A stretch of 60,600 bases of DNA from Planctomycetota bacterium (GTDB taxonomy: Bacteria > Planctomycetota > UBA1135 > UBA2386). The notes below the pieces were generated by a model. That model searched no databases. It worked only from the letters and a program-made list of their open reading frames with translations, and had not been told where the DNA came from. A program made the translations under genes and the position numbers. Shown one piece after another: positions 1 through 60,600 of the stretch. How positions within the stretch are numbered: the stretch's first letter is position 1; each line of letters opens with the position of its first letter. The stretch lies in NCBI GenBank assembly GCA_016872675.1, contig VGZG01000012.1:1-60600 (forward strand), read 5' to 3'.

Positions 1-2099
1 AGCGCGCCGTGCAAGCCGGTGCTCCATAGCGCTGCGCCACCGGCCTGGGCCAACGCGCCGAGGCGCGTTGGTCCGTCGGCGGCGGCGGCCGACGCCAGGC
101 ATGACGCCGGCCGGCAAGCCGCCAGCAGGCGCGCGGCGTTGGCGTTGGCGCGGCCGTGGTGGGGCAGCACCAGCGCGTCGCACGGCCCGGCGAGACCCTG
201 CGCGAGCGCGGCGGCGACGCCGAGTTCCTGCGCGTCGCCGGTCAGCAGCACGCGGGTCGCGCCGACGTCGGCGCGCACCCAGAGGCTCTGGTCGTTGTCC
301 GGCGCGCCAGCCGGCAACGCTGGCGCGGCGACGACGAGACCCGGCCAGGGCGCGACGAGCGCGCCGGGCGGCACGGCGGCCACCCGGGCGCCGTGCGCCG
401 CGAGCTGCCGCGCCAACGGGCTGTCGACGAGCTGCTGCGGCAGCAGCGCGCGGTCGACGCGCACGCGTTCGAGCAGCAGCGGCACGGCGTTGTGGTGGTC
501 GGCGTCGGCGTGGGAGACAACGAGCAGGTCGAGGCGTCGGCGCACCAGCGCCTCGGCGAGCTGCGCGGCGGCGCGGCCGGGCACCTGCACGCTGCCGCAA
601 TCGACGGCGATGCGGCGACCGGCGGCGTCGCCAAGCAGGCAGGCCTGGCCGTGGCCGACCGCGGCGAGCAGCAGGAACGGTTCCGTCGCCTCCGCGCGCG
701 GCAGGAAGTGCGGCGCCGCCAGCAGTGCTGCCGCCGCGGCGACGCCGCGCCGGTCGGGCGCTTGGCGCAGCATGGCCAGCGCGCCAAGTGCGGCGACGGC
801 CAGCGCCCATGGCGCTGGCGCGCACAAGGCCGGCAACGGCGTCCACGGCAGCGCGTCGGCGGCGTGCACAGCGGCGAGGTAGGCGTTGGCGGCGGCAGCC
901 AGCGCTGGCGCCGTCGCTGCGGCGGCAGCCGGCGCGCACAGCCCGACCAGCGCGAGTCCGAGCCCGCCGAGCAGCAGCACGGCGATGAGCGGCGCCAACA
1001 GCGGCGTCAGCGCCACGGTCCACGGCGCCAGTTGGCCGAAGAACCACAAGGTCAGCGGCGCCGTCAGCAGCGTCGCCCACGCCGAAGCCGCGAGCGGCGC
1101 CCACACCCAGCGGCGCAGCGCGCCGGCGTCCCGCGGCGGGTGGCCGGCGAGCAGCAGTCCGCCGACGGCGGCGTAGCTGAGCAGGAAGCTGGCGCCGAAC
1201 AGCGCGTCGGGCGCGACGAAGGCCGTCACCAGCGCTGGCGCCAGCAGCACGGCGGTGGCGCCGAATGGCCGGCCGAGGTGCACGGCCCACGCGGCGAGCG
1301 CGTAGCCGAACACGGCGCGCAGCACCGGCGGTTCGCCGCCCGTTATCAGCGCATAAGCGAGCAGCAGCACGAGCAGCGCGGCGGTGCGGCGGCCGCTGGC
1401 GAGGATGCGGCGGCGGCCGCGCGGCCCGCCGAGTCCGAACAGCAGCGCCAGCATCGCCGCGTGCGCGCCGCTGACGGCGAGCAGGTGGCTGAGGCCGGTG
1501 CCGCGGTGGGCGGACTGCGTCGCCGCCGACGGCCGCGTGTCGCGGCCGAGCACGAGGCCAGCGACCAACGGGCCGGCTTCGCCCGGCAGCAGCTGCAGCA
1601 GCTGCGCTTCGAGCGCGCGGCGCGCCGCCGCACACAGTCGCGGCAGCGACGCGGGGCCGGGCACGACGCGGGCCGTCGCCGCGACGCCGCGCAGCGTTGC
1701 CGGCGCCCCCGGCGCGATCGGCGCCGTGGCGTGGCCGAGCAGTTCGACCGTGTCGCCGGGCAGCGCCGCAAGGTCTTCGTCCAGCGCGATGCGCAGGCCG
1801 CCGCAGTGCAGCAGCGCGCCGCCGAGCGACGGCGTGCGCACGACGCGGTCGACGCGCCCGTGCACGCGCACGAGCCCCGGCGGCGGCGGCGGCGGGTCGC
1901 TCGCTGGCGGCGCCGCGGCGGCGAGGAACGCCGGCAGCGCCACCAGCGCGGCGCGGCGCGTCGCCGTCGTCGCCGCAGCGCCGACGAGGCCGCCAAGCGC
2001 CGCGACCAGCGCGCCAGCGGCGAAGTGCCACGCGCCGGCGCCGGCGGCGGCGCAGGCCCACAGGCTGCAGGCGACAAGCGGCCACGATGACGGAACCAT
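1..2099 (-). CDS. comEC: ComEC/Rec2-family DNA uptake channel (3' end outside window)
   Basis: Inner-membrane channel that carries single-stranded DNA into the cytoplasm during natural transformation. Reading the minus strand from the ATG at 2099 gives 699 open codons that run off the left edge, so the C-terminus is missing. Residues 1-65 are hydrophobic. An OB-like region lies near 75-150. The hallmark competence motif SHLLAVSGAH is at about 204-213, followed by many membrane helices (about 235-450). From about 475 a metallo-beta-lactamase-like domain begins, with VGHGQA and the metal-ligand motif SHADADHHN at about 528-536, and LPHHG further on. This three-part order is typical of full-length ComEC. 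It is divergent from coaD with a 45-base gap. No other competence gene is in the window. Family assignment is firm; active DNA uptake is an inference. Confidence 0.93.
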   Translation of the reverse strand, partial: MVPSSWPLVACSLWACAAAGAGAWHFAAGALVAALGGLVGAAATTATRRAALVALPAFLAAAAPPASDPPPPPPGLVRVHGRVDRVVRTPSLGGALLHCGGLRIALDEDLAALPGDTVELLGHATAPIAPGAPATLRGVAATARVVPGPASLPRLCAAARRALEAQLLQLLPGEAGPLVAGLVLGRDTRPSAATQSAHRGTGLSHLLAVSGAHAAMLALLFGLGGPRGRRRILASGRRTAALLVLLLAYALITGGEPPVLRAVFGYALAAWAVHLGRPFGATAVLLAPALVTAFVAPDALFGASFLLSYAAVGGLLLAGHPPRDAGALRRWVWAPLAASAWATLLTAPLTLWFFGQLAPWTVALTPLLAPLIAVLLLGGLGLALVGLCAPAAAAATAPALAAAANAYLAAVHAADALPWTPLPALCAPAPWALAVAALGALAMLRQAPDRRGVAAAAALLAAPHFLPRAEATEPFLLLAAVGHGQACLLGDAAGRRIAVDCGSVQVPGRAAAQLAEALVRRRLDLLVVSHADADHHNAVPLLLERVRVDRALLPQQLVDSPLARQLAAHGARVAAVPPGALVAPWPGLVVAAPALPAGAPDNDQSLWVRADVGATRVLLTGDAQELGVAAALAQGLAGPCDALVLPHHGRANANAARLLAACRPASCLASAAAADGPTRLGALAQAGGAALWSTGLHGA

Positions 2100-2144
2100 C
2101 ACTGCGTCCGTGCCTCGCCGCAGGCGGAGGTTACAGTCCCGCGC

Positions 2145-2639
2145 ATGGTCTCCGCCCTCTACCCCGGCAGCTTCGATCCGGTGACGCGCGGCCACCTCGA
2201 CCTCGTCGAGCGGGCCCTGCCGCTGTTCGATCGACTGACCGTCGCGGTCGGGGTCAACACCAGCAAGCAGGCGACGTTCTCGCCCGAAGAGCGCGTGGCG
2301 ATGCTGCGCGACGTCCTGCCCAAGGATGCGCGTGTCACGGTGACGACGTTCTCCGGCCTCGTCGTCGACTTCTGCCGCGCTCAGGGCATCGGCGCCATCC
2401 TCCGCGGCGTCCGCACCGTTTCGGACTTCGAGTACGAGTACCAGATGGCGCTGACCAACCGGCACCTCGCGTCCGGCATCGAGACGGTATTCGTCATGCC
2501 GAGCGTTCAGTACAGCTACGTCTCGTCGTCGTTGATCCGCGAGATCGTTCGCAATGGCGGCGACGTCAGTTCCTTCTTGCCACCGGCAGTCGAGCGCGCG
2601 CTGCGCGACCGGCTGCGGCCGCGCACCCAGCACCCATGA
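2145..2639 (+). CDS. coaD: Phosphopantetheine adenylyltransferase
   Basis: Catalyses the fourth step of coenzyme A synthesis, joining ATP and 4'-phosphopantetheine to give dephospho-CoA. The 164-residue protein is the usual length. It starts with the nucleotidyltransferase signature YPGSFDPVTRGHLDL (residues 6-20, containing the T/HxGH-type site). It also has the LRGVRTVSDFEYE segment and the conserved C-terminal SSSLIREI, all standard for bacterial CoaD. The ATG at 2145 gives the expected N-terminus. The stop overlaps the start of ridA (ATGA), so the two are probably co-translated. Cytoplasmic. Confidence 0.97.
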   Translation: MVSALYPGSFDPVTRGHLDLVERALPLFDRLTVAVGVNTSKQATFSPEERVAMLRDVLPKDARVTVTTFSGLVVDFCRAQGIGAILRGVRTVSDFEYEYQMALTNRHLASGIETVFVMPSVQYSYVSSSLIREIVRNGGDVSSFLPPAVERALRDRLRPRTQHP

Positions 2640-3016
2640 AGCTCGCTCCCGTCTCGTCCGCTTCCGCGCCGGCCGCCATCGGCCCGTACAGTCAGGCCGT
2701 CCAGGTCGGCAACCTGCTGTTCTGCTCCGGTCAGATCGCGCTCGACCCCAAGACCATGCAGATGGTCGGGGTGACCGCCGCCGAGCAAGCCGACCAGGTG
2801 CTGAAGAACCTCGCCGAGGTGCTCAAAGCCGGCGGCGCGTCGCTCGCGCACGTCGCCCGCACGACGATCTTCCTCGTGTCGATGGCCGACTTCGCCGCCG
2901 TCAACGAGGTCTACGGCCGTCACTTCGGCGGCCACAAGCCGGCGCGCGCCACCGTCGCGGTCAAGGAACTGCCCAAGGGCGGGCTCGTCGAGATCGACTG
3001 CATCGCTTGCCTGTGA
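2636..3016 (+). CDS. ridA: RidA family reactive enamine/imine deaminase
   Basis: 126-residue YjgF/YER057c/UK114 protein. RidA hydrolyses reactive 2-aminoacrylate-type enamines and imines released by PLP enzymes such as threonine dehydratase. Visible family features are IGPYSQAV near residue 17, FCSGQIALDP near 31-40, and the C-terminal block with VKELPKGGLVEIDCIA, which includes the conserved acidic residue that positions the catalytic water. The ATG at 2636 overlaps the coaD stop by four bases and gives the standard length. Pairing with coaD may be only positional. Confidence 0.93.
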   Translation: MKLAPVSSASAPAAIGPYSQAVQVGNLLFCSGQIALDPKTMQMVGVTAAEQADQVLKNLAEVLKAGGASLAHVARTTIFLVSMADFAAVNEVYGRHFGGHKPARATVAVKELPKGGLVEIDCIACL

Positions 3017-3134
3017 GCCGCGCCTTCCTCGCCGCGCCGGCGGGCGTCGACCTCTTGCCGATGGCGGCGCCAGCGGCCGTAGTGCTCGCCAAGAGCGCCT
3101 ACACGGCGCTGTTGTTGTGCCGGCGCGCGGTCGG

Positions 3135-3146
3135 CGCGGCGCCGCG
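3135..3146. terminator. GC palindrome at convergent gene ends (ridA / TlpA-like)
   Basis: A perfect 12-base palindrome, CGCGGCGCCGCG, lies just beyond the stop of the minus-strand gene ending at 3152 and downstream of ridA. There is no T-tract. It may act as a bidirectional terminator or RNA-stabilising hairpin, but short GC palindromes are common by chance at this base composition. Confidence 0.25.
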
Positions 3147-3151
3147 GCCTC

Positions 3152-4267
3152 TCACTTCGCCTTGACGGCGTCGTCGATTGCATTGCGAAGGTCGGAACGG
3201 GCGTCGTCGGTGCCCGCGTGCTGGCCGAGCGCTCCGACCTTGCCGGCGGCGTCGACGACGTGCACCGTCGGGCCCTCGACGAACCAGCGCAACGCCGCGT
3301 CGGTCTGCACGCCTTTGCCGTCGGCGAGGTGCGCGGCGTCGAAACCCAAGCCGGCGATGGCTGCCTTGGTGGCGGCGACGTCGCGGTCGAGGGCGATGGC
3401 GACGACCGCGACTGCATCGCCGTGCGCCGTGCGCACGGCCTTGAGTTCGGCGACCAGCGCCGGCAGGTCGCGATCGCCGAGCGACCAGAACACCAGCACG
3501 ACTGCCTTGCCCTTCAGCGCGTCCAGCGCGAGCGGCTCGCCGGCGAGCGTCTTGCCGCGCACGTCGATCGCGGCGTCGCCGGGCTGCAGGTGCGAGGCGC
3601 GCAGGCGATCCTTGGCGACGCTGCCCCAGTAGGTCGCGGGCAGGTCCTTCGCGAGCTTCTCGAGTTCTTCGAACGCGGCGTTCTCGGGCAGGTCCTCGCG
3701 ATCGCGCAGCGCGTCGGCCTGGTGCCAGCGCACGAACGAGCGCTGCTCGTCGTCGCCGGCTGCCGTCAGCGCCTGCGCGAAGATCTCCTCGCCGGCCGGA
3801 ATTTCCTGCAGCACCGTCATCAGCATGCGCGCCATCGCCAGCCGGTCGGGCAGCGGCGCGTCCTTGCCGCGCGCCGCCGCGACCCATTCGTCGCGGAGCG
3901 GCTTGAGGCCGAGGTGCTGCGCCATCGTCGCGGCGGTGGCGAGCAGCAGCGCCGGCGCCTGCTTGCTGTCGATGCCATGCAGCGCCTTGATCGCGGCGTC
4001 GCGGTTACGGCGCGCGAGCAGCAGATCGGCGAGCATCAGCCGGCCGTTCCAGCGGTCGTCGCCCGCGGCGACGTCGGCGACGAACGCGCGCAGTTCGTCG
4101 GTGTGGCGGGCCAACAGCGCGTCGCGGCGCTCGCCAGCGCTACCGCCGCCGCTGGCGTCGAGCGCCTGCGACTCCTTGACGAAGCGCTGCTGCAGTTCGG
4201 TGAGGGTCCTCTGGGCGGGGAGGGCGGCGAGCAGCGAAACCAGCGACAACGTGGCGGCGCGGATCAT
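3152..4267 (-). CDS. Exported TlpA-like thioredoxin-fold protein lacking CxxC
   Basis: 371 residues. The N-terminus (MIRAATLSLVSLLAALPAQ) reads as a signal peptide, so the protein is probably periplasmic. Residues 25-225 are helical and tetratricopeptide-like in character. Residues 231-371 match the TlpA/AhpC-TSA thioredoxin fold (KGKAVVLVFWSLGDRD, then VVAIALDRD and the cis-Pro segment GPTVHVVD). The usual WCxxC active site is replaced by WSLGDRD, so no redox cysteine pair is present. It probably binds or scaffolds rather than catalysing disulfide exchange (inference). A second in-frame ATG lies at 4279; I prefer 4267 because it begins directly at the signal peptide. Convergent with ridA and divergent from the ABC gene. 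Confidence 0.75.
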   Translation of the reverse strand: MIRAATLSLVSLLAALPAQRTLTELQQRFVKESQALDASGGGSAGERRDALLARHTDELRAFVADVAAGDDRWNGRLMLADLLLARRNRDAAIKALHGIDSKQAPALLLATAATMAQHLGLKPLRDEWVAAARGKDAPLPDRLAMARMLMTVLQEIPAGEEIFAQALTAAGDDEQRSFVRWHQADALRDREDLPENAAFEELEKLAKDLPATYWGSVAKDRLRASHLQPGDAAIDVRGKTLAGEPLALDALKGKAVVLVFWSLGDRDLPALVAELKAVRTAHGDAVAVVAIALDRDVAATKAAIAGLGFDAAHLADGKGVQTDAALRWFVEGPTVHVVDAAGKVGALGQHAGTDDARSDLRNAIDDAVKAK

Positions 4268-4350
4268 GTGGCCGAGCATAGCGCCGAACGCGGAGGCGAG
4301 GTTGCAGCCATGAGCTTGCGTCGGCGCGGCGGATGCCGTGCGATAGGGCG

Positions 4351-5700
4351 ATGGCGCCAGCGCTGCAAGCCCGCGATCTCGTCGTCCGCTCCCCGATGGG
4401 CGCGGCGATCGCCGTGCCCGCGCTCGACGTGCCGCGCGGCGGGGCGGTGGCGCTGGTGGGGCCGTCCGGCTGCGGCAAATCGACCGTGCTGGCGGCGGCC
4501 CTGGGCCTGCTTCGCCGACCCGGCTGGTCGGTCGCCGGCAGCGTCGCCGCGGACGGCGAGGACCTGCTTGCGGCGTCGCCGCAATGGCGGCGTCGCTGGT
4601 TGGCGAACCGCGTTGCCGTATTGCCGCAGGATCCCCACGCTGCGTTCGATCCACTGGTGCCGCTCGGCCGCCAACTCGTCGACTTGACCGGCCAGTCGCG
4701 CGAGGAGTGCGTGCGTATGCTCGGATGGCTTGGCGTCGTCGCGCCCGGCGACGTCGCCGGCCGGCTGTCGGCGCAGGTGTCGGGCGGGCAAGCGCAGCGG
4801 GCGCTGTTGGCGGTCGCGTTCTTGCGCCGGCCAGCGCTGTGCGTCGTCGACGAGCCGAGCGCGCATCTCGACGAAGCGACGCTCGCTGAAGTCGAGGCGC
4901 GACTCACCGTGCTGCAGCGCGACGGCTGCGGGTTGTTGTTGGCGACGCACGACCTGCGCTTTGCGCGCGCGCTGCAGGCCACGCCGCTGCGCTGCGTCGA
5001 CGGCGTGTTTGCGGCATGCGCCGAGGAGGCGGCGGCCTGGCCGGCACGCGAATCGAACACGTCGCCCGGCGCGCCCGTGCTGGCCGCGCGCGGACTCGCC
5101 GTCGGCGCGCCTGGCGCTCATGTGATCCAGGGTTGCGACCTGCAGGTGCGCGGTGGCGAAGTGGTCGCCTTCGTCGGCCCGTCTGGCTGCGGCAAGACGA
5201 CGCTGTTGCGCGCGCTCGCCGGCCAGATCACGCCGGCCGCCGGCGCGGTGGAGCGGCCGCGCCGCCGGACGGCGGTGCAGCTCGTCGCCCAGGATGCATC
5301 CGGCTCGCTGACGCCCAGCGCGCGGGTCCGCCGGCTCGTCGCCGAGGCCTGCGCACCGGGCTTCGACGTCGTTGCCGCCGCCGCCGCGCTTGGTCTGCCG
5401 GCGGCGGCGCTTGATCGCGCCCGCGAGGCATTGTCGAGCGGCGAGCGCCGCCGCGCCGCGTTGCTGCGCGCGCTCGCCGTGCAGCCCGATGTGCTGCTAC
5501 TCGACGAGCCGACGGCTTCGCTCGATCGCGCAACGGCCGTCAGCGTGGTCGAAGCGGCGCTACAGTTGCGGCGCGAGCGCGGGACTGCCATCGTTCTCGC
5601 CACGCACGACCTTGAACTCGCGGTAGCCGTCGCCGATCGCGTGCTCGTGCTCCGCGGAGGCCAGCTATGCCAGTTCGTCCCGTCTTCGTCGCCGCGCTGA
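4351..5700 (+). CDS. Tandem-domain ABC transporter ATPase (oligopeptide/nickel-type)
   Basis: 449 residues holding two ATP-binding cassettes, like YejF/GsiA-type fused DppD-DppF ATPases. Cassette 1: Walker A GPSGCGKS at 37-44, signature VSGGQAQ at 143-149, Walker B CVVDEP near 164-169, H-loop ATHD near 199. Cassette 2: Walker A GPSGCGKT at 276-283, signature LSSGERR at 361-367, Walker B VLLLDEP at 381-387. It would drive import of peptides or similar solutes, but no permease genes are adjacent. The only peptide-type binding protein in the window is 50 kb away (55315). An upstream in-frame ATG at 4333 is possible; 4351 is preceded by an AGGG-like site. Its last 34 bases overlap the next gene. 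Confidence 0.88.
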   Translation: MAPALQARDLVVRSPMGAAIAVPALDVPRGGAVALVGPSGCGKSTVLAAALGLLRRPGWSVAGSVAADGEDLLAASPQWRRRWLANRVAVLPQDPHAAFDPLVPLGRQLVDLTGQSREECVRMLGWLGVVAPGDVAGRLSAQVSGGQAQRALLAVAFLRRPALCVVDEPSAHLDEATLAEVEARLTVLQRDGCGLLLATHDLRFARALQATPLRCVDGVFAACAEEAAAWPARESNTSPGAPVLAARGLAVGAPGAHVIQGCDLQVRGGEVVAFVGPSGCGKTTLLRALAGQITPAAGAVERPRRRTAVQLVAQDASGSLTPSARVRRLVAEACAPGFDVVAAAAALGLPAAALDRAREALSSGERRRAALLRALAVQPDVLLLDEPTASLDRATAVSVVEAALQLRRERGTAIVLATHDLELAVAVADRVLVLRGGQLCQFVPSSSPR

Positions 5701-6905
5701 TCGCCGCCGCCGCCGACGCGCAAGCGCCGGCGTCCGCGTCGGCGACGTCGCCGTGTCCTGCCGTCGCGTTGCTGTACGAGCACGTCGACGCCGCCGGCGA
5801 ACGGCTGCCGCGAGACGTCGCCGACGTGCTGGCGGCGGTGCGCTTTGCGCGCGGCAAGGCGGCGGCGCCCAAGGCGCAGGCGAGCCTGCACGTCGACGAT
5901 GCCTGCACGTGCCTCAGCGTGGCGGCGCGCGACCCAGCGCAGCTGGCGGCGTTCGTCGCCGCGTGCGACGACCTGTCGGGCAGCGACGACGAGTTGGCGC
6001 TGGCCGCCGCCGCCGCCGCGCTGCAGGCCGACGACGAACGGCACCTGTTTCCGGGCGGCGCGCATGCTGCTGCCGCGCGCGCAGCGCTGTGGCCGTCGGC
6101 GCCGCAGCGGGCCGGAGCCGAGGCGCTGGCGGCACTGACGCCCGCCTCGTTGCGTGCGCTGGCGACGGTCGCGCGTCGCACGGCCGCGACCGGCAATGGC
6201 GCGATCGACGCGGCGCTGGCGTACGCCCTCGCCACGCGGCAGCGCCTCGACCTGCCGATGGCTATCAATCTGGCGGGACCGGCTCCGGGCGCCGGCGACG
6301 AACTGGTGAGCGAACTGCATCCGCGCGTCGACCAGCCGTTCGTGGCGCTCGCCTTCGCGGTGCCCGCCGACCTCGATCGCGCGGCGCTGGCGGTCGCGTT
6401 AGCCATCGCGCGCGAACGCGCCGCCGCCCTCTGGCCGCTGCGCGGCAGCGAACTGCGCGCGCGCACACCGTACGTCGCGTGGTCGTGGTTGCACGATGAG
6501 CGCGTCGTCACGGTCCACCGGCGCGGCTTCGCGCCGATCGCGGTGCGGCCGGGCGAGCGTTGCGCCGACGCTGCGGCCGAATGCGAAGCGACCGTCGCCG
6601 AAGTGCGCGCGCTGCTCGCCGAGTTGCAGCGGCCGTTCGCGGCGGGGGAGATGGTCGCAGGCCGCGACCGCGCCGCGGCGGAACTCGGCCTGCGCCTCGC
6701 GCTCGACGTCGCCGATCCGGCCAGCGCAGCGCTGGCGTTGCGGCAGCAGATGGTGCGATACCGCCATGGCATCGACGCCGCCGCGCTTGCCGCGGTTGAC
6801 GCCGCGGCCGCGACCGCCGCCCTTCAGCGCGTGCTCGCTGCGCCGCGCCAATGGCACGCCTTGCTGCCTTCGCCGTCGCCGGCCAAGGGCTGGCGGCCGC
6901 GGTGA
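5667..6905 (+). CDS. Secreted protein, possibly a degenerate M16 (insulinase-like) peptidase
   Basis: 412 residues, with a hydrophobic export signal ending near AAAADAQ. The pattern is that of an M16 half: an early segment, a loop like FPGGAHAAAARAALW followed by LAALTPASLRALATVARR (the usual receiver of the M16 linker), and a closing AALQRVLAAPRQWHALLPSP. The metal-binding HxxEH is not visible, so this would be a non-catalytic M16-like subunit or a diverged family. The start codon lies inside the ABC ATPase gene (34-base overlap), which suggests co-expression. Family assignment rests only on layout and is tentative; it should be read as a secreted protein of unknown function otherwise. Confidence 0.6.
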   Translation: MPVRPVFVAALIAAAADAQAPASASATSPCPAVALLYEHVDAAGERLPRDVADVLAAVRFARGKAAAPKAQASLHVDDACTCLSVAARDPAQLAAFVAACDDLSGSDDELALAAAAAALQADDERHLFPGGAHAAAARAALWPSAPQRAGAEALAALTPASLRALATVARRTAATGNGAIDAALAYALATRQRLDLPMAINLAGPAPGAGDELVSELHPRVDQPFVALAFAVPADLDRAALAVALAIARERAAALWPLRGSELRARTPYVAWSWLHDERVVTVHRRGFAPIAVRPGERCADAAAECEATVAEVRALLAELQRPFAAGEMVAGRDRAAAELGLRLALDVADPASAALALRQQMVRYRHGIDAAALAAVDAAAATAALQRVLAAPRQWHALLPSPSPAKGWRPR

Positions 6906-6983
6906 AGTTGCCGAGTCCGAACGACCGATGAGCCGTCGACGGCGCGGCGCATCGTCTGGCGTCGGCGTCCCAGGACGAACCGC

Positions 6984-8828
6984 ATGGGCTTCATCAACGT
7001 CGCCGAGCGCACGATCAACGCCAAGCTCGTCTACTACGGCGTTGGCCTCGGCGGCAAGACGACCAGCCTGCAGCAGGTGCACGGCATCCTGTGCCCGCGC
7101 AACGAAGTCCAGCTGGTGTCGATCAACACCGAGGAGGAATCGACGCTGCTGTTCGACTTCCTGCCGATCAATCTCGGCCAGGTTGGCGGCTTCAAGATCC
7201 GCATCCAGGGCTTCACCGTTCCGGGTCAGCCGAAGTACCGGCAGATGCGCAAGTACGTGCTGCAGGGCGCCGACGCGGTGGTGTTCGTCGTCGACAGCCA
7301 GCGCAGCCGCATGCAGGAGAACCTCGAGTCGCTGCAGAGCATGCGCGACAACCTGCGCACCAGCAGCGGCACCTCCGAGGACATCCCGATCATCGTCCAG
7401 TACAACAAGCGGGACCTGCCTGACGTGATGGGCGAGGAGGAGCTGAACCGCTCCTTCTGCTTCCGCGACGACATCGCGACCTTCCCGTCGGTTGCCACGG
7501 AGGGCCAGGGCGTGTTCGAGGCGTTCGTCGAGGCGGCGTCGCTGCTCGTCGAGCGCAAGGTGACGCTGTACGGGCTCGGCCGCGGCAAGGCTGAACCGCG
7601 CGAGGTCGCCAATGGCGTGCGCCAGAAGCTGTGGACGATCTGCGACGACGTCCGTCGCGCCCGTGCCGTGGTGCCGGCTGCGGACCTGCCGCAGACGCGC
7701 CTTGCGTTCGCCGATGGCGCCGGGATCGACGGCGACGACGTCGCACCGATCGAGCTGCTCGCCACAAAGCAACGCCGGTTGGCGGCGCCGCCGCCTGCGC
7801 AGGAGGGCGCAGACGAGCCGCTCGGCTTGTCGTACGAACTGCGCGACTCGTCCGCCGCGCTGTCGTCGGCGAAACCGCGCGCGCTCGAAGTGCTGAGCGA
7901 CGACGATCTGCAGATCGACTTCGCCGCTGGCCTGACGGCCAACGTCGAAGCCGTCGCCGACGTGGCGCCGCTGGCCCCGACCGTGCGGCTCGACGACGGC
8001 GACCCGAGGTTGGTCCACAATTTGGCGCAGTCGAACCTCGAACTGGCCAAGCGCTACGGCGAGCTCGACGAGAAGCGGCTGCTGCTCGACCACAAGGTGC
8101 AGGAACTCGTCGAGGCCGCGCAGCAGACGGCGCACGATCTCAACCGGCCGCTCAGCGCCATGCGCCTGATGCTGTCGACGATCGACAAGGGCTACCTGGG
8201 CCAGGTCAGCGACCCGGTGCGCCAGGCGGTGCAGACCGGCCTGCAGGCCGTGCACCAGATGGAGCGTCTGGTCCACGACCTGCTCGACAGTTCGCGCCTC
8301 GACCACGATGGCGTGCAGCTGCAGTTCACCGAGTGCGACCTGACGCTGCTCCTTGCCGACGTGCTGCGCACGCTGCGCTTCGAGCTGCAGGAGAAGGGGG
8401 TGCAGCTGCGCGTCGATCCGCTGCCGGTCGTTCGCGCCGACGGTTGGGCGCTTAGCAAGGTGTTCCTGAACCTGCTCAGCAACGCCATCGCGTATGCCAA
8501 GCCGGGCGAGGCGCCTTGGGTGCACATCTACGCCGAGGAGGGCGCGGATGAATGGCGTGTCGCCGTCGCCGACCGCGGCATCGGCGTGCCCGCCGCCGAC
8601 CACCCGCGGTTGTTCCGTCGCTTCGAACGCGGCAGCAACACTGCCGGCACCAGCGGCACCGGCCTCGGCCTGCACATCGTCAAGGAACTGGTGCTGGGCC
8701 ACGGCGGCGACGTGACGTTCGCGTCCGTGGTCGGCGAGGGCGCGACCTTCGTGGTGCACCTGCCGAAGCGCCCGGTGCAGGCGCCGCACTCGCCGACCAG
8801 CGCGGTGGCGGTCCGCTACGATCGCTGA
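6984..8828 (+). CDS. MglA-like small GTPase fused to a histidine kinase
   Basis: 614 residues in one uninterrupted frame. Residues 1-200 are an MglA-family Ras-like GTPase: P-loop GVGLGGKT (19-26), the MglA-typical LLFDFLP and TVPGQPKY blocks (56-85), and the base-recognition motif NKRD (141-144). Residues 200-345 form a variable linker. A predicted coiled coil (about 350-380) leads into a HisKA-like helix with candidate phospho-acceptor His384 in AHDLNRPLSAM. The HATPase domain follows: N-box LLSNAIAYA near 497-505, G1 ADRGIGV near 529-535, G2 GTGLGLHIV at 558-566. No membrane segment and no receiver domain are present, so it is probably cytosolic, sensing or producing a GTP-linked polarity or motility signal. 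No separate MglB or response regulator is adjacent. See findings. Confidence 0.92.
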   Translation: MGFINVAERTINAKLVYYGVGLGGKTTSLQQVHGILCPRNEVQLVSINTEEESTLLFDFLPINLGQVGGFKIRIQGFTVPGQPKYRQMRKYVLQGADAVVFVVDSQRSRMQENLESLQSMRDNLRTSSGTSEDIPIIVQYNKRDLPDVMGEEELNRSFCFRDDIATFPSVATEGQGVFEAFVEAASLLVERKVTLYGLGRGKAEPREVANGVRQKLWTICDDVRRARAVVPAADLPQTRLAFADGAGIDGDDVAPIELLATKQRRLAAPPPAQEGADEPLGLSYELRDSSAALSSAKPRALEVLSDDDLQIDFAAGLTANVEAVADVAPLAPTVRLDDGDPRLVHNLAQSNLELAKRYGELDEKRLLLDHKVQELVEAAQQTAHDLNRPLSAMRLMLSTIDKGYLGQVSDPVRQAVQTGLQAVHQMERLVHDLLDSSRLDHDGVQLQFTECDLTLLLADVLRTLRFELQEKGVQLRVDPLPVVRADGWALSKVFLNLLSNAIAYAKPGEAPWVHIYAEEGADEWRVAVADRGIGVPAADHPRLFRRFERGSNTAGTSGTGLGLHIVKELVLGHGGDVTFASVVGEGATFVVHLPKRPVQAPHSPTSAVAVRYDR

Positions 8829-8906
8829 GCGAGGAACCGCGTCGGCTCGCTGCGCCGCCCGCAAAGACCAGCGGCCGCCGGGCGAGAACCCGACGGCCGC
8901 GGCGTG

Positions 8907-8982
8907 TGGTACCTCCGGAAGGGATCGAACCTTCGACCCGCGGATTAAGAATCCGCTGCTCTACCAGCTGAGCTACGGAGGC
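8907..8982 (-). tRNA. tRNA-Lys (anticodon CTT)
   Basis: Read on minus, 76 bases fold as a full cloverleaf: acceptor GCCTCCG with CGGAGGT (one G-U at the end), D arm GCTC/GAGC, anticodon stem GCGGA/TCCGC with loop TTCTTAA (anticodon CTT), T arm GAAGG-TTCGATC-CCTTC, discriminator A and encoded CCA. Confidence 0.97.
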
Positions 8983-9134
8983 GTGTTGGGGGCGAAGACG
9001 CTAGCGACCACGCGCGCATCGCGCAAGACTGCGTTGTCGCCTTTGCTGCGCAGTCTTGACCGGGCGGTGGGGCAGCGGCACACTCCTCGCCCCCGCGAGT
9101 CCGCGCCTACGGTTCGGTCGCGCGGTTGTGGCAC

Positions 9135-9213
9135 GGTGGCTGTAGCTCAGCTCGGTTAGAGCACAAGGTTGTGGTCCTTGGGGTCGCGGGTTCAAATCCC
9201 GTCAGCCACCCCA
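9135..9213 (+). tRNA. tRNA-His (anticodon GTG)
   Basis: Cloverleaf with acceptor GTGGCTG/CAGCCAC, D arm, anticodon loop TTGTGGT (anticodon GTG) and T loop TTCAAAT. The extra G at position -1 (base 9135) and discriminator C opposite it are both encoded, the identity elements of bacterial tRNA-His. The CCA end is encoded (9211-9213). Confidence 0.97.
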
Positions 9214-9245
9214 CTTTCTTCCTGTCGCTGCCAGCGCGCGGCCAA

Positions 9246-9626
9246 TCAGTGGCGGGCCAGCCCGTGCAGGAAACGCAGCAGCGCGCCGAGGGCGGCGCGC
9301 GAACTCGGGTGATAGGCGCCGAGCCGCGCCTCGAACGCTGGGCGATCCCTGCCACTTAGCGGCGGCCCGAAGTTGGCGAGCGGCAGCGCCGGATCGACCG
9401 TGCGCAGCGATGTCATGATGGCCCGGGCCAGACCGGGCCGGACGTCGGGCGCCACCACGAGGCAGTCGTGGCCGCCGCTGGCGAAGAACGCCGTCCGCGC
9501 CGCGCCCGCGTCGCGTATGACGTCGACGGCGATGCCATGGGCGGCAAGGCCCGCCAGCAGCGGCGCCATGGTGGCCTCCTGTCCGAGTAGGGCCAGCACC
9601 TCGACTTGGCGACTGTGCGCGCTCAC
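9246..9626 (-). CDS. Small receiver-like (pseudo-receiver) protein
   Basis: 126 residues from a GTG start at 9626; an AAGG lies about 13 bases upstream. The alternation of strands and helices (VEVLALLG, then AFFASGGHDCLVVAPDV, then IMTSLRTVDPALPLANFG) resembles a response-regulator receiver domain. The position expected for the phospho-acceptor aspartate after the third strand is alanine, and the N-terminal acidic pair and the C-terminal lysine are not seen. If the fold is right, it is a non-phosphorylatable receiver. The minus gene ends just after tRNA-His and is divergent from the secreted protein gene at 9695. A larger frame extends upstream, but its composition looks non-coding. Confidence 0.6.
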   Translation of the reverse strand: MSAHSRQVEVLALLGQEATMAPLLAGLAAHGIAVDVIRDAGAARTAFFASGGHDCLVVAPDVRPGLARAIMTSLRTVDPALPLANFGPPLSGRDRPAFEARLGAYHPSSRAALGALLRFLHGLARH

Positions 9627-9694
9627 GTCCAGGTGCCTTCGGCAAGATCGCTGGCAGGGGTCAAGGGCGGTCGTCCCGAAGGCCGAACAAGCCG

Positions 9695-10747
9695 ATGCCA
9701 ATGGAACGTGCCGGCGTAGCCATCTTGTTCGCGGCGTGCGGGCTGCTGCCGGCCCAGGGTCTGATCGTTGCGCCGGCATCGCACGCCGCCCAGGAGGGCA
9801 CCGGCGGCACCAACGTGCCGTTCGGCCGCAGCTCGCCGACGCGCGTGCAGTACGTCTACGACGCGATGCTGTTCCAGGGGCCGGTGACGATCACCGGGCT
9901 CGCCTTTCGGCTCGATGGCTTGACGACGGCGGCGGCGAAGACGGTCGATTGCGAGTTTCGCCTGTCGACGTTGCCGCACGCGCTGACCGCGCTCGCGACC
10001 GACTTCGCTGGCAATCGCGGCGCCGACGAGGCGATCGTGCTGCCGCGGCAGTTGCTGACGTTGTCGGCGGGCAGCAGCGGCGCGTCGCCCAATGCGTTCC
10101 TGCCGACGATCGCGCTGACGTCGCCCTTCGCCTACGACCCGGCGCTTGGCGGCCTCGTGCTCGAACTCGTCGTGCACGGCCCGCCGTTCGGCGGCTACAC
10201 GCTGGACTCGACGTTCGTCTGCAACAGCCAGGATTTGCCGATCGGTCCGGCGTCGTGCGTCGGCAGCAATGCGCTGCCGCTGCGCGTCGGCAGCAGTTCG
10301 CCGCAGGTGATGTGGGGCAGGCCGTGGGTGGCGCAGGCGACGCAGGCGCTGCCCGCCGCGCTCGTCGTGCTGGCGCTCGGCACCATGGAGAACGGCGTGT
10401 GGGCGGGCTTGCCGCTGCCGTTTGACCTGCAGCCGATCGGCGCGCCGGGCTGCTTTCTGTCGATCGACGTCGCCGGCTCGTGGGCTGGGGTCGCGGCGAG
10501 CGACGGCGCGTGCGCGTTCCCGTTCACGTTGCCGAACACGCCAACGGCAGTCGGCGCGTGGCTGCGCTTCCAGGCCGCCGCGTTCGACGTCGATGCCAAC
10601 GCGCTCGGCCTCGTCACCAGCCAGGCGCAGAAGGCGCAAGTGTGCGGCTGGGAGCCGGTCGCGCGGCTGTGGTCGAGCGGCGTGGGGGCGCTGACCGGCA
10701 GCCGCGAGATCGGCGTCGCGGCTGTCGTGCGCTTGACGGTCCAATGA
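9695..10747 (+). CDS. Secreted protein with planctomycete-type C-terminal module
   Basis: 350 residues. A signal peptide (MERAGVAILFAACGLLPAQG, using the second ATG at 9701) is followed by a beta-rich, low-charge extracellular sequence with few lysines. The C-terminal third contains APGCFLSIDVAGSW, then FPFTLPNTPTAVGAWLRFQ and a final VVRLTV strand. This pattern recurs at the ends of many secreted proteins of Planctomycetota and is seen again at 29514-31349. It may be a sorting or surface-anchoring domain. The central part has no enzyme motif I recognise. Function unknown. Confidence 0.75.
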   Translation: MPMERAGVAILFAACGLLPAQGLIVAPASHAAQEGTGGTNVPFGRSSPTRVQYVYDAMLFQGPVTITGLAFRLDGLTTAAAKTVDCEFRLSTLPHALTALATDFAGNRGADEAIVLPRQLLTLSAGSSGASPNAFLPTIALTSPFAYDPALGGLVLELVVHGPPFGGYTLDSTFVCNSQDLPIGPASCVGSNALPLRVGSSSPQVMWGRPWVAQATQALPAALVVLALGTMENGVWAGLPLPFDLQPIGAPGCFLSIDVAGSWAGVAASDGACAFPFTLPNTPTAVGAWLRFQAAAFDVDANALGLVTSQAQKAQVCGWEPVARLWSSGVGALTGSREIGVAAVVRLTVQ

Positions 10748-10818
10748 CACCGTGATTCTACGGCGACGTTCAAGTCGGCTGACGCCGAAGCACGAAGAAC
10801 ACTACGCACACCGAGCAG

Positions 10819-10876
10819 AGTCTGGGGGGACCGAGCGAGGTGCGCGCAGACTGTGCGGGATCAGGGGGTCTGCGCG
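10819..10876 (+). promoter_or_regulatory. Alternative hairpins (possible attenuator elements)
   Basis: Three arms compete. CAGACT at 10847-10852 can pair with AGTCTG at 10819-10824. Alternatively CGCGCAGAC at 10843-10851 can pair with GTCTGCGCG at 10868-10876 (nine perfect base pairs, 16-base loop). Only one of the two can form at a time, the geometry of an antiterminator/terminator switch. No known riboswitch core is recognised. Confidence 0.3.
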
Positions 10877-10960
10877 GCGCGGCCGCTCCGGGTGGGGACC
10901 TGGACGGCCGTGAGCGAGAACGCTGGTTGGCCATGGGGGTGGCTGGCCGGTGGTCGGGCA

Positions 10961-10997
10961 CCCGCGGCGCCTCGCAACGCTGCGGGAATGCCTTTTT
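10961..10997 (+). terminator. Hairpin with downstream T5, terminator or attenuator
   Basis: CCCGCGGCG (10961-10969) pairs with CGCTGCGGG (10978-10986): nine base pairs including one G-U, with an 8-base loop. A run of five T follows at 10993-10997 after a 6-base gap. In this GC-rich window a T5 right after such a stem is unusual. It may end the transcript of the secreted-protein gene or attenuate the following deo genes. Confidence 0.4.
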
Positions 10998-11066
10998 CCG
11001 CGCCGGGCGCGGCCGGCGCGGTTGCGCGCCCTTGCGCGTGCGCGCGATGACGGGCACCCTGGAGCC

Positions 11067-11915
11067 ATGCCGGTTCCGGTGCCCAAGACCTACAAGCTCT
11101 TCGTCGGCGGCAAGTTCCCGCGCAGCGAGTCGGGCCGCAGCTACCAACCGGCCGCGCAGCCGGCGCTCAACGTCGCCCGCGCCAGCCGCAAGGACCTGCG
11201 CGATGCCGTGCCAGCCGCCCGCGCCGGCTTCGCCGCGTGGAGCGGCAGCGCGGCCTACCTGCGCGGCCAGATCGTCTACCGCCTCGCCGAGATGCTGGCG
11301 TCGCGCCGCCAGGGCATGGCCGACGAACTGCGTCTGTGCGGGTTGTCGGCGGCGCAGGCGCGACGCGAACTCGACGCCGCGATCGGCCTGCTCGTCTGGC
11401 ACGCCGGCCTGTGCGACAAGGTGCAGTGCCTGCTCGGCAGCCAGAACAGCGTCCAGGGGCCGTTCTTCAACTTCTCGACCGTCGAGCCGACCGGCGTTGT
11501 CGGCGTGCTCGCGCCGGACGAGGCGCCGCTCGTCGGCCTGCTGGCGCTGGCGCTGCCGGCGTTGGTCGGCGGCAACGCAGTGATCGCGCTGGCCAGCGAG
11601 CGCGCGCCGTTCGCGGCGCTGGCGTTCGGCGAAGTGTGCGCGTCGAGCGACGTGCCGGCAGGCGCCATCAACCTGCTGTCCGGTCACCGCAAGGAGCTGG
11701 CGCCGCACTTCGCCGCGCACCGCGACATCGACGGCCTGCTCGCCGCCGGCGCGCCGGACGCAGCGCTGACTGCCGCGGCCGCCGACAACTGCAAGCGCGT
11801 CCGCTACTGCGACCTGAAGCCTGCGGCCTGGGCCGACGCCGTCGCGCTGCGCCGGTTGGTTTGGGTCGAACCGTTCGTCGAGACCAAGACGCTCTGGCAC
11901 CCGGTCGCGCCGTGA
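11067..11915 (+). CDS. Half-length aldehyde dehydrogenase family protein (no catalytic domain)
   Basis: 282 residues, against about 480 for a normal aldehyde dehydrogenase. It covers the tetramerisation and NAD-binding half: KTYKLFVGGKFPRSESG at the N-terminus, then YRLAEMLASRR and FNFSTVEPTGVVGVLAPDE near 138-156, the Rossmann-type segment, and PAGAINLLSGH. The catalytic cysteine loop and the C-terminal half are absent, and the protein ends in WHPVAP. GGAG before the ATG at 11067 supports the start. It is followed 40 bases later by thymidine phosphorylase, so it probably belongs to nucleoside/deoxyribose catabolism, perhaps as a partner of a full-length enzyme elsewhere. No remnant of the missing half is found downstream, so it looks like a stable short form and not a recent break. 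Confidence 0.8.
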   Translation: MPVPVPKTYKLFVGGKFPRSESGRSYQPAAQPALNVARASRKDLRDAVPAARAGFAAWSGSAAYLRGQIVYRLAEMLASRRQGMADELRLCGLSAAQARRELDAAIGLLVWHAGLCDKVQCLLGSQNSVQGPFFNFSTVEPTGVVGVLAPDEAPLVGLLALALPALVGGNAVIALASERAPFAALAFGEVCASSDVPAGAINLLSGHRKELAPHFAAHRDIDGLLAAGAPDAALTAAAADNCKRVRYCDLKPAAWADAVALRRLVWVEPFVETKTLWHPVAP

Positions 11916-11955
11916 GCCGCCGGCGGCGGCGCGAACCTGTCGATAGGGGGAGGCC

Positions 11956-13266
11956 ATGCAGAACCATCCGGCCCGGTTGAATCGCAGAAAGCGCGACGGC
12001 GGCGAACTCACGCGCGACGAGATCCGCGACTTCGTCACCGGCGTCGTCGACGGCTCGCTCGGCGACGCGCAACTCGGCGCGTTCCTGATGGCGGTCTGCT
12101 GCAACGGCATGACGCCGACCGAGACCGTCGAGCTGACGCTGGCGATGCGCGACTCTGGCCGCGTGCTGCGCCACGACGCTGTGCCGCGCGCCAAGGTCGA
12201 CAAGCACTCGACCGGCGGCGTTGGCGACAAGGTGTCGCTACTGCTGGCGCCGCTGGTCGCGGCGGCCGGCGTCGCCGTGCCGATGATCAGCGGCCGCGGC
12301 CTCGGTCATACCGGCGGCACCATCGACAAGCTGGCGGCGATCCCGGGCTATCGCACCGATCTGTCGTGCGAGCGTTTCCAGCAGGTGCTGCAGGAGTGCG
12401 GCTACGCCATGGCGGGCGCCAGCGCCGAGATCGCGCCTGCCGACCGACGCATGTACTCGACGCGCGACGTCACCGGCACCGTCGAAAGCATCCCGCTGAT
12501 CACGGCGTCGATCTTGTCGAAGAAGCTCGCCGAGGGCATCGACGGCCTGGTCATGGACGTGAAGGCCGGGCGCGCGGCGTTCATGCAGCGCGAAGAGGAC
12601 GCAGTCGCGCTGATGGAATCGATCGTCGCCGTCGGGCGCGCCGCCGGCGTCAAAGTCGCGGCGTTGCTGACCGACATGGATCACCCGCTCGGCCGCGGGC
12701 TGGGCAACGCGCTCGAGGTCACCGAGATCCTGCAGGCCCTCGACGGCGACTGTCCGGACGACCTGCGCGAGGTCACCCTCGCGCTCGGCGCCGAGATGCT
12801 GCTGCTCGCCGGCGTCGCCACCGACCTGCCTGCCGCGCGCGCGACGCTCGAGCAGTTGTGGCGCGATGGCGTCGTCAAGCAGTGTTTCCGCCACAACCTC
12901 GAGGTCCAGGGCGGCGACCCGCGCGTGCTCGACGATGCGTCGCTGCTCGGTCGCGCGCCGCACGTCGTCGCGATCAAGGCGGCGCGCCCCGGCTTCGTCG
13001 CCGACGTCGACCCGCTCGAACTCGGCCACGTCATCGTCGACCTAGGCGGCGGCCGGCGGCAGCCGACCGACGCCGTCGATCCGCACGTTGGCGTCGTGCT
13101 GGCGAAGACGCTCGGCGAGGCGATCACAACCGGCGAAGCGCTGGCGTTCGTGCACGCGCGCACGGCCGCGGCGGCGGCGGCGGCGAGCAAGCGCGTCGCG
13201 GCGGCGATGCCTATCGGCGACAAGCGCCGGCGCCGCGGCGCGCTGGTCAAGCGCCGCATGGCGTGA
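11956..13266 (+). CDS. deoA: Thymidine / pyrimidine-nucleoside phosphorylase
   Basis: 436 residues, the standard family length. Cleaves thymidine, deoxyuridine or uridine with phosphate to give the base and (deoxy)ribose-1-phosphate. The phosphate/nucleoside site signature KHSTGGVGDK is at 83-92. SGRGLGHTGGTIDKL follows, then YSTRDVTGTVES and LVMDVKAGRAAFM, all typical of the family. A strong ribosome site (GGGGGAGG) precedes the ATG at 11956. It lies 40 bases after the short aldehyde dehydrogenase gene, probably in one operon for salvage and catabolism of deoxynucleosides. DeoA against Pdp specificity cannot be settled from sequence alone. Cytoplasmic dimer. Confidence 0.94.
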   Translation: MQNHPARLNRRKRDGGELTRDEIRDFVTGVVDGSLGDAQLGAFLMAVCCNGMTPTETVELTLAMRDSGRVLRHDAVPRAKVDKHSTGGVGDKVSLLLAPLVAAAGVAVPMISGRGLGHTGGTIDKLAAIPGYRTDLSCERFQQVLQECGYAMAGASAEIAPADRRMYSTRDVTGTVESIPLITASILSKKLAEGIDGLVMDVKAGRAAFMQREEDAVALMESIVAVGRAAGVKVAALLTDMDHPLGRGLGNALEVTEILQALDGDCPDDLREVTLALGAEMLLLAGVATDLPAARATLEQLWRDGVVKQCFRHNLEVQGGDPRVLDDASLLGRAPHVVAIKAARPGFVADVDPLELGHVIVDLGGGRRQPTDAVDPHVGVVLAKTLGEAITTGEALAFVHARTAAAAAAASKRVAAAMPIGDKRRRRGALVKRRMA

Positions 13267-13282
13267 GCCGGCGCGCGCCGGC
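13267..13282. terminator. 16-base GC palindrome between convergent genes
   Basis: GCCGGCGCGCGCCGGC, a perfect palindrome, begins at the base after the deoA stop and ends 7 bases before the end of the convergent hydrolase gene. It may serve as a bidirectional hairpin terminator without T-tract. Confidence 0.4.
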
Positions 13283-13288
13283 TGTCGC

Positions 13289-14212
13289 TCAGAACCGCTC
13301 GCGGCCGGGCGGCGGCGCGTAGGGGTGGTCGGGGGCGAAGCGTCGCCACAGCGCCGCCGAGACCGCGCGCAGCAGCACGAAGCCTTCGTTGTCGCGGCCC
13401 CACGACTCGTCCAGCTGCTCCTTGGTGATCACGCAGAACACGTAATCGCCGCGCGGCGCGCGCACGAGCACGACCTCGCTGCGCGAGCGGTTGATGGCGC
13501 CCTGCTTGCTCAGCGCGCCGGCGTGGGGCGGCAGCGCCGAGAGCGCTTCGTCGTCCCAGTACACGCAGGCGAGTCGCCGCTGCAGTTCGTCGCACAGCGC
13601 CGCGCTGCCGAGCGCGCCGGCGCGCGCCTTGGCGACGAAGTCGGCCATCTCGCGCGGGGTCGTCGTGCCCCAGCCCCATTGCTGGCGCTGCGCCTCGCGG
13701 CCCGGCGTGCGCGAGTTGACGCGCGTCTGCGCGAAGCCGTGGCCGGCGAGCCAGTCGTTGATCGCCGTGCCCGTGCCGGCGAGTTCCTGGCACCACAGCG
13801 ACGCGGTGTTGTCGCTGGTGGTGATCATCAGCATCGCCAGCTTGGACAGCGCGATCTTCTGACCGTCGGCGAAGCTGCCGAGCAGGTCCTCGCCGGGATA
13901 GAGGCGGTCCTGCGTGTAGGTCAGTTCGGCGTGGTAGTCGAGTTCGCCGCGGTCGACCTTGGCGAGCAGCGCGCCGAGGATCGGCGCCTTGATCAGGCTC
14001 GCCGTCGGGAACGGTTCGTCGGCGCGGATCGTCACCTCGTCGCCGGTCGCAAGGTCGCGCACGTAGACGCCGACACCGCCGCGGACCTTGGCTGCCAGTT
14101 CGCGCAGTTCGGCGTCGGCGCCGGCCAACGGTCGCGGCGCAGCGCATGCGGCGAACGCAAGGGCGGCGACGGCGAAGACGGCGGGGAGACGGCGCAGCAT
14201 GCGAGTGAGCAT
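13289..14212 (-). CDS. Class A beta-lactamase-fold serine hydrolase, exported
   Basis: 307 residues with an N-terminal hydrophobic signal ending ALAFAAC, possibly a lipoprotein cleavage site. The penicillin-recognising motifs are present: SLIK (Ser72, Lys75), SDN (133-135), and KQG (236-238) in place of the usual KTG. The sequence TASLIKAPILGALL and the YTQD segment match the beta-lactamase2 domain. The protein could be a beta-lactamase or a peptidoglycan-related peptidase; the KQG variation and the lack of a clear ExxxN omega loop make antibiotic hydrolysis uncertain. The ATG at 14212 was taken; a second at 14200 (MLRRLP) is equally possible. Transcribed away from aconitase in the same direction, 77 bases downstream. 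Confidence 0.85.
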   Translation of the reverse strand: MLTRMLRRLPAVFAVAALAFAACAAPRPLAGADAELRELAAKVRGGVGVYVRDLATGDEVTIRADEPFPTASLIKAPILGALLAKVDRGELDYHAELTYTQDRLYPGEDLLGSFADGQKIALSKLAMLMITTSDNTASLWCQELAGTGTAINDWLAGHGFAQTRVNSRTPGREAQRQQWGWGTTTPREMADFVAKARAGALGSAALCDELQRRLACVYWDDEALSALPPHAGALSKQGAINRSRSEVVLVRAPRGDYVFCVITKEQLDESWGRDNEGFVLLRAVSAALWRRFAPDHPYAPPPGRERF

Positions 14213-14289
14213 CGCGCGGGCGTCGCTGCGGGGCCAGCGGCGCGCCAGAGGCGTCGCAACCGGCGCGTCACGACTGGTTGCGGCGACCG

Positions 14290-17058
<2,769 letters not shown>

Positions 17059-17410
17059 GGGGTGTGTCGTGGGCTGCTGGCGGCTGACCGGCCGCGAGCG
17101 GGGGCGAAGGTTCTAGCCGCCGGGGTCGAGCGGGGCAAAACGCGGCTTGTCCGGCGTCCGGCCACTAGGGGCCGCGGGTCGCTCGTTGACCGGCCTCCGG
17201 CCAGCCGCCGTGGCACGATGCCCGGACCCCGCTGCCTCGCCGCGCGCCGCCAGACCGCGTATTTCCGACCGTGAGCCCGCGACGCCGGCGCTGCCGGCGT
17301 CGATCGTCGCGTCGCCGCGTGCATCGAGGCGATCGAGCGCGCCACGCTGACGCGCGCGCGGCGGGCGGCGCCTCAAGTCCGCGGTCGGGATTCGCCGATG
17401 GCACGGTCGC
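17059..17410. other. 352-base divergent intergenic region
   Basis: Lies between the acnA start (minus) and the lipoprotein start (plus), so it should hold both promoters. I find no strong sigma-70 pair. A TTGACC is at 17186-17191, but no well-spaced -10 follows. The clearest structure is the hairpin at 17280-17302. No gene is supported here. Confidence 0.5.
17280..17302. repeat. Perfect 10-bp inverted repeat, loop of 3
   Basis: CGACGCCGGC (17280-17289), loop GCT, GCCGGCGTCG (17293-17302). As RNA it would form a very stable hairpin in the leader of the lipoprotein gene, 109 bases before its start. As DNA it could be an operator. Chance cannot be excluded at this GC content. Confidence 0.35.
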
Positions 17411-18091
17411 ATGGCAAAGCTCCCCCTGCGGCTCCTTCCCGTCCTGCTGTCGGTTCTGCCCGCGTGCAACTCGACCAACTACACGGCGGACCTCGCGACC
17501 AACGAAGCGCTCTACGTCGACGTGCCGTACACGACGAAGGTCGCGGGCGACCGCGCCGCCTGCGTCACGCCGATGGCCGACGGTCGGGTGGCGACGAACC
17601 AGCCGAACAACGAACGCGGCTTTCCGGTCACCTACACGACGGACGACTTCTGGGAGCGGCCGGTGACGGCGATGGTTGGCGACGTGCTGACGCGCCAGCT
17701 CGCCGACAGCGAGTTGTTCACCGACGTCTGCGAGCAGCCTGCGCCCGACGCACTGGTGATCAAGCCGACGCTGGTTAGCTTCCTTGGCGGCAGCGCCGAG
17801 GCGATCTCCGGCCGCTGTTCGTTCGCCGAGGTGGCGATCCGTCTGCAGGTCTACGGTCCGGCGGGCAACGGCGGCAGGCGCGAGTGCCTGCTCGACCAGA
17901 CGTACGCCAACAAGCAGTCAACGCTGACCGAACTCAACCCGGCGAGCCCCTACAAGCTCATCGGTCGGGCCCTACAGCAGACGATTTCGCGCGCGCTCCA
18001 CGGCCTCGATGGCAGCAACGTCGCGCGCAGCACGGTGCCGACCGGCGGCGACACGCCGGCGCTCGGCGTGCCGGCGACGCCCAACCGCTGA
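17411..18091 (+). CDS. Predicted lipoprotein, YajG-like
   Basis: 226 residues. The signal peptide ends in VLPAC, a lipobox, so the protein is probably lipid-anchored at Cys19. The middle (VTAMVGDVLTRQLADSELFTDV, then DALVIKPTLVSFLGG and FAEVAIRLQVYGP) follows the fold of YajG/LptE-like outer-membrane lipoproteins, where a two-layer alpha/beta domain is built from such strands. The assignment is by pattern only. The C-terminal 25 residues are Thr/Pro/Gly-rich and look disordered. It is followed by the methyltransferase gene after 49 bases. Confidence 0.65.
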   Translation: MAKLPLRLLPVLLSVLPACNSTNYTADLATNEALYVDVPYTTKVAGDRAACVTPMADGRVATNQPNNERGFPVTYTTDDFWERPVTAMVGDVLTRQLADSELFTDVCEQPAPDALVIKPTLVSFLGGSAEAISGRCSFAEVAIRLQVYGPAGNGGRRECLLDQTYANKQSTLTELNPASPYKLIGRALQQTISRALHGLDGSNVARSTVPTGGDTPALGVPATPNR

Positions 18092-18140
18092 GCCTCGCGC
18101 TTTTCCGCGGCCGCGGCGGCGACTACCGTCAGTCGCCCCG

Positions 18141-19346
18141 ATGGCCGAACCCGCGCGCAGCGCCTCCGACGACCACGACGTGCGCCTGACCGCGCGCGCC
18201 GCCGGCTTCGCCCGCCGCGGCCAACCGTGGTTCTACGCCGACGACTTGCTGGTCGGCGCCGCCTTGCCGCCGCGCCTGCTGCGCGTGCGCGACGAGGAAG
18301 GCCGCGACCTCGGCCTCGGCGTCACCGGCGCCAGCAAACTGGCGCTGCGCCTGTGCGGCCCGTGGCCCGGCGACGGCGTGCCCGACCGCGAAGCGTTCTG
18401 CCGCGCCCGCCTCGATGCCGCGATCAGTCAGCGCGCCGGCCTGCTCGGGCCCGAGGACGGCGCCCGCATCGTGCACGGCGAGGGCGACTGGTTGCCCGGC
18501 CTCGTCGTCGACCGTTACGGCGCCGTGCTCGTGCTGCAAGCGACGAGCGCGTGGGTCGAGTCGTCGCTCGACGCCATCGTGCCGTTCCTCGTCGACCGGC
18601 TCGCCGCCGAATCGGTGGTGGCGCGCAACGACGTGCCGGCGCGCAAGCACGAAGGCCTCGCCGAGGAAGTGCGCTTGCTGCACGGCAAGCGCGTGGAGGC
18701 GGCGCCATTCGTCGAGCAGGGGCTGCGCCTGGAGGCGCGGCCGTTCACCGGCCACAAGACCGGCTACTACCTCGACCAGCGGCCAGCGCGCGCGCTCGTG
18801 CGCGCGCTCGCCAAGGGCCGGCGCGTGCTCGACCTGTTCAGCTACCAAGGCGGCTTTGCGCTCAGCGCGCTGGCCGGCGGCGCCACGTCGGCGCTGGCGA
18901 TCGACCAGAGCGAGGCGGCGCTGGCGGCGGCGCAGGCCGGCGCTACGCGCAACGGCCTCGCTGGACTCGCGGTCCGCGCCGCCGACGCCTTCGACGCGGT
19001 GCGCGAACTGCGCGAGCGCAAGGAACGCTTCGACCTCGTCGTGCTCGATCCGCCGGCGTTCGCCAAGTCGCGTCGCGAGGTCGAGGGCGCCGAGCGCGGC
19101 TACCGCGACCTCAACCGACAGGCGCTGCGACTGCTGGCCCCGAACGGCTTCCTGGTCACTTGCACGTGCAGCCACCACGTCGACGGCGCGCGCTTCCAGG
19201 AGATCGCGCGGCAGGCGGCGGCCGGCCTGCCGTTCCGCGTGGCGCTGCGGCAGCGCCTCGGCGCCGGGCCCGACCATCCGGCGCTGCTGACGCATCCGGA
19301 GGGCGAATACCTGAAGACGCTGCTGCTGCAGCGCCTCGATCCATGA
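18141..19346 (+). CDS. RlmI-type class I SAM rRNA cytosine-C5 methyltransferase
   Basis: 401 residues. The N-terminal PUA-like part ([21 protein letters not shown]) is followed by the RlmI/RlmK middle domain with [11 protein letters not shown], then the conserved [13 protein letters not shown]. The Rossmann methyltransferase has the SAM motif [16 protein letters not shown] and catalytic-region motifs [10 protein letters not shown] and TCTCSHHV, where the cysteine serves the m5C reaction. This is the COG1092 family that methylates 23S rRNA. The ATG at 18141 removes an unlikely upstream extension. Its stop overlaps the thiS start (ATGA), an odd partner for a thiamine gene. Confidence 0.87.
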
Positions 19347-19555
19347 GCGCTGCGATCGCGATCCACGTCAATGGCGAGCCGCGCGCGCTGCCGGCCGGCA
19401 GCACCGTCGCCGACCTCGTCCGCGAACTGGGCCTGCGGCCCGAGCAAGTCGCCGTCGAGCGCAACAAGGCGATCGTGCGCCGCGCCGACCACGCCGCCAC
19501 GCCGCTCGCCGACGGCGATCGCGTCGAAGTGGTGACGTTCTTTGGCGGCGGCTGA
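19343..19555 (+). CDS. thiS: Sulfur carrier protein ThiS
   Basis: 70-residue ubiquitin-fold carrier that, as a C-terminal thiocarboxylate, donates sulfur to the thiazole ring of thiamine. The features are [20 protein letters not shown] at the start, [10 protein letters not shown] in the middle, and a C-terminal VVTFFGGG ending in the diglycine needed for adenylation. It starts inside the methyltransferase stop (ATGA) and is followed by thiG 46 bases later. ThiF and ThiH/ThiO are not nearby. Confidence 0.95.
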
Positions 19556-19601
19556 AGCGTCCCCCTTGTGGCCGGCGCGGCGGCGGCGCACGATCGCGGC
19601 C

Positions 19602-20390
19602 GTGACGCTCGCTGACGCACCGCTGGTCCTCGGCCCGCACCGCTTCTCCTCGCGCCTGTTCCTGGGCACGGGCAAGTACCCGTCGATGGAGTCGATGGTG
19701 GAGTCGCTCGCCGTGTCTGGCACGCAGTGCGTGACCGTCGCCGTCCGCCGCATGCAACTCGGCGTGCCGGCTGGCAAGACGCTGCTCGACTACCTACCGC
19801 GCGACAAGTACGTGCTGCTGCCGAACACCGCCGGCTGCTTCGACGCCGACCACGCCGTCCGCACCGCGCGCCTGGGCCGCGAACTCGGCATGGGCGACCT
19901 CGTCAAGCTCGAGGTGCTCGGCGACCCGCAGACGCTGCTGCCCGACCCGATCGGCACGCTCGAGGCGGCGAAGGTCCTCGTCAAGGAGGGCTTCGTCGTG
20001 CTGTGCTACACCAGCGACGATCCGGTGCTCGCCAAGCGCCTCGAGGACGCCGGCGTGACCTCGGTGATGCCGGCCGGCGCGCCGATCGGCAGCGGCCAGG
20101 GCATCCTCAACCCCAACAACATCCGCATCATCCTCGAGCGGGCGACCGTGCCGATCATCGTCGACGCCGGCGTCGGCACGGCGAGCGACGTCGCGGTCGC
20201 GTTCGAACTCGGCGCCCACGGCGTGTTGCTCAACACCGGCGTCGCGTCGGCGAAGGACCCGGTGCGCATGGCGCGAGCGATGAAGGCGGCGGCCGAGGCC
20301 GGCCGCGACGCGTTCCTCGCCGGCCGCATCGGCAAGAAGCTCTACGCCACGGCCTCGTCGCCGACGGCCGGCGTGATCGCCGGGGAGTAG
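19602..20390 (+). CDS. thiG: Thiazole synthase ThiG
   Basis: 262 residues from a GTG at 19602, close to the usual 256 or so; a longer frame from a TTG at 19542 overlaps thiS and adds atypical residues. ThiG condenses deoxyxylulose-5-phosphate, dehydroglycine and ThiS thiocarboxylate into the thiamine thiazole. Signatures are [14 protein letters not shown], the Schiff-base lysine in LVKLEVLGD, the phosphate-binding [11 protein letters not shown] and [10 protein letters not shown], then [19 protein letters not shown]-barrel enzyme of the cytoplasm. It is followed by the CPBP gene after 3 bases. Confidence 0.95.
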
Positions 20391-20393
20391 CGC

Positions 20394-21086
20394 ATGCCCG
20401 CGCCGGGCCTGCTCGGGCTGCGCTTCGTCTGCGGCCTGTTCGCGCTCGCCGTCGGCGCGCCGCTGGTCCAGGACCTGCTGTGGCAGCGCGGGTGCTTCGC
20501 CGCCGACGCTGGCGGCCGCATCGAGGCGAGCATGGTCGGCTGGGTGGTGGCGTGCGTCGGCGTCGCCGCGTTCGCCGGCTGGCAGCCGAGCGGTCTGCCG
20601 CTGCGGCCGGCGCGGCCGTGGCGCACGCTCGGACTTTACGCCGCGCTGGCGCTGCCGTGGTGGGCGCTGTTCGTCGCCTACGCGCGCGGCCTCGCCGCCG
20701 CCGGCATGCCCGCAGTGGCGCAGCCGCAGTTGCTCTACCTCGCCGGCGCCGACTTCGGCCGGCCGATGACGTGGTTGTTCGTGGCCGGCGTCGCCATCGC
20801 CGCGCCGATCGCCGAGGAAGTGGTCTTTCGCGGCTACCTGCTGCCGGCGCTGCGCCCCGCGCTCGGCCCGACCGGCGCGGTCGCGGCGACCGCGGCGGCG
20901 TTCGGGTTCGTCCACCCGCTGCCGCTCGCGCTGCCCGCCGCGCTGCTCGGCGCCGGCTTTGGTTGGCTGGCGCAGCGCGCCGGCAGTCTGCTGCCGGCGA
21001 TCGTCGCGCACGCCGCGCACAACGCCGTGACTGTCGTGGTCACCGTCGCATGGCCAGCGACGCTCGACTATCTGTATCCGCGATGA
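20394..21086 (+). CDS. CPBP-family intramembrane metalloprotease
   Basis: 230 residues with several hydrophobic helices. The CAAX-protease/bacteriocin-processing motifs are all present: APIAEEVVFRGYLL (EExxxR), the FGFVH box, and the C-terminal AHAAHNAVT. The family cleaves substrates within the inner membrane; the substrate is unknown here. GGGGAG precedes the ATG. It starts 3 bases after thiG and overlaps the next gene by ATGA, so all appear to be one operon. Confidence 0.9.
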   Translation: MPAPGLLGLRFVCGLFALAVGAPLVQDLLWQRGCFAADAGGRIEASMVGWVVACVGVAAFAGWQPSGLPLRPARPWRTLGLYAALALPWWALFVAYARGLAAAGMPAVAQPQLLYLAGADFGRPMTWLFVAGVAIAAPIAEEVVFRGYLLPALRPALGPTGAVAATAAAFGFVHPLPLALPAALLGAGFGWLAQRAGSLLPAIVAHAAHNAVTVVVTVAWPATLDYLYPR

Positions 21087-21646
21087 TCCCCGAGATGCGC
21101 GAGTTCACAGTCCACCCGGACATGGTCGGTCGGCTCAAACGCCGCGGCGACGCGATGGTCGCCGACAATGCGGTCGTTGTTGGCGACGTGCGCCTCGGCC
21201 GCGACGTCGGCATCTGGTTCGGCGTGTCGATTCGCGGCGACGACAGCTGGATCGAGATCGGCGACGACAGCAACGTGCAGGACAACACCTGTGTGCACGT
21301 CGACGTCGGTTGCCCGCTGCGCATCGGCAAGGGCGTGACGATCGGCCACGGCGCGCTCGTGCACGGCGTCGAGATTGGCGACTATGCGCTGATCGGCATG
21401 GGCAGCATCGTGCTCGCGGGCGCGCGCATCGGTGAGTTCTCGCTGATCGGCGCCGGCGCGCTGGTCAAGGAGAACGCCGTCATCCCGCCGCGCTCGGTCG
21501 TGCTGGGCATGCCCGGCAAGGTCGTCCGCCAGGTCACCGACGAGGAAATCGAAGGCCTGCGCTGGCGGGCGCGGCACTATGTCCAACGCGCTCGCAGCTA
21601 CCTCGCGCCGGCCGATCGGCGGGCCGACGACGACGGCGCCGCCTGA
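21083..21646 (+). CDS. Gamma carbonic anhydrase-like left-handed beta-helix protein
   Basis: 187 residues of hexapeptide repeats (positions about 25-145) forming a trimeric left-handed beta helix. The gamma-class features are SIRGDDSWIEIGDDSNVQDN, the histidine-bearing CVHVD, and IGHGALVHGVEIGDYALIGM, where the two histidines with the former would bind a metal. The C-terminal helix is present. It could be a carbonic anhydrase or a related metal-independent homologue (YrdA/PaaY type). It overlaps the protease gene by four bases. Confidence 0.87.
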   Translation: MIPEMREFTVHPDMVGRLKRRGDAMVADNAVVVGDVRLGRDVGIWFGVSIRGDDSWIEIGDDSNVQDNTCVHVDVGCPLRIGKGVTIGHGALVHGVEIGDYALIGMGSIVLAGARIGEFSLIGAGALVKENAVIPPRSVVLGMPGKVVRQVTDEEIEGLRWRARHYVQRARSYLAPADRRADDDGAA

Positions 21647-21794
21647 GGTCAAGGCGCGATGGCATGGGTATTCCGTCCAGCGTTCGGCTTATGTCAGCGC
21701 GGCGTAATGCTGTCGCCGCAGCAGCGCGCGGGTTGGCGTGCTAGTCTTTGCACACCGCATTGCCCTAGTGCCAGCCGCGCCACACCCAGACGTC

Positions 21795-24005
21795 ATGCAT
21801 CTGTCGCTACGCACGCTTTGCTTGATCGCCGTCGGAATCGCCGCCGCCTGTGCGCGCCACGAAGGCAACTCGTCGCCCGCCGCGCTCGTCGGCGAACGCC
21901 CCATCTTCGAGACGCGCGTCGAGGTCGCGACCGGCTCCAGTTTGCACGCTGACTACGTCGTCGACGACTTCGACGACGACGGCAAGCTCGACATGGCTGT
22001 CTGCAGCATGTCCGGCGAACTGCGCGTGCTGGTCGGCAACGGCGCGACGTTCACGCTCGGCCAATCCGAGCAACTCGGCGGCCTGCCGGTGTGGATGGCT
22101 GGCGGCGACTTCGACGGCGACGGCGACACCGACCTCGTGATCGTTCGCCGCGACGCGAACAGCACCGAGCTCTGGCGCAACGACGGCCAGGCGACCTTCG
22201 CGCTCAGCGCGGCCGTGCCACACGGCGCCGGCGCGCTGTCGGTGGTGGCGGGCGACTTCGACGCCGATGGCAAGCTCGACATCGCCGTGTCCCGTCCCCT
22301 CGCGCCCGAGATCCTCTTCTGTCGCGGCGACGGCCTCGGCAGCTTCCTCGGGGTCGAGTCGATCGCGCTGCCCGCGCCGAGCGGCGGCCAGGCGTTCCAT
22401 CTCGCCGCCGGCGACGCGACGCGCGACGGCACGGTCGATCTCGTCGTCAGCGATCCCGTGCTCTCGCGCCTCGTGATCTACGAGGGCGCCCCCGGCGGCA
22501 ACTTCGGCACGCTGATCCGCCAGGTTGCGTTGCCCGTCGCCGCCGGCGCGGTCGCCTTCGGCGACCTGAGCGGCGACGGTCTGGACGACATGGCGGTCGC
22601 GGCCTTCGACGCCGACCGGTATGTGGTCATCACGTCGCTGCCGACGCCCGGCGGCGCCAGTTACCAATCGTTCGACGTGGTGGTGACCGCGAAGCCGTCC
22701 CTCGCGACGATCGCCGACGTCACGGGCGATGGCCGCGCCGACCTGGTTGGTTGCCTCGCCTACAACGCGACGATGTTCGTCGCCCCGCAGCTGCCGGGCG
22801 GCGGCGTCGGCGCGCAGTTCCAACTCGACGCCAGCGGCATGCCGCTGCGGCCGTTCGTCGGCGACATCGACGGCCAGGGCCGCACGGCCCTGTTCGCGCT
22901 CAGCGGCGGCGGCGATCGCGTCAATGTCTGGCTGGCGAAGCCGACCGGCGCGCTGACCGGCGCGCGCAACTACGCCACCGGCCTCGAGGGCGCCTTCTGG
23001 CTCGACGGTGGCGACTTCGACGGCGACGGCGACGTCGAGGTCGTGACTGGCAGCGACGGCGACGACGAACTGAAGGTGATGGGCCGCGACGCCGCGGGCG
23101 GCCTCGTCGTCGAGGCCACGATCGCAATTGGCGTCGGCGTCTACCAGGTCGAAGCCGTCGACCTCGATGCCGATGGCCGGCTCGACTTTGTCTGCGCGGT
23201 CGCCGGCGGCCTCGCGCTGGTCCGCAACGCCTCGACGGCCGGCAGCTATGCCTTCGGGCTGAGCGCCGGCCTGCCGCAGGTGATCCCCGGCGGCCAGCGG
23301 CCGTTCGGCATTGCCGTCGCCGACGTCGACGGTCAGCCTGGCCTCGACATCGTCATCGCCGACCATCTCGGCGACGACCTGGTGCTGCTCTCCGGGTCGG
23401 CCGCGCCGTTCAACTTCGGCGCGCCGATTGTGATCCCGGTCGGCGGCGCGCCGATCGACGTCGCTGCCGCTGACTTCGACGGCGATGGCGCGCTCGAACT
23501 CGCCGTCTCGCGCAGCAGCCTCAGCGACATCCTGGTGCTGCGCCGCGCCGGCGCCGAGTGGGCTGCGTTGCCGCCGGTCGAAGTTGGCGAGTCGCCGAAC
23601 TACCTCGTCGTCGCCGATTTCAACCGCGACGGCCGTACTGACCTCGTTGTCAGCAATGCCAACTCCGACAGCGTCTCGGTGCTGTTCGGCACCGCGGTGG
23701 GGTTCGTCCGCCAGGACTTCCCCGCCGGCAGCGCGCCGACGGCGCTGCTGGCCCACGACCTGACGCAGGACGGCGCGCCCGACATCTTGGTTGCTTCGCT
23801 ACAGAGCGGCGACTTCCGCGTGATGGTAGGCGACGGCTTCGGTAGCTTCCCGCTGCTGCCGACGTTCCCCGGCACGCTCGGCGCCTCCGACGCCGTGCTG
23901 CAGGACATGGACGGCGACGGCCGGTCCGAACTGCTCATCACCAGCCTGATCACCAACCGGGTGTCGCTGGTGAAGAACGTGTCGGTGCCGTTCATCAACG
24001 ACTGA
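21795..24005 (+). CDS. Secreted VCBS/FG-GAP repeat lipoprotein
   Basis: 736 residues. The signal peptide MHLSLRTLCLIAVGIAAAC ends at a lipobox-like cysteine. The rest is built from about a dozen FG-GAP/VCBS-type repeats, each with a Ca-binding loop like DDFDDDGKLDMAV, GDFDGDGDTDLVI, GDFDADGKLDIAV, ADFNRDGRTDLVV and QDMDGDGRSELLI. Such repeats fold as seven-bladed propellers; this protein could hold one or two. The role is probably surface adhesion or binding. A longer frame from 21738 is unlikely because the signal begins at 21795. Not linked to an obvious partner. Confidence 0.85.
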   Translation: MHLSLRTLCLIAVGIAAACARHEGNSSPAALVGERPIFETRVEVATGSSLHADYVVDDFDDDGKLDMAVCSMSGELRVLVGNGATFTLGQSEQLGGLPVWMAGGDFDGDGDTDLVIVRRDANSTELWRNDGQATFALSAAVPHGAGALSVVAGDFDADGKLDIAVSRPLAPEILFCRGDGLGSFLGVESIALPAPSGGQAFHLAAGDATRDGTVDLVVSDPVLSRLVIYEGAPGGNFGTLIRQVALPVAAGAVAFGDLSGDGLDDMAVAAFDADRYVVITSLPTPGGASYQSFDVVVTAKPSLATIADVTGDGRADLVGCLAYNATMFVAPQLPGGGVGAQFQLDASGMPLRPFVGDIDGQGRTALFALSGGGDRVNVWLAKPTGALTGARNYATGLEGAFWLDGGDFDGDGDVEVVTGSDGDDELKVMGRDAAGGLVVEATIAIGVGVYQVEAVDLDADGRLDFVCAVAGGLALVRNASTAGSYAFGLSAGLPQVIPGGQRPFGIAVADVDGQPGLDIVIADHLGDDLVLLSGSAAPFNFGAPIVIPVGGAPIDVAAADFDGDGALELAVSRSSLSDILVLRRAGAEWAALPPVEVGESPNYLVVADFNRDGRTDLVVSNANSDSVSVLFGTAVGFVRQDFPAGSAPTALLAHDLTQDGAPDILVASLQSGDFRVMVGDGFGSFPLLPTFPGTLGASDAVLQDMDGDGRSELLITSLITNRVSLVKNVSVPFIND

Positions 24006-24031
24006 CCGACCGTCCCGACCCGGAGCCCCGC

Positions 24032-24982
24032 GTGAGCGACAACTTGATGGGGGTGATCCTTGCCGCCGGCAAGGGCACCCGGATGCGCCCGTTCTCCGAG
24101 CACTGGCCCAAGCCAGTATTGCCGGTGCTGGGCAAGCCGCTGATGGCCTACCAGCTGGAGATGATGGCTGCGATGGGCATCCGCAAGGTCGTGGTCGTCA
24201 TCGGCCACCTCGGGCACGAGGTCGTGCGCGTGCTCGGCGACGGCAGCCGGTGGGGCGTGTCGATCCAATACGTCGAGCAGGAGGAGATGCTCGGCATCGC
24301 GCACGCCGTCTCGCGGCTCGAGAGCCACATCGACCGGCCGTTCTTCCTGTTCCTCGGCGACATCTTCTTCGTCACCGAGAACCTGAAGCACATGCTCGAC
24401 CGCTTCCGCGCCGGCAACCTCGGCGGCGTGCTGGCGTGCAAGCGCGAGCCGAGCCTAGACGCGATCAAGCGCAACTTCGTCGTGCACACCGACAGCGCTG
24501 GCGTGGTGAACCGGGTGGTCGAGAAGCCGCGCTTCCCGCGCACCGACCTCAAGGGCTGCGGCATCTACCTGTTCAACCAGTCGTTCTTCGACGCCGTGCG
24601 CCGCACGCCGCGCACCGCGATGCGCAACGAGTACGAGATCACCGACTCGATCCAGATCTTCCTCGATGACGGCTACAAGGTAGAGGCCGCCGAGGTCGTC
24701 AAGGCGGACATGAACGTCAGCTACCCGGCCGACCTGCTCGACCTCAACCTGCTGCTGCTGCAGCAGAGCGGCAAAGACGGCTGGGTCGCGCCCGACGTCC
24801 AGCTCGGCAAGGGCAGCACGCTCGCGCGCAGCGTCGCGATGGCCGGGGCGGAGGTCGGCGCTGGCTGCGCGCTGACGGAATGCCTGCTGTTCCCGGGCGC
24901 CAAGGTGCCATCGGGACGGGTGCGACGGCGGTCGATCTTCACGGCGGACGCGGAGATCCGCTGCGCGCCCGAAGAGGGCTGA
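24032..24982 (+). CDS. Sugar-1-phosphate nucleotidyltransferase
   Basis: 316 residues from a GTG start with GGAG upstream. The nucleotidyltransferase signature GVILAAGKGTRMRPFSE (7-23) with PKPVLPVLGKPLMAYQ is clear, as are FLGDIFFV (Mg-binding Asp) and a VVEKP block. The C-terminal 60 residues (VAPDVQLGKGSTLARSV) form a short hexapeptide helix. The enzyme belongs to the RmlA/GalU/mannose-1-P guanylyltransferase group and makes an activated sugar for glycans or lipid carriers; exact substrate unknown. It follows the VCBS gene by 26 bases on the same strand. Confidence 0.87.
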   Translation: MSDNLMGVILAAGKGTRMRPFSEHWPKPVLPVLGKPLMAYQLEMMAAMGIRKVVVVIGHLGHEVVRVLGDGSRWGVSIQYVEQEEMLGIAHAVSRLESHIDRPFFLFLGDIFFVTENLKHMLDRFRAGNLGGVLACKREPSLDAIKRNFVVHTDSAGVVNRVVEKPRFPRTDLKGCGIYLFNQSFFDAVRRTPRTAMRNEYEITDSIQIFLDDGYKVEAAEVVKADMNVSYPADLLDLNLLLLQQSGKDGWVAPDVQLGKGSTLARSVAMAGAEVGAGCALTECLLFPGAKVPSGRVRRRSIFTADAEIRCAPEEG

Positions 24983-24996
24983 GTATCGTCCGCGGC

Positions 24997-26643
24997 ATGC
25001 TCGCCGCGTTCTGTGCCGTCGCCGTCGTGGTCTGCGCAGCATTCGCCACGGGTCAGCAGAAGCCGCCACCCACCGGGGCCATCGTCGTGCGGGGCGTGTC
25101 CGTGCATACCGGCACCAGCGACCCGTGGCACGGCAACCTGGAGGCCCGCCACGGTCGTTTCGAGCCCGCTGGCTCGGTGCATCCGGCACACCATGGCGCC
25201 GCCACGTTCGACCTACCGGGTGCGTTCGTGGCGCCGGGCCTCATCGACGCCCACGGCCACTTGCTCGGGCTCGGTGGTCTGCTCGACGAGGCCGATCTGG
25301 TCGGCGCCACCTCGTACCAGGAAGTGATCGCCCGCGCGGTTGCCAAGGCCACCACGCTGCCCAAGGGCAGTTGGGTCATCGGTCGCGGATGGGACCAGAA
25401 CGACTGGCCGGAGAAGGCGATGCCGTCGCACGACGCGCTGTCGGCCGCCGTGCCGGACCATCCCGTGTGGCTCGTGCGCGTCGACGGCCACGCCGGCCTC
25501 GCCAACGCCGCGGCGATGGCGCGCGCGGGCATCACCAAGGACAGCGCCGTTGGCCCGGGCGGCGAGATCCAACGCGACGCGGCCGGCGCGCCGACCGGCG
25601 TGCTCGTCGATGACGCGATGGCGCTCGTCGTCGTGCCGCCGTTGACCGACGAGCAGCTGCGCGAGCGGCTGCTCGCCGCGCACGACGCCTGCCTGCGTGT
25701 CGGGCTCGTCGGCGTGCACGACGCCGGCGTCGACGCGCGCACGCTGGCGGCGATGGTGGGGCTGCACCGCGAGGGCCGCTGGCTGCTGCGCGTGTACGTG
25801 ATGCTCGACCCGAACGAGAAGGAGCTGATCGCGCGCGGCCCGTGGCAGACCGGCGACGGCGTCATCGTCGTGCGCGCGGTCAAGGCCTACGCCGACGGCG
25901 CGCTCGGCTCGCGCGGCGCCGTGCTGTTCGAGCCGTACGCTGACCGCAAGGGCTGGAAGGGCCTGATGCTGATGCCCAAGGCGGCGATCGCCGAGTTGGC
26001 GCAGCGCTGCGCCGAAGCCGGTATGCAGCTGTGTATGCACGCGATCGGCGACGCCGCCAACAGGACCGTGCTCGATGCGTATGCGGCGGTGAAGGTCGAC
26101 GGCGGCATCGCGCCGCTGCGTTTCCGCGTCGAGCACGCGCAGGTGATCGCCGAGGACGACTTCGCCCGCTTCGCGCAGCTCGGGGTGCTACCGTCGATGC
26201 AGCCGACGCACCTGACCTCCGACATGCCGTGGGCGGCCGAGCGGCTCGGGCCCGAGCGCGTGGCGCGCGCCTATGCCTGGCGGCGCTTCCACGCCCTGGG
26301 TGTCGTGGTGCCCTTCGGCAGCGACTTCCCGGTCGAATCCGTCGATCCGAGGAAGGGGCTGTTCGCCGCCGTCACCACGCGGGGTGACGGCGGCGGTCCG
26401 CCCGAGGGCTACCGACCCGACCAGAAGCTGTCGCGCGAGCAGGCGATCCGTGGCTTCACGCGGCACGCGGCGCACGCGATGTTCGCCGAACGCGACCTCG
26501 GCACGATCGCGCGCGGCAAACGCGCCGACTTCACCGTGTTCGACCGCGACCTGCTCACTTGCGCCGAGGATGACCTCCTGCAAGCCAAGGTGCTGCTGAC
26601 GGTGATCGGTGGGCAGGTGGCCTACGACGGCCGCGACCGGTAG
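24997..26643 (+). CDS. Exported amidohydrolase, YtcJ-like
   Basis: 548 residues. Residues 1-22 form a signal peptide (AAFCAVAVVVCAAFATGQQ). The amidohydrolase-3 family metal centre is visible: HGH in GLIDAHGHLLGLG, the carbamylatable lysine in VRAVKAYADGALGSRGA, MHAIGDAANR, RVEHAQVI and the final GSDFPV aspartate. The family hydrolyses amide or formyl bonds of small heterocycles; substrate unknown. The chosen ATG at 24997 starts the signal peptide; the upstream frame is unlikely. It is followed by larE after 12 bases. Confidence 0.87.
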   Translation: MLAAFCAVAVVVCAAFATGQQKPPPTGAIVVRGVSVHTGTSDPWHGNLEARHGRFEPAGSVHPAHHGAATFDLPGAFVAPGLIDAHGHLLGLGGLLDEADLVGATSYQEVIARAVAKATTLPKGSWVIGRGWDQNDWPEKAMPSHDALSAAVPDHPVWLVRVDGHAGLANAAAMARAGITKDSAVGPGGEIQRDAAGAPTGVLVDDAMALVVVPPLTDEQLRERLLAAHDACLRVGLVGVHDAGVDARTLAAMVGLHREGRWLLRVYVMLDPNEKELIARGPWQTGDGVIVVRAVKAYADGALGSRGAVLFEPYADRKGWKGLMLMPKAAIAELAQRCAEAGMQLCMHAIGDAANRTVLDAYAAVKVDGGIAPLRFRVEHAQVIAEDDFARFAQLGVLPSMQPTHLTSDMPWAAERLGPERVARAYAWRRFHALGVVVPFGSDFPVESVDPRKGLFAAVTTRGDGGGPPEGYRPDQKLSREQAIRGFTRHAAHAMFAERDLGTIARGKRADFTVFDRDLLTCAEDDLLQAKVLLTVIGGQVAYDGRDR

Positions 26644-26655
26644 AACGGGCGCGCG

Positions 26656-27495
26656 ATGATGCCCGCTACTGCCGGCCTTCCGTACGAGCAGAAGCTCGCC
26701 ACGCTGCGCGCGTCGCTGTGCGGGCTGCCGGGCGCCGTCGTCGCGTTCTCCGGTGGCGTCGATTCGAGCGCGCTGCTGGCGGCGTGCGTCGAGGCGCTCG
26801 GCGCGCGTGTCGTCGCGGTGACGGCCGACTCGCCGTCGCTGCCGCGCGCCGAACTCGCCGAGGCCACGGAACTGGCGCAGCGGATCGGCGCGCGCCACGT
26901 CGTGCTGCCGACGCACGAACTCGACCGCGCCGAGTACCGGGCCAACGCCGGGGATCGCTGCTACTTCTGCAAGAAGGAGCTGTTCGTCACGGTGGCCGCG
27001 CGGCGCGCCGAGATTGCGCCGCCGGAGTGGCGCGTCGTGTACGGCGCCATCACCGACGACCTCGGCGACCATCGGCCCGGCCAGCGCGCCGCCGCCGAAC
27101 ACGGCGTGCTGGCGCCGCTCGTCGACGCTGGCATGGGCAAGGACGACGTGCGGCGCTACAGCCGCGAGCGCGGCCTGCCGACCGCCGACAAGCCGAGCTT
27201 CGCCTGCCTGTCGTCGCGCGTGCCGCACGGCACGCCGATCGACGCCGCGGTGTTGCAGCGCATTGAGCTGGCCGAGGCGGCGCTGCGCGCGCACGGCTTC
27301 CGGCAGTTCCGCGTGCGCCATCACGGTCCGGTGGCGCGCATCGAGGTCGGCCCCGACGAGATGGCGCGCGCGTTCGAACTCCGCGAGGCGATCGGCAAGG
27401 CGCTGCAGGCCACGGGCTACGTCTTCGTCGCCCTCGACGTCTTCGGCTACCGCCACGGCGCGCTCAACGCGCTGCTCGCCCACGAAGGAACCTGA
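26656..27495 (+). CDS. larE: LarE-type ATP-dependent sacrificial sulfur transferase
   Basis: 279 residues. LarE provides sulfur for the nickel-pincer nucleotide cofactor used by lactate racemase and relatives. The adenylating PP-loop SGGVDSS is at 32-38, ADSPS near 57, and RCYFCKKELF at 101-110. The sacrificial cysteine is in KPSFACLSSRVPHG (Cys184), as in the single-cysteine LarE class. It ends with RIEVGPDE and a short helical region. LarB, LarC and a LarA-like enzyme are not in this window. The ATG at 26656 is followed by another at 26659. The stop overlaps the next start. Confidence 0.87.
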   Translation: MMPATAGLPYEQKLATLRASLCGLPGAVVAFSGGVDSSALLAACVEALGARVVAVTADSPSLPRAELAEATELAQRIGARHVVLPTHELDRAEYRANAGDRCYFCKKELFVTVAARRAEIAPPEWRVVYGAITDDLGDHRPGQRAAAEHGVLAPLVDAGMGKDDVRRYSRERGLPTADKPSFACLSSRVPHGTPIDAAVLQRIELAEAALRAHGFRQFRVRHHGPVARIEVGPDEMARAFELREAIGKALQATGYVFVALDVFGYRHGALNALLAHEGT

Positions 27496-28844
27496 TGCTG
27501 ACGCTCCGCCGTCTCGTGCCCGCGCTGCTGTGCGCCGGCGTCCTCGCTGCCCAGGCCGACACCATCACCGTGGCGCGCGTCCGCGAGGCGGTCGAATGGC
27601 TCGCGGCCGACGAACGCGGCGGCCGCGACACCGGCAGCCCGGAGCTCGTCGTCGCCGGCGAGTGGCTCGCCGAGCGCTTCGCCAAGGCAGGGCTCGCCAA
27701 GGCGGTCGAAGGCTCGTGGTACCACGAGTTCCCGATGAACGGCTGGTCGTTCGACGCGGCGGCGGCGACGGCGACGCTGACGCGGCGCATCGGCGACAAG
27801 GCGGTCGAGTTCGCGCTCGCGCCGGGCAAGGACGTGCGGCAGTGGACCGTCGCCGACGCCGATGCTGGCTCCGACGAGGCCTGCACCGTCGCGCTGTTCG
27901 ACGACGAGGTGCTGCAGCGGCTGCTGCTAGCTGGTTCGGCGCGCCGACCGATCTTCTGCGAGGTCGAGGAGACGCATCCGTTCTGGCGGTTGGCGGCCGG
28001 CCCGCGGCAGATGCTCGGCCAGCGCCGGCAGGCCTCGCGCCCGTTGTTCCTGGTGCGCAAGGGCGTGCTGCCGGAGGGCGCCGCGAGCGAGAACGCGCAG
28101 TGGTCGGCGACCTGGAAGACGGCCGCCGCGACTCAGTCGCCGATGGCGCAGCGCAACGTCGTCGCCGTGCTGCCGGGCACGAGCAAGAAGGACGAGTACG
28201 TCGTGGTCAGCGCCCACTACGACCACGTCGGCACGGGCCGCGCCGTCGACGGCGACGCCATCTACAACGGCGCCGACGACGACGCGACGGGCACGACGGC
28301 GGTGCTGCTGCTCGCCGAGGCGCTGGCCAAGGCCGGGCCGCTGCCGCGCAGCGTCGTTTTCGTCTGCTTCACCGCTGAGGAGCGCGGCCTGCTGGGCAGC
28401 AAGGCCTTCTGCGAGCAGCCACCGTTCCCGCTCGCCAAGGTCGTCGCCAACGTCAACCTGGAGATGCTCGGCCGGCCCGAGCAAGGCAAGGAAGGCAAGG
28501 CGTGGGTGACCGGCGCCGACCTGTCGGACTTCGCGGCCCTCGCGGCCGCGGCGCTGCACAAGGGCGGCGTCGAGCTCGTCGAGTTCCCGATGGCGAGCCG
28601 GCTGTTCGCTGCCAGCGACAACTGGTCGTTCGCCAAGGCCGGCGTGGTCGCGCACTCGATCAGCGCCGGTTCGCTGCACGCCGACTACCACCAGCCCGGT
28701 GACGAGGCCGACAAGATCGACTTCGCGCACATGACCAAGGTCGTCGGGGCGATCTACGCCTTCGTCGTCGACCTGGCGTCGCGCGAGCAGGCGCCGCAGT
28801 GGAACGACGCCGGCAAGAAGCGCATCGCACCGCGCGGGCGGTGA
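27495..28844 (+). CDS. Secreted M28 zinc peptidase
   Basis: 449 residues, signal peptide MLTLRRLVPALLCAGVLAAQ. Probable zinc ligands are all visible: His241 in SAHYDHVG, Asp261 in NGADDDATG, Glu295/Glu296 in TAEERGLLGS (catalytic base and ligand), Glu323 in NLEMLGR, and a late His in HADYHQPGDEADK. The first 200 residues form an insertion typical of M28 aminopeptidases with a protease-associated region. The likely role is removing N-terminal amino acids from peptides outside the cytoplasm. It overlaps larE (TGATG), with no obvious functional link. Confidence 0.9.
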   Translation: MLTLRRLVPALLCAGVLAAQADTITVARVREAVEWLAADERGGRDTGSPELVVAGEWLAERFAKAGLAKAVEGSWYHEFPMNGWSFDAAAATATLTRRIGDKAVEFALAPGKDVRQWTVADADAGSDEACTVALFDDEVLQRLLLAGSARRPIFCEVEETHPFWRLAAGPRQMLGQRRQASRPLFLVRKGVLPEGAASENAQWSATWKTAAATQSPMAQRNVVAVLPGTSKKDEYVVVSAHYDHVGTGRAVDGDAIYNGADDDATGTTAVLLLAEALAKAGPLPRSVVFVCFTAEERGLLGSKAFCEQPPFPLAKVVANVNLEMLGRPEQGKEGKAWVTGADLSDFAALAAAALHKGGVELVEFPMASRLFAASDNWSFAKAGVVAHSISAGSLHADYHQPGDEADKIDFAHMTKVVGAIYAFVVDLASREQAPQWNDAGKKRIAPRGR

Positions 28845-28850
28845 GGTCGT

Positions 28851-28871
28851 CGCCGCTCAGCGCGAGCGGCG
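28851..28871. terminator. Hairpin at convergent ends of M28 and lipoprotein genes
   Basis: CGCCGCT (28851-28857) pairs perfectly with AGCGGCG (28865-28871) across a 7-base loop. It spans the stop codon of the minus gene, 7 bases beyond the plus gene's end. No T-tract. Possible bidirectional terminator. Confidence 0.3.
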
Positions 28872-29408
28872 GATGAACGGCTCGCTCGCGCGCGGCGCCC
28901 ACTCGGCCGCCGGCGGATCCAGCGGCTCGTCGGCGGTCTCCAGTTGCGCGTCGCAACGCAGCCGCCACGACCAGCCCTCCAGCTTGTGCGCGTCCAAGGT
29001 GGGGGTGCGTAGCTCGTCGACGAAGTAGGAGCCGCGCTGGATCGCGGTCGCCGTGGGCAGGATCAAGCAGCTCGTGCGCGTGTCGATCACGTCGCCGTTG
29101 GCGTCGAGCACGTCGAGCGACACCCAGGCCTGCACGACCGGGCGCGCCGTCCGGTTCTGGTACTGGAAGCGGCAGCGCACGTAGGCGTTACCGGGGTAGC
29201 CGTCGAGCGCGGCTTCGAGCACGGTCACGCGGCCCGCGGCGACGAAGTCGATCGTCTGCCGGCCGGTGTACTGGTTGCGAAACACATCCTGCAAGCGCTC
29301 GAAGTGGCGCAGTTCCTGCACCTGCGGCGCCGAAACGGGCGTCGGCGTGGGCGAGGCGCAAGCGGACAGCATGGCGGCCAGGGCGAGGACGTTGCGGGAG
29401 CGGTGCAT
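28857..29408 (-). CDS. Predicted small lipoprotein
   Basis: 183 residues with signal peptide and lipobox MLSAC (about residues 13-17), so probably lipid-anchored. The middle contains GYPGNAYVRCRFQYQNRTARPVVQAWVSLDVLD, read as an immunoglobulin-like beta sandwich resembling the YcfL/DUF1425 group (only by pattern). C-terminal residues are acidic and proline-rich. Function unknown. It is on the same strand as the next gene (29514-31349), which lies upstream of it. Confidence 0.65.
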   Translation of the reverse strand: MHRSRNVLALAAMLSACASPTPTPVSAPQVQELRHFERLQDVFRNQYTGRQTIDFVAAGRVTVLEAALDGYPGNAYVRCRFQYQNRTARPVVQAWVSLDVLDANGDVIDTRTSCLILPTATAIQRGSYFVDELRTPTLDAHKLEGWSWRLRCDAQLETADEPLDPPAAEWAPRASEPFIRRSR

Positions 29409-29513
29409 AGGTGAAGGCGCGCGGCAAAGGCCGTGCCAGCTGGCGCGGGTTGGCCGCGTCGGCGGCCACTCTGCCGATCAAGGGGTCTGTGGGGCGATCG
29501 CTCTATCCGGGAG

Positions 29514-31349
29514 TCAGTAGCCCAACTGCAGGCGCTGGCCGTTGGTCAGCGCGAACGGCACGGCGGTGGCGGGCATCAGGTCGACCAGCAGGCCTTGTGC
29601 GTACAGCGATTGGCCGAGCAGGCTTGGCGCAAACGGCGTGACGTAGGGCAGCAGTACGGGGACGCCGGTCCAGATGCCCGCGAACAGGCCGGCGTAAGGC
29701 AGCGTGGTGTCGATCAGCAACTCGCCGGCCTGCCCGGGGCTCATGCCGAAGCCCGGCAGCGGCAACCCGCAGGGCAGCGGCACGCCACCGAGGCCGAGGA
29801 ACACGAACGCCAGCGTGCCGTTGGCGGCCTGCGAGCCGAGCGGATTGGTCACCGCGAGGTCGATCGTGGTTCCGAAGGCCGCGCGGCCGCTGGCGACGAG
29901 GCTGTTGGCAGGGCTGGCGCAACCGAGCGCCGTCGTCGTCGCGAGGGTCACTCCGAGGTTGCCGGCGGCGTCGACCGCCGCGCCGTAGACGTCGCCGCCG
30001 CCGGTGCGGTTGTCGGTCCACGCCAGCAGGCTGGCGCCGCTCGGCGTGCTCGCGAGGCCCAGGCGCAGTTTGTCGCTGGCGAACGAACTGGCGACGACGT
30101 TGGGGTGGCGCAGGCCGCCGGTGGCGTCGACGCCGAACAGTTGCACGGACTTCTGCAGCAGGCCGAGGTTCTCGACCAGGACTGCTGCGGCGAAACCGTC
30201 GCCGACGCGCGCCGCGACCGGCGCGAACTTGACGACGGTGTCGATCGGCAGCAGCGTCACGCCGTTCGCGCCCCATTGGCGCGCGCCGAGCGCGTCGATC
30301 GATTGGGCCGAGATGCCCCACGTGGTCTGCGCGGTGTTGCGCTCGTTCCATGCCACCTGGATCGCCTGCGTCGCCGACTGCCAGACGATCGCCGGGTCGA
30401 ACTTGGAGTTGGCGTTGGTCGAGACGTCGACGCCGTTGTGGGGGAAGACCTCGATGCCGGCGGCGTTGACACGCTGCACGCGGACCGAGAACCCCGAGGT
30501 GCTGAAGAAGTGCCACGCGAAGATGGCGCCGCCCTGGCCGTCGGAGGCGATGCGCGGATCGAACGCGATCGGCAGGCTCGTCTGGTCGAACACGGGCAGG
30601 CGCACGCCGCCGTTCCACAGCGGCTGGCCGAGCGCGTCGTACTTCTGCGCGTGCAGGTGCTTGGCCGCCGAGAACGCCGTCGCGCGCACCCAGCTGACCA
30701 CGACCGAGCCGTCGGTCGGCGACGCCGCGACGGGGCGCGCCCACGCCGGCGACTGGCCGGTGTCGCCGGGGATGGCGATGCCGTCGCCGGGGAAGCGCGG
30801 CGCGCCGGCGACATCGAGCCGCTGCAGCTGGATGGTGCGCGTGCCCGAGTTGGGCCAGACGAACACGAAGTCACCGTCGCCGGCCTCGCAGACGCGCGGA
30901 TTGGCCTCGAAGTCGGCGTTGTTCGAGAGCGCGACACCGTTGGCGCCCCATGCCTGCGTGCCCGCCGGCGTGACGCGGTAGGCGTAGACGTCGAGGTCGC
31001 CGCCGGCGCGTGTGTCGGTGAACGTCAGCACGCAGTGGCCGAAGCGGTCGGCGAGCAGGTCCCAGTCGACGAGCGAGGTCGACTGCGGGTTGTTGCTCAC
31101 CAGGATGCCGCCGTGCTGCCACTGCTCGACGCCGGCCGCGTCGAAGCGCTGCAGCCAGACTGCGTAACCGCCGTTGCGGTTGTCGAACCAGCCGACGTAG
31201 CAACCGCCGTCAGGCGTCGCCTTGATCTTGTTGACGACCTGCTCGTTGGCGAAGTCGCCGATCGGCAGGTTCGGTGAGGACGCCGTCGGCCACTGGGCGA
31301 CGGCGATGGCGGGCAGCAGCACGGGGGCGAGGCGAATGGCCAGGACCAT
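29514..31349 (-). CDS. Large secreted repeat protein with planctomycete-type C-terminal module
   Basis: 611 residues from the ATG at 31349. The first 20 residues (MVLAIRLAPVLLPAIAVAQ) are a signal peptide. Residues 30-480 contain repeating units of the kind WLQRFDAAGVEQWQHGG, YAYRVTPAGTQAWGANG, LQRLDVAGAPRFPGDG, AQKYDALGQPLWNGG and AQSIDALGARQWGANG, roughly every 50-60 residues, typical of a beta-propeller-like surface protein. The last 100 residues form the LLGQSLYAQG module, also seen in 9695-10747. A longer upstream frame overlaps the opposite-strand ffh leader and is unlikely. Function unknown; no catalytic motif. Confidence 0.75.
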   Translation of the reverse strand: MVLAIRLAPVLLPAIAVAQWPTASSPNLPIGDFANEQVVNKIKATPDGGCYVGWFDNRNGGYAVWLQRFDAAGVEQWQHGGILVSNNPQSTSLVDWDLLADRFGHCVLTFTDTRAGGDLDVYAYRVTPAGTQAWGANGVALSNNADFEANPRVCEAGDGDFVFVWPNSGTRTIQLQRLDVAGAPRFPGDGIAIPGDTGQSPAWARPVAASPTDGSVVVSWVRATAFSAAKHLHAQKYDALGQPLWNGGVRLPVFDQTSLPIAFDPRIASDGQGGAIFAWHFFSTSGFSVRVQRVNAAGIEVFPHNGVDVSTNANSKFDPAIVWQSATQAIQVAWNERNTAQTTWGISAQSIDALGARQWGANGVTLLPIDTVVKFAPVAARVGDGFAAAVLVENLGLLQKSVQLFGVDATGGLRHPNVVASSFASDKLRLGLASTPSGASLLAWTDNRTGGGDVYGAAVDAAGNLGVTLATTTALGCASPANSLVASGRAAFGTTIDLAVTNPLGSQAANGTLAFVFLGLGGVPLPCGLPLPGFGMSPGQAGELLIDTTLPYAGLFAGIWTGVPVLLPYVTPFAPSLLGQSLYAQGLLVDLMPATAVPFALTNGQRLQLGY

Positions 31350-31443
31350 TCGCCCATGATAGCTGCGGCCGGCGACCTGTCGACCGCCTCCGCCGCACCG
31401 CTTCTCCTTGACCGAGCGCCTGCGGTGCAACATCCTGCGGCGG

Positions 31444-32925
31444 ATGTTCGACTCGCTCGCCAATGCGCTCGGCAAGGCCTACCGGGCCATGGTCGGGCAG
31501 AAGGTCCTGACCGAAGCCAACGTCGACGAGGGCATCCGCGCGGTGCGCACGGCGTTGCTCGAGGCCGACGTCAACTTCCAGGTCGCCAAGGACTTCGTCG
31601 CCGACGTGCGCCAGCGCGTCGTCGGCCAGAAGGTCATCGCGGCGGTCGAACCCGGCCAGCAGTTCGTCAAGTGCTTCCACGACGCGCTGACCGATCTGCT
31701 CGGCGGGCAGCAGACGGGCCTGCCGACGTCGCCGACCGTGCCGCTCGTGCTGATGATGTGCGGCCTGCAAGGCAGCGGCAAGACGACCACGTGCGCGAAG
31801 CTGGCGCTGTGGCTGCGCAAGAACAAGAAGAAGAATCCGTTGCTCGTCGCCGCCGACCTGCAGCGCCCGGCCGCCGTCGAGCAGTTGCAGAGCCTCGGCA
31901 AGCAGCTCGGCATCGCCGTCTACGCCGAGCCGACCAACAAGCGCCCGCCCGAGGTCTGCAAGGCCGGCGTCGAGTTCGCCAAGGCGCGCGGCCACGACGT
32001 CGTCATCCTCGACACCGCCGGTCGCCTGCACGTCGACGAGCCGCTGATGCAGGAAGTGCAGCAGGTGCACGCGCTGGCCAAGCCCGACGGCGTGCTGCTG
32101 GTCTGCGACGCGATGCTCGGCCAGGACGCCGTCAACTCGGCGAAGGCCTTCCACGAGCGCCTGCCGCTGCACGGTCTGATCCTGACCAAGGTCGACGGCG
32201 ACGCCCGCGGCGGCGCCGCGCTGTCGATCGTCAAGGTCACCGGCCGGCCGATCCTGTTCGCCGGCGTCGGCGAGAAGCCCGACGACCTCGAGGAATTCGA
32301 TCCGGCGCGCATGGCCGGCCGCATCCTCGGCATGGGCGATGTCGTCGGCCTCGTCGAAAAGGCGCAGTCGGTGATCGACGAGCGCGAGGCCGAGGCGGCG
32401 GCGAAGAAGCTGCAGAGGGGCCAGTTCAACTTCGAGGACTTCCTCGGCCAGTTGAACATGTTCAAGAAGCTGGGCCCGCTGAAGAAGGTGCTCGGCATGC
32501 TGCCGGGCATGGGCGCGATGATGAAGGACGTCGACCTCGACGACGCGCCGATGCAGCGCATCGAGGCGATGATCCAGTCGATGACGCCGCGCGAGCGCCA
32601 GCGCCCCGATGTCATCGATCTGCCGCGCCGCCGCCGTATCGCGGCTGGCTCGGGCAACGACCTCGACGCCGTCAACGGCCTCATCAAGCAGTTCAAGATG
32701 ATGCAGGACCTGATGAAGAAGCTGGGCAAGGGCGGCGGCTTCCCGGGCATGCCCGCCGGCATGGGGCCAGGCGGCATGGGAGGGGGAGGCATGGGCGGAC
32801 TCGGCGGCCTGCTCGGCGGCGGCATGGGGGGGCCTGGCGGTCTGGGCGGCTTGGGTGGGCTTGGCGGCCTGGGCGGTCGGCCGCCACGTGGCTTCCCGGG
32901 ATTTCCGGGCGGCCGCAGGCGCTGA
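31444..32925 (+). CDS. ffh: Signal recognition particle protein Ffh (SRP54)
   Basis: 493 residues. Binds signal sequences at the ribosome and with 4.5S RNA and FtsY delivers nascent membrane proteins to the Sec translocon. N domain to about 95; GTPase G1 GLQGSGKTTT at 107-116, QRPAA box, DTAGR, and TKVDGDARGG. The methionine-rich M domain follows (about 330-440). The last 50 residues are Gly/Met/Pro-rich (GGMGG repeats), a longer tail than in model species. An upstream in-frame ATG at 31408 exists, but MFDSLANALG is the family start. The 4.5S RNA gene is not seen. It precedes rpsP. Confidence 0.96.
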   Translation: MFDSLANALGKAYRAMVGQKVLTEANVDEGIRAVRTALLEADVNFQVAKDFVADVRQRVVGQKVIAAVEPGQQFVKCFHDALTDLLGGQQTGLPTSPTVPLVLMMCGLQGSGKTTTCAKLALWLRKNKKKNPLLVAADLQRPAAVEQLQSLGKQLGIAVYAEPTNKRPPEVCKAGVEFAKARGHDVVILDTAGRLHVDEPLMQEVQQVHALAKPDGVLLVCDAMLGQDAVNSAKAFHERLPLHGLILTKVDGDARGGAALSIVKVTGRPILFAGVGEKPDDLEEFDPARMAGRILGMGDVVGLVEKAQSVIDEREAEAAAKKLQRGQFNFEDFLGQLNMFKKLGPLKKVLGMLPGMGAMMKDVDLDDAPMQRIEAMIQSMTPRERQRPDVIDLPRRRRIAAGSGNDLDAVNGLIKQFKMMQDLMKKLGKGGGFPGMPAGMGPGGMGGGGMGGLGGLLGGGMGGPGGLGGLGGLGGLGGRPPRGFPGFPGGRRR

Positions 32926-33035
32926 CACCGGGCGCAAAACCCTTGCCAGCAACGGAAAACCGCTGGCGCCGGCGGTTGTCGTCTGCTTGGATTCTCGCCC
33001 CTTTCGCCGCTCCTGACGTACGGAGACAGCTTCCC

Positions 33036-33425
33036 TTGGCAGTCACGCTTCGCCTGAAGAGATTTGGACGCCTCAACCACCCGACCTTCCGCGTGGTGGC
33101 CACCGACCCGCGTTTCCCGCGCGATGGTCGCATCATCGAGGCGCTCGGTTACTTCCTCCCCTTGCTGCCCCGCGCCCAGGAGCAGGTCAAGCTCAACGCT
33201 GACCGCATCCAGTACTGGCTGTCGGTCGGCGCCAAGCCGTCGGACACCGTGGCGCAGATGATCGAGAAGGCCGGCATGAAGGTGCCGGTCACCAAGAAGG
33301 CCGAGCGCGCCAAGAGCAAGGGCAAGCCAGCGCCGTTCGTCGCGCCGAAGAAGAAGGTGCGCAAGCCGAAGGCCCAGCGTCGCGCCGAGAAGGCCGCGCG
33401 CGCCGGTGATTCCGCCAAGAAGTGA
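33036..33425 (+). CDS. rpsP: 30S ribosomal protein bS16 (TTG start)
   Basis: 129 residues. The family core AVTLRLKRFGRLNHPTFRVV, then RDGRIIEALGYF and LNADRIQYWLSVGAKPSDTV is complete by about residue 80. The remaining 50 residues are a Lys/Ala/Arg-rich tail that model bS16 lacks. No ATG or GTG fits; a TTG at 33036 gives the expected MAV- start, with GGAG 13 bases upstream (33021-33024). It follows ffh, the usual neighbour, but rimM, trmD and rplS do not follow. Part of the small subunit. Confidence 0.93.
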   Translation: MAVTLRLKRFGRLNHPTFRVVATDPRFPRDGRIIEALGYFLPLLPRAQEQVKLNADRIQYWLSVGAKPSDTVAQMIEKAGMKVPVTKKAERAKSKGKPAPFVAPKKKVRKPKAQRRAEKAARAGDSAKK

Positions 33426-33532
33426 CGCTCGGCCCGCGGGTGGCGTTCCGGGGCGACCCGGAGCGCGGCCGCGACCCCCCGCTTCCCTGCTTGCTCCGGG
33501 CTGATATCCGTCCGCCGAGATGTGAGGTCGTG

Positions 33533-34297
33533 GTGACGACGAAGAAGAAGACTAAGAAGGCACCGACCGAGCCCGTGGCGCCGCGCGACCCGCGCGCGGC
33601 CCTGGCGCCGACGCCGGAGCACTTCGAGGCGTCGCTCAAGGCGCTGAAGGCCGTGCTCGCCGACTTGCCGCCGCCGCCGGCGCCCGTCGACGGGCAGCCG
33701 CTGCCGAAGCTCGACCTGGTCGACGCGGTGCTGCACATCTACTTCGCCGATGGCGTGGCCTGCGGCTATGCCCAGGAGGCGCGCCGCCGCATCGCCGAAG
33801 GCTTCGTCGACCGCAACGAGTTCCGCGTCACCGAAGCGTTCGAGGTCGAGGACCTGCTGCGCGATCTGCCGATCTCGCGCCTGTTCGATCGCTGCCTCGC
33901 TGTGCGCGACTCGGTGGCGCAGATCTACAACGACCAGAACGGCGTCAACCTCGGCTTCCTGCGCGACGCCGGCATCGGCGACCGCAACACGTTCTTCCAG
34001 CGCGTGCCAGCGCTGCAGTCGCACGTCGTGCACTTCCTGACGACGCTGCTCAACCTCGAAGAGGTCGTGTTCTCCGACAAGGCGACCGTGCGCGCCCAGC
34101 AGCGGCTTGGCTGGGAGGGTCCGGCCGCCAACAAGTTCGTCGACGAGGCGCGCGCGCTGCTCAAGCCGTACGCATGTCTGCCGTTGGACGTCGGCCCGCA
34201 CCTCGCCGGCAAGAAGACGAACCTCAAGCACGCGCTCTCGCCGGCGTGCCTGCTTGCGCGCCTCGCGCCGGCCGGCAAGCGCCGCGCGAAGACCTGA
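33533..34297 (+). CDS. Helical protein of unknown function, possibly HhH-like
   Basis: About 254 residues from GTG at 33533 (or the GTG just before). AGG lies upstream. It begins with a Lys-rich stretch (TTKKKTKKAP) and a Pro-rich segment, followed by an alpha-helical region (LDLVDAVLHIYFADG, RIAEGFVDRNEFR, LPISRLFDRC, FLRDAGIGDRNTFFQRVP, HVVHFLTTLLNLEEVVFSD). The arrangement recalls helix-hairpin-helix DNA repair proteins such as EndoIII-type folds, but no catalytic Lys/Asp pair or Fe-S cluster is evident. A longer frame from 33422 overlaps rpsP's stop by four bases. It sits where rimM/trmD would normally be. I do not recognise it. Confidence 0.65.
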   Translation: MTTKKKTKKAPTEPVAPRDPRAALAPTPEHFEASLKALKAVLADLPPPPAPVDGQPLPKLDLVDAVLHIYFADGVACGYAQEARRRIAEGFVDRNEFRVTEAFEVEDLLRDLPISRLFDRCLAVRDSVAQIYNDQNGVNLGFLRDAGIGDRNTFFQRVPALQSHVVHFLTTLLNLEEVVFSDKATVRAQQRLGWEGPAANKFVDEARALLKPYACLPLDVGPHLAGKKTNLKHALSPACLLARLAPAGKRRAKT

Positions 34298-34407
34298 CCG
34301 CCGGCCGCCCGCAAGGCGGCGGGGCTGGTCGGTTGCGCGACCGATCGGTCGCGTTGTCGTGCGCCTTCCGCCGCCGCCTGCTTGCGTCGGTCGCAGCGAA
34401 CGCGAGC

Positions 34408-35016
34408 ATGGGTAGCGTGGCCGCGTCGCTCGATTTCCAACTCGCGTCGACCTCGCCGCGGCGCAGCGACCTGCTGACCGCTGCGGGACTGCGGTTTTCG
34501 CTGTGCGAGCCGGGGCCGGAGTATCAGGACGGCGGCGACGAGCACGCCAGCGTCGCCGGCGATCCGCGCGCGCACGCGATCGCGCGCGCGACGCGCAAGG
34601 GCGAGGGCGCCGTTCCTGTCGACCGCGACGCGCCGATCCTCGCCGTCGACACCGTCGTCGACCTCGACGGCCGCGAACTCGGCAAGCCGCGCGACGTCGC
34701 CGAGGCCGAAGCGATGCTGACTGCGCTCGCCGGCCGCGCGCATCGCGTCCACACCGCGCACTTCCTGCGCCACGATGCCAGCGGCTATCGCGGCCTGCGG
34801 GTCGCCACCGCGGAGGTCGTCTGCGGCGTGCCCGACGCCGCGGCGCTGCGGCGCTACCTTGCGTCGGGGCAGTGGCGCGGCAAGGCCGGCAGCTACGGTG
34901 TGCAGGACGACGCGCAATCGTTCTTTCAGGTGCGCAGCGGCCGCTACGACACCGTGGTCGGCCTGTCGGTCGCGGCGGTGCAGGAACTGCTGGCCGAGTT
35001 GCGGGGGACGCAGTGA
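34408..35016 (+). CDS. maf: Maf-like nucleoside triphosphate pyrophosphatase
   Basis: 202 residues. Maf proteins hydrolyse non-canonical or excess nucleotides (dTTP/UTP or methylated forms), limiting misincorporation. Signatures: LASTSPRRSDLLTAAGL near the N-terminus, AVDTVVDLDGRELGKP with the active-site Asp, the TALAGRAHRVHTA block, and the C-terminal GSYGVQD segment. The ATG at 34408 gives MGSVAAS and the usual length. The stop overlaps the next gene's start (TGATG). Confidence 0.92.
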   Translation: MGSVAASLDFQLASTSPRRSDLLTAAGLRFSLCEPGPEYQDGGDEHASVAGDPRAHAIARATRKGEGAVPVDRDAPILAVDTVVDLDGRELGKPRDVAEAEAMLTALAGRAHRVHTAHFLRHDASGYRGLRVATAEVVCGVPDAAALRRYLASGQWRGKAGSYGVQDDAQSFFQVRSGRYDTVVGLSVAAVQELLAELRGTQ

Positions 35017-35534
35017 TGTCACCCGCCGCGAAGCTCGCGTGGCGCCTCGCTGCGGCGGTTCTAGTCGCCGGCGGCGCGCTCGCGGTCCTGTACCACTTCG
35101 TGCGCGCCGAGGAGGTCGCCCAGGCGGCGGCGGCGCGCGCACTCGCCGCCCAGCAGCGCGCCGAAGCCGAGCCGGGGCCGATCGAGCGGCTCGGCTTCCC
35201 AGTGCACGCCTCCGACGCGCCGATCCACGTCGCCATCGGCCTTGCGGCTCTGGCTCCGGACGTCGCGCCGGTGCTGGCGGTGCTCGCTGATGGCAGTCTG
35301 GCGCTGCGGCGGCCGCCGCGGCCGTTCGACGGTCCGCTCGCGGGCGCTGTGTCGACCGGCATCCTGGTGCCGGCGGCGCCACTGGCGCAGTGGTCGCCGG
35401 CGGCCCGGGCGGCCTTTGCCGCGGCCGTAGGGGCCTTGGCGGCCGCGCGGCCGGTGCCGGCGGGGCAGGTTCGCGTCGCCGACGCGCCGCTGGCGCCGGC
35501 AGATCTGCGCGCGCTGCTCAGCTGGGTGCCGTGA
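35016..35534 (+). CDS. Membrane-anchored protein of unknown function
   Basis: 172 residues. One N-terminal membrane helix (LAAAVLVAGGALAVLYHFV, about 10-28) is followed by an Ala/Glu-rich helical segment and a soluble domain with GFPVHASDAPIHVAIGLAAL and VSTGILVPAAPL. Nothing catalytic is evident. It resembles biopolymer-transport or cell-division accessory proteins only in shape (single-pass, periplasmic domain). Translationally coupled to maf by a one-base overlap; no RBS is needed between them. Function unknown. Confidence 0.6.
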   Translation: MSPAAKLAWRLAAAVLVAGGALAVLYHFVRAEEVAQAAAARALAAQQRAEAEPGPIERLGFPVHASDAPIHVAIGLAALAPDVAPVLAVLADGSLALRRPPRPFDGPLAGAVSTGILVPAAPLAQWSPAARAAFAAAVGALAAARPVPAGQVRVADAPLAPADLRALLSWVP

Positions 35535-35618
35535 GGCGGATCGCCTTGGGCGTTGACCGGCGGCGGCGTGGCCCTACACTCTTCGCCCCACTCGGCGCGC
35601 GTCAGCGCGTCGTTCGCC

Positions 35619-35834
35619 ATGAAAGCCGACATCCATCCGAAGTACACCGACAGCGCGGTGACCTGCGCTTGCGGCAACAAGTTCACGACCCGTTCGGTGA
35701 AGTCCGAGATCCGCACCGACATCTGCTCGGCGTGCCACCCGTTCTTCACTGGCGCGGCAAAGTTCGTCGACACGGCCGGCCGCGTCGACAAGTTCCGCAA
35801 ACGCTACGGCAAGGGCGAGACTGCCAAGGCCTAG
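35619..35834 (+). CDS. rpmE: 50S ribosomal protein bL31, zinc-binding (C+) form
   Basis: 71 residues, the standard length. Four cysteines in the pattern CxC...CxxC (CACG at 16-18 and ICSAC at 37-40) mark the zinc-bound C+ form. The MKADIHPKY start and [20 protein letters not shown] are typical. The ATG at 35619 is preferred over the 35553 upstream extension. A strong hairpin follows, then prfA. Confidence 0.95.
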
Positions 35835-35842
35835 GGGGGTGA

Positions 35843-35867
35843 GGAAGCCGCCGCGAGGCGGCCTTCC
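35843..35867 (+). promoter_or_regulatory. GCGA-tetraloop hairpin between rpmE and prfA
   Basis: GGAAGCCGCC (35843-35852), tetraloop GCGA (35853-35856), GGCGG (35857-35861), a bulged C, then CTTCC (35863-35867). Ten base pairs capped by a GNRA loop. No T-tract follows. It may be a terminator, a processing site, or a post-transcriptional control separating rpmE from prfA. Confidence 0.4.
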
Positions 35868-35929
35868 GCGCAAGGATTGCCCGCCAACTGGGCCCGCCCG
35901 CCCGTGGCCTCGCCTGAGGGAGCCCGCGC

Positions 35930-37009
35930 GTGACCTGGCTGCGTCCGAAGATCCAGCAGAAGCTCGACGGGCTCACTGCCCGGGTGCATGAGTTGCTCGC
36001 CCAATCCGCCGATCCCAAGGTGATCGAGCGGCCTGAGCGCCTCGCGGCGCTCAACAAGGAACTGGGTCTCGCCACGCCCATCGTCGAGCAGTATCGCGCC
36101 TACCAGCAGCTGGCGCAGGAGATCGCCGATTGCGAGGCGCTGGCCGCCGGCGCCGACCGCGACATGGCCGGACTGGCCGCCGCCGAATTGCCCAGCCTGC
36201 GGGCGCGCGTGCAGCCGGCCGTCGACGGCCTCGTCGACGCGCTGCTCGCCGAGGGTTCCGATGACCGCCGCGACTGCATCGTCGAGATCCGCGCCGGCAC
36301 CGGCGGCGAGGAGGCGGCGTTGTTCGCGCGTGACCTCTGCGACGTGTACCAGCGCTACGCCACGCGCATGGGCTGGGTCTTCGAGCCGATGGACGCCACG
36401 CCCGCCGAACAGGGCGGTTTCAAGGAGATCGTCTTCGCGCTGCGCGGCAGGAACGTCTTCCAGGCGATGCAGTTCGAGTCGGGCGGTCACCGCGTGCAGC
36501 GCGTGCCCGAGACCGAGGCCAAGGGCCGCGTGCACACGTCGGCGGCGACCGTCGCAGTGCTGGCCGAGGTCGAGGAGGTCGAGGTCCGGATCGACGACAA
36601 GGATCTGAAGATCGACACCTACCGGTCGAGCGGCGCCGGCGGTCAGCATGTCAACAAGACCGAGTCGGCCGTGCGCATCACGCACATTCCGACCGGCACC
36701 GTCGTCGCCTGCCAGGAGGAGCGCAGCCAGCTGAAGAATCGCCAGCGGGCGATGGCCCTGCTGCGCTCGCGCATCTACGACGCGCAGAAGCGCGCCGCCG
36801 ACGCCGTCCGCGCGGCCGAGCGCAAGGAGCAGGTCGGCTCGGGCGACCGCAGCGACCGCATCCGCACCTACAACTTCCCACAGGATCGGCTGACCGATCA
36901 CCGCATCAACCGCAACTTCTCGTTGGCGCAGGTGATGGAGGGCAAGATGGACCCGGTGGTGACTGCCCTGCAGTCCGACGCGCGCGAGCGCCGCATCGAA
37001 GCGCTCTGA
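35930..37009 (+). CDS. prfA: Peptide chain release factor 1
   Basis: 359 residues; recognises UAA and UAG and triggers release of finished protein. The codon-recognition PxT motif is PET (193-195) and the catalytic GGQ is at 237-239 (SSGAGGQHVNKTESAVR). The GTG start at 35930 has GAGGGAG upstream. prmC, which methylates this glutamine, is two genes downstream. Standard in length and domain order. Confidence 0.97.
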   Translation: MTWLRPKIQQKLDGLTARVHELLAQSADPKVIERPERLAALNKELGLATPIVEQYRAYQQLAQEIADCEALAAGADRDMAGLAAAELPSLRARVQPAVDGLVDALLAEGSDDRRDCIVEIRAGTGGEEAALFARDLCDVYQRYATRMGWVFEPMDATPAEQGGFKEIVFALRGRNVFQAMQFESGGHRVQRVPETEAKGRVHTSAATVAVLAEVEEVEVRIDDKDLKIDTYRSSGAGGQHVNKTESAVRITHIPTGTVVACQEERSQLKNRQRAMALLRSRIYDAQKRAADAVRAAERKEQVGSGDRSDRIRTYNFPQDRLTDHRINRNFSLAQVMEGKMDPVVTALQSDARERRIEAL

Positions 37010-37190
37010 GCGCCCGCCCGCGGATCCCGCGCCGCCCCCGGCCCGTTTCCGCGCCGCCGGGTGAACCCGCGCCGCCCGGCGTCCGTAGAGCCCACAGGGC
37101 CGATTCCTGCGTGACTGGCGGGGCTCCTTCCGCCACGATCCCGCGCCCCCCGGACCCCATCCCTCTCGCTACCCGACTGGAGTCGAATCG

Positions 37191-37874
37191 ATGACCGATC
37201 CCGCGCCCCAAGACCTCGCGACGCTTGAACCCCTGGAGCCGATGGACGCGGGCGGCTCGGACGCCATGCTGTTGGCGATGCGGTCGGGCCTGCCGGCGCC
37301 GGCGTACAACCCGTACTGCCGCGACGTCAGCTTCTACAGGTTCCTGTTCGCCGGCGTGATGGTGCTGGTCGGCTGCCTGATGCCGTTCACGGCCCACCTC
37401 GACCACCCCGGCTACAAGACGGTGAGCGGCGGCTTCTACCTGCTGATCGCGGTCGCGATGGTCTGGTCGTGGTGGGCGTCGATCGCCAACAACCGCCCGG
37501 TCGGCCTCAAGTGGCTGCTGTTCGCCGCCGTGCCGCTGGTCGGCAGCATCCTCAACATGACCGCCTTCGATCCGGTCGCGGCGCACGCGCAGGCGCAGAA
37601 GGCCGGCTGGATGCAGCATGGCGACTGGTTCACCTTCTCGGCGAGCTGGGCCGACATGTTCAAGGACATGGGCGCCGCGATCATGAAGGACGCTGCGGCG
37701 GGCGCGAAGGTCGAGGGCTTCTGGCGCCTGCTTGGCGTCGGCAACGTCTTCGTGTTCCTCGGCGCGCTGATGGCCGAGTTGGGCTTCATCGGCGGGATCT
37801 TCGGCGGCTTCAAGAAGAACAAGGCCGACAAGGCCGCCCGCCTGCAGGCGTCCGCCGAGCGCAAGCGCAAGTGA
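37191..37874 (+). CDS. Membrane protein of unknown function between prfA and prmC
   Basis: 227 residues with 3-4 predicted membrane helices (about residues 50-68, 81-98, 105-125 and 190-210), each hydrophobic with aromatic edges (VMVLVGCLMPF, FYLLIAVAMVWSWW, LLFAAVPLVGSIL, GNVFVFLGALMAEL). The acidic cytosolic N-terminus and the very basic C-terminus (FKKNKADKAARLQASAERKRK-like) fit an inner-membrane protein. A GGAG site lies 11 bases before the ATG. The 181-base gap upstream includes three imperfect CGCGCCGCC repeats. No family recognised. Confidence 0.7.
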   Translation: MTDPAPQDLATLEPLEPMDAGGSDAMLLAMRSGLPAPAYNPYCRDVSFYRFLFAGVMVLVGCLMPFTAHLDHPGYKTVSGGFYLLIAVAMVWSWWASIANNRPVGLKWLLFAAVPLVGSILNMTAFDPVAAHAQAQKAGWMQHGDWFTFSASWADMFKDMGAAIMKDAAAGAKVEGFWRLLGVGNVFVFLGALMAELGFIGGIFGGFKKNKADKAARLQASAERKRK

Positions 37875-37884
37875 GCGCGGCGCG

Positions 37885-38769
37885 GTGACCGGCCCGATGC
37901 CGAGCGGCGACGCGCCCGCGCACACGGTGCTGTCCGTGCTGCGCGGCGCCGAGTCGTGGCTGCACAAGCGCGGCGTCGACGCGCCCAAGCGCTCCGCCGA
38001 GTTGCTGCTCGGCCACGTGCTGAAACTGACGCGCCTGCAGCTCTATCTCGCCCATGATCGGCCGATGGACGAGCGCGAGCGCGCGGCGATGCGCGCGCTG
38101 CTGACGCGCCGCGGCGACGGCGAGCCGGTCGCCTACCTGATCGGCAGCTGGAGCTTCCGCGGTATCGAGCTGGCGGTGTCGCCGGCGACGTTGATCCCGC
38201 GGCCCGAGACGGAGGAAGTCGTCGGGCACGCGCTCGAGCGGCTGCCCGCGGGCGGGCATGCGCTCGACCTGGGCGCCGGCAGCGGCGCCATCGCGATTGC
38301 GCTCGCGGTCGCCAAGCCGGACGCGCGGGTCGTCGCCGTCGATCAGAGCCAGAACGCGCTCGCCGTCGCCGCCACCAACGTCGCTCGCCACGGACTTGGC
38401 GATCGCGTCGATCTGCGGCATGGCTCATGGTGGGATCCGATCGCCGCCGACGAGCGCTTCGACCTCGTCGTCAGCAACCCGCCGTACATCGATCCGGTGC
38501 GGCGCGAGGGTCTCGCCGGCGACGTCGCGGCGTTCGAGCCGCCACTCGCGTTGTTCAGCGCCGCTGGCGACGTGCTGTCGTGCTATCGGGCGATCGTCGC
38601 TGGTCTGGAGCGCCACCTGCGCCCCGGCGGCTGGTTCGTTGCCGAGACCGGCGTCGGCGCCTGCGAGGCGGGATTGGCGCTGCTCGCAATGCAGCCGTTC
38701 TTGGCGGCCGCGCAATTGCTACCCGATCTCGCCGGCATCGGGCGCGTGCTGTTGGCGCAGCGCCGCTGA
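37885..38769 (+). CDS. prmC: Release factor glutamine N5-methyltransferase
   Basis: 294 residues. Methylates the GGQ glutamine of RF1/RF2. An N-terminal helical substrate domain leads to IPRPETEEVV, the SAM motif ALDLGAGSGAIAIALA, and the catalytic NPPY (VVSNPPYID). It starts at a GTG (37885); a downstream in-frame ATG at 37897 is also plausible. Located after prfA, separated by a membrane protein gene; the usual prfA-prmC pairing supports the call. Confidence 0.93.
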   Translation: MTGPMPSGDAPAHTVLSVLRGAESWLHKRGVDAPKRSAELLLGHVLKLTRLQLYLAHDRPMDERERAAMRALLTRRGDGEPVAYLIGSWSFRGIELAVSPATLIPRPETEEVVGHALERLPAGGHALDLGAGSGAIAIALAVAKPDARVVAVDQSQNALAVAATNVARHGLGDRVDLRHGSWWDPIAADERFDLVVSNPPYIDPVRREGLAGDVAAFEPPLALFSAAGDVLSCYRAIVAGLERHLRPGGWFVAETGVGACEAGLALLAMQPFLAAAQLLPDLAGIGRVLLAQRR

Positions 38770-38793
38770 TGGGCGAGCGCAGGACGCGCGGAC

Positions 38794-38809
38794 GGCCGGC
38801 GCACCGGCC
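38794..38809. terminator. Hairpin between convergent prmC and PilZ genes
   Basis: GGCCGG (38794-38799), loop CGCA, CCGGCC (38804-38809). Six perfect GC pairs and no T-tract, in the 51 bases between the two convergent gene ends. Confidence 0.35.
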
Positions 38810-38820
38810 CGCGCCGTCGG

Positions 38821-39177
38821 TCAGACCTTCTTGCCCTTCGCGACGTAGTTACGGATGGCCGCCTTCGTCACCGGCGTGATCTCAGTGAAGTAGACGGCGA
38901 CGTCCCACTCGCGCTTGCCCTTCTGGCTGATCATCGGCTCGCAGCGCACCACGGCGCCCTTGACGGTGTGTCGCTCGGTCGCGCCCGGCAAGGCGAAGTC
39001 GAGGCTGACCAGCGTCATCTCGGCTACCTGGGTCGGCGAGGCGCAGGCGAGCCCCTTCTCCGAGATGTCGCGGAGCAGCGCCGGCTCGGCTTCGGGCTTG
39101 TGCGAGATCTTGACCGGGAAGGAACCGGCCGCGCGGGGCGCTTGCCGACGATCCGCTTGGGGGGTGGGCGAAGTCAC
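38821..39177 (-). CDS. PilZ-domain protein (probable c-di-GMP receptor)
   Basis: 118 residues, almost all a single PilZ domain. The binding motifs are RRQAPR near residue 10 (RxxxR) and the DISEKGLAC block near 37-45 (DxSxxG), with strands MTLVSLDFAL and GAVVRCEPMIS following. These suggest direct c-di-GMP binding. The basic C-terminal tail AKGKKV is short. The start is a GTG at 39177. Divergent from ssb across an AT-richer gap. It could control motility or adhesion; no diguanylate cyclase is adjacent. Confidence 0.85.
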   Translation of the reverse strand: MTSPTPQADRRQAPRAAGSFPVKISHKPEAEPALLRDISEKGLACASPTQVAEMTLVSLDFALPGATERHTVKGAVVRCEPMISQKGKREWDVAVYFTEITPVTKAAIRNYVAKGKKV

Positions 39178-39291
39178 AGAAGACGAGGTTAGCGTATTTT
39201 TTGGGGAGGTCTAGGATGGGGGGAGGGGGCCGTCCAAGGTCAGGACTGGCTCAGTCGCAGACCGAAATCCTTCAGCGATCAAGAGCACCCA
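39178..39291. promoter_or_regulatory. Divergent promoter region, pilZ-type gene / ssb
   Basis: 114 bases between divergent GTG starts. It contains the most AT-rich run nearby (GTATTTTTTGG at about 39193-39203), which suggests promoter melting. For the minus gene the -10 might be TACGCT in that run. A confident -35 is not visible. Any operator is unknown. Confidence 0.3.
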
Positions 39292-39777
39292 GTGGCGAAC
39301 TTCAACAAAGTCATCCTCCTCGGCAACCTCACGCGCGACGTCGAGTTGCGCACCACGCAGAGCGGCCAGGCCCTCGCCAAGTTCGGCATGGCGATCAACC
39401 GCAAGTGGTCGCAGAACGGCGAGCAGAAGGAGTCGACGTGCTTCGTCGACCTGACCGCCTGGGGCCGGCAGGCCGAGGTGCTGCACCAGTACGTCAAGAA
39501 GGGCAGCCAGTTGTTCATCGAGGGGCGCCTCGAGTACTCGACGTGGGAGACGCCGGAAGGCGGCAAGCGCAACAAGCTCGAAGTCGTCGTCGAGAACTTC
39601 CAGTTCGTCGGTGGTCGCGCCGGCGCCGGTGGCGGCGGCGGCGAGGAAGGCGGCGGTGGTGGCTTCGAGCGCCGCGGCGGCGGCGGTGGTCGCCGGGCGC
39701 CGGCGCAGCAGGAGGGTGGCGGCGGTGGTGGTGGTGGCGGCGGCGGCGACGTCGACTACGGCGACATCCCGTTCTGA
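39292..39777 (+). CDS. ssb: Single-stranded DNA-binding protein
   Basis: 161 residues from a GTG start. The OB fold (about 1-105) has MANFNKVILLGNLTRDVELR, FVDLTAWGRQAEV, and YVKKGSQLFIEGRLEYSTWE. A long Gly-rich linker (105-153) ends in the acidic tip DYGDIPF that binds replication partners. Family-typical length and architecture. Convergent with glnS. Confidence 0.96.
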   Translation: MANFNKVILLGNLTRDVELRTTQSGQALAKFGMAINRKWSQNGEQKESTCFVDLTAWGRQAEVLHQYVKKGSQLFIEGRLEYSTWETPEGGKRNKLEVVVENFQFVGGRAGAGGGGGEEGGGGGFERRGGGGGRRAPAQQEGGGGGGGGGGGDVDYGDIPF

Positions 39778-39779
39778 TC

Positions 39780-39793
39780 GCGGCGCGCGCCGC
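39780..39793. terminator. 14-base GC palindrome at convergent ssb/glnS ends
   Basis: GCGGCGCGCGCCGC, a perfect palindrome, fills most of the 19-base gap between the ssb and glnS stops. No T-tract. Possible bidirectional hairpin. Confidence 0.35.
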
Positions 39794-39796
39794 TGG

Positions 39797-41515
<1,719 letters not shown>

Positions 41516-41622
41516 CGGCGGCGGTCTCGGTGCGGCCGGTCACCATCGCGCCGGCACGGGCCGAATGCAATGCGACACGGGCGGCGGCGGCGCGGCGGCC
41601 GCTGCTATGCTCGCCTGCCTCG

Positions 41623-43236
41623 ATGACCGCCGGCAGCGCGCACAAGCCGACCGACTCCCGCGACCCGCTGGCGTTCCTGCCGCGCCTCGACCGCCACAAG
41701 CCGCGCTGCGGGCCGATCGCGCCGTCGCGCGCGTCGCGCTGGCGCCTGTTCGTCCTGGTCGCCGTGCATCTGCTGATCGGCGCCCACGTCGTCCACTGGC
41801 TCGTCACCGGCCGCTCGCTGACGCCGGTCGAGCCGTCGGAGGCGATGCAGACGGTCGAGGAAGGCGCGATCAACGCCGGCTTCGTGCTGTTCCTGTCGCT
41901 GATCGCGCTGACGCTGGTCTTCGGCCGCTTCTTCTGCGGCTGGGCCTGCCATGTCGTCGCGCTGCAGGACCTGTGCGCGCACTGGCTCGGCAAGCTCGGC
42001 GTCCGGCCGCGGCCGCTGCGCTCGCGCCTACTGGTGCTGGCGCCGTGGGTGGTCGCCGGTCACATGTTCCTGTGGCCGCACGTCGAGCACTGGCTCGGCC
42101 ACCGCAAGCTGCCCGATCCCTCGACGTGGCAGTGGCAGCTGCAGACCGAGGAGCTGTGGCGCACGTTCCCCGGCCCGATCATGGCCGTCGGCACGTTCGT
42201 CGTCGTCGGCTTCCTGATCGTCTGGTGGCTCGGCGCCAAGGGTTTCTGCACGCACGGCTGCCCGTACGGCGCCGTGTTCGCGCTCGCCGACCGCCTCGCG
42301 CCGGTGCGCATCAAGGTGAGCCCGTCGTGCGACGCCTGCGGCCACTGCACCGCCGTCTGCACCAGCAACGTGCGCGTGCACGAAGAGGTCGCCAAGCACG
42401 GCCAGATCGTCGACCCGGGGTGCATGAAGTGCCTCGACTGCGTGTCGGTGTGCCCGAAGGACGCGTTGTCGGTCGGCTTCGCGCTGCCCAAACCCTTCGC
42501 CATCAGCCAGCAGCGCATCACGGCGCGCGCCGACTTCACCTGGCCGGAGGAGATCGCGCTCGCCGCGGTTGCGCTCGGCAGCGCGCAATGGTGCTTCCGC
42601 AGCGCCTGGTTCGGCGAAGGCGTGCCATTCCTGATGGCGGTCGGTCTTGGCGCCATCACCGCGGTGTTCGCGCTGCTGGCGTGGCGGCTGCTGCGCGTGC
42701 GCGATGTGACCTTCCAGCACCGCGAACTCAAGCGCCACGGCGCGCTGTCGCCGGCCGGCCGCTGGACGCTGCTTGGTCTCGTCGCGTGGCTGCTGTTCAC
42801 CGCGCACACCGGCTGGGGCAGGCATCTGCGCGGCGAGGCGCTCGACGCCGCGCGCGAGCCGCTGCGCGCCGCGTTCTACGAGACCGCTCCGGTCGCGCCG
42901 GCCGATCTGCAGCGGGCGCTCGACGGCGTCGACATAGCCCGCGCGTGGGCGGTCGGCGACGAGCCGTTGGTGCGCGAGGTGCGCGCGCTGCTGATCCGCG
43001 GCCTCGGCCGGCACGCCGACGCCGAGAAGGAACTGCTCGACGTCCGCGGCGACGCGCCGACGCTCGGCCTGCCGGAGTCCAACCTCGCGCTGGCCGCGTA
43101 CGGCATGGACCCGCGGCGGCAGCGCTTCGCCGACGCGCGCGGGCTCGTCGCGCACGTGTTGCGCACGCAGCCGGACAACGGCGTCGCCAAGCTGCTGCAG
43201 CAGCGTCTCGACGCGCTGCCGCAGGCGCCGAAGTGA
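41623..43236 (+). CDS. NapH/CcoG-like membrane ferredoxin
   Basis: 537 residues. Several membrane helices (about 42-60, 85-105, 140-160, 180-205) carry the cysteine motifs FCGWACHV and FCTHGCPYG, typical of NapH/RdxA/CcoG electron-transfer subunits. Two [4Fe-4S] motifs follow: CDACGHCTAVC and CMKCLDCVSVCPK. Further helices and a soluble helical tail (about 400-537, TPR-like) complete it. It probably passes electrons across or along the inner membrane; partners are unknown. ATG at 41623. It overlaps the next start by four bases (GTGA). Confidence 0.85.
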   Translation: MTAGSAHKPTDSRDPLAFLPRLDRHKPRCGPIAPSRASRWRLFVLVAVHLLIGAHVVHWLVTGRSLTPVEPSEAMQTVEEGAINAGFVLFLSLIALTLVFGRFFCGWACHVVALQDLCAHWLGKLGVRPRPLRSRLLVLAPWVVAGHMFLWPHVEHWLGHRKLPDPSTWQWQLQTEELWRTFPGPIMAVGTFVVVGFLIVWWLGAKGFCTHGCPYGAVFALADRLAPVRIKVSPSCDACGHCTAVCTSNVRVHEEVAKHGQIVDPGCMKCLDCVSVCPKDALSVGFALPKPFAISQQRITARADFTWPEEIALAAVALGSAQWCFRSAWFGEGVPFLMAVGLGAITAVFALLAWRLLRVRDVTFQHRELKRHGALSPAGRWTLLGLVAWLLFTAHTGWGRHLRGEALDAAREPLRAAFYETAPVAPADLQRALDGVDIARAWAVGDEPLVREVRALLIRGLGRHADAEKELLDVRGDAPTLGLPESNLALAAYGMDPRRQRFADARGLVAHVLRTQPDNGVAKLLQQRLDALPQAPK

Positions 43237-44234
43237 CGGCGAGGGCCGCAGCCGCGACGCTGCATCTCATTGGCCCCGGTCACGTCGGCCGCAGCTTCCT
43301 GCGCCAACTCGCGCCGCTGCCGGTGCGCGTGGTCGCCGTCACCGACTCGACGGCGACGGTCTTCGCCCGCGACGGGTTGCCGGTCGCGGCGCTGTGCGCG
43401 CACAAGGATGCCGGCCGCCCGCTCGCCGACTGGCCGGGAGCCGAGCGCGTCCCGGTCGAGGTCGCGCTCCGTGTCATCGCCGCCGACGTCGTCGCCGACG
43501 GCACGCCGACGCGCGAGGCCGAGGCCGAGGCGGCGGTCGCGCGCGCGCTGCTCGCCTTGCGACTTGGCGGGCGCGTCGTGTTGTCGGCCAAGAACGCGCT
43601 TGCGGCGGCGTCGACGACGCTGCTGCTCGGCCCCGCGCATGACCGCGTCGGCGTCGACGCCGTGCTCGGCGGCGCTGGCGCGGCGCTCGCCTCTGACCTC
43701 GCCGACCTGCGCGCGCGCTGCACGGGCCTCGCGCTCGTCGGCAACGTCACGACCACCGTGCTGGTGCAGGCGTTCGAGCGCGGCCAGTCGGTCGCCGATG
43801 GTCTCGCCGACGCAGAGGCGCGCGGCCTGTTCGAGCCCGAACCGACGCTCGACCTCGACGGCAGCGACGCCGCCACGAAGCTGCGCGCCGTGTGGGGCGC
43901 GGTCTTCGGCGAGCCCGGCGCGACGCTGCCGGCCGCTGCCGAGGTCGCGCGCGAGGACGTGCGCGCGCTCGACGTCGGTGTGGTGCGCGCTCGCGCCGCC
44001 CGCGGCGCGACCACGCGGCTGGTCGGCCGCGGCAACCGCAGCGGCAACCTGCGTGTGCGTTTCGAAGAGCTGCCGGCCGGTTCGCCGCTCGCCGTGCCGC
44101 CCGACCGCGTCGCCTACGGCTTCGAAATGCCGGACGGACTGCGTGTCCACGTCGGCTTCGGCGTCGGCCACGATCGGACCGCCGCCGCGATGGTCCGCGA
44201 CGTCGCGCGCCTGCTCGCCGAGGTCCCCGGCTGA
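43233..44234 (+). CDS. Homoserine dehydrogenase-like protein
   Basis: 333 residues from a GTG overlapping the previous stop. An NAD(P)-binding start LHLIGPGHVGRSFLRQL leads to a Rossmann fold. The substrate site has the homoserine dehydrogenase pattern LDLDGSDAATKL (equivalent to GxDAxxK) after FEPEPT. VVLSAKNALA corresponds to the SxNK block. It lacks the ACT domain of the longer enzymes. Aspartate-semialdehyde to homoserine for Met/Thr is the expected reaction. The link to the ferredoxin gene is unclear. Confidence 0.85.
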   Translation: MTARAAAATLHLIGPGHVGRSFLRQLAPLPVRVVAVTDSTATVFARDGLPVAALCAHKDAGRPLADWPGAERVPVEVALRVIAADVVADGTPTREAEAEAAVARALLALRLGGRVVLSAKNALAAASTTLLLGPAHDRVGVDAVLGGAGAALASDLADLRARCTGLALVGNVTTTVLVQAFERGQSVADGLADAEARGLFEPEPTLDLDGSDAATKLRAVWGAVFGEPGATLPAAAEVAREDVRALDVGVVRARAARGATTRLVGRGNRSGNLRVRFEELPAGSPLAVPPDRVAYGFEMPDGLRVHVGFGVGHDRTAAAMVRDVARLLAEVPG

Positions 44235-44319
44235 CCCGGCGGATTTCGCGGTTCTCCGACGCACGCCTGCCGCCGCGGGCGTAGCGTGCGCGGCCTCGCC
44301 GCTTGCCGGTTTCCACCTG

Positions 44320-45132
44320 ATGATCCATCCCTCGGCTTGCGTTGCTCCGTCCATCGCCCTGCCGTCTGACGTCGAGGTGGGGGCGTTCGCCGTGGTCGAA
44401 GCCGACGTCGTCGTCGGCCCTGGCTGCCGCATCGGCGCTCACGCCGTGGTCCGCGCCGGCAGCGAGCTTGGCGCCGGCGTCGTCGTCGACAGCTTCGCGG
44501 TCGTCGGCGGCGCACCGCAGATGCGCGGCGACGTGCCGGCCGCCGGTTGCGTGCGCATCGGCGCGCGCACCGTGCTGCGCGAAGGCGTGACGGTCAACCG
44601 GCCGACCAAGCAAGATGGCGTCACCAGCGTCGGCGCCGACTGCATGCTGATGGCCAACAGCCACGTCGGCCACGACTGCGCCGTCGGCGACGGCGTCACG
44701 CTCGCCAACAACGTCATGCTCGCCGGCCATGTGCACGTCGGCGACGGCACGTTCCTCGGCGGGGGCGTGGGCGTGCACCAGTTCGTGCGCATCGGCAACG
44801 GCGCGATGGTCGGCGGCAACGCTGCGATCTCTTACGACGTGCCGCCGCACGCGATTGCCGCCGAGCGCAACCAGATCCACGGCCTCAACGTCGTCGGCCT
44901 GCGCCGCAGCAAGATGCCGCACGCCGCGATAGCCGACCTCAAGCGCTGCTACCACGCCGTCTATTCGGGCCCCGGCGATCTGCGCGCGCGCGTCGCTGAA
45001 CTGCTGGCGCAACCCCGCGCCGACGGCGCCGAGCCGGGCACGCGCTTCCTACAGTTCTTCGCCGGTGGCAAGCGCGGCTTCTGCCGCCCGCGCAGCAAGG
45101 CCAACGGCGAAGCCGTCCCGGTCGAAGGCTGA
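44320..45132 (+). CDS. lpxA: UDP-N-acetylglucosamine acyltransferase LpxA
   Basis: 270 residues. First enzyme of lipid A synthesis; it transfers an acyl chain from ACP to UDP-GlcNAc. Hexapeptide repeats fill residues 1-185. The catalytic histidine is His137 in LANNVMLAGHVHVGD, and ANSHVGHDC and GGVGVHQFVRIG match E. coli LpxA. The C-terminal helices begin with RRSKMPHAAIADLKR. Its presence supports a lipid A-containing outer membrane. LpxD, FabZ and LpxB, usually adjacent, are not here. Confidence 0.94.
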   Translation: MIHPSACVAPSIALPSDVEVGAFAVVEADVVVGPGCRIGAHAVVRAGSELGAGVVVDSFAVVGGAPQMRGDVPAAGCVRIGARTVLREGVTVNRPTKQDGVTSVGADCMLMANSHVGHDCAVGDGVTLANNVMLAGHVHVGDGTFLGGGVGVHQFVRIGNGAMVGGNAAISYDVPPHAIAAERNQIHGLNVVGLRRSKMPHAAIADLKRCYHAVYSGPGDLRARVAELLAQPRADGAEPGTRFLQFFAGGKRGFCRPRSKANGEAVPVEG

Positions 45133-45192
45133 CCGCCGGCGAGGCGCTTGCGGTCACACCGTGCCGATGCGCCAGTCGCCAGCGGCGGGCAA

Positions 45193-45233
45193 CTCGGCAG
45201 CAGGCTCGCTAGTTGCGTCGCCTGCACGCCGAG
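45193..45233. terminator. Large imperfect hairpin at convergent lpxA/symporter ends
   Basis: CTCGGC (45193-45198) pairs with GCCGAG (45228-45233) and GCAGGC (45200-45205) with GCCTGC (45220-45225), with a small internal loop and a 14-base apical loop. Twelve base pairs, no T-tract, in the 133-base gap between the two gene ends. No other feature found in this gap. Confidence 0.4.
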
Positions 45234-45265
45234 CACGCTGCGGAACTCGCCATCGCGGTTGCCGA

Positions 45266-46984
45266 TCAGGGCTCGGGAGTTTGTCGGCGCGGCGCGACGA
45301 GCGCGACCAGCAGGCCGCAGCCGACGCACGCCACGGCGCCGATGAGGTTGTACCAGAGGAAGGCGACGTGCATCGTCGCGTCGACGGCGAAGGTCACGCC
45401 GAGTCCGGCGAGCAGGCCAGTGGTGGCGGCGGCGCCGCCGGCGCGCGGCGCGAGCAGCGCCAGCAAGAACACGCCGAGGATGCTGCCGTAGAACAGCGAG
45501 CCGAACTGGTTGACCTGCTCGAGCAGCGGCCGGTCGCCGAGGAAGCTCGCGACCGACGTCGCCGCGAGGCCCCAGAACGCCATCACCGCGCGGCTGGTGC
45601 GCAGCGCCCGCGCCTCATCGAGGCGCGGCTGCAGCCAGCGCCGCCAGACGTCGACCATCGTCGCCGAGGTCAGCGAGCTGAGCGCGCCGGCGGCGCTACT
45701 GACGGCGGCGGCGAAGATCGCCGCGATCATCAGGCCGAGCAGGGGTTTTGGCACTTCGCGGAACAGGTAGTCGGGGAAGACGTAGTTGACGTCCTTCTTG
45801 CTGCCGAGCGCTGCGCGCGCGTCGGCCTGCGCCCGCTGCGCGCCGTCGACGGCCTGCTGGTACGCAACCAGCGTCGCGGTGTCGTCGCTGCCGGCGGCGA
45901 TCTTGCGCATCGCCGTCGCGCGCTGTGCCGTCGCCGTCGCGTGCGCCGCCGCCGCCGCGTCGAAGCGCGCGCGCGGCTCGGGCGCCAGCGCCTCGGCCCT
46001 CGCCGGGTCGGCGGGGTGGAACAGCAGCGGCTCTTGGGCGAGCGCATGGTGGACGTACAGCAGTCCGCCGAGCAGCAGCACCAGCAACTGCAGCGGGATC
46101 TTGGTGAACGCCGACAGCAGCAGCGCGCGGCGCGAGGCGTCGGCCGAGCGGCTCGACAGCAGGCTCTGCACCTGCACCTGGTCGCAGCCGAAGTAGCTGA
46201 GGAACAGGAAGAGCGTGCCGAACAGGCCGGTCCACAGGTTGTACTCGTCCGACCAGAACGAGCCGGCCTTGGCCGCCGCGTCGACGGCAGGGGCGAGCGA
46301 CCACTGCGGGTTGGTCACCTCGACGGCGTTGAGCTTGCCGGCGGCGCCGAGCGCGGCGAACACGCCGCCAAAGCCGAGTTCGCCGACCGTGTCCATCAGT
46401 AGGAACGCGAAGCACGCGGCGATGCCGATGACGATCAGCAGCATCTGCTTGACGTCGGTCCACACCACGCCGCCGACGCCGCCGAGCACCGTGTAGGCGG
46501 TCGTCAGCGTGCCGACGGCGAAGACCATCGGCGTGATCGCGATGCCGGTCATCGCCGAGAACACCACCGCCGGCGCGTACAGCACGACGGCGAACGCCAG
46601 GCACCGCGAGACCAGGAACGCGAAGCTGGTCAACGTGCGCGTCGCCGGCCCGAAGCGCCGTTCCAGCAATTCGTAGGCGGTGAGAATCGGGTGCCGCCGG
46701 TACATCGGCACGAACCACACGCACAGGATCACCATCGCGAACGGCAGCGCGAAGTAGAACTGCACCCACTCGAGCCCGCGCTGGTAGCCCATGCCGACGC
46801 CGCCGATCAGCGTGATCGCCGACAGCTGCGTTGCCATCACCGACAGGCCGGCGGCCCACCACGGGATGCTGCGGCCGGCGGCGAAGAAGCCCTCCATGGT
46901 GCGCGCGCCAAGGGTGCGGCGGACGCCGTCCCAGATGGTGTAGGCGGTGACCAACAGGAACACGACCCACGCGACCCAGTTCAT
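45266..46984 (-). CDS. Sodium:solute symporter family protein
   Basis: 572 residues with about 13 membrane helices. SSS-family features are FFAAGRSIPWWAAGLSVMATQLSAIT (30-55 region), GGVGGVVWTDVKQM and FLSYFGCDQVQVQSL. An insertion of about 80 residues (318-400), Ala/Gln-rich and probably helical, splits the helices. The protein probably imports an organic solute with sodium; specificity unknown. It starts inside the stop of a tiny membrane-protein gene (ATGA overlap). Confidence 0.9.
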   Translation of the reverse strand: MNWVAWVVFLLVTAYTIWDGVRRTLGARTMEGFFAAGRSIPWWAAGLSVMATQLSAITLIGGVGMGYQRGLEWVQFYFALPFAMVILCVWFVPMYRRHPILTAYELLERRFGPATRTLTSFAFLVSRCLAFAVVLYAPAVVFSAMTGIAITPMVFAVGTLTTAYTVLGGVGGVVWTDVKQMLLIVIGIAACFAFLLMDTVGELGFGGVFAALGAAGKLNAVEVTNPQWSLAPAVDAAAKAGSFWSDEYNLWTGLFGTLFLFLSYFGCDQVQVQSLLSSRSADASRRALLLSAFTKIPLQLLVLLLGGLLYVHHALAQEPLLFHPADPARAEALAPEPRARFDAAAAAHATATAQRATAMRKIAAGSDDTATLVAYQQAVDGAQRAQADARAALGSKKDVNYVFPDYLFREVPKPLLGLMIAAIFAAAVSSAAGALSSLTSATMVDVWRRWLQPRLDEARALRTSRAVMAFWGLAATSVASFLGDRPLLEQVNQFGSLFYGSILGVFLLALLAPRAGGAAATTGLLAGLGVTFAVDATMHVAFLWYNLIGAVACVGCGLLVALVAPRRQTPEP

Positions 46985-47148
46985 CGGATGCTCCCGAGCG
47001 GCACGTTGCCGACGGCGGTGAGCAGCCACAGCAGCAGGATCACGGCGACGGCCAGCACCAACGTCAGCGCGTAGGTGCGAGGCCAGCTGCCGAACGGCGG
47101 CGGCGGTTCCGGCGAATTGGCGGGGCCGGGCGGCGGCGTGGGCTGCAT
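46981..47148 (-). CDS. Small single-pass membrane protein upstream of the symporter
   Basis: 55 residues; Pro-rich cytosolic N-terminus, then one strongly hydrophobic helix (YALTLVLAVAVILLLWLLTAV). The four-base overlap with the symporter implies coupled translation. Small membrane partners upstream of SSS-type transporters are known in other families (for example the YhdT/PanF pairing). I infer a transporter accessory subunit. A 73-residue version from 47202 is less likely. Confidence 0.7.
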   Translation of the reverse strand: MQPTPPPGPANSPEPPPPFGSWPRTYALTLVLAVAVILLLWLLTAVGNVPLGSIR

Positions 47149-47248
47149 CGCGGCAAGAAGACCGCGACGGGGGTCGCGAAGCCAGCAGCGACGCCCGCGC
47201 ATCGCCGGTGGCGCGCCTTGGCGCAGGTCCTATGCTGCGCCGCTCGCG

Positions 47249-49441
47249 ATGGACGACCCGATCTACGCCGACCTCAACGCCGAACAGGCCGCCGCCGTCG
47301 CCCACGGCACGGGCCCGCTGATGGTGCTCGCCGGCGCTGGCTCGGGCAAGACGCGCGTGGTGACGCGGCGCATCGCCCGACTGCTGCGCGACGGCGTGCG
47401 GCCGGGCCAGATCCTGGCCATGACGTTCACCAACAAGGCGGCGGCCGAGATGGCGCGGCGCGTCGAGGAACTGGGCGGCGGCTTCGTGCGCGTGGCGACG
47501 TTCCACTCCGCCTGCGCGCGCTTCCTGCGCCAGGACGGCCACCTGCTCGGCTACCCAGCCGACTTCTCGATCTACGACACGCAGGACCGCGACGCGCTGA
47601 TCAAGGAACTGCTCGAGGACCTTGGCATCGGCCGCAGCGAGGTCAAGCCGAGCGCGATCGGCCAGTGGATCAGCAAGCTGAAGAACGCGGCGCTCAAGCC
47701 TTCCGACATGGGCGGCCGCGACGACATCAGCCGGATCGTCGAGCGCATCTGGACGCCGTACCACGAGCGCATGCGCAAGGTCGGCGCGATGGACTTCGAC
47801 GACCTCCTGATTCTGTTCCTGCAGCTACTGAAGGAGCGCCCTGAGGCTGCCGAGCGCTACCGCGAGCGCTATCCGTGGGTGCTGGTCGACGAGTTCCAAG
47901 ACACCAACCGCGTCCAGTACGACCTGCTGAAGCTGCTGTGCCCGCCGCCGGGCAACCTGTGCGTCGTCGGCGACCCCGACCAGTCGATCTACGGCTTCCG
48001 CGGCGCCGAGGTGCGCAACATCCTCGACTTCGACCGCGAGTACCCGACGACGACGATCGAGCGCCTGGAGCAGAACTACCGCAGCACGGCCAACATCCTG
48101 CGCGCCGCCGAGTCGGTCATCGCCAACAACACGCAACGCAAGGACAAGCGCCTGCGCACCGATGCGCCGCCGGGCGCGCCGCTGCTGCGGCTGAAGGCCG
48201 CTGGCGCCGATGAGGAGGCGTCGACGATCGTCGACCGCGTCCGGCAGCTGATCGCCGAGGGCGCGCCGGCGGAGCAGATCGCGATCTTCTACCGCGCGCA
48301 CTGGCTGTCGCGCGGCCTCGAACAGGCCTTGAAGGACGCCGGCGTGCCGTACGAGATCGTTGGCGGCCAGTCGTTCTTCGAGCGCCGCGAGATCAAGGAC
48401 CTGCTCGCCTACCTGCGCGTGCTGGTCAACCCGCTCGACGACGTCAGCATGGCGCGCGTCGCCAACGTGCCGCCGCGCGGCCTGGGCAAGGCCGGGTTCG
48501 AGAAGCTGCGCCAGCTCGCCTTCGAGCAAGGCATGTCGTTGCGCGAGGCGATCGGCGAGACGGCGCTGCACGGCGACTTCGGCCCGAAGGCGAAGAAGGG
48601 CCTGGCCGAGCTGGCGCAGACGCTTGCGGCCGCGCAGCGGGCCGCCGAGCAGGGGGCGCACGCGGCGCTCAAAGCGATCCTCGCCGGCACTGCCTACTTG
48701 CAGCACGCCACCAGCTTTGGCGACGCCGAGGACAGCACGCGCGAGGAGAACATCGCCGAACTCGTCAGCGACACCGTGCAGCACGACCATTCACCACCGC
48801 AGTTGCCGCCGGACGCTGACCAGACCGAGCGCGCCGCCGGCTTGCCGGGATACCTGCAGCACGTCGCCCTGCTGACCTCGGCCGACCGCGCCGAGCAGGG
48901 GCCATCGGTGCGCATGATGACCGTGCACGCCGCCAAAGGCCTCGAGTTCGACCATGTGTTCGTCGCCGGCCTGGAGGAGGGCACCTTCCCGAGCATGCGC
49001 GTCGCCGACGACCCCGACGGCCTCGAGGAGGAGCGCCGGTTGATGTACGTCGCGCTGACGCGCGGCCGCAAGACGCTGTTTCTCAGCACGGCGCGCGAGC
49101 GCATGGTCAACGGCGAGATGCAATCGCTAAAGCCGTCGCGGTTCCTGCGCGAGATCCCCACCGAAGTGGTCGAGAACTACGCGCCGTCGTGGCGGCGGTA
49201 CGAGGTCGACGACGCCGGCAGCCAGACGTCCGGCTGGAGCGTCAGTCCCGATCCCGAGGCGCTCGAGGCGCTGCGGCCCGGCGTGCGCGTGCGCCATGAC
49301 CTGTATGGCAACGGTCTGATCCGCCGTATCGCGGGCCGCAGCCTCAATGCGCGTGCCGTGGTCCGCTTCGACGACGGCGTCGAACGCGAGTTCGTGCTCG
49401 AGTACGCCGGACTGAAGCTGCTGGAGGACGTGCAGTTTTGA
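47249..49441 (+). CDS. UvrD/PcrA-type DNA helicase
   Basis: 730 residues, superfamily 1A. Motifs: Walker A AGAGSGKT at 28-35, FTNKAAAEM, VLVDEFQDTN (motif II), VVGDPDQSIYGFRGA (III), QNYRST (IV), TVHAAKGLEFDHVF (V), YVALTRGRK (VI). A C-terminal Tudor-like segment (GVRVRHDLYGNGLIRRI) matches PcrA. It unwinds DNA in repair and replication-transcription conflicts. Starting at the ATG at 47249 avoids a doubtful extension. Its stop overlaps the next start. Confidence 0.95.
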   Translation: MDDPIYADLNAEQAAAVAHGTGPLMVLAGAGSGKTRVVTRRIARLLRDGVRPGQILAMTFTNKAAAEMARRVEELGGGFVRVATFHSACARFLRQDGHLLGYPADFSIYDTQDRDALIKELLEDLGIGRSEVKPSAIGQWISKLKNAALKPSDMGGRDDISRIVERIWTPYHERMRKVGAMDFDDLLILFLQLLKERPEAAERYRERYPWVLVDEFQDTNRVQYDLLKLLCPPPGNLCVVGDPDQSIYGFRGAEVRNILDFDREYPTTTIERLEQNYRSTANILRAAESVIANNTQRKDKRLRTDAPPGAPLLRLKAAGADEEASTIVDRVRQLIAEGAPAEQIAIFYRAHWLSRGLEQALKDAGVPYEIVGGQSFFERREIKDLLAYLRVLVNPLDDVSMARVANVPPRGLGKAGFEKLRQLAFEQGMSLREAIGETALHGDFGPKAKKGLAELAQTLAAAQRAAEQGAHAALKAILAGTAYLQHATSFGDAEDSTREENIAELVSDTVQHDHSPPQLPPDADQTERAAGLPGYLQHVALLTSADRAEQGPSVRMMTVHAAKGLEFDHVFVAGLEEGTFPSMRVADDPDGLEEERRLMYVALTRGRKTLFLSTARERMVNGEMQSLKPSRFLREIPTEVVENYAPSWRRYEVDDAGSQTSGWSVSPDPEALEALRPGVRVRHDLYGNGLIRRIAGRSLNARAVVRFDDGVEREFVLEYAGLKLLEDVQF

Positions 49442-50343
49442 GCGCGCGCAACGACATCGCCGCGGCCTTCGATGCGCTGCTGGCGCGGGCCGCGGCCGAG
49501 GCGCCGGACCTGCTGCCAGAGTTGGCGCGCCTCGCCGCCGCGGCCGCGACGCCGAAGGCCGATCTCGGGGACGCCGACGACCAGCCGTGGCACGGCATCG
49601 TCGGCCGTTGCCCGGCGATGCTGGCGCTGCGCGAGCGCATCGCCAAGTACGCGCCCACCGACGCGCCGGCGCTGGTCACCGGCGAGAGCGGCACCGGCAA
49701 GGAGCGCGTCGCCGGCGCGCTGCACGCGCTGAGCCGCCGCAGCAAGGGGCCGTTCGTCGCCGAGAACTGCGCCGCGATCCCCGAGACGCTGCTCGAATCG
49801 GTGCTGTTCGGGCACAAGAAGGGCGCCTTCACCGGCGCGGTGAAGGACCACCCGGGCCACTTCGTCGCCGCCAGTGGCGGCACGATCTTCCTCGACGAGA
49901 TCGGCGAGATGAAGCCGGCGATGCAGGCCAAGCTCCTGCGCGCCCTGCAGGACGGCGAAGTGCGCGCGGTCGGCGACACCAAGGCGCGCAAGGTCGACGT
50001 GCGCGTGATCGCGGCCACCAACCAAGACCTCGAAGGCGCGGTCAAGGCCGGCCGCTTCCGCGAGGACCTGTACTACCGCCTCAACGTGCTGCGGCTCGAG
50101 CTGCCGCCGTTGCGTGCGCGCGGCGACGACGTCGTGCTGCTGGCGCGGAGATTCCTCGTCGAGGCGGCGGCGCGGGCGGGGCGCGTTTTGGCGCTCGCCC
50201 CCGAGACCGAGCAGGCGCTGCGCGCGGCGAAGTGGCCGGGCAACGTGCGCCAGCTGCAGAATGAGATGCTGCGCGTCGCCGTGCTCGCCGGAGGCCCGCT
50301 CGTCGCCAGCGCCGACCTGTCAGCCGACGTGCGCGGCAGGTAG
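49438..50343 (+). CDS. Sigma-54 activator-type AAA+ protein without DNA-binding domain
   Basis: 301 residues from a TTG that overlaps the helicase stop (TTGA). Residues 1-50 are a short helical region with no known sensor domain. The AAA+ core has Walker A GESGTGKE (82-89), the sigma-54-contact loop GAFTGA (129-134), Walker B TIFLDEIG (149-156) and the PGNVRQLQNEMLRV segment. The usual C-terminal Fis helix-turn-helix is absent; the protein ends about 20 residues after the AAA+ lid. It may work at enhancer-free promoters or bind partners. Its coupling to a helicase is unusual. Confidence 0.85.
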   Translation: MSARNDIAAAFDALLARAAAEAPDLLPELARLAAAAATPKADLGDADDQPWHGIVGRCPAMLALRERIAKYAPTDAPALVTGESGTGKERVAGALHALSRRSKGPFVAENCAAIPETLLESVLFGHKKGAFTGAVKDHPGHFVAASGGTIFLDEIGEMKPAMQAKLLRALQDGEVRAVGDTKARKVDVRVIAATNQDLEGAVKAGRFREDLYYRLNVLRLELPPLRARGDDVVLLARRFLVEAAARAGRVLALAPETEQALRAAKWPGNVRQLQNEMLRVAVLAGGPLVASADLSADVRGR

Positions 50344-50346
50344 GGG

Positions 50347-51882
50347 GTGAAGGTGGCCGACATCGTGCTGGCGACGCAGAACGCCAAGTGGATCCACGCC
50401 TCGTTCGGCCTGCGCTGTCTGCGCGCCAATCTCGGCGACCTGCGCGCGCGGTCGGTGATCCGCGAGTTTGAGATCAGCCAGCGGCCGGTCGACGTCGCCG
50501 AGGCGATCCTCGCCGAGCGGCCGCGGCTGGTCGGGCTCGGCGTTTACGTGTGGAACGCGGCCCCGGCGCTGCAGCTCGCGCGCCTGCTCAAGCAGCTCGC
50601 GCCGGAGATCGTGCTGGTCATTGGCGGGCCCGAGGTCAGCCACGAGACCGAGGCGCAGGAGATCTGCCTGCTCGCCGACCACGTCATGCGTGGCGAGGCC
50701 GACCTCGCCTTCGCCGAGCTTTGCCGTGCCGTGCTGGCTGGGGAGCCGCGAGCGCACACGATCGACGCGCCGCTGCCGCACTTCCCCGAGCTGGCGTGGC
50801 CGTACGACGAGTACGACGACCGCGATGTCGCTCACCGCGTCGTCTACGTCGAGAGCTCGCGCGGCTGCCCGTTCACCTGCGAGTTTTGTCTGTCGGCGCT
50901 CGACGTGCCGGTGCGCAAGGCGGACACCGCCGCGTTCCTGGCCCAGATGGAACGGCTGCTGGCGCGCGGCCTGCGGCACTTCAAGTTCGTCGACCGCACG
51001 TTCAACCTCGGTATCGCGCACGCGATCGCGATCCTGCGCTTCTTCCGCGAGCGCTGGACGCCGGGACTGTTCGTGCACTTCGAACTGATCCCAGATCGCC
51101 TGCCCGACGAGCTGCGCGCCGAGATCGCTGCCTTCCCGCCGGGCGCGTTGCAGTTCGAGGTCGGCGTGCAGACGCTCGACGGGCCGACCGGCGAGCGCAT
51201 CAGTCGCCGACAGGATGTGCCGCGCATCCTCGCCAATCTGCGCTGGCTGCGCGAAGCGACGCAGGCGCACGTGCACGCCGACCTGATCGTCGGCCTGCCC
51301 GGCGAGGACGAGGCGACGTTTGCGCGCGGCTTCGACCTGCTGTGGGCGGCTGGCCCGCACGAGATCCAGGTCGGCATCCTCAAGCGCCTGCGCGGCGCGC
51401 CGATCGCCCGCCACGACGTCGAGCATGGCATGGTCTACGCGCAGGAGGCGCCGTACGAGGCGCTGCGCACTGCGGCCGTGCCCTTCGCGACCATGCAGGC
51501 GATGAAGCGCTTCGCCCGTTATTGGGACGTCGTCGCCAACAGCGGCAACTGGAACGCGACGCTGCCGCTGCTGCTCGCCGGCCCATCGGCGTACGCGGCC
51601 TTCGCGGCGTTCCGCGACTGGCTGCACGGCACGACGCGCTCGACCAGCGGCATCGCGCTGCACCGGCTCGCCGAGCTGCTGTGGCGCTGGCTCGTCGACC
51701 ACCGCGGCGCCGATCCGGCGTTCGTCGGCGCGGCGATGGCCGCCGACTACGCGCGCTGCGCGCGGCACGACTGGCCGGAGTTTCTGCGGCCATATGTCGC
51801 CGGATCGGCGCGACCCGATCGCAGCCGCAAGGCGAGCACGGCGGCAGCGCGGCAGGCGCGCCATCGCGGCGTCGACGCCTGA
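50347..51882 (+). CDS. B12-binding radical SAM protein (DUF4080-like)
   Basis: 511 residues. An N-terminal B12-binding-like Rossmann domain (VADIVLATQNAKWIHASFG, VVYVE) leads to the radical SAM cluster site RGCPFTCEFC (Cys174, Cys178, Cys181). TIM-barrel strands follow (FKFVDRTFN, FHFELIPDRLP, LQFEVGVQTL), and a C-terminal region of the DUF4080 type. The reaction is probably methyl or carbon transfer, but substrate unknown. A GTG at 50347 is taken; one at 50353 is equally possible. It begins four bases after the AAA+ gene. Confidence 0.85.
   Translation: MKVADIVLATQNAKWIHASFGLRCLRANLGDLRARSVIREFEISQRPVDVAEAILAERPRLVGLGVYVWNAAPALQLARLLKQLAPEIVLVIGGPEVSHETEAQEICLLADHVMRGEADLAFAELCRAVLAGEPRAHTIDAPLPHFPELAWPYDEYDDRDVAHRVVYVESSRGCPFTCEFCLSALDVPVRKADTAAFLAQMERLLARGLRHFKFVDRTFNLGIAHAIAILRFFRERWTPGLFVHFELIPDRLPDELRAEIAAFPPGALQFEVGVQTLDGPTGERISRRQDVPRILANLRWLREATQAHVHADLIVGLPGEDEATFARGFDLLWAAGPHEIQVGILKRLRGAPIARHDVEHGMVYAQEAPYEALRTAAVPFATMQAMKRFARYWDVVANSGNWNATLPLLLAGPSAYAAFAAFRDWLHGTTRSTSGIALHRLAELLWRWLVDHRGADPAFVGAAMAADYARCARHDWPEFLRPYVAGSARPDRSRKASTAAARQARHRGVDA
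51868..51879. repeat. 12-base palindrome at convergent gene ends
   Basis: GGCGTCGACGCC, a perfect palindrome, lies in the last codons of the radical SAM gene, just before its stop and 26 bases from the end of the convergent gene. It may add to termination. It overlaps coding bases, so chance is likely. Confidence 0.2.
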
Positions 51883-51904
51883 GCGCGCCGCCGCCGACGC
51901 TTGG

Positions 51905-52402
51905 TCAGTCGCCGAGCGCGCGCTGCAGGATGGCGATCGCCTGGCGCATCGCGGCGCGCATTTGCGCGGCGTCGTCGCCGGCCTTGCTCTGGATATGGCG
52001 GATCGCGGCGAGCACTTGCGTCTCGATCGAACCGTCCTGGGCATCGGCGCGTTCCCCGCGGGCCTTGCGGCGTTCGGCGCGCGCGAGTCGCGGCAGCGCG
52101 TCGGCGGCTGGTTCCTCGCGCTCCGGCGCGTCATCGGCGGCAGCGGTCGTGGCGCGCCACTGCGGCGCTGCTGGCAGGAGGCCAAGCAGCCCGCGCGCCG
52201 AGTGCAGCGCGCGCCCGGCCATCGGGATGCCGTACAACTCGGCTTCGGCGCGGAAGTCGCGCAGCGTCAGGTCCGGGTTCTGCTGCAACTTGTAGATGCA
52301 GAACAACACGCTGTCCTTCTGGCCCGGATAGCGGCGGCGCAGGGCATTGAGGATGCCCTCCCAGGTGTCGGCGGCGGGCGGGTTGGTGTCGGCTTCGGTC
52401 AT
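51905..52402 (-). CDS. Small protein of unknown function
   Basis: 165 residues. N-terminal half: TWEGILNALRRRYPGQKDSVLFCIYKLQQNPDLTLRDFRAEAELYGIP, a helical fold with a conserved look. Middle is a charged, Ala/Glu-rich disordered stretch. The C-terminal helix contains TQVLAAIRHIQSKAGDD. No signal peptide or enzyme motif; probably cytoplasmic. Its gene is divergent from the thioredoxin-like gene. I do not recognise the family. Confidence 0.65.
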   Translation of the reverse strand: MTEADTNPPAADTWEGILNALRRRYPGQKDSVLFCIYKLQQNPDLTLRDFRAEAELYGIPMAGRALHSARGLLGLLPAAPQWRATTAAADDAPEREEPAADALPRLARAERRKARGERADAQDGSIETQVLAAIRHIQSKAGDDAAQMRAAMRQAIAILQRALGD

Positions 52403-52526
52403 GCGAGGTTCAGGGGTAGGTCGGCGCGGCGCCGAGGCTTGGGGCGGGGAGCGTGGCGAGATGCTCGATCCAGGTCAACCCCGGAAAGCAGACGCGATTC
52501 GCTGGCGCGCACGCACCCGGCCGCAG

Positions 52527-52554
52527 TTGCGGTCTACCCGGACGCGGATAGACT
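52527..52554 (+). promoter_or_regulatory. Possible sigma-70 promoter for the thioredoxin-like gene
   Basis: TTGCGG (52527-52532), a 16-base spacer, then TAGACT (52549-52554), 53 bases upstream of the ATG at 52608. It supports transcription beginning before the signal-peptide codons. Match to consensus is moderate. Confidence 0.35.
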
Positions 52555-52607
52555 ATTGTCGTTGCATGCGCGCCGCAGCGGCACGCAGCGTCACTCCGAC
52601 TACTCCT

Positions 52608-52685
52608 ATGCCTAATCGACTCGTGGTTGCTGGCGTCGCTGTTCTCGCAGCTATGGTCCTGGCGCGGCATGCCGCGCCGCAATGA
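52608..52685 (+). other. Orphan signal-peptide reading frame ending in two stops
   Basis: ATG at 52608 encodes MPNRLVVAGVAVLAAMVLAR and five more residues (HAAPQ), a standard signal peptide, then TGA TGA (52683-52688). The same frame reopens straight afterwards and continues as the thioredoxin-like protein at 52743 without any other break, so the two parts look like one interrupted gene. Together with the next feature it may be a nonsense-mutated gene, a readthrough case or a sequence error. Confidence 0.6.
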
Positions 52686-52742
52686 TGAGGCGGTCCTTCG
52701 GTCCCCAGTTGGGGGCCGGCTGACGCGGGCGGTGGCGGTGGC

Positions 52743-53621
52743 GTGGTCGGCAGCGGCGCGGCTCCCGGCGGTGGCATGCCCGGTCCGGCAGCTCCTGGCG
52801 CGACGCCGGGCGCGGGCCCGCGCGGTGGCGGCATCGCGCTCGACTTCCGTCGTGGCAAGTCCGCCAAGAAGCTGCTCGCGATCGACTGGGTCTATCCCGT
52901 GTGGAAGCCGGTCGAGAAACCGGCGACCGCAGGCGACCAGCGCACGGTCGTGAGAGAAGTGGAGCGCGCGTTGCCGTTGGCCGAGGCCTACGAGCTCGTG
53001 ACCGACGGCGACAAGCGGCCGGTGCTGATCCTGCGCGAGTGCGAGCGCTGCAAGGGCACCGACCACGCGTTCTTGAGCCGCACGCTCGACAACGAGCAGA
53101 CGGTGCTGCTCGCGCACTGGTTCCGGTGCGTCAAGCTGCCGACCAACGTGCTGACCGAGAAACATCCGTTCTACAACCTGTTTGCGCGCGCGAAGGCGGG
53201 CGAAAAGGTCCCGCACCTGTTCTTCGTCGATCCCGACGGCGCCAACAGGTCGGAGCTGCCGGGCGACCAGCCGCAGACCGAGTTGTGGAAGGTGATGGTT
53301 GGTTACCTCGACCGCTGCTACGACGAGAGCGCGAAGGAGGCAATCAAGGAGTTGCGCCAGCTGCTCAGCCAGTTCGACAAGCTCGACGCCGAGGAGCAGC
53401 TCATCAAGGGCAAGCTCGACAAGGAGATCGAGAAGAACGGGCCGAACTCGCCGAAGGGCAACAAGCTGCGCTGTGACCTCGACGACACGGCCAAGGAGCG
53501 CGCCAAGTTGGTCGCTCGCGAGAAAGAGCTGCGCGACCTGGCGCTGCGGACGTTCCCGGCGCAGCCCGGCGAGAAGAAGGCGGCCGCCAAGCCGGCGGCC
53601 GGCGACAACCCTGCCAAGTGA
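52743..53621 (+). CDS. Thioredoxin-like protein, possibly N-terminally interrupted
   Basis: 292 residues from a GTG at 52743, but the open frame continues back to the double stop at 52683-52688, and a signal peptide sits in frame before that. Residues 1-30 are Gly/Pro-rich linker. The folded part (about 40-190) has PVLILRECERCKGTDH (CxxC motif), then VPHLFFVDPDGANR, a thioredoxin-type pattern. A coiled-coil-like helical region and a Lys/Ala-rich tail (EKKAAAKPAAGDNPAK) follow. If the signal is not attached, the protein would stay in the cytoplasm. The start codon is doubtful. Confidence 0.65.
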   Translation: MVGSGAAPGGGMPGPAAPGATPGAGPRGGGIALDFRRGKSAKKLLAIDWVYPVWKPVEKPATAGDQRTVVREVERALPLAEAYELVTDGDKRPVLILRECERCKGTDHAFLSRTLDNEQTVLLAHWFRCVKLPTNVLTEKHPFYNLFARAKAGEKVPHLFFVDPDGANRSELPGDQPQTELWKVMVGYLDRCYDESAKEAIKELRQLLSQFDKLDAEEQLIKGKLDKEIEKNGPNSPKGNKLRCDLDDTAKERAKLVAREKELRDLALRTFPAQPGEKKAAAKPAAGDNPAK

Positions 53622-53673
53622 CGCGCGCGGCTGCCTGCTGGCTGCCGCCGCGCTCCGCAGCACGACGACCGCG

Positions 53674-54909
53674 ATGCTCCCGCGCGCGTGGTTCCCGCTG
53701 TTCGTCCGCGCGCTCGTCGCGCTGACGCTCGCGTCGTTCGCGCTGCCGGCGCAGGACAAGCCGGCGCCGAAGGACGAGGACGAGGTCAGCAAGCTTGGCC
53801 CCGTCGATCCCTACACCGGCGGCGACGCGGCCGCCATGGCGCTGGCCGGCGTCGTCGCCTACGGGCCGTTCGCGTGGGCCGATCACCAGAGCACGGCCGA
53901 CGTCGACCGCGTGCTCGGCGAGAAGCGCTTCCTCTGGCTGGAGACAGCGCACTTCCGTCTCGGCTCCAGCCTCAAGTCGATCGCCTGGCCCGAGGACAAC
54001 GAGGCCAAGAAGCAGCTGCAGGACGAGCTCAAGGCGCTGCGCAAGAAGCTGCCCAAGGCGCCTGAGCGGCCGAAGAAGCTCGACCCTTGGCTGCGGCTGC
54101 ACCTCGCCGCGCACCGCTGCGAGAAGGCCTACGGCGAGTTCCAGCACCTGATCGGCGTGACCGACGCCGACTTTGCCACGAACGGCAGCCAGCCGCCGCA
54201 CGGCGCGTTCCTCGGCCTGCCCGGCAAGTTCCTCCTGCTGCAGTGCCAGAAGAAGTCCGACATGGCCCGCTACATGGATCGCTTCTGCGGCACGAAGGAG
54301 GACACGTCGATGCGGTTCTATCACCAGAAGACCTTCCAGTTCATCCACGTGATGGCGTCGGAGGGGCTCGAAGGCTTCGACGAGAGCGGTTTGCACGGCC
54401 ACATGGTCTACGCGCTCTGGCACAACCTCGTGAACGGCTACCGCGGCTTCTCCTACCCGATGCCGATGTGGCTGACCGAAGGCCTCGCGCACTGTCATGC
54501 CCGCAAGGTGAAGAGCGTGTTCCTCAACGTCCAGATCAAGGATGACGAGGCCGTCGCCGAGGACAAGCAGGCGAACTGGCCGCCGAAGGTGCGCGCGCGC
54601 GCGCAGCACGAAGGCGCCTTCCTGCCGTTCGAGCAGTTGGCCGCGATCGTCAAGTGGGAGGACATGGGCTACCATGCCCACTCGCAGTCCTGGTCGCGTG
54701 TCGACTACCTCATGCAGGCGGACGAGGAGAAGCTCGGCGCCATGCTGAAGCAGCTCAAGTCCGTGCCGTCAGACGGCACCTACGAGGCCCAGGGCGCGCA
54801 GATTTGCGCGCTGGCGCAGAAGCTGCTCGCCGAGCTCTATGGCCTCGATCCCGCCGGCTTCGACCAGAAGTGGCGCGAGTGGGTGCTGAAGACCTACCCG
54901 AAGAAGTAG
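53674..54909 (+). CDS. Exported protein, degenerate gluzincin-like
   Basis: 411 residues, signal peptide ending FALPAQ (about 20-26). The central part contains LHGHMVYALWHNLVNG and then PMWLTEGLAHCHA, spaced like the HExxH...WxxEG of gluzincin metallopeptidases, but the catalytic glutamate of HExxH is not there (HMVYA). It is therefore probably an inactive homologue or a new group. It follows the thioredoxin-like gene by 52 bases. A longer upstream frame is a shadow. Function unknown. Confidence 0.7.
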   Translation: MLPRAWFPLFVRALVALTLASFALPAQDKPAPKDEDEVSKLGPVDPYTGGDAAAMALAGVVAYGPFAWADHQSTADVDRVLGEKRFLWLETAHFRLGSSLKSIAWPEDNEAKKQLQDELKALRKKLPKAPERPKKLDPWLRLHLAAHRCEKAYGEFQHLIGVTDADFATNGSQPPHGAFLGLPGKFLLLQCQKKSDMARYMDRFCGTKEDTSMRFYHQKTFQFIHVMASEGLEGFDESGLHGHMVYALWHNLVNGYRGFSYPMPMWLTEGLAHCHARKVKSVFLNVQIKDDEAVAEDKQANWPPKVRARAQHEGAFLPFEQLAAIVKWEDMGYHAHSQSWSRVDYLMQADEEKLGAMLKQLKSVPSDGTYEAQGAQICALAQKLLAELYGLDPAGFDQKWREWVLKTYPKK

Positions 54910-54922
54910 TAGCCTGCGCGGC

Positions 54923-55309
54923 ATGCAAGGAGCCGTCGTCCTCGCCGTGGCCGCCGCCGGAAGCGTCGGCGCCGTCGCGCGCTGGTTGCTCGCCGAACAG
55001 CTGAATACGCGCTGGCCCGACCTGCCGTTGGCGACAGCCGCGGTCAACGTGCTCGGCTGTTTCGGCTTCGGCGTCGTCGCCGCGCTGGCCGCCGGCCGCT
55101 GGCCACCCGTGGTAGTCGCCGGTGTCCTGGCGGGCTTCTTCGGCGCCTTCACGACGTTCTCGACCTTCGCGCACGATTGCCACGAACTGCTGGCGCGCGG
55201 CCGCTATGGCTGGTTCGCGCTCGACGTGCTCGGCCAGAACGCGCTCGGTCTGCTGGCGATGGCGGTTGGGCTGCGTCTGGGCGCGCTGCTGCGCGGCGAG
55301 GCGGGGTAG
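54923..55309 (+). CDS. crcB: Fluoride exporter CrcB/Fluc
   Basis: 128 residues with four membrane helices. Motifs: GSVGAVARWLL near the start, TAAVNVLGCFGFG (the conserved Asn) and GFFGAFTTFSTFAHD (the phenylalanine box lining the channel). Works as a dual-topology dimer to remove fluoride. No fluoride riboswitch is seen upstream. It begins 13 bases after the previous gene. Confidence 0.94.
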   Translation: MQGAVVLAVAAAGSVGAVARWLLAEQLNTRWPDLPLATAAVNVLGCFGFGVVAALAAGRWPPVVVAGVLAGFFGAFTTFSTFAHDCHELLARGRYGWFALDVLGQNALGLLAMAVGLRLGALLRGEAG

Positions 55310-55314
55310 GCAGC

Positions 55315-56979
55315 ATGCGCGTCCCGTCGCCGGCGTTCTGGATGGTTGTGGCGGTCGCCGCCGCCGGGCTGGCGGCGTTGTTGTTTGCGCCGGCGGCCGG
55401 CGCCGCGCCGGCGCCGCGCGCGGCGATCTACACCGGTTGCGCCGAGTCGCCCGACGACGTCAATCCGCTGACGGCGCAGAGTCCGGTCGCCCGCCGCCTG
55501 GTGCTTGCCTACACGCACGACGCCTTGCTTGCCGTCGATCCGGCGACCGGCGAACTGCGGCCAGCCGCCGCCGCGGGCTTCGAGCTAGCGCCCGACGGCG
55601 GCTCATGCACGTTCACGCTGCGCGCCGGCCTGCGCTTCTGCGACGGCAGCGAGGCGACGCTCGATGACGCGCTGTTCCCGTGGGAGCTCGCGCAAGCGGG
55701 ACACCTCGCATTCGGCTTCGTCGGCGACGCGATGGCGCGCGTGCGCGGCGTCACGCGCCTCGATGCACGTTCGTTTCGCGTCGACTTCCGCGACCGGCAC
55801 TTCGCCGCGGTCCGCGTCGTCGGCGAGAACTGGCTGCTGGTTAGCCGCGGCTTCTTCCTGCGCCGCCTCGCCGCGCGCGCCGCGCCCGCGCCGGTGCCGC
55901 CGGTCGACAGCGCCGCGTTCGCCGCGCTGCTGGCGCTGGCCACGGGCGAGTGCGGCCCGGGCACCGGCCCGTACCGGCTCGACAATCCGCCGGACGGCGC
56001 CGGCGACTGGCGGCCGCGCCAGGACCTGCTGCTGCGGCCCAACGCGCACAGTTGGCGGCGCGCTGCCGACCCGTCAGCGTGGACGTTCGAGGGCGTGCGC
56101 GTGCTGTTCCGCGACCAGCAGGCGGCGACCAACGAGTTGTTCGCCGGCGCGCTCGACTGGTTCAGCAGTCCCGCGCTCGACGAACTGCTGCGCGCGCGGC
56201 CGGAGCTCGCCGCCGACTACCGCCGGCTCGTCTACGACTACGACGCGCTTGGCGTCTACCGCATGGTCTGGAACTGCCGCCGCGGCGCCACCGCCGATGC
56301 GCGCGTGCGCCGCGCGCTCGGCCGGTTGTTCGACGTCGAAGCGCTGCGCGCCGGCAACGAGGGTCTCGGCGCGGCCGCTGTCGCGCATGCCAAGCCCGGC
56401 AGCGCCGCCGTGCCGCCGGCGCTGGCGCCGCTAGGCTTCGCGCCCGCTGCCGCCCGCGACGAACTCCGCGCGCTCGGCTTCGACGCCGCCGCCGGCGTGC
56501 CGTTGCGGTTGGTCGTGCTGGCGCCGCAGGGGACCGAGGCGCTGCAGCGCATCGGCGACCTGTTTGCCGACGCCTGCCGGCGCGCGGGCGTCGACCTGGA
56601 ACTGCGCCGCCGCGACTTCGCTGCCTACGTGCAGGAACGCCAGCGCGGCGACTGGGACGGGCTGCTGGCCTTGCAGTCGTTCCGGCCGTGGGGCGATCCG
56701 TGGGATTTGCTGCACGGCGACGGCGCTGACAACGCCGGTGGCTGGCGCCACCCCGAGGCCGATCGCCTGGCCGACGCGGCGCGGGTCGAAGCCGATCCGG
56801 TGCGCCGCGAGGCGCTGTGGCGCGACCTGCACGCGCTGGCGCACCGCGAGCAGCCAGCGGCGCTGCTGGTGCACCCGCTGGCCTCGATTCTGCTGCACCG
56901 GCGCGTCGCGGGCGCGACCGTTGGGCGGAACGGGCTCGTGCTGGAGCATGCGCGGATCGCCGCGTTGGCGGGGCGCTAA
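55315..56979 (+). CDS. Oligopeptide-type ABC transporter substrate-binding protein
   Basis: 554 residues. A signal peptide (WMVVAVAAAGLAALLFAPAAGA) leads to a family 5 solute-binding fold. Typical segments: ESPDDVNPLTAQSPVARRLV, then YTHDALLAVDPATGELRPAAA and SCTFTLRAGLRFCDGSEATLDD, and DARVRRALGRLFDVEALRAGN. Ligand probably peptide or similar. No permease is nearby; the tandem ATPase gene at 4351 could be a distant partner. ATG at 55315; crcB ends 6 bases before. Confidence 0.88.
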   Translation: MRVPSPAFWMVVAVAAAGLAALLFAPAAGAAPAPRAAIYTGCAESPDDVNPLTAQSPVARRLVLAYTHDALLAVDPATGELRPAAAAGFELAPDGGSCTFTLRAGLRFCDGSEATLDDALFPWELAQAGHLAFGFVGDAMARVRGVTRLDARSFRVDFRDRHFAAVRVVGENWLLVSRGFFLRRLAARAAPAPVPPVDSAAFAALLALATGECGPGTGPYRLDNPPDGAGDWRPRQDLLLRPNAHSWRRAADPSAWTFEGVRVLFRDQQAATNELFAGALDWFSSPALDELLRARPELAADYRRLVYDYDALGVYRMVWNCRRGATADARVRRALGRLFDVEALRAGNEGLGAAAVAHAKPGSAAVPPALAPLGFAPAAARDELRALGFDAAAGVPLRLVVLAPQGTEALQRIGDLFADACRRAGVDLELRRRDFAAYVQERQRGDWDGLLALQSFRPWGDPWDLLHGDGADNAGGWRHPEADRLADAARVEADPVRREALWRDLHALAHREQPAALLVHPLASILLHRRVAGATVGRNGLVLEHARIAALAGR

Positions 56980-57113
56980 GAGCCGGCGACCTCATGAGCG
57001 GCTGCGCGGCGGTCGTTACGGCGGGCCGGCGTCCAGATCGGACGCGGTGGTAGCTGCCTTGCGAGCGGGGCCCAAGCGAGGTCAGCCCGAAGGCGCCGTG
57101 CCAGACTGAGAAG

Positions 57114-57189
57114 TGGTGGAGAGTAGGGGAGTCGAACCCCTGACCTCGACAATGCCATTGTCGCGCTCTACCAACTGAGCTAACTCCCC
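57114..57189 (-). tRNA. tRNA-Ala (anticodon GGC)
   Basis: Minus-strand cloverleaf: acceptor GGGGAGT/ACTCTCC includes the alanine identity pair G3-U70. The D arm, anticodon stem CGACA/TGTCG with loop ATGGCAT (anticodon GGC), T arm AGGGG-TTCGACT-CCCCT, discriminator A and encoded CCA are all present. Confidence 0.97.
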
Positions 57190-57480
57190 ATCCCGTCCGG
57201 CACCAGTCGCCTTCCTGCGTCGACGTGGGGCGTCGGCGCGTGAAGGGACGGCGGAAGGTAGCGACGTCGCCAGCAAGTTCAAGCACGTTCTCGACCGTCC
57301 CGGCGCGCTGGCGTCGGTCATGCGCGCCCGCTGCTGGCCGTGACCGGGTTGCCACGCTACGTTTTGCCCGTCGCATCGACCGGACGGTCACGGTGGGATC
57401 GACTGCAGCATCCCGGCTGCGGGATCTTGTCGCCAGTGGTGCGCGAATGGCGGCGTGCGGCGCCGTAGGGCTAGGGTTCC
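57190..57480. other. Intergenic region between tRNA-Ala and the coiled-coil gene
   Basis: 291 bases with no supported gene. It holds a small hairpin, ATCCCG/CGGGAT with loop GCTG at 57410-57425, 55 bases before the next start, and an AGGG-like ribosome site near 57472. No clear promoter pair is recognised. Confidence 0.4.
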
Positions 57481-58320
57481 ATGGTCAAGCCAGCATCGTT
57501 CTTCCAACGGTTGAAGGAACGGATTCGCGGCACCGCGCGCGTCGAGGCAGCGCCGGCGGCGCCACCGACCAACAGTCCGGTGCAGCGCTTCGAGGCCGAG
57601 TGCGTCCCCGGCCACGACATCGACAGCGTTCAGATCGAGCCCAGGTCGACGCACAAGCTGTCGGACCGGGAGGAAGCGCTGATCGCCGTCGGCGGCCACT
57701 TCCAGGAACTGACCGCGATGTTGCGTGGCTCGCAGGCGCGCACCGACGACCACCTCGACAAGCTCGTCGCCTCGACGGCGACGCTGGCGCAACTGCCGGG
57801 CCTGTCGCAGCAACACCTCGAGGCGCTGCGCACGCTCGCGGCTCAGATGGAGCGGCAGCACCTGCTCGGCGAGCAGCTGTCGCAGGCGATGGCGCAACTG
57901 CCGGGCATGCTGCAGTCAGTCGAGCGCGCGATGGCGCGCGCCGCCGCCGCCGACGAGCGCACCAGTTCGGTCGTCGCCGAGTTTTGCGGCACGCTAGCGA
58001 CGGTGCAGTCGGCGATGGGACGCATGGTCGACCAGGGCGAGCAGCATGTGCTCGCCGCGCAGGGTCTCGTCGCCCGCCGCGACCAGGAGTTCAAGGACCT
58101 CACTGAGGGCATCCAGATCACGCAGCTGCGCGCCGCCAACGAGCTGCACCGCGCCACCGAGGAAGGCATGGCCTCGCTGCGCACGAGCCACGAGGACCAG
58201 AGCAACCGCCTGCAGCGCATCGTGCAGGAGTCGGCGTCGTGGAATCGCGCCGTGCTGTTCGGCCTCGCGATGGTCTCGATCCTCGTCGTCGGCGTGCTGG
58301 CGCTCATCATCTTCACGTGA
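57481..58320 (+). CDS. Tail-anchored coiled-coil protein
   Basis: 279 residues. Basic N-terminus (MVKPASFFQRLKERIRG), then an extended coiled coil (about 55-255) rich in Gln, Leu, Ala and Glu. A C-terminal membrane helix (VLFGLAMVSILVVGVLALII, about 258-278) places the coil in the cytoplasm. It recalls the signalling region of chemoreceptors, but no HAMP or ligand domain exists and no methylation motif is clear. Coupled to the phosphatase gene by a GTGA overlap. Function unknown, possibly scaffold or sensor. Confidence 0.7.
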   Translation: MVKPASFFQRLKERIRGTARVEAAPAAPPTNSPVQRFEAECVPGHDIDSVQIEPRSTHKLSDREEALIAVGGHFQELTAMLRGSQARTDDHLDKLVASTATLAQLPGLSQQHLEALRTLAAQMERQHLLGEQLSQAMAQLPGMLQSVERAMARAAAADERTSSVVAEFCGTLATVQSAMGRMVDQGEQHVLAAQGLVARRDQEFKDLTEGIQITQLRAANELHRATEEGMASLRTSHEDQSNRLQRIVQESASWNRAVLFGLAMVSILVVGVLALIIFT

Positions 58321-58931
58321 GCGTCGCCGGCGGCCGGCGCCTTTGGCTCGTGCGTCACGGCGAGACCGAGGGCCAGTCGTCGATCCGCTACCACGGCCGC
58401 AACGACGTCGCGTTGTCCGACGAAGGCCGCGCGCAGATCCGCGCGCTCGCGCCGCTGCTCGCCGGCGTCGACTTCGCTCGCGTCGTGCACTCGCCGCTGC
58501 GCCGCGCCGCCGAATCGGCGGCGATCCTCGGCGAGCGGCTCGGTCTGCCCGTCGCGCGCTTCCAGGTCGACGAGCGGCTGCGCGAGATCTCCTTCGGCGA
58601 CTGCGAAGGCATGACCGCTGCGGAGATCGCCGTCGCGCACTCGGCATTCTGGGCCGATCACTGCGCCGGCCGCGCTGACGCGTTCCCCGGCGGCGAGAGT
58701 CGTGCTGGCTTCGCCGCCCGGGTGCGCGCCGCCATCCGCGAGCATGCCGCGGCGCCGTGGACTGGCGATTTGCTGGTCGTCGCGCACCGCGGCATCGTGC
58801 GCCACGGCCTGCACGCGCTGCTCGGCGAGCCGGGGCACGGGCTCGACCCGTACGCCGTGGCGCTCGGCAGCGTCTCGGTGGTGCGCGAAGACGGTTCGTG
58901 GCGGCTCGAGGCGGTGTCGCTGCTGCCGTAG
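58317..58931 (+). CDS. Histidine phosphatase family protein
   Basis: 204 residues from a GTG that overlaps the coiled-coil stop. The catalytic motif LVRHGETEGQ is at about 10-19, the second histidine in VVAHRGIVRHGL, and the core helix SPLRRAAESA is present. This is the phosphoglycerate mutase/CobC-like branch; substrate unknown (it could be alpha-ribazole phosphate or a sugar phosphate). Cytoplasmic. Confidence 0.88.
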   Translation: MSVAGGRRLWLVRHGETEGQSSIRYHGRNDVALSDEGRAQIRALAPLLAGVDFARVVHSPLRRAAESAAILGERLGLPVARFQVDERLREISFGDCEGMTAAEIAVAHSAFWADHCAGRADAFPGGESRAGFAARVRAAIREHAAAPWTGDLLVVAHRGIVRHGLHALLGEPGHGLDPYAVALGSVSVVREDGSWRLEAVSLLP

Positions 58932-58994
58932 ACGCTGTCTGCGCCAGCGCGGCCTTCCCTCGCGGGCGGCGATGCGCGATCCTCTCCGCGCCGC

Positions 58995-60548
58995 ATGATC
59001 CACCCCACGCCGCGCCTGCGCTTCGCGCCGTCCCCGACCGGTCCGCTGCACCTCGGTGGCGCCCGCACCGCGATGTACAACTGGGCCGCGGCCCGCGCGC
59101 TCGGCGGCACGTTCCTGCTGCGCATCGAGGACACTGACCAGGCGCGCAGCACCGATGCGTCGCTGCAGATCATCCTGCAGGGCCTGCGTTGGCTCGGCAT
59201 CGACTGGGACGAGGGGCCGGAGAAGGGCGGCGACTTCGGGCCTTACTTCCAGATGCAGCGTCTGGGGCTCTACCGGCAGGCGGCCGATCGGCTGCTCGCC
59301 GCCGGCCACGCCTACCTGTGCTACTGCACGCCGGACGAGATCGAAGCCGGCCGCAAGGAACTCGAGGCGCAGAAGGCCGGTTTCGCCGGCTACAACCGCC
59401 GCTGCCGCAACCTGACGCCGGCCGAGCGCGCTGTGTTCGAGCGGCAAGGCCGCAAGCCCAACGTGCGCTTCAAGATGCCCGAGGCGCGCGTCATGCAGGT
59501 GCACGACCTGATCCGCGGCGACGTCGAGGTCAACACCAAGGAGCTCGACGACTGGGTGATGCTGCGGCCGGACGGCGTGCCGCTCTACAACTTCGCCTGC
59601 GTGGTCGACGACGTCGGCATGAAGATCACGCATGTCGTCCGCGGCGAGGAGCACTTTCTCAACGGCGTCAAGCAGCGCCTGCTGTTCGAGGCGCTCGGCC
59701 ACGAGTGCCCGCAGTACGCGCACATCCCGCTGATCCTCAACAAGGAAGGCAAGAAGCTCAGCAAGCGCGACGCCGACACCAACATGCTGGACTACCGCGA
59801 CAAGGGCTTTCCGCCCGAGGCGGTGTTCAACTACATCGCGCTGCTCGGCTGGGGCTTCAGCGGCGATCGCGACGTCTTCTCGCGCGAGGAGATGGTGCAG
59901 GTCTTCCGCATCGAGACCATCGGCAAGGCCGGCGCCAAGTTCGACGAGGAGAAGCTGCGCTGGATGTGCGGCGAGTACGTGCGCCGCTGGGCGCCAGCAC
60001 AGCTGCTCGAGCGCAGCGCACCATGGCTGCAGCCGGCGGTGCCGGCGACGGCGCTGACGACGCACATAGCGTGGCTACAGAACGCGCTCGCCTGCTACCA
60101 GGAGCGCATCGCCATTCTGTCCGAACTGCCGGGCAAGCTCGGCTGGCTGTTCAGCGTGCCGGCGATGGACGAGGCGGCGGCGAAGAACCTCGCCAAGGAC
60201 CCGGCCGGCAAGCAGTGGCTGCTGGCGTACGCGCAGCGCCTGGAAGGCGCCAACCTGCCGCCGAGCTGGCCTCTCGACCGCCAGGGCGTCGACGCCGCCG
60301 TGCCACTGCCGTCGAAGAAGGACGCGCCGGAGCCGGCCTGCGCCTTCTGGACGCCGGCGGCGATCGAGCGCGACTGCCGCGCCTTCGTCGAGTCGCTCGG
60401 CGTCAAGTTCGGCAGCTTCGTGCACCCGGTGCGCGCAGCACTCACCGGCACCGACAAGGGCCCGGGCCTGTTCGACGTGCTGTTCTTGCTGGGCAAGGAC
60501 GCGTGCGTCGCGCGCCTGCGCGCCGCCGCCAGCCACGTCGCGCTGTAG
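58995..60548 (+). CDS. gltX: Glutamyl-tRNA synthetase
   Basis: 517 residues. HIGH-type site SPTGPLHLGGARTA at 13-26 and KMSKS-type KKLSKRDADTN near residue 256. The DTDQARS segment and the helical anticodon-binding domain follow. It charges tRNA-Glu. With glnS in the same genome it does not need to mischarge tRNA-Gln. The start ATG at 58995 gives MIHPTPRLRFAPS. The last 52 bases of the window after its stop hold nothing I can support. Confidence 0.96.
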   Translation: MIHPTPRLRFAPSPTGPLHLGGARTAMYNWAAARALGGTFLLRIEDTDQARSTDASLQIILQGLRWLGIDWDEGPEKGGDFGPYFQMQRLGLYRQAADRLLAAGHAYLCYCTPDEIEAGRKELEAQKAGFAGYNRRCRNLTPAERAVFERQGRKPNVRFKMPEARVMQVHDLIRGDVEVNTKELDDWVMLRPDGVPLYNFACVVDDVGMKITHVVRGEEHFLNGVKQRLLFEALGHECPQYAHIPLILNKEGKKLSKRDADTNMLDYRDKGFPPEAVFNYIALLGWGFSGDRDVFSREEMVQVFRIETIGKAGAKFDEEKLRWMCGEYVRRWAPAQLLERSAPWLQPAVPATALTTHIAWLQNALACYQERIAILSELPGKLGWLFSVPAMDEAAAKNLAKDPAGKQWLLAYAQRLEGANLPPSWPLDRQGVDAAVPLPSKKDAPEPACAFWTPAAIERDCRAFVESLGVKFGSFVHPVRAALTGTDKGPGLFDVLFLLGKDACVARLRAAASHVAL

Positions 60549-60600
60549 CCGCGCGCCCGTCCGTCAGCGCCGGCGCCGCCGCAGCGCTGCCGGTTCGTCA

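Follow-up and report, generated by a model that had tools for sequence, protein, structure and literature searches.

A conserved fusion of an MglA-type GTPase and a histidine kinase in Planctomycetota, without the arginine finger and possibly gated by GTP

The window analysed here, a stretch of 60,600 nt from a Planctomycetota genome, contains a gene in which an MglA-type GTPase domain and a histidine kinase are joined in one polypeptide (Table 1). We conclude that this fusion is a real and conserved domain architecture, recurrent in at least two phyla and apparently undescribed. Our preferred reading, to which we assign a probability of about one half, is that of a soluble histidine kinase with the MglA-type GTPase as its input, gated by GTP slowly, in one direction and independently of the MglB GAP.

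Table 1 Features of the fusion gene, its receiver-like neighbor and the separate mglB and mglA genes. Positions are those of the window unless a contig is named.
Feature	Position	Strand	Details
Fusion gene, complete	6984..8828	+	614 aa: MglA-type GTPase, linker, coil, HisKA, HATPase_c
MglA-type G domain, residues 1-192	6984..7559	+	MglA in PDB, E about 1e-48
Switch I TEEEST, residues 49-54	7128..7145	+	Ser53 codon TCG at 7140-7142
Linker, residues 193-340	7560..8003	+	variable, acidic, mostly disordered except for a helix at ~205-226
Conserved signaling coil, residues 341-379	8004..8120	+	runs unbroken into the HisKA helix in the model
HisKA (DHp), residues 380-445, His384 within HDLNRPL	8121..8318	+	PF00512, E 7.5e-11
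HATPase_c domain, residues 446-600	8319..8783	+	PF02518, E 2.4e-26
Small receiver-like protein gene	9249-9779	-	conserved close to the fusion at 10 loci within the family
mglB	contig C127, 4631-4987		own genome
mglA, arginine-bearing	contig C127, 5128-5706		about 42% identical to the fusion G domain

The reading frame runs from an ATG to the stop codon without internal stops. Its Pfam matches, all above the cut-off, are Arf (residues 66–180, E 3.7e-10), HisKA (379–441, E 7.5e-11) and HATPase_c (489–596, E 2.4e-26). In a phmmer search against the PDB, residues 1–191 matched the MglA proteins of T. thermophilus and M. xanthus with 168 bits (E about 1e-48) and residues 377–596 the histidine kinase HK853 (E 1e-23). 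The G domain contains the P-loop GVGLGGKTT (residues 19–27), TVPGQ (78–82) and NKRD (141–144), while the N, G1 and G2 boxes of the HATPase_c domain are represented by N496, N500, DxGxG (530–534) and GTGLGL (558–563). The phospho-acceptor H384 is followed by the acidic D385, both invariant. A first-pass annotation had described a G domain, a HisKA domain with His384 and a HATPase domain in one frame, and the motifs are located where it placed them. Group 1 MglA proteins are single-domain proteins of 150–240 aa, a size that the fusion exceeds with its 614 aa. For residues 192–378, no Pfam match to a sensor domain was obtained at E-values up to 5, so that no input other than the G domain can be recognised. 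The coil carries the motif SNxExAxxxxEL, which is also present in the MglA-GAF-HK proteins described below (match to L036, E 5e-4).

An AF2 model of the fusion built from 24 orthologues (mean pLDDT 72, pTM 0.42) recovered both folds, with Foldseek TM-scores of 0.80–0.89 to MglA and up to 0.71 to HK853, and a continuous helix at residues 341–402 leading to HisKA. Across most of residues 235–338 in the linker, pLDDT was below 50. The modeled G domain was closer to GTP-form MglA (TM 0.86–0.89) than to the GDP form (0.80–0.84), a preference to which we give little weight because the switch regions were modeled with low confidence (pLDDT about 50).

Searching 61 genomes of the order, we found the fusion in 30 of the 34 genomes of its own family, some copies being truncated by contig ends, in all seven genomes of family f6 and in the single genome of family f3; it was absent from families f2, f4, f5, f7 and f8. 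A broader sample, 151 genomes from the class, gives a consistent picture. Orthologues from the own family and the two further families show 43–70% sequence identity. Full-length orthologues were obtained from independent assemblies in 24 cases, and all of these have the identical order of parts. Several of the relatives' MAGs apparently come from fresh water, judged by isolate names. The motifs of these orthologues are essentially invariant (P-loop, TVPGQ, NKxD, His384 and the ATPase boxes). Kept across the alignment are M1, K25, T26, T54, TVPGQ with a strictly conserved Gln82, N141, K142 and D144 in the G domain, as well as H384, D385, N496, N500, D530, G532, G534 and the GxGLGL box in the kinase, where P389 in HisKA is invariant too. 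Both catalytic halves vary mainly at third codon positions: the ratio of differences at positions 1 and 2 to those at position 3 is 0.41 for the G domain, 0.57–0.64 for the kinase and 0.78 for the linker. Mean pairwise identity is highest in the G domain (0.75), followed by the kinase (0.55–0.59) and the linker (0.32).

The window genome consists of 182 contigs, and the relatives that appear in named collections are MAGs of Planctomycetota, but a misassembly, a frameshift or a chance joining of two genes can be dismissed with near certainty, because the fusion is repeated in independent orthologues and the third-position bias indicates selection on both halves. The first-pass annotation had named exactly such artefacts, or missing homologues, as what would speak against the fusion, and all of these objections fail in view of the 24 intact orthologues.

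Conservation of the genes neighboring the fusion is confined to its own family. Across families, no operon partner or response regulator is conserved, only the fusion gene itself. A family-conserved gene of 412 aa lies 80 nt upstream on the plus strand (window 5667–6905), for which there are no Pfam or NCBIfam matches. In a genome of the same genus (G001), contig C123 has an additional copy of the kinase half whose frame lacks a G domain (L098:2063-3181). It contains the HDLNRPL box and is 62% identical to residues 358–608; the intact fusion is located on another contig of G001.

In switch I, the first-pass annotation had reported a change from the usual MglA sequence, and this change is present: the block reads TEEEST versus TETDRT in M. 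xanthus and TEDERT in T. thermophilus. Aligned with MglA switch I, the changed residue is Arg53, replaced by Ser53. We compared 29 fusion G domains with 56 others, comprising planctomycete, acidobacterial and solved MglAs. Residue 53 is Ser, Ala or Gln in all 29 clade members and Arg in 53 of the 56 comparison sequences, extending to the whole clade the non-arginine at the arginine-finger position first seen in one protein. Six informative differences were identified (P20 to V/C, R53 to S/A/Q, F56 to L/M, V83 mostly to P, T88 to M and A103 to V), five of which lie within the P-loop, switch I or switch II. With Phe56, the clade has also replaced a residue of the MglB-binding surface.

In M. xanthus, a movement of switch I caused by MglB brings both the catalytic finger Arg53 and the Mg ligand Thr54 into the active site (PMC6876712). 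The MglB surface of MglA is made by Phe56/57/59 (PMC6785124), and MglA Q82L is insensitive to MglB (PMC2907295). In the survey by Wuichet and Sogaard-Andersen, all Group 1 MglA proteins had the arginine, and Groups 2–5 had a threonine with GTPGQ and no arginine (PMC4316618). The fusion, with the TVPGQ of Group 1 and no arginine, therefore fits neither Group 1 nor Groups 2–5. Since Groups 2–5 are also without the arginine, its loss need not stop hydrolysis (PMC4316618). By losing the arginine finger while keeping all other G motifs, the clade offers a natural experiment on the switching-off of MglA. The arginine finger has been lost elsewhere, too: L092 and L094 are stand-alone MglA proteins with Ser53 from another planctomycete family, and L082, an MglA-HK, has Thr at this position.

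Roadblock genes, which the first-pass annotation had suggested to look for elsewhere in the genome, are present: mglB lies beside a separate mglA on contig C127, and contig C114 carries another roadblock gene. Relatives have a single cluster mglB-mglA-roadblock that is conserved within the taxonomic order (e.g., G001:C160 97949–99882), and the cluster of the own genome is probably split between the two contigs. Because a separate arginine-bearing mglA is present, the fusion is an additional paralogue. We rejected the idea of a fusion-specific roadblock gene, as both roadblock genes occur in related genomes and families lacking the fusion. In one fusion-bearing genome (G052), neither roadblock gene was detected at the cut-offs used.

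In the kinase half, the H+4 residue is Arg or Lys in every clade member examined and Arg also in the G001 copy lacking the G domain; the other histidine kinases compared have Thr, Ser, Glu or Ala. Bifunctional HisKA enzymes possess Thr or Asn at H+4, a residue needed for phosphatase activity and not for membership among the kinases. By this established knowledge of HisKA, the always basic H+4 predicts little phosphatase activity, which, judged from the sequence, is probably the condition of the fusion kinase.

According to the GTP-gating model that we prefer, GTP binding would move the switch regions (the beta-2 screw of MglA), the change would pass via the coil of the kinase dimer, and the coil signal would determine autophosphorylation at His384 and the transfer of the phosphoryl group to a response regulator whose gene lies elsewhere. 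The lost arginine finger and the changed MglB-facing surface predict slow GTP hydrolysis insensitive to the MglB GAP, so that the GTP state would be long-lived or dependent on another partner. Such a slow, one-way GTP-gated kinase would work alongside the ordinary mglB-mglA system. In favor of this model are the intact and conserved halves, the coil that is continuous with the DHp in the model, and the clade-specific changes in nucleotide-binding and switch elements. Against it we count the pTM of only 0.42 for the domain arrangement, the finding of no cognate response regulator at the locus, and the linker, which with ~150 poorly conserved residues is odd for tight allostery. Furthermore, the kinase half without a G domain in the same-genus genome suggests that the kinase may not always need the G domain.

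The main rival to GTP gating is an anchor role, in which the G domain would serve for localisation or as a scaffold. Bound to GTP most of the time, it would attach the kinase to a polar or membrane-located partner from the MglA system, and the kinase would be nucleotide-independent. The variable, disordered linker would suit a tether, the loss of the arginine finger predicts long-lived GTP binding, and separate mglB-mglA genes are present. The closer similarity of the modeled G domain to GTP-form MglA points in the same direction, but at low switch confidence. However, conservation of the coil between linker and kinase, and its presence also in the GAF-type fusions, go beyond what a tether needs, and the switch residues including Gln82 are strictly conserved. 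We regard an anchor role as unlikely, though it is the most serious of the alternatives.

Less likely still is a reversed flow of information, with the kinase controlling the GTPase, as proposed for the actinobacterial conservons. These pair a histidine kinase, a roadblock protein and a GTPase and encode no response regulator, with the GTPase as the presumed output (PMC4316618, PMC13343842). Consistent with such a direction, the conserved neighborhood of the fusion has no response regulator, and the receiver-like neighbor is without most receiver residues. On the other hand, orphan kinases are common, with regulators often encoded elsewhere, and the conserved DHp and coil resemble a standard output kinase. 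The neighbor itself yields a confident AF2 model (pLDDT 90) with Foldseek TM-scores of 0.6–0.7 to CheY-type receivers and has no match in Pfam or NCBIfam. We rejected it as the cognate regulator because neither its acidic pair nor its Thr and Lys are conserved, a Pfam match is lacking and it is encoded on the strand opposite to the fusion; it remains a lead.

With the Group 1 MglA of M. xanthus and T. thermophilus, the fusion has in common the fold and motifs including TVPGQ, Thr54 and Gln82, but it differs by its kinase, the missing intrinsic arginine finger and the replaced Phe56. Roco proteins such as LRRK2 likewise combine a GTPase and a kinase in one polypeptide, but consist of Roc-COR domains and a Ser/Thr kinase, with no MglA or HisKA kinase. 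In the actinobacterial conservons (Cvn), an MglA-type GTPase also works with a histidine kinase, but the system consists of four individual proteins, among them roadblock and DUF partners, a membrane histidine kinase and a Group 2 GTPase with GTPGQ (PMC4316618, PMC13343842). Instead of an operon for histidine kinase, roadblock protein, CvnC and GTPase, we found a single fused gene lacking cross-family partners. In the bacterial systems of the papers cited here, Ras-like GTPases and two-component kinases are joined only via separate proteins. Having both ends in one soluble chain makes the coupling of GTP switch and phosphorelay testable with one purified protein.

The first-pass annotation presented the fusion as its strongest candidate for a novel architecture. 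The architecture is not unique, as both other planctomycete classes and Acidobacteriota have fusions of the types MglA-GAF-HK and MglA-HK. In the planctomycete classes, we found proteins of ~700 aa with the arrangement MglA-coil-GAF-HisKA-HATPase (L036 with 707 aa, L042 with 733 aa and others), as well as MglA-GAF (L035, L037) and a GAF-less MglA-HK (L082). In the phylum holding Candidatus Aminicenantes, which we take to be Acidobacteriota in GTDB, at least 21 of 247 sampled genomes encode a G domain and a kinase match in one frame. Forms confirmed there by Pfam are MglA-GAF-HK, MglA-HisKA-HATPase, MglA-PAS-HATPase-receiver and MglA-GAF-PAS, and Arg53 is kept in all Acidobacteriota fusions examined. 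The MglA-coil-GAF-HK proteins of both phyla resemble the fusion in the N-terminal MglA, the coil motif and the C-terminal histidine kinase, but differ by the GAF domain and the kept Arg53, and the planctomycete kinase modules are not sister to that of the fusion.

The G-domain tree unites the planctomycete set in a single clade (100/99), within which the window clade is nested (100/100). The kinase tree instead places the modules of the window clade together with other HDLQ-type kinases from its own order (99/97). We rejected a single origin of all MglA-HK fusions, since the planctomycete G domains cluster and the kinase modules do not. This pattern implies at least two joinings or a kinase swap on a common G-coil stem. 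Recurrent joining with kinase modules of different origin in turn suggests a working GTPase-kinase connection. We tentatively propose that MglA-gated histidine kinases may constitute an undescribed multi-phylum sensor class with a GTPase replacing the ligand-binding sensor, in which the clade without arginine finger and phosphatase residue would be a long-lived, GTP-timed kinase independent of MglB.

The 2014 survey had set aside MglA homologues longer than 240 aa (PMC4316618). Our literature search returned no paper on an MglA-HK fusion, which is weak evidence of novelty because subscription papers were outside its scope, and plasmid records yielded only a lone Deinococcus MglA. Further domain combinations were noticed among the related proteins. 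L130 and L131 from Acidobacteriota, each about 800 aa, combine MglA with PAS, HATPase and a receiver of the response-regulator type, as checked at the domain level for L130, and L035, L037, L139 and L136 from Planctomycetota and Acidobacteriota are MglA-GAF or MglA-GAF-PAS proteins with no recognisable kinase.
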